Shown: piece by piece, positions 1 to 38,490 of the stretch
How positions within the stretch are numbered: the stretch's first letter is position 1
Layout of the letters: each line of letters begins with the position of its first letter
IMG/VR virus record: IMGVR_UViG_3300031356_000002
Span: 1-38,490 of that record
Direction: 5' to 3' (one strand)
Source of the DNA: a virus
DNA length: 38,490 bases
Notes under the pieces: model-generated
Database searches by the model: none
Seen by the model: the letters and a program-made list of their open reading frames with translations, nothing else
What the model was told of the DNA's origin: nothing
Position numbers and translations under genes: made by a program

Positions 1-832
1 CCTGCTGTTTTTTCCATGAATGCTCACCTATCCGCCCCCCATCCACATTCAGCCCCGCCACGCCCCACTTCAAGGCATTTTCGGCAAACGTCCCGTCAAG
101 CGGCTTCATGGCGACACAGACGGGCTCCCAGGCGGGCTTCAGAGATGTTCCGTATCCGTCCCAGCGCTGGGCCTCGGGGGCGGCGGGGGCGGTGATTTTC
201 CGTGTGTCATCCGCTCCCTTACGTCCTTGCCCCATCGGCAGCGAACTGCTATTGCCACCTTGATTGATAGGTGGGCGTGGATGGTCCGGGGGATATTGAT
301 ACCGGCCCACCACCTCCCTCCACGTCCCCCACGCCGCCTTGAACTCCGCCTTCGTCGGCGGCCTGCCCAACTTCTCCTGCAATTCCCTGCGGCACGCCTT
401 CGCATCAAGTTGTTTCGAGATGTCCGTAGATTTCGGGAAGCCCGAGCCGTACAGCCAAGCCACGCCGGGAACCAGTATCGAATCCCTAATCTCAAACCCC
501 GCATCCTCTATCGCACAGGCCAGACGGTGATAGGTCCGTGTGGCGCCGAAGGCCAGCAGAAAGCCACCGGGTTTCAAGACGCGGTAGACGGCCTCGGCCC
601 ATTCCTGGTGCCATTGCTGACCTACAATTCCACCCCGATATTCATTCGGCCCATGTGAATGGCGACAAGACGGGAAGCCAGCATTTCGATCACGAACAAG
701 CAACCTATCCCATTCCTTTCCCATAAATTCCAACCCGTAAGGCGGATCGGTCAACACAGCGTCAAGGCTGCAATCAGCCATACGGCTCAGCTCCTCGATT
801 ACGTCGCCGCAATGAACAGTACAGTCAGGCAT
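1..832 (-). CDS. DNA adenine/cytosine-N4 methyltransferase, 3' end outside window
   Basis: An open frame starts at ATG 832 and runs off the left edge without a stop (at least 277 codons). The catalytic motif DPPYG lies at about residues 29-33, followed by YRVLKPGGFLLAFGATR near residue 90. The SAM-binding motif is replaced here by FGATRTYHR, as in many phage N6-adenine/N4-cytosine methylases. Further on are EPVCVAMKPL and WGVAGLNVDGGRI, which I recall from the same family. It would methylate DNA in the host cell, plausibly to evade restriction or imitate host modification. The ATG overlaps the 3' end of the preceding 64-codon ORF (stop TGA at 827-825), suggesting translational coupling. The recognition sequence cannot be predicted and the C-terminus is missing. 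Confidence 0.85.
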   Translation of the reverse strand, partial: MPDCTVHCGDVIEELSRMADCSLDAVLTDPPYGLEFMGKEWDRLLVRDRNAGFPSCRHSHGPNEYRGGIVGQQWHQEWAEAVYRVLKPGGFLLAFGATRTYHRLACAIEDAGFEIRDSILVPGVAWLYGSGFPKSTDISKQLDAKACRRELQEKLGRPPTKAEFKAAWGTWREVVGRYQYPPDHPRPPINQGGNSSSLPMGQGRKGADDTRKITAPAAPEAQRWDGYGTSLKPAWEPVCVAMKPLDGTFAENALKWGVAGLNVDGGRIGEHSWKKQQ

Positions 833-1019
833 AGTTCATCCACACACACTCCGTCATCCGCCGCGAGTCGCCCTGGACGATCTCTGGCTGCGGATCGCCG
901 AACGTCTGCCAAGTGCTGTAGTGGAGGGCGAAGTTCTCGTTCGCCTGATCGACGAACAGACCACCTTTCCACGAGCCGTCATAGCAGTTGTGCCAATCCA
1001 TGATCTTGGCTTCAGCCAT
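825..1019 (-). CDS. Small hypothetical protein (64 aa)
   Basis: A short acidic, aromatic-rich protein beginning MAEAKIMDWHNCYDGSWKG. I do not recognise a family. It is sandwiched between the 234-residue hypothetical gene (stop at 1024) and the methyltransferase, whose ATG it overlaps by 8 nt. That packing is typical of real phage genes. The upstream ribosome-binding sequence is weak (GAAAG directly before the ATG), so expression may depend on coupling to the upstream gene. No signal peptide or membrane segment is visible. Confidence 0.55.
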   Translation of the reverse strand: MAEAKIMDWHNCYDGSWKGGLFVDQANENFALHYSTWQTFGDPQPEIVQGDSRRMTECVWMNYA

Positions 1020-1023
1020 CTTT

Positions 1024-1728
1024 CTATTCGCACCCCATCGACTTTAAGGTCCGCTCGATCTTCGAGCGTTTCATTCGCTGGAATGCTTCTCTCCAATTTG
1101 ACACCTTATCGAGTCCCAGCAACGCCCCGAGTGCTTCGCGTTTGGTGACCGGCCAATCACGACTTCCTCGCAGCACTTTCTCTCGCCACCGCCGGTCGGC
1201 CCGATCTAGGACGATATCCTCCCGGGTAATACAGAATCGCCGCTCGACCTTGTTGAAGTACTTGCCCTCGGGCCGAGTGCGGTACGTGCAGGCAACCACG
1301 GCCCCGTTGGAAAAAGACGTGACTACCGGTCTGTACCCCGCATACTCGAAACTGAGACCTACCGCCAGGCGCTCTCGCTGGCGACGAATCCGCTCGTAGC
1401 CCTGCGCCCTAACGTCATCCGCCAATATCGGCCCGCGACCTCTGAAAGACTCGAAAGCCTTGCAGGCCGAGAGGTTCTCGGCCACTACTGCCGTCGTGTA
1501 GAAATACTCTCCGCCATCATCCGTGAACCAATAGCCGCCGCGGCAGGCGTCGTAAATGGCGCCGAAATCACCCTGGGCGAATTCCAGGCCCAACTCGATG
1601 GCGAGGTGCAATGTTCGCCGCATGGTCTGATTCACGCGCGCCCACGAGTGCGGGCACGCGCTGCACTTGTTTCGCCACGCCAGCATCACGAACTGGTGGG
1701 CGGGCGATTCCTGCTTTCGTTTCGCCAT
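1024..1728 (-). CDS. Hypothetical protein with CxxC motif (234 aa)
   Basis: The start at ATG 1728 is supported by AAGGAG seven bases upstream. The same frame stays open far upstream into the glycosyltransferase gene, but that part is noise. The protein begins MAKRKQESPAHQF and has a single CSACPHSW motif near residue 25. A basic second half follows, rich in Arg and Lys, with a mixed alpha/beta pattern. No family was recognised, and there is no signal peptide or membrane helix. It sits between a glycosyltransferase and a small ORF leading to the methyltransferase, so it may belong to a late accessory cluster. Confidence 0.72.
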   Translation of the reverse strand: MAKRKQESPAHQFVMLAWRNKCSACPHSWARVNQTMRRTLHLAIELGLEFAQGDFGAIYDACRGGYWFTDDGGEYFYTTAVVAENLSACKAFESFRGRGPILADDVRAQGYERIRRQRERLAVGLSFEYAGYRPVVTSFSNGAVVACTYRTRPEGKYFNKVERRFCITREDIVLDRADRRWREKVLRGSRDWPVTKREALGALLGLDKVSNWREAFQRMKRSKIERTLKSMGCE

Positions 1729-1751
1729 GGCGTTGCTCCTTGTGTTATAGG

Positions 1752-2666
1752 TTACTCGTCTATGTAGCTGAACGGCCCGATAGCCCCGGCCCCCTGCTTC
1801 GCGATCCGCTCGAACAGCCGGTAGAATTCCCTTGCCCGCTCGCTCCAGTCCCAACCCGACAGGGCGTCGATCCCCGCCTGGGCGATCTCGACCCGCCGCT
1901 TCCTCGCCTCGAACAGCTTGTCTAGGAACGACACCGGGTTGTGCTCGGCCAGCAGGCAGTTCTCGCCATCGCGGCCCCACTCCAGCACGTTGCCGGTCCG
2001 GGTGGTCACGGCCACGCAGCCGCAGGCCACGGCCTCGGTGACCAGGTTCGGCGTCCCCTCGTAGCCCAGCTCGCTCGCGCACAGGACGTACGAGCCACGG
2101 TTGTACCACTCGGCCAGCTCGGGCGTCGTCATCGGCGGGGCCCCGGGCCGCAGCTCGCGGAAGTCGTACGTGAAGCCGTGCTCGCCCAGCAGCCTCGTCA
2201 ACGGCTTCAGCACCTCCCGCAGCCCCTTCCACACCTTGCCGGCCCGGCCATACCACAGGCACTTCTCGCCCCGCTCGACCAGAGGCGTGGTCACGGTGAA
2301 CGTCTCCAGGTCCACGCCGTTGCTTATGCAGCACCTCTTCGGGTACTCCGGCCACGAGTCGTACGTCGCCTGGCTGTTGCAGATCACGAAGTCGGCCGCG
2401 TCGTAGACCCGCTGCCACATCCCCCGCCGCCGCATCGGGCCGGCATTGAAACTGACCACCAAAGAAGACGATGCCCCGTGTTGTTTGATTCGTTGCCGTA
2501 TGCCAATAGCCCTCGCGTAATCGCAGAGAAAAATTACGTCACACGGTTGACCAGAAAAATCGGTGGCGATCTCGACTTCGTAGCCTGGCGGCGCATGTTT
2601 CCGCAAAGCACATACTCGCCGCCAATAAGCATACCCTGGCCTGTCATATAGCGCTAAAATTTTCAT
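1752..2666 (-). CDS. GT4-type (GT-B fold) glycosyltransferase
   Basis: The core starts MKILALYDRPGYAYWRR at ATG 2666. The frame is open back to ATG 2735, adding 23 residues with a CCRCG knuckle; neither start has a strong ribosome-binding site. Family landmarks are VVSFNAGPM, ADFVICNSQATYD, ISNGVDLETF and the C-terminal nucleotide-sugar binding segment ASELGYEGTPNLVTEAVACG, whose acidic residue ends the EX7E-like motif of retaining GT4 enzymes. It probably transfers a sugar from a nucleotide donor onto a virion or host-surface acceptor; the substrate is unknown. It is one of four glycosyltransferases in the window. The length of 304 residues is slightly short for GT4 but complete. Confidence 0.8.
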   Translation of the reverse strand: MKILALYDRPGYAYWRRVCALRKHAPPGYEVEIATDFSGQPCDVIFLCDYARAIGIRQRIKQHGASSSLVVSFNAGPMRRRGMWQRVYDAADFVICNSQATYDSWPEYPKRCCISNGVDLETFTVTTPLVERGEKCLWYGRAGKVWKGLREVLKPLTRLLGEHGFTYDFRELRPGAPPMTTPELAEWYNRGSYVLCASELGYEGTPNLVTEAVACGCVAVTTRTGNVLEWGRDGENCLLAEHNPVSFLDKLFEARKRRVEIAQAGIDALSGWDWSERAREFYRLFERIAKQGAGAIGPFSYIDE

Positions 2667-2783
2667 TCGATGTCCCGCAAGTGTTTCCATTTGCGCCCCG
2701 CAGCGACAGCAGAAACGTAACTTGAGTTCAGGCATGAACTGCGGTAGAAAAGCTCGGCAGCCACGCGCACGGGGACTTGCAGC

Positions 2784-3398
2784 TCAGGAGAAAGCATTCA
2801 ACAGCTCCGAAAGCTTGGTGCGTTCAGCGGCTGCTGAAGGCGCAGCGAGTTTCACGTCCAGTCGGCCAAGAGCCGAATGCAATCTCTCGGCTTGATCGCC
2901 TTTGCAGCAACCCCGTTCAGCAAGCGTTGAAAACAGCGAAACAAGCTCCTCCAGAAGTTGGCGGTCGTCCTCATCCAGGTCGTCTAGCTTTGGCTTGGTC
3001 TGAGTTAGCAACGTCAGGCTTTGTTGGATCGCTCTTCGAACGCTCTCATCCCGGACCGCCTCCTCCGAGATTTGACCCGACGTTGAAGCCGCGTGAAGCT
3101 GGCGGGAATAGTAGTCCCGCAGGAGGAGCGCGGCCTCCTGAGCTTCCTCGTCGAGGTTCTCCACGCCTCGCCGTGCGCGTAGCGCAGCTAGGTCCACCGT
3201 GGCCAGCGCGAGGTCCACTGCCAGTGGACTCGGCGCACCACGTCCGCTACGAAGACTTGCAGTTGCCATGGTCATTCTCCTCCCCGGAAAAATGGAGTCG
3301 CCTCCGACCACATAGCCAATGGCCTCGGCAATCAGACGATAATTGATCCCTGTCCGAACTGGCAGAGGGGGTAAATCACAACTATTCTGAGTTGTCAT
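2784..3398 (-). CDS. Hypothetical helical protein (204 aa, or 161 aa from internal start)
   Basis: Two starts are plausible. ATG 3398 has AAGGA nine bases upstream and overlaps the preceding glycosyltransferase by 17 nt. ATG 3269 follows a strong GGAGGAG. The segment after residue 44 is mostly alpha-helical, acidic and Leu-rich (for example DDLDEDDRQLLEELVSLFS), and could oligomerise. No catalytic motif or known family was recognised. It sits between glycosyltransferase genes. If the downstream start is used, the first 43 codons would be an additional small peptide or leader. Confidence 0.6.
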   Translation of the reverse strand: MTTQNSCDLPPLPVRTGINYRLIAEAIGYVVGGDSIFPGRRMTMATASLRSGRGAPSPLAVDLALATVDLAALRARRGVENLDEEAQEAALLLRDYYSRQLHAASTSGQISEEAVRDESVRRAIQQSLTLLTQTKPKLDDLDEDDRQLLEELVSLFSTLAERGCCKGDQAERLHSALGRLDVKLAAPSAAAERTKLSELLNAFS

Positions 3399-4065
3399 TT
3401 CTATCTATCCTTAATATTTTCCACGCCCGCCGCCTGGCCTCGGTCGTCAGCGGGCCGTGATCCTTCCGGCAGTACAGGGCCACGTCGTCGTCGCGGGCCA
3501 GCGGCAGCTCCTCCACGTCGGCCGGCACCACGTTGTGGCGGCGGTTCAGCAGCATGGTGAACAGCCGGTCCGCCTTCCGCAGCAGCACCTTGTCGTGCCC
3601 GTGAACGTCGATGTAGCGTTGCAGGGCCGGATCAACCATCCGCCGGTTGAATACCGAGCCGAAGCCCAACAGGACCTCGTGGCAGCTCCCCCATCGGTTG
3701 CTCCGGTCCGCGTTGTAGTGGCCCGGCGTCAGCCCCGCCGTGACGACCTCGGGGTGATTTAGGTGCTCGGCCAGCATCTCGGGCCAGTTGCGAACCAGGT
3801 AGTCGTCGTCCACCGTCAGTACTGTATCGTGCCGGCAGAACCGCAGGGCAAGAAACCTCCCGTAGACGTACTTGTTCACGCCGGAGGCGAACATCATGCA
3901 CCTGCCGCCCATCGGTATCGTCGGGCTCTCATACTCTCCGTTATGCCAAACCACCACGTCGTCGACGAAGCGGTGCTTCAATAGGCCGGCCACGATCCGC
4001 TCGACGTTCCGGGGCCGGCGGTAACTCAATACCACGGCGGAGGCTTTGAGGTTTATGCCTACCAT
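3382..4065 (-). CDS. GT-A type glycosyltransferase (GT64/exostosin-like)
   Basis: The 227-residue protein opens with SAVVLSYRRPRNVERIVAGL, the N-terminal strand-helix of a GT-A nucleotide-sugar fold. The metal-binding DxD motif lies in TVLTVDDDYLV near residues 82-92. The layout resembles short exostosin/GT64-like domains, but the exact family is an inference. Its ATG overlaps the stop of the neighbouring glycosyltransferase (TAATG at 4067-4063), implying coupled translation and probably a shared pathway. The donor, acceptor and retaining or inverting mechanism cannot be told from sequence. Confidence 0.7.
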   Translation of the reverse strand: MVGINLKASAVVLSYRRPRNVERIVAGLLKHRFVDDVVVWHNGEYESPTIPMGGRCMMFASGVNKYVYGRFLALRFCRHDTVLTVDDDYLVRNWPEMLAEHLNHPEVVTAGLTPGHYNADRSNRWGSCHEVLLGFGSVFNRRMVDPALQRYIDVHGHDKVLLRKADRLFTMLLNRRHNVVPADVEELPLARDDDVALYCRKDHGPLTTEARRRAWKILRIDRNDNSE

Positions 4066-4766
4066 TATACCGTGATTCGCCCGTGGGCTAAGAGCGAGGC
4101 GTCCTCAACGAATTTCCCCTCGTGCCGGGCGGGAATCCACGGGCGGATGATCGGACGCTTGCCGGGCCGGGCCAGCGAGGACTCCCGGCCGACGTGCCGG
4201 ACCAGGCTCGGCCTGTGCTGCCAGAACCGCAGCCCCGCCCGCTCGCAGAAGGCCCCCAGCCAGGTATCGGTCATGCGGCCGTTGCCCCTGTGCGGCGGCT
4301 CGTCGACCAGCCGGCGGGCCACATCCGACCTCATCACCACGCCGCACGCCCCGTAGGGCACCCGGTCCGGGTCGAGGGCGGACCATCCGGCCGGCCGGCC
4401 CTCGGCCTGGGTCTCGGAGAGGTACAGCGACACGACCCCCGCCTCTGGGGGCCACGGCTCGGCCTCCAGCCACCATCGGAGGTTTCGGGCGACCAGCACG
4501 TCGTCTTGAAAGACCGCGAGAGACGCCCCATGGCGGCCTGTAGCCAGGAGGCTACTGAGAGCCGTCCAGAAGGCCAGCCACGGCCCCAGGCGACGCTGGG
4601 CGACGATGCTGGGCACTCCCGGCGGCACCGGGGTCCCGGGCTCGGCGAAGACCTGTACATCCGGCCAGCCGGCCTCGGCCAGGCTCTTGATCGTGGCTGG
4701 CAGGTAGTCGGTCGGCCGAGGGGCCGTAGTAATGGCTACTTGCCAGCCAGCCATCGCTCGCTCCAT
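4065..4766 (-). CDS. GT-A type glycosyltransferase-like protein
   Basis: A 233-residue protein with an N-terminal beta-alpha unit (WQVAITTAPRPTDYLPATIKS) and a DxD-like metal site in LAVFQDDVLVAR near residues 83-93. A conserved-looking acceptor region YGACGVVMRSDVARRL and MTDTWLG follow, as in phage-borne GT2/GT54-like enzymes. Translation is coupled to the next glycosyltransferase gene by TAATG. ATG 4766 abuts a perfect AT-rich hairpin; an alternative ATG lies at 4754. It probably modifies virion or cell-surface glycans together with its neighbours. Confidence 0.68.
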   Translation of the reverse strand: MERAMAGWQVAITTAPRPTDYLPATIKSLAEAGWPDVQVFAEPGTPVPPGVPSIVAQRRLGPWLAFWTALSSLLATGRHGASLAVFQDDVLVARNLRWWLEAEPWPPEAGVVSLYLSETQAEGRPAGWSALDPDRVPYGACGVVMRSDVARRLVDEPPHRGNGRMTDTWLGAFCERAGLRFWQHRPSLVRHVGRESSLARPGKRPIIRPWIPARHEGKFVEDASLLAHGRITV

Positions 4767-4788
4767 GACCTAATATATTTATTAGGTC
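4767..4788 (-). promoter_or_regulatory. Perfect 9-bp AT-rich inverted repeat before the glycosyltransferase start
   Basis: GACCTAATA, a 4-nt loop and TATTAGGTC form a perfect hairpin directly abutting ATG 4766 and containing the stop codon of the upstream zinc-protein gene. It is strikingly AT-rich in GC-rich surroundings. On the mRNA it separates an upstream GGGAG from the ATG, so it could control translation of the glycosyltransferase pair or bind a protein. No U-tract follows, so a terminator role is unlikely. Confidence 0.45.
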
Positions 4789-5024
4789 TCCCTGTGGTAC
4801 GGCCAGAGCTTGTTCAACCGCCTCTGTCTCTTCTTGCAGCCGCGGCACGGCCTGACCCCAAAGAACTTGGTCACCTTGGCTATCGTGTCCCCGAGGCCGC
4901 GGGAAGGTGACTTAGGGCAGTTGCGCCGGGGCGGCTTGTCGGACTTGATCGGGTATACCCAGCCGCAGCCCTTGCGGGTGCATTGCCAGAGGCCGTCGGG
5001 ATTCAGATTGAAAAGGCAATCCAT
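4782..5024 (-). CDS. Small Cys-rich zinc-binding phage protein (80 aa)
   Basis: The start is set at ATG 5024, which overlaps the upstream stop as TGATG; a GTG at 5054 is the alternative. The protein shows WQCTRKGCGWVYP, RNCPK and PCRGCKKRQRRLNKLWPY. Two Cys pairs flank a short basic linker, typical of small zinc-ribbon proteins that follow tail genes in many phages of this type. Its function is unknown; nucleic-acid or protein binding is possible. It is translated immediately after the Cys-rich 184-residue protein. Confidence 0.7.
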   Translation of the reverse strand: MDCLFNLNPDGLWQCTRKGCGWVYPIKSDKPPRRNCPKSPSRGLGDTIAKVTKFFGVRPCRGCKKRQRRLNKLWPYHRET

Positions 5025-5578
5025 CACGGTGGCCACAATGCTGTTATAACACACGTCGCTTCTTCAGAGACATTGCATTGGAACCGAAATTCTGCCGTTG
5101 AATAGAGGTTGCCAATCGCCTCTTCGACGAGTGCAGTACATGGCACAAGCCCCGCGTAATCCTTACGAAACTCGAAGTGAGGCGGCCCGAATTCCGCTCC
5201 ATGCAGCCCGGCGAAAAGTTGGTTTCCCTCACTTCCCCAAGCCTGAATGCTTACTTGAACACCGTTTATCAAGGAACACATCGTCGCCGGGAATTCATAA
5301 TACCAATAGCAAGTGTAGATTTCTTCAATTTGCGTGTCGTAGGGCACAACAAAAGGCCCGAGCAGGTCACTACAATCACTACAAGAATTGTTTGTCAATC
5401 CAGTGAAAAGAACACTGAAGGCTGGTGCACAATTATCAACACAGCGAGTACAGTCGCCACAAGGAGAAGTACAACACGGATACCACCCTCCCCGCTCGTC
5501 CCGATGCAGCCGCTTCAGAAACGGGGGGACGTAGAGGCCGCTCTTCAGGCGTTTCCACTTGCGGCGTATCACGGGCAC
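5024..5578 (-). CDS. Cys-rich putative virion/tail protein (184 aa)
   Basis: The ORF starts at GTG 5578, inside the end of the preceding gene; GTG 5572 has the better-spaced GGAG. The N-terminus is basic, then a dense Cys cluster follows (YPCCTSPCGDCTRCVDNC), and then a module FSVLFTGLTNNSCSDCSDL with further Cys residues. Single-module Cys-rich domains of this type recur in phages that I associate with Planctomycetota. Its place after the tape measure suggests a tail-tip or adhesion component. A disulphide-stabilised or metal-bound surface domain is likely; no enzyme motif was seen. Confidence 0.65.
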   Translation of the reverse strand: MPVIRRKWKRLKSGLYVPPFLKRLHRDERGGWYPCCTSPCGDCTRCVDNCAPAFSVLFTGLTNNSCSDCSDLLGPFVVPYDTQIEEIYTCYWYYEFPATMCSLINGVQVSIQAWGSEGNQLFAGLHGAEFGPPHFEFRKDYAGLVPCTALVEEAIGNLYSTAEFRFQCNVSEEATCVITALWPP

Positions 5579-6504
5579 TCCATGTTATCTACGCTGTATT
5601 GATCTGTGGCGGGATCGTACTTGGCGAAGCCCCTATCGTCGTCGTTGCCCTCGAAGATGTAGGTATCTGCGGCGTGCTCGCGTTCGTTGTGAACCGTTGT
5701 CACAGCCGTGTCAGGCTCATATCCGTCGTGGTAGGTGACCCCGTCAACCGCGAAGGACGCATCGCTCGTAGCGAAACCCGATCCCTCGTTGACTATAAAG
5801 CGAATCCAGCGGGCCTGGTGCTCCATCTCGATGATCTCCCAGCGGTCCGCGTCCAAGAAGTAGCGGGCGTAGCCCCTCGCCCCGCCCTGCCCGGTCGGCT
5901 TGCAGTTCTGGTTGAACTTGTTGAATGCGTCGTAGACCTCGAACGTCGTGTCGTCATCTGCGGCGTAGTCGCTCTCATCCGAGTCCCAGTAGAGGAGCTT
6001 CGCCGTGGCGTGCTCGCCGAACGCGAGGTTCTCGTACAGCTCGAACCTGTAGGTCAGCTCCGTCGCCACGGTGGCGGGCGTGATGATCTCCCAGCGGCCG
6101 CTCTGCCTGTTCCAGACGGTGTAGACGTACATGCCCGCCCGAAGTGTCGGCAGGCCGATGTAGTTGTCGTCTGCGTCCCGCAGCGCCAGCGGGTGGTAGA
6201 TCCTCTCCAGGACGGGGTTGCTGCCGAGCCCGCGTAGGCCGGTGACCGGGTGCAGGTAGACGCGCTTTGCTTCAGTGTACGGTTCCTGCTTGGCGTTGGC
6301 CGGGTACGTCAACGGCTGGTAGACCTCGAACAGAACCGGGGGCACCACGATTCGGCTCGACGTCCTGGAGCCCGTGGTACTCAGGCCGACCGTCGTCGCC
6401 CCGGCTCCGGTCACCTTACCGGCCAGGTCGGCCCTGAACTGCATCTTGTTCAGCCGGCCGTGCGTTATCAGGTCGCCGGCCTGCCATCGCTTGAGTGGAC
6501 CCAC
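5569..6504 (-). CDS. Tail-associated structural protein (311 aa)
   Basis: GTG 6504 is chosen because it lies just after the upstream stop (6508-6506). It gives the N-terminus VGPLKRWQAGDLITHGRLNKMQ, an opening I recall from tail proteins of related uncultured phages. The frame extends upstream to 6642, but that part overlaps the preceding gene. The body is beta-rich (repeated short strands with Tyr, Trp and Asp), without recognisable enzymatic motifs. It belongs to the tail-tip cluster after the tape measure. Exact role unknown. Confidence 0.7.
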   Translation of the reverse strand: MGPLKRWQAGDLITHGRLNKMQFRADLAGKVTGAGATTVGLSTTGSRTSSRIVVPPVLFEVYQPLTYPANAKQEPYTEAKRVYLHPVTGLRGLGSNPVLERIYHPLALRDADDNYIGLPTLRAGMYVYTVWNRQSGRWEIITPATVATELTYRFELYENLAFGEHATAKLLYWDSDESDYAADDDTTFEVYDAFNKFNQNCKPTGQGGARGYARYFLDADRWEIIEMEHQARWIRFIVNEGSGFATSDASFAVDGVTYHDGYEPDTAVTTVHNEREHAADTYIFEGNDDDRGFAKYDPATDQYSVDNMECP

Positions 6505-6505
6505 G

Positions 6506-7345
6506 TCACTCGCCCGTGAATAGGTTATTGAAGTTGCCCTGCGGATAGACCTGGTCCGTGCCCGTGGTGGGGTTCCATAGCTTCTGCCACGGCGGATCGG
6601 CGTTCGGCCGCCAGAAGTGATTCCAGCCGTAGATTGTCCCACCCGGCACGTCGGGCGTCAGGTCGATGTACTTCTCGATGAACGTCAGCCCCAGCTCCCA
6701 GAGCGTGTCGCCGTCGGCGTTGAACTCCTTGTTGGCTGAATACCCGGCGAACAGCAGCGTCTCGGCCTTGGCGTTATTGTAGGGTGTCCCTTCCTTATTT
6801 ACTGAGCCCAAATACTTGCGGAGGTTCGTCCAAGGCGGGTCGATCACGTAGTGCCAGGTCCACTGGTGGGTGATCGTGGGGATGATGATCCCCGTGTCGA
6901 TGTCATCGCCCACCGCGTCGCCTGCCGCGTTCTGCCAGGTAAACCCGTGCCCGGGCAGCGTCATCATCTCGGCCGTCGCGGTTCGCGTGTGCGTCAGGTG
7001 AGTGCTGCCCGGCTCCTCGCTCGCGTCGCCAAGCCCCCCGGAGATCAACTCGCCCCGGTAGGTCACCGTCGCGTCCATCAGGTCGTACTCGCTGTCAGCG
7101 GCCGACGGCGGGTTCTCGGGGTCGCCCGCCTCGAAGCTGATCGTGTCGGCCAGCAGCCAGTCATAGGTCGGGTGGGCCGCCCGCTTGCCGATCGAGTAGC
7201 CGAGGTTGGCGATGAAGTGGGCGGAGAACAGCTCCACGCACAGGGCCTCCAGGTCCGTGCCGGCGATCTCCAGCACGCGGGTGGCCGTCGCGCCGCCGCG
7301 GCCGATGCTCAGCCCCCGCTTCTTCTCCTTGTACGATACCGTCAT
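6506..7345 (-). CDS. Tail-tip structural protein, distal-tail position (279 aa)
   Basis: Its ATG overlaps the tape-measure stop (TAATG at 7347-7343). This is the position where distal tail/baseplate hub genes normally follow the tape measure. The protein is rich in Trp, Gly and beta-prone stretches (LTHTRTATAEMMTLPG, ITHQWTWHYVIDPPWTNL). It has no signal peptide or catalytic motif. A role in the tail tip is inferred only from order and composition. Confidence 0.7.
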   Translation of the reverse strand: MTVSYKEKKRGLSIGRGGATATRVLEIAGTDLEALCVELFSAHFIANLGYSIGKRAAHPTYDWLLADTISFEAGDPENPPSAADSEYDLMDATVTYRGELISGGLGDASEEPGSTHLTHTRTATAEMMTLPGHGFTWQNAAGDAVGDDIDTGIIIPTITHQWTWHYVIDPPWTNLRKYLGSVNKEGTPYNNAKAETLLFAGYSANKEFNADGDTLWELGLTFIEKYIDLTPDVPGGTIYGWNHFWRPNADPPWQKLWNPTTGTDQVYPQGNFNNLFTGE

Positions 7346-9741
7346 TACTGGGCCCTCACTATGCCCTTCTTTAGCGCCTCATCGATTGACTTCAGGCGGT
7401 TCTCCTGGATCTCCCGCTGCTTCTTGAGCTGTTCCAATTGCTTCTCCTGCAAGTCCACCTGCTTCTTGTCATAGATCCGGCTCTGGATCGACTTGGCGAA
7501 ATCGGCGATGGCCGTGAACTCCGGCGTGCGGCGGCCCCTCGCAACTTGCTCCCGGGCCTCCTCCGTGCGGCGTTCCGTGTCGCGGATCGCCCCCATCGCG
7601 CGCCACCGTTCCCGGCCGAGCCAGAGCAACCCGGCCGCCTTGCTTTGCGCTCGCCTCAAGCCCGCCACGAACTCCTCGACCTGCGCCTTCGTCGCCTTGC
7701 GGCGCTCCCGCTGCTCCTGTATCCTCCCGGGTATCCCGGGCACGGCGGCGGCCGCCCCCATCATGCCAGGGTAGATCCGCCCCGCAGCCGCCCCGAGCCG
7801 CTCTCGCAAGCTCGGCGTAGGCGCGCCCTGTCGTATCGCCGCCTGAACGCTCTCGGGCAGCATCCCCAAGATTTGTCGGCCTAGATACTTGGGCGCAACC
7901 TCCCGCAAATAGTGTTCCTCTCCTTCCTTTGTCAGCCTTGCTACCCGCAATTCCATCTGAGGCCCTCCCATCTTTTTCCTGATGCGCCGCTGTGTCTCGG
8001 AGATCATTCCAGTCAGATCAAAGGCGGCAACATTCAAAGGTGTGCCTGTCTTCTTTTCGAGCCAGCCCGCGATGCCCTCTTTGGTGTATCGCAGGAAGAT
8101 TTTCTCCGCCTCCTTAAAGCCGCCACGCCCCAGCCGAATTTGGCCAAGTTTGGCGAGGTCGGCCTCGAGGGCCGCCATCCTATGTGCCGCCCCTTCTTTG
8201 GCCGCCTCGGCCTCCTTGATCGCCTTCATGGCGAAGGCTACGTCTTCGGGCGTCCCCCGGAACTCTTCACCGCCGTAGGCCCGGGCTAATTTCGCTTCCC
8301 TCGCTTCTTTGCGGCTTCTCTCAATACGCTTATTTATCTTCTCATGCTTGTCGAGTTCGTCGCGCAGTCCAGCCAAAAGCTTGATGTTGTCGTAGAGGAC
8401 ATCGCCGAACGTCTTTCCAGTCACGGCCGCCTCCGCGTGGGCAAGCGCGATCATGCTTAGCCCGGCGGCGACGGCGGTCAGGCCCAGAGCCAGGGGCCCG
8501 CCGACGGCGGTCAACATCACCAGCGACGACATGAGCTTCATCACCTGCGGCAACACGACCAGGAGGACGCCTAGCTTCAGCGCCAGCTCCGCGACCGCCG
8601 CGGCCGTCTCGAACGCCCCCTCCGACGCCCCGCCGAGCATCGAAGTCCACGCCGTGATCCGCTCCGTGATCTTCTTCAGCGCCGGGAGCACCTGCTCGCC
8701 GAATGCGATCGCGAGGCCCTCGACCGCCGACTTGAGCTTGATCAGCTGGCCCTGGAAGGTGTTGAGCTGTATCGCCGCGATCCTCTGGGCCGTGCCGGCC
8801 GCCCCCTCCAGGCGCTTCTCCATCTCGCGGATCGCATCGCCGCCCTCGGCCATCATGGAGCTGAAGGCCGCCATCGCCCGGGTCCCGGCGAGGGCCACTA
8901 TGATCGCCTGCTGCTCCGTCATCGTGTATTTGTCGAGGCCCGCCTTGACCTCGTCGATGATGTCCCCCAGGTGCTTCATCTTGCCCGACTCGTCCGCAAT
9001 CTCGACGCCGAGCTTAGCCAGCGCCTTTCGCACCTCGCTCGGTGCCGCCTGGAGCCGAATCAGTATGTTGCGCAGCGCCATACCTGCCGCCGCGCCCTGG
9101 ATGCCCGCGTTGCTCATCACCTGGACCGCGGCCACCAGCTCCTCGATGTCCTTGCCCGATGCTTTGCCCACCGGCCCGACGTGCCTCATCGCCTCGCCGA
9201 GCTGCACCAGGTCGGTGTTGCTCGTGGTGAACGCCTTGGTCAGCACGTCGACCGTGTGGGCCAGCTCCCCGGCCTCCAGCTTCATGCCGGCCATGATCTT
9301 CGCCACGATGTCCGACGCCCTCGCCACGTCGAGCTGCCCGGCGGCGGCGAGGTTCAGCGTCGGGGCCATCGACGCGAGGATCTTGTTAGCATCGAAGCCG
9401 GCCAGCGCGAAGTAGGACATGGCCTCCGCCGACTGCCTCGCGGAGAACACGGTCGTCCGACCAAGCTCCCTCGCCTTCTCGCTCAGGGCATCGAACTCCG
9501 GCCCCGTGGCTCCGGTTAGGGCCGCCACCCTGGCCATGGCCTGCTCGAACGACGCCGCGGCCTTCACTGCGAGCACGAACCCGCCGGTGGCCAGCAGTAG
9601 GCCGATCTTGGCCTTGGCGGCGACCTTCTCCATCGACGCGATGCCGCTCTTGAACGATGTTTGCACGCGCTTCATGCCGACGTCGAACGGGCCCGTTCTC
9701 AGGCCGATCAGAGCGAACGCCTCGCCTAGCTTGAGCGCCAT
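7345..9741 (-). CDS. Tape measure protein, TP901 family
   Basis: At 798 residues it is the longest tail gene. The TP901-type core is plain: ASFEQAMARVAALTGATGPE near residue 65, then GRTTVFSARQSAEAMSYFALAGFD and VLTKAFTTSNTDLVQLGEAM. A hydrophobic stretch lies around residues 375-430, and Ala/Arg/Lys-rich helices follow. It would fix tail length and line the tail lumen before DNA ejection. It is translationally coupled to the frameshifted tail chaperone upstream (TGATG at 9743-9739) and to the distal tail gene downstream. Confidence 0.93.
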   Translation of the reverse strand: MALKLGEAFALIGLRTGPFDVGMKRVQTSFKSGIASMEKVAAKAKIGLLLATGGFVLAVKAAASFEQAMARVAALTGATGPEFDALSEKARELGRTTVFSARQSAEAMSYFALAGFDANKILASMAPTLNLAAAGQLDVARASDIVAKIMAGMKLEAGELAHTVDVLTKAFTTSNTDLVQLGEAMRHVGPVGKASGKDIEELVAAVQVMSNAGIQGAAAGMALRNILIRLQAAPSEVRKALAKLGVEIADESGKMKHLGDIIDEVKAGLDKYTMTEQQAIIVALAGTRAMAAFSSMMAEGGDAIREMEKRLEGAAGTAQRIAAIQLNTFQGQLIKLKSAVEGLAIAFGEQVLPALKKITERITAWTSMLGGASEGAFETAAAVAELALKLGVLLVVLPQVMKLMSSLVMLTAVGGPLALGLTAVAAGLSMIALAHAEAAVTGKTFGDVLYDNIKLLAGLRDELDKHEKINKRIERSRKEAREAKLARAYGGEEFRGTPEDVAFAMKAIKEAEAAKEGAAHRMAALEADLAKLGQIRLGRGGFKEAEKIFLRYTKEGIAGWLEKKTGTPLNVAAFDLTGMISETQRRIRKKMGGPQMELRVARLTKEGEEHYLREVAPKYLGRQILGMLPESVQAAIRQGAPTPSLRERLGAAAGRIYPGMMGAAAAVPGIPGRIQEQRERRKATKAQVEEFVAGLRRAQSKAAGLLWLGRERWRAMGAIRDTERRTEEAREQVARGRRTPEFTAIADFAKSIQSRIYDKKQVDLQEKQLEQLKKQREIQENRLKSIDEALKKGIVRAQ

Positions 9742-10501
9742 CAGGTGAGCCCCCTTAGATGGCGGGACTCCTGGATCTTGAGGGCCGCGTCGGCGGCCTC
9801 GGCCGAGGACACCCGGAACGTGCCCGAGCCCAGCTCCTCCGTCTTCGCCAAGTAGGATCGTATCTGGTAGAGCGTCATGTCAGCCACCTGCGCGGCGGTG
9901 AACCCGTAGGCCGAGGCTAGGTCCCGGCAGATCCTTCGCCAGGGGATCGGCTTGTATCTTCGGTCGGTCGGCCCGCCCTCGTCGGCGGGCCAGTCAAGTT
10001 TCCCAGGTCGTCCTCCCCTGAGATCGCGTTGATCCTGTCGTGTACTCGGTCGAGCACCTGCCCGGCGGCCTGGTCCGCCGCGGCGTCTTCCGTCAGCCCC
10101 GCCTGTTCGGCCAGCTTCACCGCGACCGACTCGATCTCCTCCAGCATCCATGCCTGCACCTGCTCCCTCGTCACGTCGGGCGCGCCGTCCCGGATCGACA
10201 GCCAGGTGACGAAGACCGTGCCGTCGATCGAGTTCATCCACTCGGCCAGCTCACCCCGCGTGACCGCCTTCGCCCGGCTGGCCTCCGCCATGGCTAGGCG
10301 AAGCAGCTCTGTCTGGATGTCGGGGTCGCCCTCGAACAGGGCCATGCTGTCCTTCGCCACGGCGATCGGGTTCGGCCGAAGCGACAGGATGTGCTGCTCC
10401 ATCTCGCCGTAGTGCCGGGCGATCCTCGGGTCCGCCCGGAAGCGGCGCCCGCCCAGGGTCAGCTCGGCGGGCGCCGCGAACATGCGGCTCGATCCGTCCA
10501 T
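9741..10501 (-). CDS. Tail assembly chaperone GT fusion produced by -1 frameshift
   Basis: Ribosomes slipping at GGGAAAC (10004-9998) would pass from the upstream chaperone frame, after residue 168, into the -1 frame. That frame continues LDWPADEGGPTDRRYKPIPW and ends RHLRGLT at 9741, making a product of about 253 residues. The -1 extension alone has no credible start. This matches the G/GT arrangement of lambda-type phages, in which the T part recruits the tape measure and the tail tube. The fusion stop overlaps the tape-measure ATG. Confidence 0.85.
9917..10501 (-). CDS. Tail assembly chaperone (G-like, unshifted product, 194 aa)
   Basis: This is the major zero-frame product, lying between the tail tube and the tape measure. 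It begins MDGSSRMFAAPAELTLGGRR and is mainly helical, for example ESVAVKLAEQAGLTEDAAADQ. The family assignment rests on gene order, size and the slippery site near its end rather than on a strong sequence motif. It should act in the cytoplasm as a tape-measure chaperone and be absent from mature virions. Residues after 168 are zero-frame only. Confidence 0.83.
   Translation of the reverse strand: MDGSSRMFAAPAELTLGGRRFRADPRIARHYGEMEQHILSLRPNPIAVAKDSMALFEGDPDIQTELLRLAMAEASRAKAVTRGELAEWMNSIDGTVFVTWLSIRDGAPDVTREQVQAWMLEEIESVAVKLAEQAGLTEDAAADQAAGQVLDRVHDRINAISGEDDLGNLTGPPTRAGRPTEDTSRSPGEGSAGT
9998..10004 (-). promoter_or_regulatory. Programmed -1 ribosomal frameshift heptamer GGGAAAC
   Basis: In the zero frame the codons read CTG GGA AAC, a perfect X XXY YYZ slippery heptamer. 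Re-pairing as GGG AAA places the ribosome in the frame CTT GAC TGG that encodes the T-like extension. Lambda uses the near-identical GGGAAAG at the equivalent gene position. Downstream sequence is very GC-rich (CGCCGACGAGGGCGGGC) and could form a stimulatory structure. Confidence 0.85.
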
Positions 10502-10522
10502 AGGTGATGCCCTTTCGTTCTA

Positions 10523-10918
10523 TTAGCTCGGCGGCGTGATCTCCCCAGTGCTCTGGAAGTTCGCCGACCAGGTCACCTTCTCGCCCGTGTCGCCGTCCAC
10601 CTCGAACGACAGGCTCGTGATCTGCGCGGGGACCGAGTACTTGCGCTCGGTGCCGCCGGCCGCGGTCGAGAGGTACAGCGTCAGCGTGACCGCGGTGCCC
10701 TGTACGATGGTGTCCTCGACCGGAGACGCCGAGTCGTAGGCCCCCTCGATCGTGCCCGACGCGGAGAACTGACCGACGTTGCCGGTCTTCCAGCCGCCTC
10801 CGCCGAACGTGCCGAACTGGCTGGCGTCGGCGACCAGCTCCATGGTCCAGTGATTGCAGTCAGCGAACGTGCTGGAGCCCGCGTCCACCTGCCCGTACTT
10901 GCCTGATACGTTGGCCAT
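10523..10918 (-). CDS. Major tail (tube) protein
   Basis: The start ATG 10918 has AAGGAG seven bases upstream. The 131-residue protein is beta-rich, with a Gly-rich loop FGTFGGGGWKTG and alternating strands (VTLTLYLSTAAGGTERKY, ITSLSFEVDGDTGEKVTW). This composition fits small tail-tube subunits. It directly precedes the tail chaperone/tape-measure pair, the usual tube position. I assign it by position and fold pattern; no diagnostic motif is visible. Confidence 0.75.
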   Translation of the reverse strand: MANVSGKYGQVDAGSSTFADCNHWTMELVADASQFGTFGGGGWKTGNVGQFSASGTIEGAYDSASPVEDTIVQGTAVTLTLYLSTAAGGTERKYSVPAQITSLSFEVDGDTGEKVTWSANFQSTGEITPPS

Positions 10919-10953
10919 AGGTCAACTCCTTACTAAACGAGACGCGGGCGCCT

Positions 10954-11499
10954 TTACACGACGCCCATAATCACGATGTCATAGTCGATGTCGTCCCCCG
11001 ACGCCGCCGACCCTGCCCACTCCATCTGCAAGATGTCGCTCGTCCCCGCCACCACCCTTCCGCCATCCTCCGGTGCCGTCCATACAAACAGGCCTCCGCT
11101 GCGCAGCCTCACCTTCGCGCTGGCGTCGTTGTCCAGGAAGGCCGCCCAGGCATTCGTCGCCCCGCCGACCAGGATGTCCTGCCCGGCCGTCTGCACGTAG
11201 GTCGAGCCGCTTCTCATGCCCTTGTTCTGGATCAGCAGCACCTTGATCTTGGTGAACGTCAGCGTGTTGCCGAACACGTCCGTCAGCCCGCCGGCCAGGT
11301 CGAGCAGGTCCGTCCCGCTCGGCTGCGACAGCCGCCGGCGGTCGTGCCACATCCGGTTCACCTGGTCGCCGCTGGTGCCGCTGGTGAGCGACTTCAGCAG
11401 GGCGAGCTGGTTGTCGTCCTCCGCCGTCGCCAGATCCAGGGCGTTCTGGTAGGTCCACTCCAGCCGCGCCCGTATCTTGGCTGTCAAGCTCAGGGTCAT
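10954..11499 (-). CDS. Virion-associated hypothetical protein (181 aa)
   Basis: Located between the putative tail terminator and the tail tube, with GAGG seven bases before ATG 11499. It begins MTLSLTAKIRARLEWTYQN. The N-terminal third is helical, and the C-terminal two thirds are beta-rich (VLLIQNKGMRSGSTYVQTAG, LQMEWAGSAASG). I recall similar proteins in structural regions of uncultured siphophages, but no function is known to me. A tail or neck decoration role is possible. Confidence 0.65.
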   Translation of the reverse strand: MTLSLTAKIRARLEWTYQNALDLATAEDDNQLALLKSLTSGTSGDQVNRMWHDRRRLSQPSGTDLLDLAGGLTDVFGNTLTFTKIKVLLIQNKGMRSGSTYVQTAGQDILVGGATNAWAAFLDNDASAKVRLRSGGLFVWTAPEDGGRVVAGTSDILQMEWAGSAASGDDIDYDIVIMGVV

Positions 11500-11503
11500 C
11501 GCG

Positions 11504-11902
11504 TCACCTCGCCTTCTCGTACTCGGCCGTGTACTCCAGCACCTCGTCCCACACGTCCTCCTCGAGCTGCGAAGACCGGCGGGCCGTCAGGTCTAGCCTG
11601 ATCACTGTCAGCCCGGTCACCGTGAGGGTCATCTCGCAGTCCTTGAACAACGCCTCGATCAGGTCGCCGTGTGCCTCGACCAGCTCCTGCGTCCGGTCCA
11701 CCGCGTGAAACGCGAACGACTCCTCGTAGTAGTTCGACCCGAAGCTCCCCGCCTGCTTCGTCTCCTCTGTCGGCACGAGCACGCAGAACGGGTAATCCTC
11801 GCTGTCCGGGCTGTCCCCCATGTGGAGCTTGCTGAACGGCGAGGCGACCAGCGTCTCGGCCCCGTCGAACTTGCTCTTGATCTGCGCGTAGAACGTCGCC
11901 AT
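11504..11902 (-). CDS. Putative tail terminator/completion protein (132 aa)
   Basis: A compact alpha/beta protein. Its helix ELVEAHGDLIEALFKDC is followed by strands TLTVTGLTVIRLDLTARR and an acidic C-terminus. It sits between the gp10-like protein and the tail tube region, where tail terminator (gpU/DUF3168-like) proteins usually lie. The assignment is by synteny and size. Such proteins cap the tube and form the interface to the head connector. Confidence 0.6.
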   Translation of the reverse strand: MATFYAQIKSKFDGAETLVASPFSKLHMGDSPDSEDYPFCVLVPTEETKQAGSFGSNYYEESFAFHAVDRTQELVEAHGDLIEALFKDCEMTLTVTGLTVIRLDLTARRSSQLEEDVWDEVLEYTAEYEKAR

Positions 11903-11905
11903 CTC

Positions 11906-12559
11906 TCATTTCCCCAGCTTCACCTGCCCCTTCATGGCTTGCTTGATCGCCCCGAATATGATGGCCTTGATCCTGACCCTGTTCTTCTTCACGGTGGCCC
12001 ACAGGTACGGCCGCTTCTTAATGCCCGGGTGCCTCACCTTCCTCCTAAACACCCAGCCCCACTCGGACCGCTCGCCCTTGCCCTTCTTGACGCCGCCCTT
12101 TACCGTCTGGTGACTGGCGATCGACATTGCGGTGCCCAACTTGTATTCTGCTTCCTTCTGGACCCAGCCGGGGAACGCCAGCGACTTCTTTCGCTTGGCC
12201 TGAATGGGGAAATCGTGGCTGATGCCCTTCTCCAATCCCGCCCCGTACTCGAGCGTGGTCCCCACGCTGCCGAGCATCCGCCTCCTGTCTGTGCTCTGGA
12301 ATATCGACTGCCTCAGCTTCCCGGTGATCGCCCGCGGCGGCTCGCCCGGCTTGCTGTGCTGGTAGCGTCTCGGCTTCCGCTTGCTCTTGGCGCTCGGGCT
12401 CTTCGCCCCGCCTTTGCCGACCATGGCCGGCTTGCTGATCGCTAACTTGATCTTCTTCTGCGTGTAGGCCGTCGCCCGCCGCAGGCCCTTGTAGGCCGCC
12501 GTCTTCACCTTGCCCTTCACCTGCGGCCCGTACCATCGGATCGTCGCTTTCTTCGCCAT
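11906..12559 (-). CDS. HK97 gp10-like head-tail joining/tail completion protein
   Basis: A very basic 217-residue protein. It carries the signature HSKPGEPPRAITGKLRQSI at about residues 68-86, then GTTLEYGAGLEKG, and near the C-terminus RPYLWATVKKN. These correspond to the PP...TG.LR.S, YG..LE and RPFL landmarks of HK97 gp10-like proteins. Residues about 95-180 are longer than usual, with extra Lys-rich segments. It acts in neck/tail assembly next to the connector proteins. Confidence 0.83.
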   Translation of the reverse strand: MAKKATIRWYGPQVKGKVKTAAYKGLRRATAYTQKKIKLAISKPAMVGKGGAKSPSAKSKRKPRRYQHSKPGEPPRAITGKLRQSIFQSTDRRRMLGSVGTTLEYGAGLEKGISHDFPIQAKRKKSLAFPGWVQKEAEYKLGTAMSIASHQTVKGGVKKGKGERSEWGWVFRRKVRHPGIKKRPYLWATVKKNRVRIKAIIFGAIKQAMKGQVKLGK

Positions 12560-12560
12560 G

Positions 12561-12896
12561 TCACTGCTGCTGCCCGGTCTCTAGAACCTCCAGCTTCCAG
12601 AGCCGGTCCTGCTCGTCGAAGTTGATCGCCTTCGCCTGCACGTCGAAGTTCCGCCCGTCCCACACGATCCGGTCGCCCTCATTCAGGCCGGGGTCGGCCG
12701 GCGTGTACATCACGTGGCTGATCTCCGTGTCCCGCTGCAATGCGATCGTCCGCTCGTACGAGCTGGCCGGCTGTATCCTCACATGGAACGGCGCGCCCGC
12801 CGTCGGGTACGTGAAGGCGGCGCTCCCGGCCGCCCCGTCGGTCCTTACCCGGGCGTATGGCGTTACCAGCTTGTCGCAGAGGGATTGGATGCTCAT
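12561..12896 (-). CDS. Putative head closure (head-tail stopper) protein (111 aa)
   Basis: ATG 12896 overlaps the stop of the connector gene (TAATG). The protein begins MSIQSLCDKLVTPYARVRTD and is beta-rich. It includes GDRIVWDGRNFDVQAKAINFDEQ, a pattern common in small SPP1 gp16/HK97 gp7-type stopper proteins (a strand around WDGR/Y.V). The same frame is open further upstream, but that part lies inside the connector gene. It would seal DNA in the filled head. Confidence 0.7.
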   Translation of the reverse strand: MSIQSLCDKLVTPYARVRTDGAAGSAAFTYPTAGAPFHVRIQPASSYERTIALQRDTEISHVMYTPADPGLNEGDRIVWDGRNFDVQAKAINFDEQDRLWKLEVLETGQQQ

Positions 12897-13621
12897 TACA
12901 CGAATTTCCCGTAAGACACAAACGGTTGCAGCAGCTTCTTCGCCTGCCGGGGCATCTGCCCGGCCCGCTCCACCGCGTAGGTCACCGCGTAGTCCCCCAA
13001 CCGCTCCGCCTTGATCGTCCCCGCGCTCTCGCCCCGCTGCCCGAAGGCGTGCTGGATGCCCAACAGGCAGGCCAGCTTGATGTCCGCCGCGATCCCCGTG
13101 CTCAGCTCCGCCTGCGTGTACCCGGCCACGTAGACCACCTTCACCGTGCCGTTGCGGGCCGGCCAGTAGCCGGCGGTGCGGTGGATGATCCCGCTCTTGC
13201 ACAGCCCGGCCGGCTCGTACTGCACGTAGAAGTCGTCCCCACTGGTCAGCTCCGTCGAGGCCGCGAAGTCGCCGCTTCCCTGCCCGGCGTACGCGCTCGT
13301 GTCCTCGTATAGGTTGGTGATGCTCCTCAGCGGCAGCTCTGGCACCAGCAGCATCGCCGCCTCGGCCACGCCGCCGACCGTGGCCCCCACCGCCCTGCCC
13401 CCCCGCACGTCGTAGTACCGCACGGCCGGGTCGATGTTCCCGCCCCGCCGGTCCCTCGGCAGGTAGTGCGTGTGCGTGGCCTGCTCGACCGAGTAGCCGA
13501 CGAACCCCTTGACCGACCGCTCGACCATCGGGGCCAGCATCATTAGAAGGCTATCCTCCGGGTCCGTTACGTTCCCCGCCTTGCCGAGGAAAGCCAGAAT
13601 TTCCGCGCGATCGCAGATCAT
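12896..13621 (-). CDS. Head-tail connector protein (HK97 gp6-like)
   Basis: ATG 13621 overlaps the upstream stop as TGATG; a GTG three bases earlier is the alternative. The N-terminal helices MICDRAEILAFLGKAG and LLMMLAPMVERSVKGFVGY match the opening of gp6-type connectors. A YVAGYTQAEL segment and DIKLACLLGIQHAF helix follow, a characteristic order for these connectors (Y.AGY..iP.dIk.A...l). It is longer than the usual 100-190 residues because of a beta-rich insert around residues 60-150. It would form the adaptor ring under the portal. Confidence 0.78.
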   Translation of the reverse strand: MICDRAEILAFLGKAGNVTDPEDSLLMMLAPMVERSVKGFVGYSVEQATHTHYLPRDRRGGNIDPAVRYYDVRGGRAVGATVGGVAEAAMLLVPELPLRSITNLYEDTSAYAGQGSGDFAASTELTSGDDFYVQYEPAGLCKSGIIHRTAGYWPARNGTVKVVYVAGYTQAELSTGIAADIKLACLLGIQHAFGQRGESAGTIKAERLGDYAVTYAVERAGQMPRQAKKLLQPFVSYGKFV

Positions 13622-14016
13622 CACGTCTTCCCTACGTCACCGTTCATGCTTGGCAGCACCCCAAGGCATCCATACTCACATGCCTTGATCGCATCTGCGG
13701 GACTAACCTCTGAATCATCGACCACAAGCACCTCGACCGAATAGAGGCCGCTCATTCCGTCAAGATCGCCTTGAGCCAGCCGCACCGTCACCGAGGCGTG
13801 GGTCGCCGAGCCGTCGCCGACCTCATCCACCGTCACGACCGACCCGTTCATCGTCGCCGCCACGGAGTCGAGGTCCAGCTCGACAGTCCCGGCCCGGCCG
13901 ACCTTCACCCGCACCACGTCGCCCGCCTGTAGTTGCAGGTAGCCCTCGCTGTTCGTCTTCAGCGTGACCGTGAAGTCGACCGTCCGGTTGGCGTAAGCCT
14001 TGACCTCGAAGCTCAT
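13621..14016 (-). CDS. Virion-associated beta-sandwich-like protein (131 aa)
   Basis: ATG 14016 has GGGAG seven bases upstream. The sequence reads as alternating strands, for example RTVDFTVTLKTN, GDVVRVKVGRAG, VTVDEVGDG and YSVEVLVVDDS. This recalls small Ig-like or baseplate-type domains seen next to connector genes. No catalytic residues were seen. Its neighbours suggest a virion component; the specific role is unknown. Confidence 0.62.
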   Translation of the reverse strand: MSFEVKAYANRTVDFTVTLKTNSEGYLQLQAGDVVRVKVGRAGTVELDLDSVAATMNGSVVTVDEVGDGSATHASVTVRLAQGDLDGMSGLYSVEVLVVDDSEVSPADAIKACEYGCLGVLPSMNGDVGKT

Positions 14017-14017
14017 G

Positions 14018-14218
14018 TCACGACTCCCTCACGGCCACTGCTGCTGATCCGACCCCCGCCTGGCTCCAGTCGCTATCGCCTGGCTCGCCCGCCTTCGCCG
14101 CCACCTCCGCGTCGCCCACGCCCGCCTGGCTCCAGTCCGTGTCGCCAGGGAACTTCGCCAAGACGGGTAATGCCATCTTGCGGCCCATGCCCAGTAGGTC
14201 GAACCAGCCAGCGGCCAT
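14018..14218 (-). CDS. Small protein with two tandem repeats (66 aa)
   Basis: After an N-terminal MAAGWFDLLGMGRK segment there are two copies of PGD(T/S)DWSQAGVG(D/S)A, spaced 22 residues apart. ATG 14218 follows GGGAG ten bases upstream. The gene fits snugly between two virion genes, which supports it. The function is unknown; the repeat suggests a short binding motif. It could be a decoration or linker peptide. Confidence 0.5.
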   Translation of the reverse strand: MAAGWFDLLGMGRKMALPVLAKFPGDTDWSQAGVGDAEVAAKAGEPGDSDWSQAGVGSAAVAVRES

Positions 14219-14220
14219 CG

Positions 14221-15678
14221 TCAGGAAACTCCCGTCACGGGGTTCGCATCCTCGTCGCTCGTCAGCGTGTAGGTTTGGAAGGGACTGTCATTGCTCGGCT
14301 TCTTCGCAGTCAACGTGTCACCGGAGATCGAGAAGTTGGTCACGAACATGACCAGCCCGCCCAGCGAGTGCTTGTCGGCCGCGTCCTCTACCTTCGTCAC
14401 GGCCCGCTTCAGCACCTCATCGGCGATCGCTTGTTGAGTTTCCGAGGCGACAACCACACCGTCAGTGCCGGTGTTCGCCAGGATCGCGTCGAGAATCACG
14501 TCGAGCCGTCCATCGTTGATCCAATCCGTCAGGACCGCGGCCCGAGCCGCCGTCAGCCGCTCCGCGGCCGTCTTGATTGCATCAATCAGCAGGTCCAATC
14601 TGCCCCCGTCGATTAGATCCGTCAGGGCACCCGCCCGAGGGGCCGTCCATACCGCGGTACTCAGGGCCGTTGCAGCAAGGGCCGCGTTATCAGTTCCCCG
14701 CATAGCACTACCATTCAATCCCGTCACGTCGGCATGGATGGCCCGGATCACCTCGGCCAGCGAGACGTTATTGGCCGGTGCCGCCTCTGTCGGAAACGCC
14801 GCAACTCCAGTCGAGCCCACTAAGCTGTCGACTATCTGCTTTACGTACTGCATCATAGTGTCATTCTCGGTAGGATCGCCGAAAGCCGCCACATCGTCCA
14901 TGGCTCCTAGTACAGAGGCCTGGGCCGCCGTCTTGGCTGCGTTGTAGTCGGAATGGAGTGTCGCACCCGTGCCGTCGAAGTTGTTTAGTCCGTCGATCTT
15001 GCCGTCCGTAGTTGAATGTGCCGTCGTCACGTCCGACGCCACGGCAAACCCCGTGGCCTTGAAGCTTGACAGTGCGGTGGCGATATTGAACCCGGCCGAT
15101 GCCTGATCGAAGAAATTCACAAACCTCGCAGCGAGCTGGCCGTCGGTCTCCGTCAACGCCGTGCCATGGATGTACGTTATGTCCGCCGTGACTCGGTCCG
15201 TCACCGCGGTCGCCACGGGTACCGTGATGTTCGTCAGCGTGTGAGCCCCGGTGGCGTCCTTGATGTTGTTGAAATCAAGCCCAACCTCGCCGGTTGACTC
15301 CACGTCCACCGTTCGTCCCACCGTGGTCGGCCGCAGGGTGCAGCCGATAGAGAACGCCCCGATCCAGGCGTTGATCGTGGCCCCGTCGATCGTCACACCC
15401 TCCATGCGCACCTGGTAACGCCCACCGACCGCGTAGAAGTCCTCGTCGTCCGTGTTGCTCAGGTCGAGTATCGCCAGGTGATTTCCATTTACAGTCCCGA
15501 CGTTCAGGCTAACCGTGATTCCCCCCGGCGTGCCCTCCACCCCGTCTTTGTGAACGTAGATGTCGCCGGCCACGAGATCCGTGACCGTGCACGACGCCGA
15601 GGGGTCGTCGCTGGTGAACGTATTGAACGGGATGTTCACCGTCTCCGTCAGGTTGTAATCACCGTAGAAGCTGACCAT
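14221..15678 (-). CDS. Fibre-like structural protein (485 aa)
   Basis: ATG 15678 has GGAG eight bases upstream. The N-terminal ~130 residues are beta-rich with Thr/Asp (NIPFNTFTSDDPSASCTVTD), resembling an attachment domain. A long helical or repetitive part follows, with repeats LTDLIDGGRLDLLIDAI and LTDWINDGRLDVILDAI. Such (T)D.i..GRLD.ilDai repeats are known to me from phage side-fibre or baseplate proteins. The C-terminus is again beta (LTAKKPSNDSPFQTYTLTS). It probably forms an elongated trimeric fibre or spike base. Confidence 0.7.
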   Translation of the reverse strand: MVSFYGDYNLTETVNIPFNTFTSDDPSASCTVTDLVAGDIYVHKDGVEGTPGGITVSLNVGTVNGNHLAILDLSNTDDEDFYAVGGRYQVRMEGVTIDGATINAWIGAFSIGCTLRPTTVGRTVDVESTGEVGLDFNNIKDATGAHTLTNITVPVATAVTDRVTADITYIHGTALTETDGQLAARFVNFFDQASAGFNIATALSSFKATGFAVASDVTTAHSTTDGKIDGLNNFDGTGATLHSDYNAAKTAAQASVLGAMDDVAAFGDPTENDTMMQYVKQIVDSLVGSTGVAAFPTEAAPANNVSLAEVIRAIHADVTGLNGSAMRGTDNAALAATALSTAVWTAPRAGALTDLIDGGRLDLLIDAIKTAAERLTAARAAVLTDWINDGRLDVILDAILANTGTDGVVVASETQQAIADEVLKRAVTKVEDAADKHSLGGLVMFVTNFSISGDTLTAKKPSNDSPFQTYTLTSDEDANPVTGVS

Positions 15679-16497
15679 TTATACGGCTCCTCCGAGTGGA
15701 CCGACTAACGAACCGTACAGGTGGGAAGTAGGTGCCACTCCCGGCGGTGCCGCCGCTGCTGGGAAGATCTGCTGGCGGAGGCGAGTGAGGGCGTGGGGGT
15801 TCCAGAGTCGCAGCCCTTCAGACGGAACCAAATCACGCGACCAAACAGCCACAGGGCCGATTAAGCCCTCGAAGTAGTAGGTAGAACCATACCCTCCGAT
15901 TTGAAATGGATTTGCCCCAGAACCCAGAGTGCCCGGTATGGTACCGGTAATTCCCGCATTCGTATCCGAGCCATCTATATAGATACGCACGGTGGCTGCA
16001 ATGCCATCGTAAACCACGAGAACATGACACCAGGTGTTGACGGAGAGGAAGCCGTTGCCGGTGCACGCATAGTTGCTTGTGCTGCCGAAGTATGCGCGGA
16101 TTCCCGACTGCGCTTGTTTGATGGCGTAGCCAGCAAATGCGTTGTGTGAGCAGAAATACTTATTTGAATGGTCCACCCGCGATGGCCTAATCCAAAAAGA
16201 CCAACTCGCCTTTGCCGCCCCATTTAGCCTAATGAGGTTACCGCAAACTACACGATCATTTTCCGTGTATCTCAAGGCCGGCCCATACAGACTCGGCACC
16301 CAGTCCGTCGCCGGGTCCATGTTGGTCAGCGCGCCGTGATTCTTTCGCCCACCCCAATCATGTAGCGTCAGTCCAGTCGCCCCCAGGTACGGTGCCCACA
16401 GCCCCACAAGTCCCTTCCAAAGCTCAGGATACTCCGCCTCCGCTGCACAGCGGGCGAAACCCGTACCGTAGCTCGGAATTTTAAGTGAGGAATTCAT
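15679..16497 (-). CDS. LamG/concanavalin-like virion protein (272 aa)
   Basis: A LamG-like jelly roll is indicated by KASWSFWIRPSRVDHS near residue 93, NTWCHVLVVYDGIAATVRIY near residue 155 and GLIGPVAVWSRDLVPSEGLR near residue 210. This is the usual order: strand, H-V--YDG---R-Y-DG, then G-I--V-VW. The N-terminal GLVGLWAPYLGATGLTLHDW is often seen in phage LamG proteins. It should bind carbohydrate or act as a virion adhesion domain. The ATG overlaps the upstream stop (ATGA), so translation is coupled. Confidence 0.78.
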   Translation of the reverse strand: MNSSLKIPSYGTGFARCAAEAEYPELWKGLVGLWAPYLGATGLTLHDWGGRKNHGALTNMDPATDWVPSLYGPALRYTENDRVVCGNLIRLNGAAKASWSFWIRPSRVDHSNKYFCSHNAFAGYAIKQAQSGIRAYFGSTSNYACTGNGFLSVNTWCHVLVVYDGIAATVRIYIDGSDTNAGITGTIPGTLGSGANPFQIGGYGSTYYFEGLIGPVAVWSRDLVPSEGLRLWNPHALTRLRQQIFPAAAAPPGVAPTSHLYGSLVGPLGGAV

Positions 16498-17057
16498 TGC
16501 GATTCATCAACCAGGGGAACCATGCGGACGTACATTTCCTGGGCATCCACATCGTTGAAATCTTCCGCGTCGGTGTTGTTGACAACCACCGGCTGGCCGT
16601 AACGAGTCGGCGGCGAGAAAACGAACGTCTGGCGTTGCGGAGTGCCCACCACCTCTACGGTCAGAATAAGAGAGCCAATGAAATCCAACTGTTTTAGCGA
16701 GTCTGCCAAGCTGTCTCCCGCCGTCCCCGTATAGGCCGCATCCGTCCCGGCAAGCCCACCCTGATTGGCGGTCCCCGCAGTGCCGCTCCCGGATGGCCCC
16801 CAATACAAGTCAACCGTTTCGCCTGATTCCGGAGCTTCACCAGTCTTAAACTCTACGGACAGGGTGATGGCGTATCTCCGTGCTCTAGTTGCTCCAAGGT
16901 CAGCCTTCTCGCCCTGGCGTGCTGCGGTGAACAAGAGGTCCGTCAAGTCGAGATCGTGTGTCCGCGTGCCGCCAACCTGAGCACCGGCGGCGTAGTCTGT
17001 TTCATCCGCCCAGACGATCGGGGTATCTTCCTTGATGAGGATTTCACTTGTTGCCAT
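16494..17057 (-). CDS. Virion-associated hypothetical protein (187 aa)
   Basis: ATG 17057 has GAGG eight bases upstream. The protein is beta-rich with a Gly/Ala-rich centre (GTAGTANQGGLAGTDAAY) and well-formed strands such as ITLSVEFKTG and SLILTVEVVG. It overlaps the LamG gene start. I recall similar proteins paired with LamG-like and short phage ORFs, but no function. It is likely a structural partner of the neighbouring fibre/adhesion proteins. Confidence 0.62.
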   Translation of the reverse strand: MATSEILIKEDTPIVWADETDYAAGAQVGGTRTHDLDLTDLLFTAARQGEKADLGATRARRYAITLSVEFKTGEAPESGETVDLYWGPSGSGTAGTANQGGLAGTDAAYTGTAGDSLADSLKQLDFIGSLILTVEVVGTPQRQTFVFSPPTRYGQPVVVNNTDAEDFNDVDAQEMYVRMVPLVDESQ

Positions 17058-17059
17058 GA

Positions 17060-17455
17060 CTACAGCCTCGCTTTGTCGATGTCGCTAAGGGCCACCGGGC
17101 CCAGTCCCAACTCCGCCACCCGACTGACTAGCGTCGTTTGCAGAGCCACCAAAGCGCTCAGTGTGGCCGTGGCACCGTTAAACACGGCAGCCAGGGCCGC
17201 CTTGGTATTCGTGCCGCTGACCAGGATCGTCCCCATTCCCACGATCGTGCCAAACAGTTGTTTGTGCTCGGCCGACAGGGCCTTGTAATCGGTCGGCACA
17301 ACCGCCTCGAAGATTTGCTGCCCCGTAACCGACTCGACGGGAACGGGACGATCGACCGCATAGAGGCTCGCCCTGACCTGCTCGGCCGTCATGCCGGAGT
17401 AGCCTCTATTAAGCGGATCATCCGCCAATTCGGCTTTCAATGCGTCTAGACCCAT
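17060..17455 (-). CDS. Conserved phage hypothetical protein (131 aa)
   Basis: The opening MGLDALKAELADDPLNRGYSG is one I recall as common in uncultured phage structural clusters, usually followed by small surface proteins. The rest is mostly helical with an Ala/Thr/Val-rich end. There is no signal peptide and no enzyme motif. It is tightly packed, two bases after the beta-helix gene's stop, and probably co-translated. A structural or assembly role is inferred only from context. Confidence 0.65.
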   Translation of the reverse strand: MGLDALKAELADDPLNRGYSGMTAEQVRASLYAVDRPVPVESVTGQQIFEAVVPTDYKALSAEHKQLFGTIVGMGTILVSGTNTKAALAAVFNGATATLSALVALQTTLVSRVAELGLGPVALSDIDKARL

Positions 17456-17456
17456 C

Positions 17457-18479
17457 TCACTCTCCCTTTTCTCGCTCTACGTATTCGATCAGCCGCTTCG
17501 GCTGCACGCCCCAGTCTTGCCCGTAGTCTTCGTGATGCAAGTGCTTGCAGTAGGTGTCCCGTGGGTCACAACCGATGAACCGCACAAGAGCCTCGGAGGT
17601 GTTCCAAGCCCTCATGCCATCGAGGACCGTGTGCCTGCAATCCTTCACCACCACGCCTACAGGCATCGGGCTGTCCACCGTCTGCCAATGGGAGAGCCGC
17701 GAGATTCGGGCCTGATCCGTGTTCTGGACCAACAGGTGAGAGGTGCCCTTGTTCTCCTCGGTGATGTAGCCGGACACAGAACCCGCCCAGAAACTTTCCA
17801 GCAGCACGACCGGGTTCTTTCCCGCGTCGCAGTTTTCGATCCCAAGTTGCCTCACGTCCGCACAGCCGCTGATCCGCACGATCGGTCCGTTGTTCTCGCA
17901 GTGCACGATCGAAAGCATGTCCAGGATGCCCGCCGAAAATCCGGAGAGGTAGACGGGTTGGCAGTCGTGACAGTAGGCGACGCGGATATTTCGGGCTAGA
18001 AGCACCCAGCCCTCCAACACCTTCAGCCCTGTCCCCCGGCAACGGTAAAACCGCAGACCGGACAACTCGGCCCGATGTACGTTCTTGACAAGCAAGCCAC
18101 TGGAGCCGTTTTGCCCGCCATCAAACCACAGATTAGAGACCGAGGGTTGAATCCAGGCACCGTCAACCCCCGTAACCGTAAGAATGAAGTCCTTACTTTT
18201 CTTTCCGTCCCAGCGAAACCGGGCCGCACCCTCGCCGCGAATCGAACAATAGGCGTGTAGAGGCGTGGTGACCGAGTAGGCGCCCGTGTGCATTACCACG
18301 TCGTCCTCGTCCTTCCAGGCGTCGTCGAGCGCCGCCTGAATCTCGTCGGTCGTCTTGCACACCCGCACGCCAGGCCGCTGCTTGATTCGATCGGGCGTGT
18401 TGGGTGCAGCGACGTAGATTTCCGCACGGGCGAATCCGGCGAAGAACGTCAGCAGCAGGAAAGCTAGGATGTGTTTCAT
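17457..18479 (-). CDS. Exported beta-helix (pectate-lyase-like) protein (340 aa)
   Basis: The N-terminus MKHILAFLLLTFFAGFARA is a textbook Sec signal peptide with a likely cleavage after ARA (residue 19). The mature part shows right-handed beta-helix repeats, such as VSNLWFDGGQNGSSGLLVKN, VHRAELSGLRFYRC, ARNIRVAYCHDC and ADVRQLGIENCD. Such folds are found in tailspikes and polysaccharide lyases. A cleavable signal is odd for a cytoplasmically assembled virion part. It may act in the host periplasm or outside the cell, or be a captured host gene. No catalytic triad could be assigned. Confidence 0.72.
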   Translation of the reverse strand: MKHILAFLLLTFFAGFARAEIYVAAPNTPDRIKQRPGVRVCKTTDEIQAALDDAWKDEDDVVMHTGAYSVTTPLHAYCSIRGEGAARFRWDGKKSKDFILTVTGVDGAWIQPSVSNLWFDGGQNGSSGLLVKNVHRAELSGLRFYRCRGTGLKVLEGWVLLARNIRVAYCHDCQPVYLSGFSAGILDMLSIVHCENNGPIVRISGCADVRQLGIENCDAGKNPVVLLESFWAGSVSGYITEENKGTSHLLVQNTDQARISRLSHWQTVDSPMPVGVVVKDCRHTVLDGMRAWNTSEALVRFIGCDPRDTYCKHLHHEDYGQDWGVQPKRLIEYVEREKGE

Positions 18480-18482
18480 GGT

Positions 18483-20081
18483 CTAGTCCGGCGTGCAGAC
18501 GGCCGTCTCCTGAAACCACTTGGGGTCGCTCGTCCCTGGAGCGTTGTAATAACGAAAGCGGACGGACGCATATTGGGCCAGGGTAATCGACTCGCCAACA
18601 ACGGTCTGCACATCAGCTGCATCCGCAATAGTAACGTTATTCGCAATGCCGTTGCGAATAACAATCGTCATCCCGTCCCGAATGCCAGTCTCACCTAGAG
18701 TCAGTGTAAGGCCGTCTGAATCATAAGTACCGATCCGGTTGTACTTAACTGTAGGCGTAAGGGTATAGGTGGCCGGACCGCCGTTCCCGTTGTCTGCCAC
18801 CGTATGAGTGAAAATATGCTCAGCGTGAACCACCTCGCCCGTCGTGCTCTGGAGGATCAGATTCGTGCCGTCACTGTAAATGGCCTGATTGGCGTTCGGA
18901 CCGAGAATCAGCTCGTGGCGCACGCCGAGCCCACTACCCACGCGACCGACTATCGCCGTCTGGTCGATGGTGGCGTAACCGATCCGGGCGAGGTACGACG
19001 ATGTATTCCGAACGCCAAAGTAGAGCATTCCAACTGACGACGTGCCGAAGTCATCGCCGAATAGACAGGGTCCTTCAATCCGGCACTTTTCCCAATGATT
19101 GGCTTGACTCACTCTCGGGACCAAGACCGGATTCCCCGGGTAGCGCGTCCAGCTTGTAAGGTTTGAGGACTTGGCAAAACCGATGCTGAACTCGGAGCCA
19201 TCTGTGGCGCTTCCGTTGTAGCCTAAGAGATATTCACCAGAGGCAAACTGGTAAAGGTAGGGATTGGCTACTCCATAACCCTCCCACGTGCTGGTGACCT
19301 CGCTGAGCAGGGCAGCTCCCGAATTGAGCGCAGTAAACGTGATCCCGTCCGCGGAAGTCGCCCCGAAGATCCGGTAGTGAGTGCCTACTAGCGACTCGAA
19401 TAATAGGATGTAGTTACCAGCATTGTTGATAATACAATATGGAATCCCCATGCTGTTTGTAGCACCGATGCCAGCAAAATCGGCCGCAGTCAATATCGGC
19501 CCACCGTCTGTATCGTACTTCGTCCAACTAATCCCATCCGTGCTCGTCGCCCGCCCAACCCCGTACGTTGTGCCGGTGTGGCTACAATAGAACATCACGT
19601 AGCTTTTTGCGCCTAACTTAATCACGCAGCAACCCAATGTGCCGTTTGCATCCCATTCGCCGCCAGCACCTTCCAGAATCGGATTGCCAGCGTCTTTGGC
19701 CCAAGTAACCCGATCACTACTGGTCGCTCGACCGATGGCGCGGGTGCTGGAGTCGGCGTAGCCGGTGTAGTAAAGGATGTACTTGTCGGATTCCGTTACG
19801 GGATCACCGCTAGTGTCGATCATCAGCCGTGGATCCCTGACGCCCTGATCGTCCCACTCGGCTCCGGCCCCCCAGTCCAGCACGGGATTGTTGGCCGTAT
19901 CCCTGACAACCGGGGCCACGCGCACGCCACCGGCAAAGGCCTGCACCTGGAACTGGTCGGTCTGCACGGCTTCGGTGGTCACCAGCTTGGATTGACCACC
20001 CTGGTAGTATCTTGCGCCCAACAGCCCCACGGCCGTCAGGGCGAGGGCCAGTAGCACGCAGAAGATTGCAATCCGTTTCAT
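18483..20081 (-). CDS. Membrane-anchored GH43/GH130-like beta-propeller protein (532 aa)
   Basis: Residues 4-23 (IAIFCVLLALALTAVGLLGA) form a signal anchor or uncleaved signal. Residues about 60-390 contain repeated propeller blades typical of five-bladed glycosidase-like folds. Examples are RDPRLMI, KYILYYTGYADSSTRAIGRA, SYVMFYCSHTGTTYGVGRA and GEYLLGYNGSA, each followed by T-S-D----W. The C-terminal ~110 residues are beta-rich and fibre-like. It could bind or cleave extracellular polysaccharide. Codon use is less GC-rich here than in the head genes, hinting at separate origin. Catalytic acids could not be assigned with confidence. Confidence 0.7.
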   Translation of the reverse strand: MKRIAIFCVLLALALTAVGLLGARYYQGGQSKLVTTEAVQTDQFQVQAFAGGVRVAPVVRDTANNPVLDWGAGAEWDDQGVRDPRLMIDTSGDPVTESDKYILYYTGYADSSTRAIGRATSSDRVTWAKDAGNPILEGAGGEWDANGTLGCCVIKLGAKSYVMFYCSHTGTTYGVGRATSTDGISWTKYDTDGGPILTAADFAGIGATNSMGIPYCIINNAGNYILLFESLVGTHYRIFGATSADGITFTALNSGAALLSEVTSTWEGYGVANPYLYQFASGEYLLGYNGSATDGSEFSIGFAKSSNLTSWTRYPGNPVLVPRVSQANHWEKCRIEGPCLFGDDFGTSSVGMLYFGVRNTSSYLARIGYATIDQTAIVGRVGSGLGVRHELILGPNANQAIYSDGTNLILQSTTGEVVHAEHIFTHTVADNGNGGPATYTLTPTVKYNRIGTYDSDGLTLTLGETGIRDGMTIVIRNGIANNVTIADAADVQTVVGESITLAQYASVRFRYYNAPGTSDPKWFQETAVCTPD

Positions 20082-20083
20082 GG

Positions 20084-20461
20084 TCAGAACCCGTAGTAGA
20101 GGATGTTCACTTTGGCCGACGCGGCCTCCTCGATCAACCGGACCTTCCGCAGGTCCCCGTCATACTCAAGCACATCGCCGGCCGCTATCCGAAGTCCCGT
20201 CGTGGCCGTGGGCGCCGTGCCGTCCGGATCGTCTGACAGCCGGATGCTTTGGTTCTCCGCTTGGATCAGGGCCGAGTGGCTGTTCGTCGGGATCGTCAGC
20301 GAGGTGGCCGACGACAGCGACGTGATCTGCTGGTACCCCCGCGGATACGGCGGGGGCGGCCGGTTCGTCGAGTCGCTCGCCCCGAGCAGGATTGCAGCGA
20401 GCATTGCCGTACTCGCTATCGCGGCGTAGACGCCGAGCCACTCTTTCACGTGTTTGCTCAT
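20084..20461 (-). CDS. Membrane-anchored small protein (125 aa)
   Basis: One predicted membrane segment (VYAAIASTAMLAAILLGAS, about residues 11-29) is followed by a proline stretch RPPPPYPRG. A small beta-rich domain then ends YYGF. ATG 20461 has AGGGA nine bases upstream. It sits just upstream in transcription order of the propeller protein, so the two anchored proteins may function together. No family recognised; spanin or holin roles were considered but lack support. Confidence 0.6.
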   Translation of the reverse strand: MSKHVKEWLGVYAAIASTAMLAAILLGASDSTNRPPPPYPRGYQQITSLSSATSLTIPTNSHSALIQAENQSIRLSDDPDGTAPTATTGLRIAAGDVLEYDGDLRKVRLIEEAASAKVNILYYGF

Positions 20462-20465
20462 CGGA

Positions 20466-20765
20466 TCATTCCCTTTGTTTGGGTTCGCGTTCCGCAGGCT
20501 TGCACCCGCGCGTCTCTCGCCATCGCTCCAATTGGCTTAGCCTCCCGTTCAAGGCCACGCCCGCCTTGCCCATGGCGACACACTCGGCCGTCAACTGTTC
20601 GAGCTTCGCCGCCAGGTGGGGCAGGTCGTTCTTCTTGATCTGCTCCAGGCAGGTCGCCAGCTTGGTCAGCTTTATGTGCAGCGACACCTGGCTCGCGGCC
20701 ACCGACGCCAGGAATACGATGCCGCCCACCGCGACGCCCACCCATGCCGCTATCTCGCCGCCCAT
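20466..20765 (-). CDS. Small membrane protein with coiled coil (99 aa), holin/spanin-like candidate
   Basis: ATG 20765 is chosen over ATG 20813 because AGGAAAGG lies eight bases upstream. The product has one N-terminal membrane helix (AAWVGVAVGGIVFLASVAAS) and then a helical, heptad-like domain (LHIKLTKLATCLEQIKKNDL and LAAKLEQLTAECVAMG) with a basic tail. This shape fits class III-type holin-like or i-spanin-like proteins, as well as other small phage membrane proteins. No endolysin is nearby to settle it. Confidence 0.6.
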   Translation of the reverse strand: MGGEIAAWVGVAVGGIVFLASVAASQVSLHIKLTKLATCLEQIKKNDLPHLAAKLEQLTAECVAMGKAGVALNGRLSQLERWRETRGCKPAEREPKQRE

Positions 20766-20785
20766 GCCGGCTACCTTTCCTGATA

Positions 20786-20930
20786 CTATGGTTTGGAATC
20801 GTTCAGGAAACACATGCGCAACTGCCCTATGATCGAGACCTGGCAGGAACCCGTCTTCACCTCGCGCAAGAAAGACTGATAAATCCTCACTATCCGACGC
20901 AGTTCGTCAGGCGTCGCCTCGGCATCGCTC
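20786..20930 (-). other. Short open frame without a usable start codon
   Basis: Between the Tat-leader gene and the coiled-coil membrane gene, one frame encodes a coding-like helical stretch TPDELRRIVRIYQSFLREVK and ends at 20786. It has no ATG, GTG or TTG with a ribosome-binding site. It could be the -1 extension of the 98-residue gene that stops at 20931, or a remnant. I see no promoter or terminator in this gap. Confidence 0.3.
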
Positions 20931-21227
20931 CTAACGCAAGCGGCTTTTCGCGCGCACGTACTCCACCGCGATCCGCCACTCCTCGCCAGCCCAGGACCAG
21001 ACGACCGCAACCTCCATGCCCTCCGGAGGTTCGGTTTCCATCACTTCCTTGACCTTAGCCAGCACGGTTTTGATGTATTCCTTGTCGTACCTTTCGCCGG
21101 CAGTGATCGGCACGCGAAGAGAATCTTTAGGCAAACTGTTGTTCGCCTCTGCCCGTTTACCAAATAAGCTTGCTATCAACGCTGCCCCGAGAGCAACGAA
21201 GCGTCCAGTGAAATGTCGCCGATTCAT
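20931..21227 (-). CDS. Small protein with twin-arginine-like leader (98 aa)
   Basis: ATG 21227 follows AGGAGGG five bases upstream. The N-terminus MNRRHFTGRFVALGAALIAS resembles a twin-arginine signal (RR, then F, then a mildly hydrophobic core), with a possible cleavage after KRAEA at residue 28. The remainder is a compact helix-strand domain (TVLAKVKEVMETEPPEG, VAVVWSWAGEEWRIAVEYV). No known family. Two other small genes near 28 kb carry the same kind of leader. Confidence 0.65.
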   Translation of the reverse strand: MNRRHFTGRFVALGAALIASLFGKRAEANNSLPKDSLRVPITAGERYDKEYIKTVLAKVKEVMETEPPEGMEVAVVWSWAGEEWRIAVEYVRAKSRLR

Positions 21228-21291
21228 AACGACCCTCCTGTGAAAGAAAGACGAAAAACAAACTCTTGCCGCGGTCCGTTGGAGGACCCCT

Positions 21292-21432
21292 TCACTTCGT
21301 GGCGTAGCCCTTGCCGGTGCCTCCGCACGCAGGGCACGGCCGTGTGTACTTTTTCCCCGTCCGCCTCACTACGGCCGCGATCACGCCTCGGCCGCCGCAG
21401 GTGCGGCACTTCCCCTTGTCTGGTGTCCGCAT
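21292..21432 (-). CDS. Mini DnaJ-type zinc-finger protein (46 aa)
   Basis: ATG 21432 lies inside the end of the preceding glycosyltransferase gene, with GGGAG eight bases upstream. The product contains CRTCGGRGVI and CPACGGTGKG, two CxxCxGxG half-sites like those of DnaJ zinc domains, separated by 19 residues, and almost nothing else. Such mini proteins are common in phages; a chaperone or RNA/protein-binding role is guessed. Between its stop and the next gene, a weak GGTCC/GGACC hairpin lies at 21273-21288. Confidence 0.7.
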   Translation of the reverse strand: MRTPDKGKCRTCGGRGVIAAVVRRTGKKYTRPCPACGGTGKGYATK

Positions 21433-22388
21433 CGCTCGATCTCCCTCAGCATCTCTCGGCAACGATGCTCGTAGGTGTGGTTGGCCATGACCCAGTCGCG
21501 GCAAGCCTCCCCATATTCCTCTCGATCGGTGTGGGCTCGCCCCAGCAGGATACCGACATGATGATCCAACTGTGCCTCAGTGGCGTATCGAGAGAAGCCG
21601 CAGTGGCACGGGAGGCCGGGCGATTCTCGCCGAACAACGCACGCCCCCATGCCGAGGGCCAGCCAGAGCCGGTCGCTCCAGTAGCCGTCGAGATTGTGCT
21701 GCTGGTCGACGCACAGGGTCACGGCCGCCCGCGACGCTAGGGCCGGCAGGTCCTCGGGCCGGACGAACGGAATGGCCCGGACCCCGGGCGGTGGATCGCC
21801 GCCCGGATGCCCGGCCCACACGATGCTGCGGCTGCACCGAAGGAGATTCGCAACGTCCCCCCGCCTCTGCCTGGCCGCCGTCGTGAAGTTAGCGAACAGG
21901 CACACATCGAACTCCGGCCGCTCAGAATGCTCGCACCGGCCCATCCACGACGGGCAGCCCTGGTCCAGCCAGCGGGCGTTCACGCCCAGCTCGGCGTACT
22001 CGCCCAGCAGCGACCGCTCCTTGACGAACACCACGTCCATCAGCCGCATCATCCGCAGCGTGTCGGTCGCCTCCAGGGTCTTGCTGGTCGTCCAATGACC
22101 CAGGTTCGGCTGCTCGACCAGCGGCAGCCCGGGCTCCGTCGCCATCAGGTCGAACGTCCACTGCGCCCAGGTCGCGTGCCTTCCCGGAGCTATCTCGGCC
22201 ACGTCGGCATAGTTCAGTCCAGCGCACCGCTGCTCGAAGAGGACCAGGTCGCACTCGACAGACGCCGCGTGCAGCCCGCCCACGCTGTGGCAGCCGACCA
22301 CCTCGTGATCGCAGTTGCACAGCGCCTCGGCGACCCACTCCATCTTCGGCCACGCCGAACGCCGCGGGTAGACGATTGCTATTCGCAC
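21381..22388 (-). CDS. CgeB-like glycosyltransferase (335 aa)
   Basis: GTG 22388 is chosen because GGAGG lies six bases upstream; a TTG at 22394 would sit directly on the ribosome-binding site. The start VRIAIVYPRRSAWPKMEWVA is a Rossmann strand-helix. FDVCLFANFT and IVWAGHPGGDPP follow, and then the C-terminal GYWSDRLWLALGMGACVVRR with SRYATEAQLDHHVGILL, which I associate with CgeB-like/Glyco_trans_1_2 proteins. It would act in the cytoplasm on an unknown acceptor. It follows the capsid-associated 186-residue gene, far from the other three glycosyltransferases. Confidence 0.72.
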   Translation of the reverse strand: MRIAIVYPRRSAWPKMEWVAEALCNCDHEVVGCHSVGGLHAASVECDLVLFEQRCAGLNYADVAEIAPGRHATWAQWTFDLMATEPGLPLVEQPNLGHWTTSKTLEATDTLRMMRLMDVVFVKERSLLGEYAELGVNARWLDQGCPSWMGRCEHSERPEFDVCLFANFTTAARQRRGDVANLLRCSRSIVWAGHPGGDPPPGVRAIPFVRPEDLPALASRAAVTLCVDQQHNLDGYWSDRLWLALGMGACVVRRESPGLPCHCGFSRYATEAQLDHHVGILLGRAHTDREEYGEACRDWVMANHTYEHRCREMLREIERCGHQTRGSAAPAAAEA

Positions 22389-22400
22389 GGCCAACCTCCG

Positions 22401-22961
22401 TCACTTGGCGTCTGCGGCCCCCGGCTTCCACTTGCCGGCCCGCCACCGCTCCATCTCGGACAGCGTCCTCGGGACATGCGGGTCCACGGTGTAGTAGTCG
22501 ATCTTCGGGTCGCCGGGCGGCTGCTTGCCGAATGAGCCGGCGACCAGCTTGGCCACCTTCCGCACCGCGACCAACTGGTGCATCCAGTACCACCAGCTCG
22601 CCAGATCATCCTCCTGCATGTGCTCCTTCACTTGCTCCGGGACGGGCTGGCTGCCCCTGTGCATCACATCCTTGGCCCGCACGATCGAGTCAAACAGCTC
22701 CAGGGCCGGCTTGTTCTCCGGCTCGCTCAGCGGGTCGAACACGCGGCCCCGCCGGTTGCCCATGTCCAGCGCGATGCACTGGCCGGGCATCTCCAACTGG
22801 CAGACCGCGCTTCCCTTCGACATGCTCTGTGGCACCATGCCGGCCGGCGCCCACCGGCCGCGGAACCAGTCCATCAGGGGCGGGAACTCGATGTTGCTGT
22901 TGTGCCCGTCGTCCAGCTCGATCACGATCTCGCCGGGCTTGCCTAAACTCGCCTTGCTCAT
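22401..22961 (-). CDS. Hypothetical protein downstream of capsid gene (186 aa)
   Basis: The start follows GGGAG. The sequence begins MSKASLGKPGEIVIELDDGHN. It contains MDWFRGRWAPAGMVPQSMSK and the helical DDLASWWYWMHQLVAVRKVAKLV. No family with known function was recognised. It lies directly after the capsid gene but beyond a strong terminator, so expression needs read-through or another promoter that I could not identify. A head-decoration or accessory role is possible. Confidence 0.62.
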   Translation of the reverse strand: MSKASLGKPGEIVIELDDGHNSNIEFPPLMDWFRGRWAPAGMVPQSMSKGSAVCQLEMPGQCIALDMGNRRGRVFDPLSEPENKPALELFDSIVRAKDVMHRGSQPVPEQVKEHMQEDDLASWWYWMHQLVAVRKVAKLVAGSFGKQPPGDPKIDYYTVDPHVPRTLSEMERWRAGKWKPGAADAK

Positions 22962-23000
22962 CTTGGAACTCCCTTCGTGCTTGCCGCAGCACTCGTAAGG

Positions 23001-23055
23001 TTAAGAAGAAAACAGGGTGGCGGCCGGGCTCCCGCATGTCGGCAGCCCGGCCGCC
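23001..23055 (-). terminator. Intrinsic terminator after the major capsid gene
   Basis: A perfect 12-bp GC-rich stem (GGCGGCCGGGCT paired with AGCCCGGCCGCC) is followed a few bases later by TTTTCTTCTT on the minus strand. It begins six bases after the capsid stop codon. It would limit transcription of the adhesion/tail module relative to the capsid gene. It is the strongest terminator in the window. Confidence 0.88.
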
Positions 23056-23063
23056 GGGGGACA

Positions 23064-24797
23064 TTAGTTCCCGTAGCTCTTCGGACCGTCGGTCATCTTG
23101 CAGATCGACGCCCCGAGCGTCGGCTGGCCGCCGTACCGAGCGCGGACGACGATCAGCCTGGTGTTCTTCAACGCGAGGGTCTGGCCCTCGACCACGTTCC
23201 GGATCTGAATCCCGAGCCGCCGGAACATCTGGTAGTAGCTCAGGTTAACGAACGCGATCGACCCGGTCGGGATCGAGTCCTGGATCTTGCACGGGTGCTC
23301 CAGGAGCGTGTACGACTGGTGGTTCATGCCCAGTAGCCGTCGGGCGTCGGTCGTGTAGACCGGCACGCCCCTCGCCTGGCGGTACATGTAGTCGCTGGTG
23401 ACGTACACGCACGCCCTCGGGTTACTGTTGCGCATGGCCTTCGTCAGGCCGAACGCCAGCTTCTCGAAGTCGCCCAGGGTGAATGGGCCGGTGGTCCCGT
23501 TGCTGGAGCTGGACGTGCCCACGCCCGTCGCCGTGAAGATCCCGGTCGGCTCGGTCGTCCCGTCGCCGATCGCTATCTGCTCGTCCATCCACTCCTTGAG
23601 CTTCATGCCGAGCCTCTGCACGATGTACGTGCCGAAGTTGATCGGCGTGTCCGACTCCCAGTCGAGGCCCAGCTCAATCGCCGCCACCGCGGCAAAGATC
23701 GATGTGTCGAGGTTGCCGATCAGGCCGGCCGTGCTGACCACGCTGAACGTGGTGCCCTCGGTCTGGGGGCCGAAGCTCGGGTCGGTCCACGTGCTCCCAT
23801 CGACCACCGAGCCCCTCGTGAGGTTCTTCATGTCGACCAGCGGGGCCAGCTCGCCGAATAGGATCGGGGCGGCGGCGATCGCCTCGTCGAACACGCGGGG
23901 GATGGCGTAGCTGCCGCCGCTCGTCGTGTCGTCGAGGATCGCCTTCCGCTCCGGCGGCGTCAGCTTCCGGTCGTTCACCTCCGTTCCGCTCAGGTCCACG
24001 CGGGCCTCCTGTCCGCCGAGCACCCCGACCACGCCCGTCCACTCCATCTCGTGCAGGGCGTGGAGGATCAGTTGGCGCTCGTGCTCGTTTAGCAGGGCCT
24101 CGCAGGCGCTGGGACCGACCGTGCCGCGTAGCAACTGGTACTTCGCGAACGCTCCGCAGACCGCCATGTCCGCCTCGCTCGGCTCTTGCAGCGGCGGGCC
24201 GGATGGCCCGAACCGCCTGGCCGGCTGGCCGGCGAGCGGGTGACCCTTCGTCCCGTCGATCGTCTGCGGACAGACGAGCGTCTTGCGCTGCATCGAGTAC
24301 CGCTCGACCGGGGCCTTCAGCCGCGGGTTGCTCTTGCCTGCCGCGGCCTTCGCCATGAACGCGGCGGCGAAGTCGGCCCGCGTCTCGCCCTCCGCGGCCT
24401 TTTCGCGGCCGGCCATGATCTCGTCGACCCGCTTCTCGACCCGCTCGTTGAACTGGTCGGCGGCCTCATCGGCCGATCTCGGGACGGCGGCCTCCTCGCC
24501 GTCATCCGTGCCGGCAGGCTTCGGCGGCCTCTCGCCGATCTTCTCGGCTAGCGTGCCGATCGCCTGCGTCATCTCGCCCAGCCCCACGATCATCGGGGCG
24601 TTGGCCTCGGCCAGCAGCTTGCCCAGCTCCTCCTTCACATCCGGGTCCTCCGCCATCAGCTCGGCGTACTTCCCGGCCACCAGCGTGCCATCGCTGATCG
24701 CCTTCGTGATCGCCGACTTGTACTCGTCATCGGAGGCATCGGCGGCCACGTCGAGATTCTCGACGGCCCACTTCTTCAACGCTTCTGTAAGTTCCAT
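23064..24797 (-). CDS. Major capsid protein, HK97 fold, with long N-terminal domain (577 aa)
   Basis: ATG 24797 has AAGGAG seven bases upstream; the open frame to 24848 is rejected. Residues from about 294 onward show the HK97-type order: GGSYAIPRVFDEAIAAAPIL, then DMKNLTRGSVVDGSTWTDPS, IGDGTTEPTGIFTATGVG, a P-domain-like stretch and the ending GGQPTLGASICKMTDG. The ~290-residue N-terminal part is helical (EELGKLLAEA, EAADQFNERVEKRVDEI) and would serve as the scaffold/delta domain removed by the adjacent protease. That is longer than the ~100 residues of HK97. It assembles the icosahedral shell. Confidence 0.88.
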   Translation of the reverse strand: MELTEALKKWAVENLDVAADASDDEYKSAITKAISDGTLVAGKYAELMAEDPDVKEELGKLLAEANAPMIVGLGEMTQAIGTLAEKIGERPPKPAGTDDGEEAAVPRSADEAADQFNERVEKRVDEIMAGREKAAEGETRADFAAAFMAKAAAGKSNPRLKAPVERYSMQRKTLVCPQTIDGTKGHPLAGQPARRFGPSGPPLQEPSEADMAVCGAFAKYQLLRGTVGPSACEALLNEHERQLILHALHEMEWTGVVGVLGGQEARVDLSGTEVNDRKLTPPERKAILDDTTSGGSYAIPRVFDEAIAAAPILFGELAPLVDMKNLTRGSVVDGSTWTDPSFGPQTEGTTFSVVSTAGLIGNLDTSIFAAVAAIELGLDWESDTPINFGTYIVQRLGMKLKEWMDEQIAIGDGTTEPTGIFTATGVGTSSSSNGTTGPFTLGDFEKLAFGLTKAMRNSNPRACVYVTSDYMYRQARGVPVYTTDARRLLGMNHQSYTLLEHPCKIQDSIPTGSIAFVNLSYYQMFRRLGIQIRNVVEGQTLALKNTRLIVVRARYGGQPTLGASICKMTDGPKSYGN

Positions 24798-24844
24798 TTC
24801 GGAACTCCTTTCTGAAAAAGCACATTGCCGGAGTCGCCTCCGAC

Positions 24845-27667
24845 TCACTTCAGGCCGAGCAGCCTCCGCCAGCTCCGGTTGCGTTTCTGCCGCAACCTAC
24901 CATCGATTACCGCCTTGGCCTGCCTCAACTCCTCCTGCGTCGCCGCAGCCGCCAACCAGGCGAAGATGACCTCCGGCCCCTTGCCCGTTGATTTCTCGTC
25001 CCCCTCGATACATACCTCGATGCTCCGTAGCACCTCGTTCAACCTTGAGGCGGCCCCTACCGCCAGCTCCCGCACTCGGCGAGGCACATCCTCTGTACCG
25101 ACAATCGCGGCCATATCGTCCCGGCTCCACCGTATTCGCTGGTCATTCCTCCCTCGCGTTACGAGGCCCTTCTCCGGCAGGTGAGCCCGCAGGTGCTCCA
25201 TCACCCGCTCCAGGTCGTCGCCGATCCCGTCTACCTGGTTAGCCCTCGCCAGGGCGTTGCGAACGCCGTTCAGGCTCGCCTTGCCCGCGTCGTCGCTCCC
25301 CGGCGGGAAGTGGTGCCCGAGCTTCAGGTCGTCGAACGTCTCGACGGTGCCCGGGTGCCAGGCGAAGTACCGCTTGATCTTGCCCTTCTCTGCGGCCGAC
25401 AGCTCGCCCCACTGCTTGTCGGTGAAGTCGCTGAGCCGCAGTTTCCGCCATATGCCCTCGGCTCCCTCGCCCGATCCGCCGGGCGGGTTGCCGGGGACCA
25501 TCCCCTTGACCTCCGCGGCGGAGCCAACCGCTCCCTCTGTTTTGTTTCCGAAGGCGACCGTCTTCGACCGTAACACCATGGAGCGAGTAGGCTTGTAGCG
25601 GCTGCCTTCGAGCTGCACGCCGTTAATCAGCTCCCGCTGCTCCTCGATCTTGTCAATCGCCTTGACCAGGGCCTCGCCGATCAGTAGGTCCTCCTCCTCT
25701 CGGACCGCCCTCGCATACTGCACCAACTCGGAAATGTGGGCACCGCTGTATCCGTCCATCTTCTCGACGGCTCTCTTCCGGTCCTTTTCCGCCGCCTCCG
25801 GCAGCCACGATGCCAGCATGGCCGCTCTCGTTTTTGCATCTGGCAGGTCGAACAGGAGCACGTCATGGAACCGCCCAGGCCGGTCGATCAATGAGTCCGG
25901 GATTAGTTCCGGGTAGTTCGTGGTCAGCAGCGTGACGATGCCGGATGACCGCCCCATGCCGTCCATCTCACTCTTGAGCAGGTCCTCGGTGCCGCCCCTG
26001 CCCATCCAGTTGTCGACATCCTCGAAGCAGACTATCGACGGGGCTAATTCGCGGGCGAGATCGAAGGCGTGCGTTAAGGCCCCGTATACGCCCACCTGCC
26101 AGAAGTCCCTCGCTGCGACCCAGATGAACGTGGCCTCCGCCTGGTTCCGCATGATCCGGGCGGAGAGCGTTTTTCCGGTTCCCGGAGGGCCCATTAGGAC
26201 CATGCCGCGGTTCGGTGCAGCGGCCCGCGTCTCGTTGAGTGAGCCGACTGCCCGCATGACCGGGGCCTTGTTCCGTGCCGGCAGGAACAGGCCGTCCCAT
26301 TGCTCATCCGTCTTCGGCAGGAACCCGCCCGTCAGGCTGAATGCCTGTCCCTTAAGGAAGTTGTTCTGCCGTGACCACTGCCACGTCTTGTCGATCACGT
26401 CGCGTGCGAACTGCCGATCCTCCTCCTTATCCGACGTGTAGAACGTCACCTCTAACATGCCGTAGTACGGCTCGAACCCGACGACGAACTTCCGCCGGGT
26501 GCCGCAGCGGAACTGCAAGCCCTGGACAAGGAAGTCCTCTGTCTTCTCCGGCGTGAGCTGGATGATCTCGTATTTCGGCGGCAGCTCGTCGCCGCCGTGC
26601 GTTATGTGCCTCGTGTCCTCGACATCGTACTCGGCCAGGATCTCCCGTAGTCCGGTCAGCCAGGACCCGACGCGGGCCCGGGGGACAGCCGTGTGCACCC
26701 AGAACAGGTGCTTGACCTGGCAGCCGATGTAGCGGCTCACCCAGTCATACTCCAGGCTGGCCGGCTCCAGGTGTTCCCGCCACACATCGAACGTCGAACT
26801 GGTCGATTTGGCTGCGGCGGGTTGTCGGATCAATTGCGCTTCCGGCCTGAAGCCCCGCCCAATCACGGGCCTCGCCTCATAGACGCTCTTGAGCCAGCCC
26901 TTCACCCGATTGTCCTGGAAGCCCTTCTCGCCCAGCAGGTTCCACGCCTCGATGATCGCCCCGCGGTTGCTCGCCACCGAGACCACAGACCGCTCCATGA
27001 TCTCGTACTCCAGGATGTGCCAGCCGAGAGCCCCGTCCTCCTCGTCGCCCTTCTTCGGTCTGCGCTCCTCATACTTCGTCGGCAGGAAGCCGTGCGACAT
27101 CCGCCGGAGCACCTGGAACTCGACCATCTGTGCCACATCGCGGCCGAACGGGAAGTCCATGATCGCCGACTGCTCGGCGAGCCGCTTGCTGTTCCGCTTG
27201 AGGATCTTCATGAACTTGCCGATCGGCTGGATCGAGACGTGGTTGAACAGCAGCGGGCCCAGCTCGTCGACCGTCGCGCCCTTCGGCTCCAGGATGTCGA
27301 AGTCCCGGTCCTCGTCCACCGTCGTCAAGGTGTAGTCGAACACCAGAACGAACCCATCGAGTCCCGCCGGCTTCTTCGCCGCCTTGACAGGCAGCAGCTC
27401 CATGTTGCGGCCGAGCCGCTGGCGGCCCTCCTCCCCCAGGACGCTCCATGGCAGCGGCTCGATGGTCGCTCCTTGCTCGCAGTAGGTCAGCGTGCCGCCA
27501 GCCTTCTCCATGACCGCCTGCCATTCCGAAGGCGAGACACCGAAGAGGTTCGGCGGCGTCGCGTCCAGGTAGCTCCTGGCCGTGCCGATGCCCCACCTCC
27601 CGTCCGGCCTCCGGCCCCGTAGGCTGTCCAGGATCGGGCCAGCCGTGTCTAGCTCTGCCGTCGCCAT
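24845..27667 (-). CDS. Prohead protease fused to AAA+ ATPase (940 aa)
   Basis: ATG 27667 follows GGGAG. Residues about 105-240 match HK97/S78-type prohead proteases: FDYTLTTVDEDRDFDILEPK, then LLFNHVSIQPIGKF with the candidate catalytic His143, VLRRMSHGFLP with the candidate Ser191, and MERSVVSVASNRGAI. Residues about 460-640 are a complete AAA+ module, with GPPGTGKT at 493-500, Walker B SIVCFEDVD ending at 552, sensor TTNYPEL and arginine-finger region RPGRF at 596-600. The segment between (about 295-480) is unassigned. Near residue 780 is KLGHH followed by NGVRNALARANQ, as in C-terminal tails of phage protease proteins. It would process the capsid scaffold, with an unusual ATP-driven unfolding or remodelling activity in the same chain. 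Confidence 0.85.
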   Translation of the reverse strand: MATAELDTAGPILDSLRGRRPDGRWGIGTARSYLDATPPNLFGVSPSEWQAVMEKAGGTLTYCEQGATIEPLPWSVLGEEGRQRLGRNMELLPVKAAKKPAGLDGFVLVFDYTLTTVDEDRDFDILEPKGATVDELGPLLFNHVSIQPIGKFMKILKRNSKRLAEQSAIMDFPFGRDVAQMVEFQVLRRMSHGFLPTKYEERRPKKGDEEDGALGWHILEYEIMERSVVSVASNRGAIIEAWNLLGEKGFQDNRVKGWLKSVYEARPVIGRGFRPEAQLIRQPAAAKSTSSTFDVWREHLEPASLEYDWVSRYIGCQVKHLFWVHTAVPRARVGSWLTGLREILAEYDVEDTRHITHGGDELPPKYEIIQLTPEKTEDFLVQGLQFRCGTRRKFVVGFEPYYGMLEVTFYTSDKEEDRQFARDVIDKTWQWSRQNNFLKGQAFSLTGGFLPKTDEQWDGLFLPARNKAPVMRAVGSLNETRAAAPNRGMVLMGPPGTGKTLSARIMRNQAEATFIWVAARDFWQVGVYGALTHAFDLARELAPSIVCFEDVDNWMGRGGTEDLLKSEMDGMGRSSGIVTLLTTNYPELIPDSLIDRPGRFHDVLLFDLPDAKTRAAMLASWLPEAAEKDRKRAVEKMDGYSGAHISELVQYARAVREEEDLLIGEALVKAIDKIEEQRELINGVQLEGSRYKPTRSMVLRSKTVAFGNKTEGAVGSAAEVKGMVPGNPPGGSGEGAEGIWRKLRLSDFTDKQWGELSAAEKGKIKRYFAWHPGTVETFDDLKLGHHFPPGSDDAGKASLNGVRNALARANQVDGIGDDLERVMEHLRAHLPEKGLVTRGRNDQRIRWSRDDMAAIVGTEDVPRRVRELAVGAASRLNEVLRSIEVCIEGDEKSTGKGPEVIFAWLAAAATQEELRQAKAVIDGRLRQKRNRSWRRLLGLK

Positions 27668-27680
27668 GATTCGCTCCCGC

Positions 27681-27719
27681 AAAAGAAAAAGGCCCGCAAC
27701 CTGCGTGAGGTTACGGGCC
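27681..27719 (-). terminator. Terminator-like hairpin abutting the protease gene ribosome-binding site
   Basis: On the minus strand GGCCCGTAACC, a 7-nt loop and GGTTGCGGGCC form an 11-bp stem (one G-U pair), followed by TTTTTCTTTT. The U-tract ends only a few bases before GGGAG and ATG 27667. There is no room for a promoter between the hairpin and the start codon. It may therefore work as an attenuator in the leader of the protease-capsid operon or end an upstream transcript. Confidence 0.75.
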
Positions 27720-27748
27720 CGGTGTTTCCGATACCCAGTTGTGTCAAG

Positions 27749-27821
27749 TGGCCGGCCCTGGAATTGCACCAGGATTCTCAGCGTATGAAACTGAGGAGGC
27801 GACTACGCCTTCCCGCCGGCT
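27749..27821 (-). tRNA. Degenerate tRNA-Met-like element, anticodon CAU
   Basis: The 73-nt segment folds by eye as a tRNA. The acceptor is AGCCGGC/GCCGGCC with an A1-C72 mismatch. The D arm has one mismatch or an alternative GGCG/CGCC stem. The anticodon stem is TCAGT/GCTGA with loop TTCATAC, putting CAT at 27787-27785. A 4-nt variable loop and a perfect T stem CCTGG/CCAGG with loop TGCAATT follow. T54, C56, A57, A58 and the G53-C61 pair are present, but position 55 is G. No CCA is encoded (A then CTT). It may be a decayed or non-canonical tRNA or a tRNA-like leader structure. Confidence 0.4.
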
Positions 27822-27827
27822 CTAGCG

Positions 27828-27998
27828 TTATTGAATGCTCCGTATTTTGATGCGACGATACCGACGCCAATGTCGGCGGTCTGCGAAAACCAAATCACCC
27901 ATCGGTTCGACGCTGACGCTTCTGCCCGCGACCGCCAATGGCGATAACGCCGCCGCAGCCAAACCGAGCACCGTTCGGAGAAAGCCGCGTCGCTTCAT
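27828..27998 (-). CDS. Tiny protein with twin-arginine signal (56 aa)
   Basis: The start ATG 27998 overlaps the stop of the preceding gene (ATGA). The N-terminus MKRRGFLRTVLGLAAAALSP carries a near-ideal RRxFL twin-arginine motif, an Ala/Leu core and a likely AVA-G cleavage near residue 24. Only about 30 mature residues remain, ending in a very basic stretch (DRRHWRRYRRIKIRSIQ). Such an exported basic peptide is unusual. It stops seven bases before the tRNA-like element. No family recognised. Confidence 0.6.
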   Translation of the reverse strand: MKRRGFLRTVLGLAAAALSPLAVAGRSVSVEPMGDLVFADRRHWRRYRRIKIRSIQ

Positions 27999-28330
27999 CG
28001 CTCCATCTTCACCATGATCCTGCCCAGCGATTCATAGCTGGCCGTCCATATCTGTTTTCCGTCGTCCGCCCCTGAGACACCGACTCGTGTAATCCTCGCC
28101 CGGAATCGCCATTTCCACCTGTTGGACTGCAAGTGTAGCGAAACTAACTGGCCCGAATCGAATCCCGGCGAGCCTTCCCCGCTCATCGTACCCCGTACCT
28201 TCTGCGACCCACGCGACACGTCTGCGGCAAAGCACTGAGGAACCAGTTCAGTTGCTTCAGATTTCCGCCACGGCAGTGCGGCTCCGGCGGCTATGGCCGC
28301 GATCCATCCGAAGAAGTTCCGGCGATTCAT
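27995..28330 (-). CDS. Small protein with twin-arginine-like leader (111 aa)
   Basis: The start overlaps the upstream stop as ATGA (28330-28327). The leader MNRRNFFGWIAAIAAGAALP has a twin arginine and an Ala-rich core, with a possible cleavage after KSEA near residue 26. The mature part is a small beta-rich domain (SGQLVSLHLQSNRWKWRFRA, KQIWTASYESLGRIMVKM). It is related in design to the 98-residue protein at 20931-21227, although their mature parts look dissimilar by eye. Function unknown. Confidence 0.65.
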   Translation of the reverse strand: MNRRNFFGWIAAIAAGAALPWRKSEATELVPQCFAADVSRGSQKVRGTMSGEGSPGFDSGQLVSLHLQSNRWKWRFRARITRVGVSGADDGKQIWTASYESLGRIMVKMER

Positions 28331-28524
28331 CGCTCCGTCCTTTCCACCCTCGCCCTGACCACGGTTATCTGCCCGGCCTCCCAGAGCACCTCGACCGCCG
28401 TCCGCCCGAAGAAGTCCCGCCCGGCTACCCGCTGGATCTGCTCGCTCAAACTCGCCACCGCCCGTCCCGCCCGGTACTCCGTCGCGTCGAGCAGCTTGTT
28501 CTTCGGCGGCCCCAGGTCAATCAT
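28327..28524 (-). CDS. Small hypothetical protein (65 aa)
   Basis: Begins MIDLGPPKNKLLDATEYRAG and ends in strands TAVEVLWEAGQITVVRARVE. It is the first gene of a three-gene chain in which each start overlaps the previous stop as ATGA. The promoter-like sequence at 28526-28555 puts its -10 only two bases before this ATG. Either the message is transcribed from further upstream, or an internal GTG start is used. No family recognised. Confidence 0.55.
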   Translation of the reverse strand: MIDLGPPKNKLLDATEYRAGRAVASLSEQIQRVAGRDFFGRTAVEVLWEAGQITVVRARVERTER

Positions 28525-28525
28525 T

Positions 28526-28555
28526 ATTCTACGTCCCTGGTCGGGGCGGTGTCAA
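28526..28555 (-). promoter_or_regulatory. Promoter candidate TTGACA-N18-TAGAAT
   Basis: The -35 hexamer TTGACA (28555-28550) is a perfect match to the sigma-70 consensus, and TAGAAT (28531-28526) matches five of six -10 positions with an 18-nt spacer. It would drive the three-gene Tat-leader chain and possibly the tRNA-like element. Its -10 is so close to ATG 28524 that the predicted start of transcription falls inside the gene. Confidence 0.5.
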
Positions 28556-28638
28556 CAGGCGTTTCGCCAGGCAACAGGCGGTCCCCAAGTGGTTGCGGCC
28601 CTTCCGAGGCACCCCCTGGCGGGGTGGTGTCAACTGGC
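28543..28638. repeat. Two direct repeats GGGGYGGTGTCAACWGGC
   Basis: Copies at 28543-28560 and 28621-28638 share 16 of 18 bases, 78 bases apart start to start. Both contain TGTCAA, which reads TTGACA on the coding strand. The left copy holds the -35 of the promoter candidate. The right copy overlaps the stop codon of the 176-residue gene. They could be paired operator sites. Confidence 0.5.
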
Positions 28639-29160
28639 ATCTTCCCGCCAAGACGCGAGCATCTCTTCGTCCAGTGGCTCGACGTAACAATCAGCGTCGC
28701 GGGTTACGCCCCCGCCGATAGCCAAGGTGGCCCCGTCCTCGAACTCGATCGCCACGATGGAGCTGCCGCCCGGTGCCTTAATCTCCTCGATCCGGGACAC
28801 CGTCTTGCCGACCGCATCCTCCCAGTGTTCGAAGTGAGCCCGCCGTTTCAACAGCTTCGCGGCCTCTTCGCGCGTCAAAAGTCGATCACTTTCAACTCCG
28901 ATGCTCATTTCAGTCTCTTCGTCCGCAGCAAGTTCCGCGTGTACCTTAGCGTCAACTTGCCGCTCGTACTCCGCCTTGTCTATCACTCTACCCCGCCAGA
29001 GCGTGTACACGTCGGGGGCCTCTATCGGATCACCCTCGACCACCACGTACGACCCGTCCTCGAATCGAATTATGACCTCCGGGGGGACCTCCGTGACTCG
29101 GACCACCACCCTACTATACACCTGGTGCCATCGCGTCAACAGCTTCGGTTCCGTGGCCAT
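28630..29160 (-). CDS. Hypothetical protein with internal duplication (176 aa)
   Basis: ATG 29160 follows AGAGGGG; the frame upstream to 29214 is rejected. Two similar segments, VIIRFEDGSYVVVEGDP near residue 30 and IVAIEFEDGATLAIGGGV near residue 140, suggest duplicated small beta domains. They flank a charged helical centre (REEAAKLLKRRAHFEHWEDA). The pattern I-x-FEDG is also common in small phage beta proteins. No signal peptide. It follows the portal-minor head gene and the zinc-ribbon ORF, so a head-related accessory role is possible. Confidence 0.6.
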   Translation of the reverse strand: MATEPKLLTRWHQVYSRVVVRVTEVPPEVIIRFEDGSYVVVEGDPIEAPDVYTLWRGRVIDKAEYERQVDAKVHAELAADEETEMSIGVESDRLLTREEAAKLLKRRAHFEHWEDAVGKTVSRIEEIKAPGGSSIVAIEFEDGATLAIGGGVTRDADCYVEPLDEEMLASWREDAS

Positions 29161-29180
29161 GAGTCCCCTCTTTCCCGGCC

Positions 29181-29306
29181 TCAGTCCGGATTGTGCAAGG
29201 TGAGTCGTCCGCATTCACCGCACCAGTCAAGATGCGGGCCGCCCCAACCAACCGTCCAGCGGGTGCAGCCGCAAACCGAACACGGATAACGACAGGGTCC
29301 TGCTAT
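29181..29306 (-). CDS. Mini zinc-ribbon ORF with ATA in place of a normal start (41 aa)
   Basis: Directly after the portal fusion stop (TAG at 29312-29310) the same frame encodes two Cys pairs (CSVCGC and CGECG, 17 residues apart), a convincing zinc ribbon, ending at 29181. No ATG, GTG or TTG exists in frame. GGAG lies six bases upstream of an ATA codon at 29306-29304, so the ancestral start was probably ATG mutated to ATA. ATA initiation or readthrough of the TAG are alternatives. Confidence 0.42.
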   Translation of the reverse strand: MAGPCRYPCSVCGCTRWTVGWGGPHLDWCGECGRLTLHNPD

Positions 29307-29309
29307 GAT

Positions 29310-32300
29310 CTACTCCACTACGGGAGCCAATGTACATCGGCAGTTGCTTATGCCGATGCCTTCTGTTATAATGAGGCCGTTCACAGATTGGAGGTCGTAC
29401 ACATGTCCCGTGAAATTCCGATTCCGAACCTCGACGACCTCGTCGAGCAGTACCAGGCCGGGAAGTCGCTCAAGAAGATCAGCGACGAGACCGGCTACGG
29501 CCGCAACGTCCTCTTTAATCGCTTCAGGAAATGCGGCGTCAAGATGCGAGGCCGATCCGAAGCTGAACTCGTCAAGTGGCAGGCACTCAAGGGCGACCGT
29601 TCTGCTGTCCTTCGCCAATGCGGTGCTGCTTGGAAGGCCAAGGCCAAGCTGCCCGATCCCGGCAATGCAAGCACCTCTCGCGTCGCTGGCGATTCTGCCG
29701 TCGCCAACCGAGCAGCTGGCAGATACGCGGCCCAGACCCAAATCTACCCCTGGGAAGATGTCTTCCACGCCTTTCTCAATGGGGCGGGGTATCCCTTCGA
29801 GAAGCAACGAGCCGTCGGCCCATACAACCTCGACCTCTCCACGAAGTCCCCGCCCGTCGCCGTGGAAGTCGTCCGGCAGCCCGCGGCGTCTTTCAACAAG
29901 CCCCTTGTCGGACACGTCAGCAGCCAATCGCAACGCCTCAAATACATCCTCGATCAGGGCTGGTTCGTGATATATCTGATCGCGACCTACAGAAATGAAT
30001 CCCGGACCTTCAGCCTGGACGTTGTAGGCCAGCAACTTCTCGCCCTGGTGCAGCGAGCCGGCAGCGACGAATCCGTCTTCGGTAAGTATGCGGTGCTGTG
30101 GGGTCACGGTGAGCCGCCGGCCGCCTCTCGTTATGATTTCGCAGACCTGCCCGCCGTAATAGGCTTTGGTGCCAGCGATGAATCGCCCTTCGACTAGCTG
30201 GCCGGGCAAGATACAGTTGCATCGTTCGGCCGCCGGCAGCGAGTGATGGCCGGGGTACGGCGCTACGTGCCCGCCCACGTCCCACTTGCCCACCGGGTAG
30301 TCGCCCGGGGCCCTCGCCCCGTTTAGGGCCGCGTGGCTGCCCCGCGTGTACTGGTCGATGATCGCCATCCACTCCATGCCGTCCGTCACGCCGTCGTTGA
30401 ATAGTTGTTCTTGTTGGGCCGCTTGACCGCAATTCAGAGCGCCTGTGACCTCTGTCCTGGCTATCAGCAGGGCCCGCCGCCGCGACGCCTCGCTGCCTAG
30501 CACGGCATTCGTGCCGAACACCGTCCCCGGCGGGAACACCCCCGGGTCGACCACCGGCACCGTCGGGGCGTCGCCTACCCTCGCGGCCAAGTAGTGCAGC
30601 GACTCGCCGTTCTGCACGCCCTCGGATAGCGTCGCGGCCAGCTTCGCCCGCGTCGTCTGCTGCACGTCCGGCCAGTAGGGCCGCGACAGCAATGTCTCCA
30701 GCTCGCCGTCGATCTTGGCCCGCACGGCTGGCGTCAACTCGACCATCAGCTCCTCGGCGCTCGGCCCGGCCTTCGTCGCCTTGACCTGCTCCATCGTCCG
30801 CACCGCCCCGACGGCCGCGGCCCGCTCCAGGTGCGGCCGGCAGACCTCCACCAGCCGCTCCTCCCACTCGTCCGGGTCGAATATCACCTCGACCAGCCCG
30901 CCGGCGTCCCCCGCCGCCTTCTCCAGCTCCCCCAGCACCTCGTACAGCCGGGCCGTCACCGAGTCCCGCTGCTCTAAGAATAATGTATGCACCGCCTCCA
31001 GCAGCCCCGCCTCGTGCCGGCTGTGGGCCTTCAGCCACGCCTTGACCCGCGCCTCCTGGTCAAGTGCCATGGAAATGTCCGGCGGCTCGTCCGCCGACTT
31101 CCCTGACGACACTACAGCCGGCAGGGGCATCGGCGGGGCGGCCACCGCGTCGCCGCCGTCCATCGGCTCCAGGTTGAGGTGGGTCAGCGCGCCCCTCAGC
31201 TCGTCCTTCGTCACGCTGCCGTACTTCGCCGCCAGGTCAAGGTCCCGCCGCCGCTCGTCCCGGTCGTCAGGCACGTACGGCTCGATCCACACCCGCAGCC
31301 GCTCGCCCTCGACGGCCACGATCGGGCCCAGGCTTCGGGTCAGCACCTCGCTGACCAGCTCGATCTTCGGGTTCACGGTGTGGTCGGCGAAGTGCCTCCG
31401 GGCGGCATAGCTCGACGCCCGGTTCACCTTCTCGATCTCGCCCGCGATCACCGGGTTCGTCCCGTGCCCCAGAAAGATGCGGTCCTTCGTCACCTTGCCG
31501 CTGTCGGTGAAATCCATCTCGTTCGGCTTGTTCGAGAGCGGCTTGATGTCATGGATCAGCCGGTCGAGGATGATCGGCAGGCCATACTGGGCCGTCTGCG
31601 TGTAGAGCCGCTTGAACTCCGCGTAGAGCTGCTGCCTCTGCCCGTGCTCCAGCACGGGCCGCCCCAGGTTCTCGCCATCCTCGGTCACGTCGCCGACGAC
31701 CAGGGCGTGCTTCGGGAACGGGGCGTTGAGGAAGGTGTTAGCCTGCGCGTCCTGCATCGCCTCGTCCGCCGACATCGCCCTCGATTGCGTCATGGCCGGC
31801 GAGGTGCAGCCCAGTGGGTCGGCCAGGTCAGGGTAATGGAAGTAGACCACCTCATCGTTCGGGATCTCCTCCGGCTCGCCCTGGCCGCCAGGCGTGATCG
31901 ACCACGCGGCGAACGGCTTGCGGTCCCTGTGTACCGGCTCGAACCACAGCGACGGAACCGGCCAGATCACCGGCCCGTCCTCGCCCGCCACGATCCACCA
32001 TAGGTGCTCGCCGGCGATCTCCAGCGACGCGATCAGGATGTACAGCAGGTGCCACCTCGTCATCACCGGGTTCGGGTTCGCGATCGCGTCCAACAACGGG
32101 TGCGTCTCGTATTGCTCGACCTCGGCCTGCTTCAACCAACCCGGCAGCGATGCCTTCGTCGCCAGCCTGCCTGACCGCGGCCTCTCCATCGGGCCCAGCT
32201 CCCGGCCCACCCCTACCGGCTGCCCGGCGATCGTCTGGGCTATCGGCCGGATCGCGGCGTAGGTCCAGCCACGGTAGTGGCCGTACATCTCCCGCTCCAC

Positions 32301-32462
32301 GGCGCCCTCCCCGAACAGGCCCGTCGATAGCTGCGACTCGCCGAGCACGACGCCGCCGCCCGCCATCAGCGACTGCCTCGACGGGACCGCCGCCCGGTGC
32401 CGGAACACGGCCTGTTCGGTCCTGTCCCGGCTCTCCCTCAGCGTGTCAGCGATGGCTCCCAT
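29310..32462 (-). CDS. Portal protein fused to Mu gpF-like minor head protein, interrupted by an intein (1050 aa precursor)
   Basis: ATG 32462 has GGAGG eight bases upstream. Residues 1 to about 430 look like an HK97-type portal (HYRGWTYAAIRPIAQTIAG, then LDAIANPNPVMTRWHLLYIL, NDEVVYFHYPD and FLGHGTNPVIAGEIEKVNRA). Residues from about 520 form a gpF/SPP1 gp7-like head morphogenesis domain (ALLIARTEVTGALNCGQA, GMEWMAIIDQYTRGSHAALN, YPGHHSLPAAERCN). The canonical ending CNCRCTLAP is split between N749 and C1041 by a 291-residue intein. Excision would give a 759-residue protein ending CNCRCTLAPVVE. Portal and minor head protein are usually separate genes. The portal forms the DNA channel at one capsid vertex. 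Confidence 0.88.
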   Translation of the reverse strand: MGAIADTLRESRDRTEQAVFRHRAAVPSRQSLMAGGGVVLGESQLSTGLFGEGAVEREMYGHYRGWTYAAIRPIAQTIAGQPVGVGRELGPMERPRSGRLATKASLPGWLKQAEVEQYETHPLLDAIANPNPVMTRWHLLYILIASLEIAGEHLWWIVAGEDGPVIWPVPSLWFEPVHRDRKPFAAWSITPGGQGEPEEIPNDEVVYFHYPDLADPLGCTSPAMTQSRAMSADEAMQDAQANTFLNAPFPKHALVVGDVTEDGENLGRPVLEHGQRQQLYAEFKRLYTQTAQYGLPIILDRLIHDIKPLSNKPNEMDFTDSGKVTKDRIFLGHGTNPVIAGEIEKVNRASSYAARRHFADHTVNPKIELVSEVLTRSLGPIVAVEGERLRVWIEPYVPDDRDERRRDLDLAAKYGSVTKDELRGALTHLNLEPMDGGDAVAAPPMPLPAVVSSGKSADEPPDISMALDQEARVKAWLKAHSRHEAGLLEAVHTLFLEQRDSVTARLYEVLGELEKAAGDAGGLVEVIFDPDEWEERLVEVCRPHLERAAAVGAVRTMEQVKATKAGPSAEELMVELTPAVRAKIDGELETLLSRPYWPDVQQTTRAKLAATLSEGVQNGESLHYLAARVGDAPTVPVVDPGVFPPGTVFGTNAVLGSEASRRRALLIARTEVTGALNCGQAAQQEQLFNDGVTDGMEWMAIIDQYTRGSHAALNGARAPGDYPVGKWDVGGHVAPYPGHHSLPAAERCNCILPGQLVEGRFIAGTKAYYGGQVCEIITRGGRRLTVTPQHRILTEDGFVAAGSLHQGEKLLAYNVQAEGPGFISVGRDQIYHEPALIEDVFEALRLAADVSDKGLVERRRGLPDDFHGDGRGLRGEVEVVWADGSLLLEGIPRPIEKGVEDIFPGVDLGLGRVSASCSVGDGRIASDARGACIAGIGQLGLGLPSSTALAKDSRTVALECLPLDEFSFGSASHLDAAFPEAIKEDVAAVAGLVADLLERLPGLVLLDEVVEVRNRNFTGHVYDLQSVNGLIITEGIGISNCRCTLAPVVE
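29344..29372 (+). promoter_or_regulatory. Consensus promoter for the antisense nuclease gene
   Basis: TTGCTT (29344-29349), a 17-nt spacer and TATAAT (29367-29372) form a near-consensus sigma-70 promoter on the plus strand. It overlaps codons for the intein C-terminus and the splice junction residues (intein ends at 29343). GGAGG at 29390-29394 is eight bases before ATG 29403. The gene can thus be expressed independently of the minus-strand late transcript. Confidence 0.72.
29403..30197 (+). CDS. Putative homing endonuclease (HTH plus PD-(D/E)XK/Vsr-like), antisense inside the intein (264 aa)
   Basis: ATG 29403 has GGAGG at ideal distance and its own promoter. Residues about 10-50 form a helix-turn-helix (LVEQYQAGKSLKKISDETGY then NVLFNRFRKCGVKMRGRSEAE). 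Residues 115-200 resemble a Vsr/EDxHD-type PD-(D/E)XK nuclease: PWEDVFHAFLNGAGYPFEKQ, then GPYNLDLS with candidate Asp144, VAVEVV with candidate Glu155, and RLKYILDQGWFVIYLI. It begins 60 nt inside one intein boundary and stops 18 nt inside the other. Every codon is the exact reverse complement of an intein codon. It would cut intein-free alleles of the minor head gene and drive intein homing. Activity is inferred. Confidence 0.78.
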   Translation: MSREIPIPNLDDLVEQYQAGKSLKKISDETGYGRNVLFNRFRKCGVKMRGRSEAELVKWQALKGDRSAVLRQCGAAWKAKAKLPDPGNASTSRVAGDSAVANRAAGRYAAQTQIYPWEDVFHAFLNGAGYPFEKQRAVGPYNLDLSTKSPPVAVEVVRQPAASFNKPLVGHVSSQSQRLKYILDQGWFVIYLIATYRNESRTFSLDVVGQQLLALVQRAGSDESVFGKYAVLWGHGEPPAASRYDFADLPAVIGFGASDESPFD

Positions 32463-32478
32463 CGGCTCGTCCTCCCGT

Positions 32479-32775
32479 TCAGGGCTTGCCCCCCTCCGCG
32501 ATACGCTTGGCCGCCGCGGAGATGTCGGCCTCGTAGTGACTGCGAATTCGCTCCACCGCTGTCGATAGCACCTTTCGCTCCATCACCGCCGCGTCGGCCT
32601 CCGCCACCGCCTCCCTCGCCCGCGTCTCGGCGGCCTCGACCCGCGTCTCCGCCTCGGCCCGTGCCTCGTCCAGGGCGGCCTCCAGCCGGCCCACCTCGCG
32701 GGCCAGACGCCTTTCCCCGGACGAGGCGCGTCGCCGGTTCAGCCACCGCAGCATCGTCGCCCACAAATGCCTCAT
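32479..32775 (-). CDS. Small coiled-coil protein (98 aa)
   Basis: The N-terminus is basic and aromatic (MRHLWATMLRWLNRRRAS), followed by a long Ala/Glu/Arg-rich helix with heptad-like spacing (RLEAALDEARAEAETRVEAA). It lacks a clear ribosome-binding site. ATG 32775 coincides with the predicted transcription start of the promoter-like sequence at 32782-32811, so a leaderless message is possible; ATG 32754 is an alternative. It lies 17 bases before the portal gene. It could be a head accessory or membrane-associated coiled coil. Confidence 0.6.
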   Translation of the reverse strand: MRHLWATMLRWLNRRRASSGERRLAREVGRLEAALDEARAEAETRVEAAETRAREAVAEADAAVMERKVLSTAVERIRSHYEADISAAAKRIAEGGKP

Positions 32776-32781
32776 GCGCTA

Positions 32782-32811
32782 AGTTTACCCATCCGCGACG
32801 GAGCTGGTCAA
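32782..32811 (-). promoter_or_regulatory. Promoter candidate TTGACC-N18-TAAACT
   Basis: TTGACC (32811-32806) and TAAACT (32787-32782) are separated by 18 nt upstream of the coiled-coil and portal genes. The -35 lies within one arm of a 12-bp inverted repeat, which could be an operator. The -10 matches only four of six consensus positions. Confidence 0.38.
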
Positions 32812-32844
32812 GTGGAGTTCCGAAGTTCAGTGCCACTCGACCAG
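32804..32844. repeat. 12-bp inverted repeat in the portal-upstream gap
   Basis: CTGGTCAAGTGG (32804-32815) and CCACTCGACCAG (32833-32844) are complementary at 11 of 12 positions, with a 17-nt spacer. The remaining ~140-base gap (32776-32916) otherwise holds no gene. A repressor/activator site or an RNA hairpin are both possible. Confidence 0.5.
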
Positions 32845-32916
32845 TCCGGCGCCAGCCCCCTACGGAAAGGGGATAAGCAAAACGGACCGCTCAGCCTTGC
32901 CGCTCGACCGGGCTGT

Positions 32917-33775
32917 TCATTCCGGGACCTCGTCCCACGTCCGACCGTCCAGCTTGCGACCAGCACGCTTGCGGCCGACGCGAAAACTTGACCTGGCAAT
33001 GTTGTGCCAGTAGTGTCGGTCGTAGTCTGCCAGAACAACGGCGGTCTCTATGTCCAAAGCATTCACGGGTGCCCATTCGCCCCATTGCTTAAAGAAGAAG
33101 GGCACATGCGCGCGCCGGCAGGCGTCACGGATTCGGCGAGCCCAGTCAGGCCGCATCGGCCGGGCCTGCGGACCGGACTCGCCACCCACGATCACCCAGT
33201 TAATCCAATCCCCCAGGCAGGACAGCTCGACGGGCCCCAGCAGCGGCTCGACGGACACGAATCGCAGCGCCGCCTTCGTGTCGATCAGATGTGCGATGCG
33301 GGGGTAGCAGATCGCGTCTTCGACGCTGACCCCGGCCCAGACGTTGGGTGGCAGGCCCCGGGGCCGATAACGCCGCTGCCAGCTCCTCATCGTGCTAGGC
33401 CGCTTCGTCAGGATCAGCCAGTCCAGCCAGGGCGTCCTCGCCCACAGTTTGGCCACCCGCTGAGCCGCGGCATCTTGCCTCCACGCAATCTCGTCGCGCC
33501 GGCTCCGCTCGAAGAAGTCCCCTAGCGACATCAGAAAGACCCGCCGACGCTGGCCCGCTTCCTCGGCCTTGCGGTTCCACGACAGCGGCTGCCTCCAGGT
33601 CGACTCGGCCGCGAAGACCCGTTCGCCGTAAGGCCCCATGGTGCCGAACTTCGCGGGCTGCCGGATGCAGTAGCGCTCGGCGTAGCAGTGGTCACAGCCA
33701 GCCGTCAGTTTGGCACAGCCTCTCCAGGGATTGAAACGTGTGGTGCGCCCATTGGATCTTCGTCTCTGCGCCCAT
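32917..33775 (-). pseudogene. DUF5131 (phage Gp37/Gp68-like) gene with 1-nt frameshift near its 5' end
   Basis: The body matches DUF5131: FNPWRGCAKLTAGCDHCYAE with a C-x7-C-x2-C cluster, then RVFLMSLGDFFE, LDWLILTKRPS, WAGVSVEDAICYPRI, WVIVGGESGPQARPM and FFFKQWGEW. Family members begin with an M..-K-(I/Q)-W-hhT motif. Here that start, MGAETKIQWAHHTF, is encoded from ATG 33775 with AAGGAGG eight bases upstream, but in another frame. One extra T in a TTT run (complement of 33734-33736) separates it from FNPWRGC. A GTG at 33783 keeps the body open but sits directly on the ribosome-binding site. It is thus either a recent mutation, a sequencing error or slippage. Family function is poorly defined (radical-SAM-like Cys cluster). 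Confidence 0.82.
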
Positions 33776-33796
33776 GACCACACCCTCCTTTCTGTT

Positions 33797-33860
33797 AAAG
33801 CACGGCGGGCCGAATTCCACTGATCGTCTTAATCACACTCTCCTCCCACCGCCTCAGCGG
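33797..33860. repeat. Left copies of two dispersed repeats
   Basis: AAAGCACGGCGGGCCG at 33797-33812 recurs exactly at 38406-38421. CCTCCCACCGCCTCAGCGG at 33842-33860 recurs with one change at 37419-37437. Both lie in the 112-base gap between the large terminase and the DUF5131 gene. This gap also holds a startless basic frame ending RWEESVIKTISGIRPAVL at 33795. Confidence 0.55.
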
Positions 33861-33895
33861 CAATTTCGTGCGACGCTCACAACAACCGCCCTCTA

Positions 33896-35689
33896 TTATA
33901 CCTCGTCGTCGCCCCAGAACTCGTCCCTCGTCCACGGCCTCTCCTCCCGGCCCCCGCCCCCCGGGCCGAATATCCGCTTCACGAGGTCCGACCGCTCCGG
34001 CTCCTCGCCGCCCGGCTCCGGCTTCGGCTCCGTCAGGACCAGGGGGCGGCCTACCGTCGGGGACAGCGGCCCGCCCCGCATCGCCCAGACCGCCAGGACC
34101 GCGCCGTCGCTCCGGTCCGGGGAGTGGCCCAGGATCTCCATCAGCGTCTGCTCCTTCGACTCCGGGGTTCGCTTGGTCTTCGGCGGCAGGTATAGCTTCC
34201 CCTCCCTGTCGTACCGCTTGGGGATCATCGGCAGCTCCTCGGCCAGGGCCTTGCACTGGTCATCCGATGGCATCGCCCAGCACCGCTCCCAGCGTCCGCC
34301 CTCCTCCACCCGCCGCCAGTTTGACGGGTTGCACACGCCCGAGAGGAGCCCGTACATCTCGGCCCGCCGGTTCTTGTACTGCCGCTTACGCCGCCTAGAG
34401 GCCGCCGCCCCGAAGTCCACTAGCTGCACCACCTGCCCGGCCCGCCGCATCGGGTCGCCCACGGCGTCCTGCCCGCCGCCCCCCGCGTCCACCGCCACCC
34501 GGCCCGGTGGGATATTGTGCAGCGTCATCAGCTCCCGCGTGATCTCCAGCATCTTTACCGTGTCCGGCAGACCGTACTTGTCCCGCATGATCTCCGGGTC
34601 CGCCACTCTCACTTCGACGATACCCATGGCGTCGATCACCACCCAGCAGACCAGGTCGCCGCGGCCGTGCGAGGCGTCCACCCCGAGCCAGCGGGGCAGG
34701 TTCTCCCGCCGCCAGTCGTGGTCGATCTCGTGCCACGCCTTGAATCCCTCCGCCAGCCACGCCTCCGGCACCCATACGGTGGCCTCGTCGCCCTCCGGCA
34801 GCAGCCCGCGCAGCCGCGTCCTCTTGTTGTACTCATCCCACTCGGCATCGTAGGCCACGTAGCTCGCGTAGGACATGATCCCCGGCAGCGGCGGTCGCGG
34901 CAGCGGCCCCTTGCGGCCCCGCTTCTCCCACTTGCGGCCGGCGGAGACGTTCGGCGTCTTCGCCCCGTCGATGTGGATCACCTTCCACCGCAGCCGGCCG
35001 GGATGGAGCCGGTCCGGCTCATCACCCGCCCGGATCTTGCGCGCAAAATAGCCCGCCATGTTCAGCGGGTTACCTACCACCAGCATCCGGTGGGCCTGCC
35101 CCTCCAGACCCTCGATGAACTTGTCCGAGATGCCGCTGGCCTCGTCCAATACCGCGAGCACCGTTGGCCCTCCGTCGTCCATCGGCGGCAGGTGTATCCC
35201 GTGCATCCCCTCCACATCGCGGGCCACCCGCAGCCTCACCCAGTCGTTACCATGCGGGCGTCTGTTCTCGTCGAGCCGCCGAAGCTCCATGTGGACCACG
35301 TCGATCCCCAGCAGCTCCCGGACCAGCATCGGGTCGCCGTTCGCGTTGGTAACCTGCTCGCCGTCCGGCCCTACCGCCGGCTCACGCAGCGCCGCGTCGA
35401 TCTCCCCCCACAGCGAGTCCCTTAGCTGCGGCTGGGTAATCGAGGTCCCGATAACCTTGCACGGGAACCGCGTGGCGTAGAATGACAGGATGAACCTCGC
35501 GGCAATCCAGCCCTTGCCGCTCTCGATCGACGAGTGGACGATCGTCCCGTAGTTCCGGGCCACCGACTCGGCGATCTCCCGCTGCTTCTGCCAGACCTTG
35601 ATCCCCGGCCACAGCCGCCGCATGAACTCCAGGGGCTCGTAGCGGTACCGGGTTAGCGACGCGGACCGCTGTTGGATCGACTCAGACAT
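33896..35689 (-). CDS. terL: Terminase large subunit (597 aa)
   Basis: The ATPase half has a P-loop-like SSIESGKGW near residues 53-61, preceded by a Q-motif region (KVWQKQREIAESVAR). Walker B is VLAVLDEASG, with D182 and E183. The C-terminal nuclease half has WLGVDASHGRGDLVCWVVID and RVAVDAGGGGQD, the paired acidic strands of the RNase H-like fold. It pumps and cuts DNA at the portal. It follows a small membrane protein gene with a TAG stop three bases before the AGGA-ATG start. The length is normal for the family. Confidence 0.9.
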   Translation of the reverse strand: MSESIQQRSASLTRYRYEPLEFMRRLWPGIKVWQKQREIAESVARNYGTIVHSSIESGKGWIAARFILSFYATRFPCKVIGTSITQPQLRDSLWGEIDAALREPAVGPDGEQVTNANGDPMLVRELLGIDVVHMELRRLDENRRPHGNDWVRLRVARDVEGMHGIHLPPMDDGGPTVLAVLDEASGISDKFIEGLEGQAHRMLVVGNPLNMAGYFARKIRAGDEPDRLHPGRLRWKVIHIDGAKTPNVSAGRKWEKRGRKGPLPRPPLPGIMSYASYVAYDAEWDEYNKRTRLRGLLPEGDEATVWVPEAWLAEGFKAWHEIDHDWRRENLPRWLGVDASHGRGDLVCWVVIDAMGIVEVRVADPEIMRDKYGLPDTVKMLEITRELMTLHNIPPGRVAVDAGGGGQDAVGDPMRRAGQVVQLVDFGAAASRRRKRQYKNRRAEMYGLLSGVCNPSNWRRVEEGGRWERCWAMPSDDQCKALAEELPMIPKRYDREGKLYLPPKTKRTPESKEQTLMEILGHSPDRSDGAVLAVWAMRGGPLSPTVGRPLVLTEPKPEPGGEEPERSDLVKRIFGPGGGGREERPWTRDEFWGDDEV

Positions 35690-35691
35690 TC

Positions 35692-35877
35692 CTATCTACG
35701 CCACAAGTACATATGCCACAAGTACAGCGGCCACAAGATGGCTGCCAGGGCAACGACCAACATCTGGGGGACCGGGCCGAAATGCCACCGCCGGGTCATC
35801 CCATACAGAAACACGACGACAACCCCGCCAACGTAGACGGAAACTATCCCCAACAAAATATACAGCAAGGTTACCAT
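35692..35877 (-). CDS. Small two-helix membrane protein (61 aa)
   Basis: ATG 35877 has GGGAGG about ten bases upstream. Two membrane helices are evident: LLYILLGIVSVYVGGVVVVFLYG and, after TRRWHFGPVP, MLVVALAAILWPLYLWHMYL. The connecting loop is short and basic. Size and topology fit a class II holin, but the position just before the large terminase is unusual for lysis genes. Other small phage membrane proteins are equally possible. Confidence 0.65.
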   Translation of the reverse strand: MVTLLYILLGIVSVYVGGVVVVFLYGMTRRWHFGPVPQMLVVALAAILWPLYLWHMYLWRR

Positions 35878-35920
35878 AGCTCACTTTCCTCCCAACGATG
35901 CGGCTAGTTGCTGGATCGAC

Positions 35921-36208
35921 TCAGAACCTCTTCTTTTTCCGGGCCACCTGGCGATGGGCGGTACGCTGCAACACGATGGGCCGCGGCCAGCCGTGGTGTG
36001 GGCTCGCCGTAGGCAGAGGTTGGAACTTGGGCGGGGCCTCGGGCAAGATCCTTTCGCCGCAGGCCAGCATGGCTTCCGCAGCGACCATCGCGGCCTCCCG
36101 ATACTTTACGCGACTGGCACAGGTCGCCGAGCACGTCCCCGTCGAGGTGCCTTCCGGCAAATCCCGGCAGGACGAACAATAAGTCTCGGGTTCTGGTGAA
36201 GCTATCAT
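35921..36208 (-). CDS. Small Cys-containing hypothetical protein (95 aa)
   Basis: ATG 36208 lies ten bases after the small terminase stop, with GAGGGA before it. The N-terminus has YCSSCRDLP and TCSATCASR, two Cys pairs 12 residues apart consistent with a zinc-binding fold. A helix AAMVAAEAMLACGERIL and a very basic end (RQVARKKKRF) follow. Located between the terminase subunits' genes; nucleic-acid binding is plausible but unproven. Confidence 0.6.
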   Translation of the reverse strand: MIASPEPETYCSSCRDLPEGTSTGTCSATCASRVKYREAAMVAAEAMLACGERILPEAPPKFQPLPTASPHHGWPRPIVLQRTAHRQVARKKKRF

Positions 36209-36218
36209 GGCCGATCCC

Positions 36219-36887
36219 TCACAGGTCCTCGAATCCCTCACCGTTCCCGTCGCCTCCGTCGGGCCCAGGCAGCAACGGTGTGGACGACGCCTCGATGACG
36301 TGCTCCTCGCCATCCTCGCCGATCTCCACGGCTGGCCCCCTCGGGGCCTGCAAGAGCAGTTGGAAGAGGTTGACCGGCTGGCCATCCTTGCCTGTAATCT
36401 CATGTTTCTGCGGGGCATCCAACGCATCGAGCCTGGCCAGGGCGTTCAGTTGCTTGTCCGCCTCGGCCAGGAACCGCGGGTCGCCCAGCAGCTTCTTGAC
36501 CTCGATCTCCTCCTCAGTCCACTCGACTACGTTCGGCTCGTCGCCCTCCCCTGCCTTGGCAGGGCCCTGCCGCTTCCTCGCCCGCCTCCGCTCCTGCTCG
36601 ACCTGCGACCGCCGCCACGCCGCGATCGCCTCCCGGTACAGAAACTCCCGCTTCGCCCGGTACGCCGCAGCCCTCGCGTCGTGGGCCTCGGCTGCCCGCT
36701 CCTTATACCGCTCGATCGCGTCCCGATACCTGGCGTGAGCGACGGCGACGGCCATCCCCAGGCGGAGCCCGATCTCGCGGAAGGTCAGGCCCTCAAGGTG
36801 CAGCTCGGCGACCTGGGCGATGTCCTTCTCCCGTTTAATCAGGGCCGTCGACCGCTTGTGCTGCCACTGGTTCGGCTTCTTCGGCAT
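36219..36887 (-). CDS. Terminase small subunit-like protein (222 aa)
   Basis: After a basic start MPKKPNQWQHKRSTALIKRE, residues about 22-60 form a helix-turn-helix (IAQVAELHLEGLTFREIGLR then LGMAVAVAHARYRDAI) of the small-terminase type that recognises packaging sites. A long charged helix (ERYKERAAEAHDARAAAYRA) and an acidic C-terminal tail for large-subunit contact follow. It precedes the large terminase by three genes' distance, which is acceptable synteny. Assignment is by HTH, coiled-coil and position. Confidence 0.72.
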   Translation of the reverse strand: MPKKPNQWQHKRSTALIKREKDIAQVAELHLEGLTFREIGLRLGMAVAVAHARYRDAIERYKERAAEAHDARAAAYRAKREFLYREAIAAWRRSQVEQERRRARKRQGPAKAGEGDEPNVVEWTEEEIEVKKLLGDPRFLAEADKQLNALARLDALDAPQKHEITGKDGQPVNLFQLLLQAPRGPAVEIGEDGEEHVIEASSTPLLPGPDGGDGNGEGFEDL

Positions 36888-36925
36888 GTTCGTCTAGCCT
36901 ACGATAGTTCAAGGCCGCCCCTCAT

Positions 36926-37056
36926 TCAGGGGCACTGGGCCTCGTCTATCAACCGCCTGATCAACCGCCCCGCCCGCCGCCTGTTCTCCGGGTCATTCTA
37001 CCACCTATTCAGGCGACCGTCTCGGTCAGGAACTCGCCCTGTGTTCGCTTCGCCAT
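36926..37056 (-). pseudogene. Possible decayed small gene
   Basis: ATG 37056 with GGAGG seven bases upstream opens MAKRTQGEFLTETVA and hits TGA after 15 codons. A few bases later another frame encodes the coding-like NDPENRRRAGRLIRRLIDEA and stops at 36926, but it is preceded by TAG and has no start. The two parts together look like one small helical protein broken by indels. The remainder of the 36888-37059 gap holds a GCCCCT/AGGGGC hairpin (about 36916-36933) and nothing else I can name. Confidence 0.3.
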
Positions 37057-37059
37057 GTG

Positions 37060-37239
37060 TCAGCCTCCGTCCCCAGTATAGCCCAACAAACACGACACCG
37101 CAAGGCCCCAGCCTTCCGTCGGACCTTCCCCCGCCTCGGTGGCGTCGCTCTTCGGCTCCAGCAAGGCACCGACAATTGTCCCCCCCACATCCTCGACCGC
37201 GGCCTTCAGAAACGGCCGGATCAACTGGGACGAAGTCAT
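37060..37239 (-). CDS. Tiny hypothetical protein (59 aa)
   Basis: Starts ATG 37239 (MTSSQLIRPFLKAAVEDVGG) and ends at 37060, four bases before the next tiny ORF. It has an amphipathic helix followed by GTIVGALLEPKSDA and a Gly-rich end. There is no clear ribosome-binding site. Gene packing favours it, but a chance ORF cannot be excluded. Confidence 0.4.
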   Translation of the reverse strand: MTSSQLIRPFLKAAVEDVGGTIVGALLEPKSDATEAGEGPTEGWGLAVSCLLGYTGDGG

Positions 37240-37251
37240 GACAGGGTTTTT

Positions 37252-37407
37252 TCACATGAGGCTCCCGATCGACAGCAGGCAGGCGTCTACCGAGCGGGGC
37301 TCCGCGTGGAGCCCATCTACCAGGGCCCAGAGCTGGTCGTGGTCGGGCCTGCCCAGCCCGTACTGTTCTATCTTCTCGATCGTAAATTTTAGGTCGGCCT
37401 CGGTCAT
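37252..37407 (-). CDS. Small hypothetical protein (51 aa)
   Basis: ATG 37407 has GGGAGGGG nine bases upstream, a strong site lying within the repeat at 37419-37437. The product reads MTEADLKFTIEKIEQYGLGR and ends DACLLSIGSLM. It is a compact helical peptide with good codon character for this genome. No family recognised. It is the first gene after the primase-like gene. Confidence 0.58.
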   Translation of the reverse strand: MTEADLKFTIEKIEQYGLGRPDHDQLWALVDGLHAEPRSVDACLLSIGSLM

Positions 37408-37418
37408 GTCGTCAGTCC

Positions 37419-37437
37419 CCTCCCACCGCCTCGGCGG
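37419..37437. repeat. Right copy of 19-bp dispersed repeat
   Basis: CCTCCCACCGCCTCGGCGG matches 33842-33860 at 18 of 19 positions. It contains the perfect small palindrome CCGCC-TC-GGCGG, and on the coding strand it supplies the purine-rich ribosome-binding region of the 51-residue gene. Confidence 0.5.
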
Positions 37438-37458
37438 TCAGTTTGGTTGGTTGCGATC

Positions 37459-38382
37459 TTAGCGTCCAGCCACGCCGACCATCGCCGGCGGGTCAAAGTC
37501 CTCCAGCTCCACGTCCACCGCGTCGGGGTTCGCCGCCGTCCAAGCCCGCACGTCCTTCGTGCCCAGCGGCGTCAGCCACCACGTTACGCTCCGCCCCAGC
37601 CGCCGCGAGAGCATCTCGGCGACCACCCTCGCCCCGTACAGCCCCGGCCAGCACGCCTGGCATCCGTGGCACCCGGGCAGGCAGCCCGGCCGCTCGCCCG
37701 CCGGTTTGCGGTCCGCCTCGCCCATCACCACGATTTCCCGCCCGCGGTACGGCCGCAGCAGCTCGGGCAACCATGGGGCCGCCACGTTGCTCGGACGCCC
37801 GACCGTCGACTTCCCCAATTGTACCATGGTTGCCGCGTCGCTAGCCCCCTCCGGCAGGTAGATCGTGTCCGACAATTTGTGCCAGCCGTGGCTGTAAAAA
37901 AGGCCGGGGGTGCCGCCGCGCATCGTCAACTTCTTCCCGTCCCTCCCCCGCAACGCTATGCCGACCACTGTCCCGCTCGCGTCCCTCATCGGCCACGTCG
38001 AGTACTCGCAGCCGAAGTCCCGCCTCCACTGCTGCCACGTCCAGCCGACCCGGAACCGCTCCAGAACCTCGACCGACAGGGCCAGTGTCTCGGCCATGAA
38101 CTCCCGCATCCCCGGAGCCTCGTGGTGGCAGTAGCACCGCTTGGCCTCCGCCGTCCAGTCGCGGATCACCTTCGGCTCCTCCCGCCTCGGCGGAGGTAGG
38201 TCGATCTTGTCGCCGTCGAGCTTGTGCAGCCAGCCGCCGGCCGGGCCAGGCCAGGGGTGGTCGCTCTCCAGCCTCATGCAGTGGGCCATCATCCCGTCCG
38301 CCGACACGCGGCACCAGTCTGGCTTCCCACACACCCTGCAAGGATGTGCCCGCGTCACTCGTACCCATTGTGATTTGCCCAC
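37459..38382 (-). CDS. TOPRIM/zinc primase-like protein (307 aa)
   Basis: GTG 38382 has AAAAGG nine bases upstream. The N-terminal zinc site uses C15, C18, C24 and C35 (HPCRVCGKPDWCRVSADG), as in primase zinc fingers. A TOPRIM core follows, with IYLPEGASDAATMVQLG (E179, D182), VGRPSN and EIVVMGEADRKPAG (D224). A Cys-rich insert CLPGCHGCQACWPG (C234, C238, C241, C244) sits where the second TOPRIM acidic helix begins. The end LGTKDVRAW is one I recall from planctomycete phage primase-like proteins. No helicase domain is present. It probably acts in replication, or as a primase fragment. Confidence 0.75.
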   Translation of the reverse strand: MGKSQWVRVTRAHPCRVCGKPDWCRVSADGMMAHCMRLESDHPWPGPAGGWLHKLDGDKIDLPPPRREEPKVIRDWTAEAKRCYCHHEAPGMREFMAETLALSVEVLERFRVGWTWQQWRRDFGCEYSTWPMRDASGTVVGIALRGRDGKKLTMRGGTPGLFYSHGWHKLSDTIYLPEGASDAATMVQLGKSTVGRPSNVAAPWLPELLRPYRGREIVVMGEADRKPAGERPGCLPGCHGCQACWPGLYGARVVAEMLSRRLGRSVTWWLTPLGTKDVRAWTAANPDAVDVELEDFDPPAMVGVAGR

Positions 38383-38388
38383 GCGGCG

Positions 38389-38490
38389 TTACCTTTTCGT
38401 AATGAAAAGCACGGCGGGCCGGGTTTCCCATTTCTCCCTACACCGGCAACCGGGGGCTCCGTGATGTACTCGCTTCCTCGCCGTGCCAGC
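38389..38490 (-). CDS. C-terminal fragment of an upstream gene (partial)
   Basis: One minus-strand frame is open from the right edge to a TAA at 38391-38389 and ends REKWETRPAVLFITKR, seven bases before the primase-like start. The RPAVL part lies on the 16-bp repeat at 38406-38421. A small CTTTTC/GAAAAG hairpin lies at about 38393-38409. Too little is present to name a product. Confidence 0.35.
   Translation of the reverse strand, partial: AGTARKRVHHGAPGCRCREKWETRPAVLFITKR
38406..38421. repeat. Right copy of exact 16-bp repeat
   Basis: AAAGCACGGCGGGCCG is identical to 33797-33812. In both places it lies 20-40 bases upstream of a minus-strand start codon (primase-like gene and DUF5131 gene). 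In one reading frame both copies encode RPAVL. Confidence 0.5.

Follow-up and report, generated by a model that had tools for sequence, protein, structure and literature searches.

Introduction

Can an intein and the endonuclease that would spread it be encoded on the two opposite strands of the same DNA? In the usual view, the endonuclease of an intein is an in-frame domain, and one fused protein does two jobs. The question arises from a viral sequence of 38,490 bases, IMG/VR record IMGVR_UViG_3300031356_000002 (the whole of which is called the window here), for which a preliminary description had placed a minus-strand intein and a plus-strand nuclease gene on one segment and read the pair as a single antisense-nested element. 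Our analysis supports this reading through a layout that recurs across a family, relatives of the nuclease among homing endonucleases, and presence/absence polymorphism together with transfer. We consider the locus very probably a mobile intein with a homing endonuclease gene placed antisense within the intein's own DNA. Its main features are the following.

29310..32462, minus strand: host gene, a fusion of portal and MuF minor head protein, 1050 amino acids including the intein (Pfam, PHROG)
29343..30215, minus strand: intein of 291 amino acids, C750-N1040 of the host ORF (PF14890, 1.4e-5; motifs; alignment of homologues)
29403..30197, plus strand: antisense nuclease ORF of 264 amino acids, wholly within the intein

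Results

The host gene and its intein

The host ORF matches Phage_portal (PF04860, 1e-32) and Phage_Mu_F (PF04233, 4e-9) in Pfam and a portal family in PHROG (7e-49), with the intein close to its C-terminus. It is adjoined by a gene for a DUF5131 protein (32920-33783, minus strand; 5e-73). Elsewhere in the contig, between capsid and portal genes, one minus-strand ORF (24848-27769) joins a Peptidase_S78 prohead protease to an AAA ATPase domain, an unusual fusion, and there are two glycosyltransferase-like genes, at 1755-2735 and 21384-22394 (-).

The preliminary description had the intein boundaries right. The intein shows Cys1, block B (T38-P-Q-H41), block F (HVYDLQ), a C-terminal Ser-Asn and Cys+1, with the splice junction in the host protein reading RCN/CRC; Cys1, the TxxH of block B, the C-terminal Asn and the +1 nucleophile make up the complete set of HINT splicing residues. 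Among 61 homologues, C1, G22, T38, H41 and G48 are invariant and the terminal Asn (N291) is nearly so. Solved inteins are recovered by the intein family profile with E-values down to 1e-10, and by Foldseek with the AF2 model at probabilities up to 1.00. The model has HINT structure at both ends and a disordered linker (pLDDT below 50 at residues 160-234). A further segment, residues ~85-133, is modelled with confidence and matches the dual-constraint zone described below; this confidence could be due in part to conservation imposed from the opposite strand. No endonuclease is encoded in the intein's own minus frame, where the linker is disordered and near-neutral, just as the absence of an in-frame endonuclease had been claimed. 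Across the C-terminal intein junction lies an 8-bp inverted repeat (29335-29358; CATCGGCA ... TGCCGATG), which was called as terminator-like.

The plus-strand protein

The plus-strand protein combines an HTH domain (residues ~10-62) with a Vsr-like PD-(D/E)XK domain (~97-235), followed beyond residue ~240 by a tail that is not conserved. In 71 diverse members, G20, Y141, D144 and E155 are invariant, and Y17, R49, A76, A104, E118, N142, A153 and R178 are nearly so; free variation of D144 and E155, which would have spoken against the original proposal, is thus not what the family shows, with E118 and R178 also held nearly constant. Profile searches matched 3hrl, a nuclease-like protein of solved structure (5e-6), I-Bth0305I, a mobile-intron enzyme (3r3p, 2e-5), and an HTH protein, while the Vsr-like nuclease family MTES_1575 was matched by 55 of the 71 members and DUF559 by 21. 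The AF2 model (pLDDT 88.9) found 3r3p (probability 0.91) and 3hrl (0.84) among its best nuclease matches in Foldseek, neither with E below 0.1. Foldseek with the full-length protein returned nothing at E below 0.001 because two domains are joined, and the sequence-profile search is the better evidence for the identity of the nuclease. Both the fold and the acidic residues E118, D144 and E155 are those of a Vsr-like PD-(D/E)XK enzyme; in the family alignments there is no conserved His after E155, and the His/Asp of the EDxHD signature of I-Bth0305I is not conserved. The profiles, MTES_1575 and the AF2 model together bear out the claim of a complete 264-residue HTH plus PD-(D/E)XK protein nested in the intein.

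A family with a constant layout

With the plus-strand protein as tblastn query, 75 phage records were found at E ≤0.01 and 115 at E ≤1; further relatives came from two plasmids and 15 bacterial or prophage contigs, and IMG/VR motif searches gave 399 contigs with one motif and 56 more with another. We examined 168 loci, or ~110 once near-duplicates were dropped. An intact reverse-strand ORF had been suggested as the thing to look for in homologous loci, and the two-strand layout was found in 167 of the 168: an uninterrupted minus ORF bearing intein motifs faces the nuclease, always in the same phase, codon facing codon. The sole exception, L171 (4001-4639), comes from a Thermoleophilia genome bin and is a free-standing nuclease relative that faces no open minus frame, from which we see that an open minus frame is not automatic. 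Nor is the plus frame routinely broken by stops, being intact in all but ~5 of the 168, a count biased towards intact copies, since the nuclease was the search query.

The hosts are mostly MuF genes, some being without assignment. One (L005:2418-7070, minus strand) is a UDG-DNA polymerase A fusion with two inteins, one ordinary-looking and the other with the antisense nuclease. The homologous Guernseyvirinae MuF genes of L015 and L011 are occupied at two insertion sites (ST-T/CRxRDG and HPN/CRSTT), each by its own antisense-nuclease intein.

Which strand is coding where

In the codon-facing-codon phase, a conserved intein alone would yield a conserved-looking antisense frame, so that direct tests of the coding strand were needed. 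The plus ORF might then be a non-coding by-product, kept open and seemingly conserved by the intein residues opposite. Only minus-strand TTA, CTA and TCA break the plus frame in this phase, open antisense frames are common at high GC, and intein blocks F and B partly fix the sequence of both the Shine-Dalgarno/ATG region and the final 40-60 residues of the nuclease. When the intein protein was fixed and codons were drawn as in the host gene, an antisense frame of at least 264 open codons arose in 1.3% of draws, which makes openness by itself modest evidence.

The pattern of substitutions, however, separates the two strands. Among 13 sister pairs, changes in the middle zone fall at minus positions 1 and 3 in a ratio of 531:332 (p=1e-11), i.e. 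mostly at plus third positions, whereas minus third positions are favoured in the splicing blocks (154:253, p=1e-6) and the exteins (764:1485). Between close relatives, dN/dS in the middle zone is 0.10-0.52 on the plus strand and 0.19-1.24, mostly near neutral, on the minus strand; in the splicing blocks it is 0.03-0.31 on the minus strand and 0.45-1.8 on the plus strand. A lower rate of change near the active site was dropped as evidence of dual coding, as pairs of the L090/L169 type show recombination restricted to half the element; the two-strand map below was used instead.

For a two-strand map of 105 loci, synonymous codons were shuffled within each sequence so as to keep one protein while the other was scored; the resulting z-scores are inflated by shared ancestry, with internal controls near 0-6. 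The map divides the element as follows.

30018..30215, minus strand: N-terminal splicing half, intein residues 1-66; chiefly minus-strand constraint, in part on both strands beyond about residue 30
29817..29975, both strands: dual-constraint zone, nuclease residues 139-191 (YNxD144...VAVE155) facing intein residues 81-133 (DFHGDG..GEVEVV)
29457..29816, plus strand: plus-only zone, nuclease residues ~18-138 (HTH, linker, E118) opposite intein residues ~134-253
29343..29456, minus strand: C-terminal splicing half, intein residues 254-291; minus z 11-58

Minus constraint is concentrated at intein residues 1-60 (z 36-70) and 254-291, to which the overlapping nuclease adds some plus constraint. In the plus-only zone the plus z is 23-55 and the minus z mostly 0-6 except at the very end, the intein linker being unconstrained. 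As an internal negative control, the stretch upstream of the nuclease ATG shows no plus signal (z -0.4 to 1.9). In the dual-constraint zone the plus z is 32-84 and the minus z reaches 40, and AF2 is confident on both strands. Judged by these shuffles, some 53 codons at the nuclease active site are constrained on both strands, where the overlap is more than tolerated. The intein segment facing the active site, DFHGDG..GxIxIV (29817-29975), has a minus conservation well above the level that the nuclease implies. The two-strand constraint called for by the preliminary description is therefore found as plus in the middle, minus at the ends and both at the active site.

For the window itself, the codon-position test against L034 and L035 gave no signal, since these are too diverged; its closest relatives are 52% and 45% identical. 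Profile shuffles were used in its place, and the case at the level of the window rests on them. Against a nuclease profile from which the window and its two nearest relatives had been left out, the plus frame of the window scores 229 bits, compared with 72 ± 15.5 (maximum 113) in 300 shuffles keeping the intein protein; against the intein profile, the minus frame scores 243 bits, compared with 117 ± 14.3 (maximum 160) in shuffles keeping the nuclease. We regard this conservation beyond the shuffles as decisive for the plus frame being coding. The nuclease is moreover homologous to solved enzymes with a confident fold, the free-standing relative L171 has no open minus frame, and the start codon shows a CAT bias (below). 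A spurious plus ORF is ruled out by dN/dS, the two-strand map and the leave-out shuffles, and we give it almost no credence.

Mutual accommodation of the two genes

With the codons of the two frames aligned, TTA, CTA and TCA would each put a stop into the opposite frame, and both the nuclease and the intein linker have to do without them. None of the three occurs among the 28,914 codons of the plus ORFs, where ~513 would be expected from host-gene usage, and their absence from the nuclease keeps the intein frame open. The start signals of the nuclease lie within codons of the splicing motifs.

29403..29405, plus strand: ATG start, complement of the block-F His codon CAT
29390..29395, plus strand: Shine-Dalgarno GGAGGT, complement of block-F codons
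29364..29372, plus strand: extended -10 element TGTTATAAT (TGnTATAAT), within the intein C-terminal coding region

Of 110 loci, 76 start the nuclease with an ATG complementary to the block-F His codon and 9 with GTG. When the block-F histidine is shifted, the ATG generally shifts too. The block-F His is CAT rather than CAC by 76:9, compared with 787:1146 elsewhere in the same ORFs (p=1e-19). Matches of at least 5/6 to the Shine-Dalgarno sequence are found in 62 of 94 loci, where synonymous resampling predicts 27 ± 3.7, and matches of at least 5/6 to the -10 element in 64 of 94 (34 of them perfect), where it predicts 26 ± 3.5. The claim that the nuclease has its own promoter and Shine-Dalgarno sequence stands as far as GGAGGT, the extended -10 and their enrichment in the family are concerned; it is weakened by the -35 box of the window, TTGCTT, which is weak, so that a generic consensus promoter scan of the window called no promoter for the nuclease. 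From these promoter and Shine-Dalgarno statistics we infer that nuclease expression may be uncoupled from late transcription.

Presence, absence and transfer of the element

In P. aeruginosa phages the element is present in 14 records, and 23 have the same gene without it. Relative to CF23a, JBD44 is short of exactly 807 nt, and the JBD44 protein is the predicted spliced product at the junction. Exact empty alleles are also seen for fEg-Eco06 versus Bas72 (894 nt) and LSPA1 versus ER1 (816 nt). In all three relatives the predicted spliced product equals the empty allele and the insertion is precise and in frame. It could be supposed that the minus intein is non-functional, an endonuclease gene having been inserted backwards into MuF with the minus frame incidental, as the near-neutral and predicted disordered minus linker might suggest, but minus-strand purifying selection on the splicing blocks (0.03-0.31), the invariance of Cys1, T38 and H41 with a nearly invariant terminal Asn, the complete avoidance of the forbidden codons and in-frame empty alleles that encode the exact spliced product make this very unlikely.

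The elements of L057 and L058 are identical, with the edge of identity at the intein start and upstream exteins only ~80% identical, and L008/L032 and L153/L162 show the same contrast between the element and a diverged host gene. In the pair L153/L154 the intein is kept and the nuclease carries a stop, as expected after fixation. Presence/absence and transfer between diverged host genes, as read from these alignments, are the pattern that homing predicts.

The composite might be real and the antisense protein no longer, or not mainly, a homing enzyme, but rather a regulator that controls the head gene through its HTH or an exclusion nuclease directed at rival phages. The promoter-like signal, the HTH domain and the near-ubiquitous retention of the gene would fit such a role, as would the rarity of decayed nucleases, given that a homing cycle predicts many degenerate copies. 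That rarity, however, is biased by the search with a nuclease query; the catalytic residues are invariant, an intron homing enzyme is among the relatives, and the presence/absence polymorphism, the precise empty sites and the transfer between diverged host genes point to homing. We consider a regulatory or exclusion role improbable.

Discussion

A scenario for the mobile intein with an antisense homing endonuclease gene would run as follows. On the minus strand, the element would be read with the late head gene and translated as an in-frame insert, and the two HINT halves would then splice the intein out to restore the MuF head protein. On the plus strand, the promoter, Shine-Dalgarno sequence and ATG lying within the intein's C-terminal splicing codons would give a separate HTH plus Vsr-like PD-(D/E)XK nuclease, whose most likely target is the RCN/CRC coding site of MuF alleles that lack the intein, carried by co-infecting or resident phages. 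Recombinational repair of the cut allele would copy the whole element in. As late minus-strand transcription would oppose plus transcription, nuclease expression in prophages or early in infection is plausible.

Several known systems share parts of this arrangement. Bifunctional inteins such as PI-SceI and Mtu RecA likewise have HINT halves and an endonuclease, sit in frame at a conserved host motif and occur as presence/absence alleles; their endonuclease, however, is an in-frame domain, whereas the present one has its own gene, which is on the complementary strand and overlaps the splicing halves too. The Vsr-like homing endonucleases exemplified by I-Bth0305I, and with them DUF559 and MTES_1575, are alike in their nuclease domain, by profile and fold, and in having a separate DNA-binding region. 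They differ in that the present enzyme has an N-terminal HTH and an E-D-E core without the conserved His/Asp of EDxHD, and has an intein, not a group I intron, as the carrier of its antisense gene. Fractured genes, in which split inteins are accompanied by free-standing Vsr-like endonuclease genes, were reportedly described by Dassa et al. in 2009; they too have phage inteins whose splicing halves are separated by an independent gene for a Vsr-like endonuclease, but there both the host gene and its intein are split and splicing occurs in trans, whereas the present ORF is continuous (167/168 loci), with the nuclease encoded on the opposite strand.

Antisense homing endonuclease genes are known from nuclear rDNA group I introns, as with I-DsqI of Didymium (PMC9548176). 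There too the endonuclease lies opposite a self-splicing element and is thought to use its own promoter, but the carrier is a ribozyme, the gene sits in a peripheral loop and no protein coding overlaps it, while the carrier here is a protein intein, in frame with its host and selected as a protein on the minus strand. Phage methylases hold hidden HNH endonuclease inserts on the same strand (PMC11855218), which, unlike the present genes, come without a splicing domain or a detectable ribosome site. These two precedents mean that the earlier statement that no standard class has this layout needs qualifying: antisense endonuclease genes are known in group I introns, although our literature searches turned up no report of one within an intein. 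A 2025 preprint on non-canonical actinobacteriophage inteins might pre-empt this point.

Encoding the two functions as separate products on opposite strands would add a third arrangement by which splicing element and nuclease can be combined. The family also supplies many naturally occurring antisense gene pairs, long and in register, in which constraint can be measured for each strand, and closely related element-carrying and empty phage pairs are at hand for direct tests of homing. The findings imply that a second gene has been overlooked in many annotations of MuF or other head genes, for example in phages of Pseudomonas, Salmonella, Escherichia and Gordonia. On balance we lean towards the view that antisense-nested inteins are a class of mobile element that is ancient, widespread and not recognised until now. 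In such elements the nuclease active site and the intein segment facing it would be under dual selection, the codons of the splicing motifs would double as promoter, Shine-Dalgarno sequence and start, and the timing of the nuclease would be separable from late head-gene expression.
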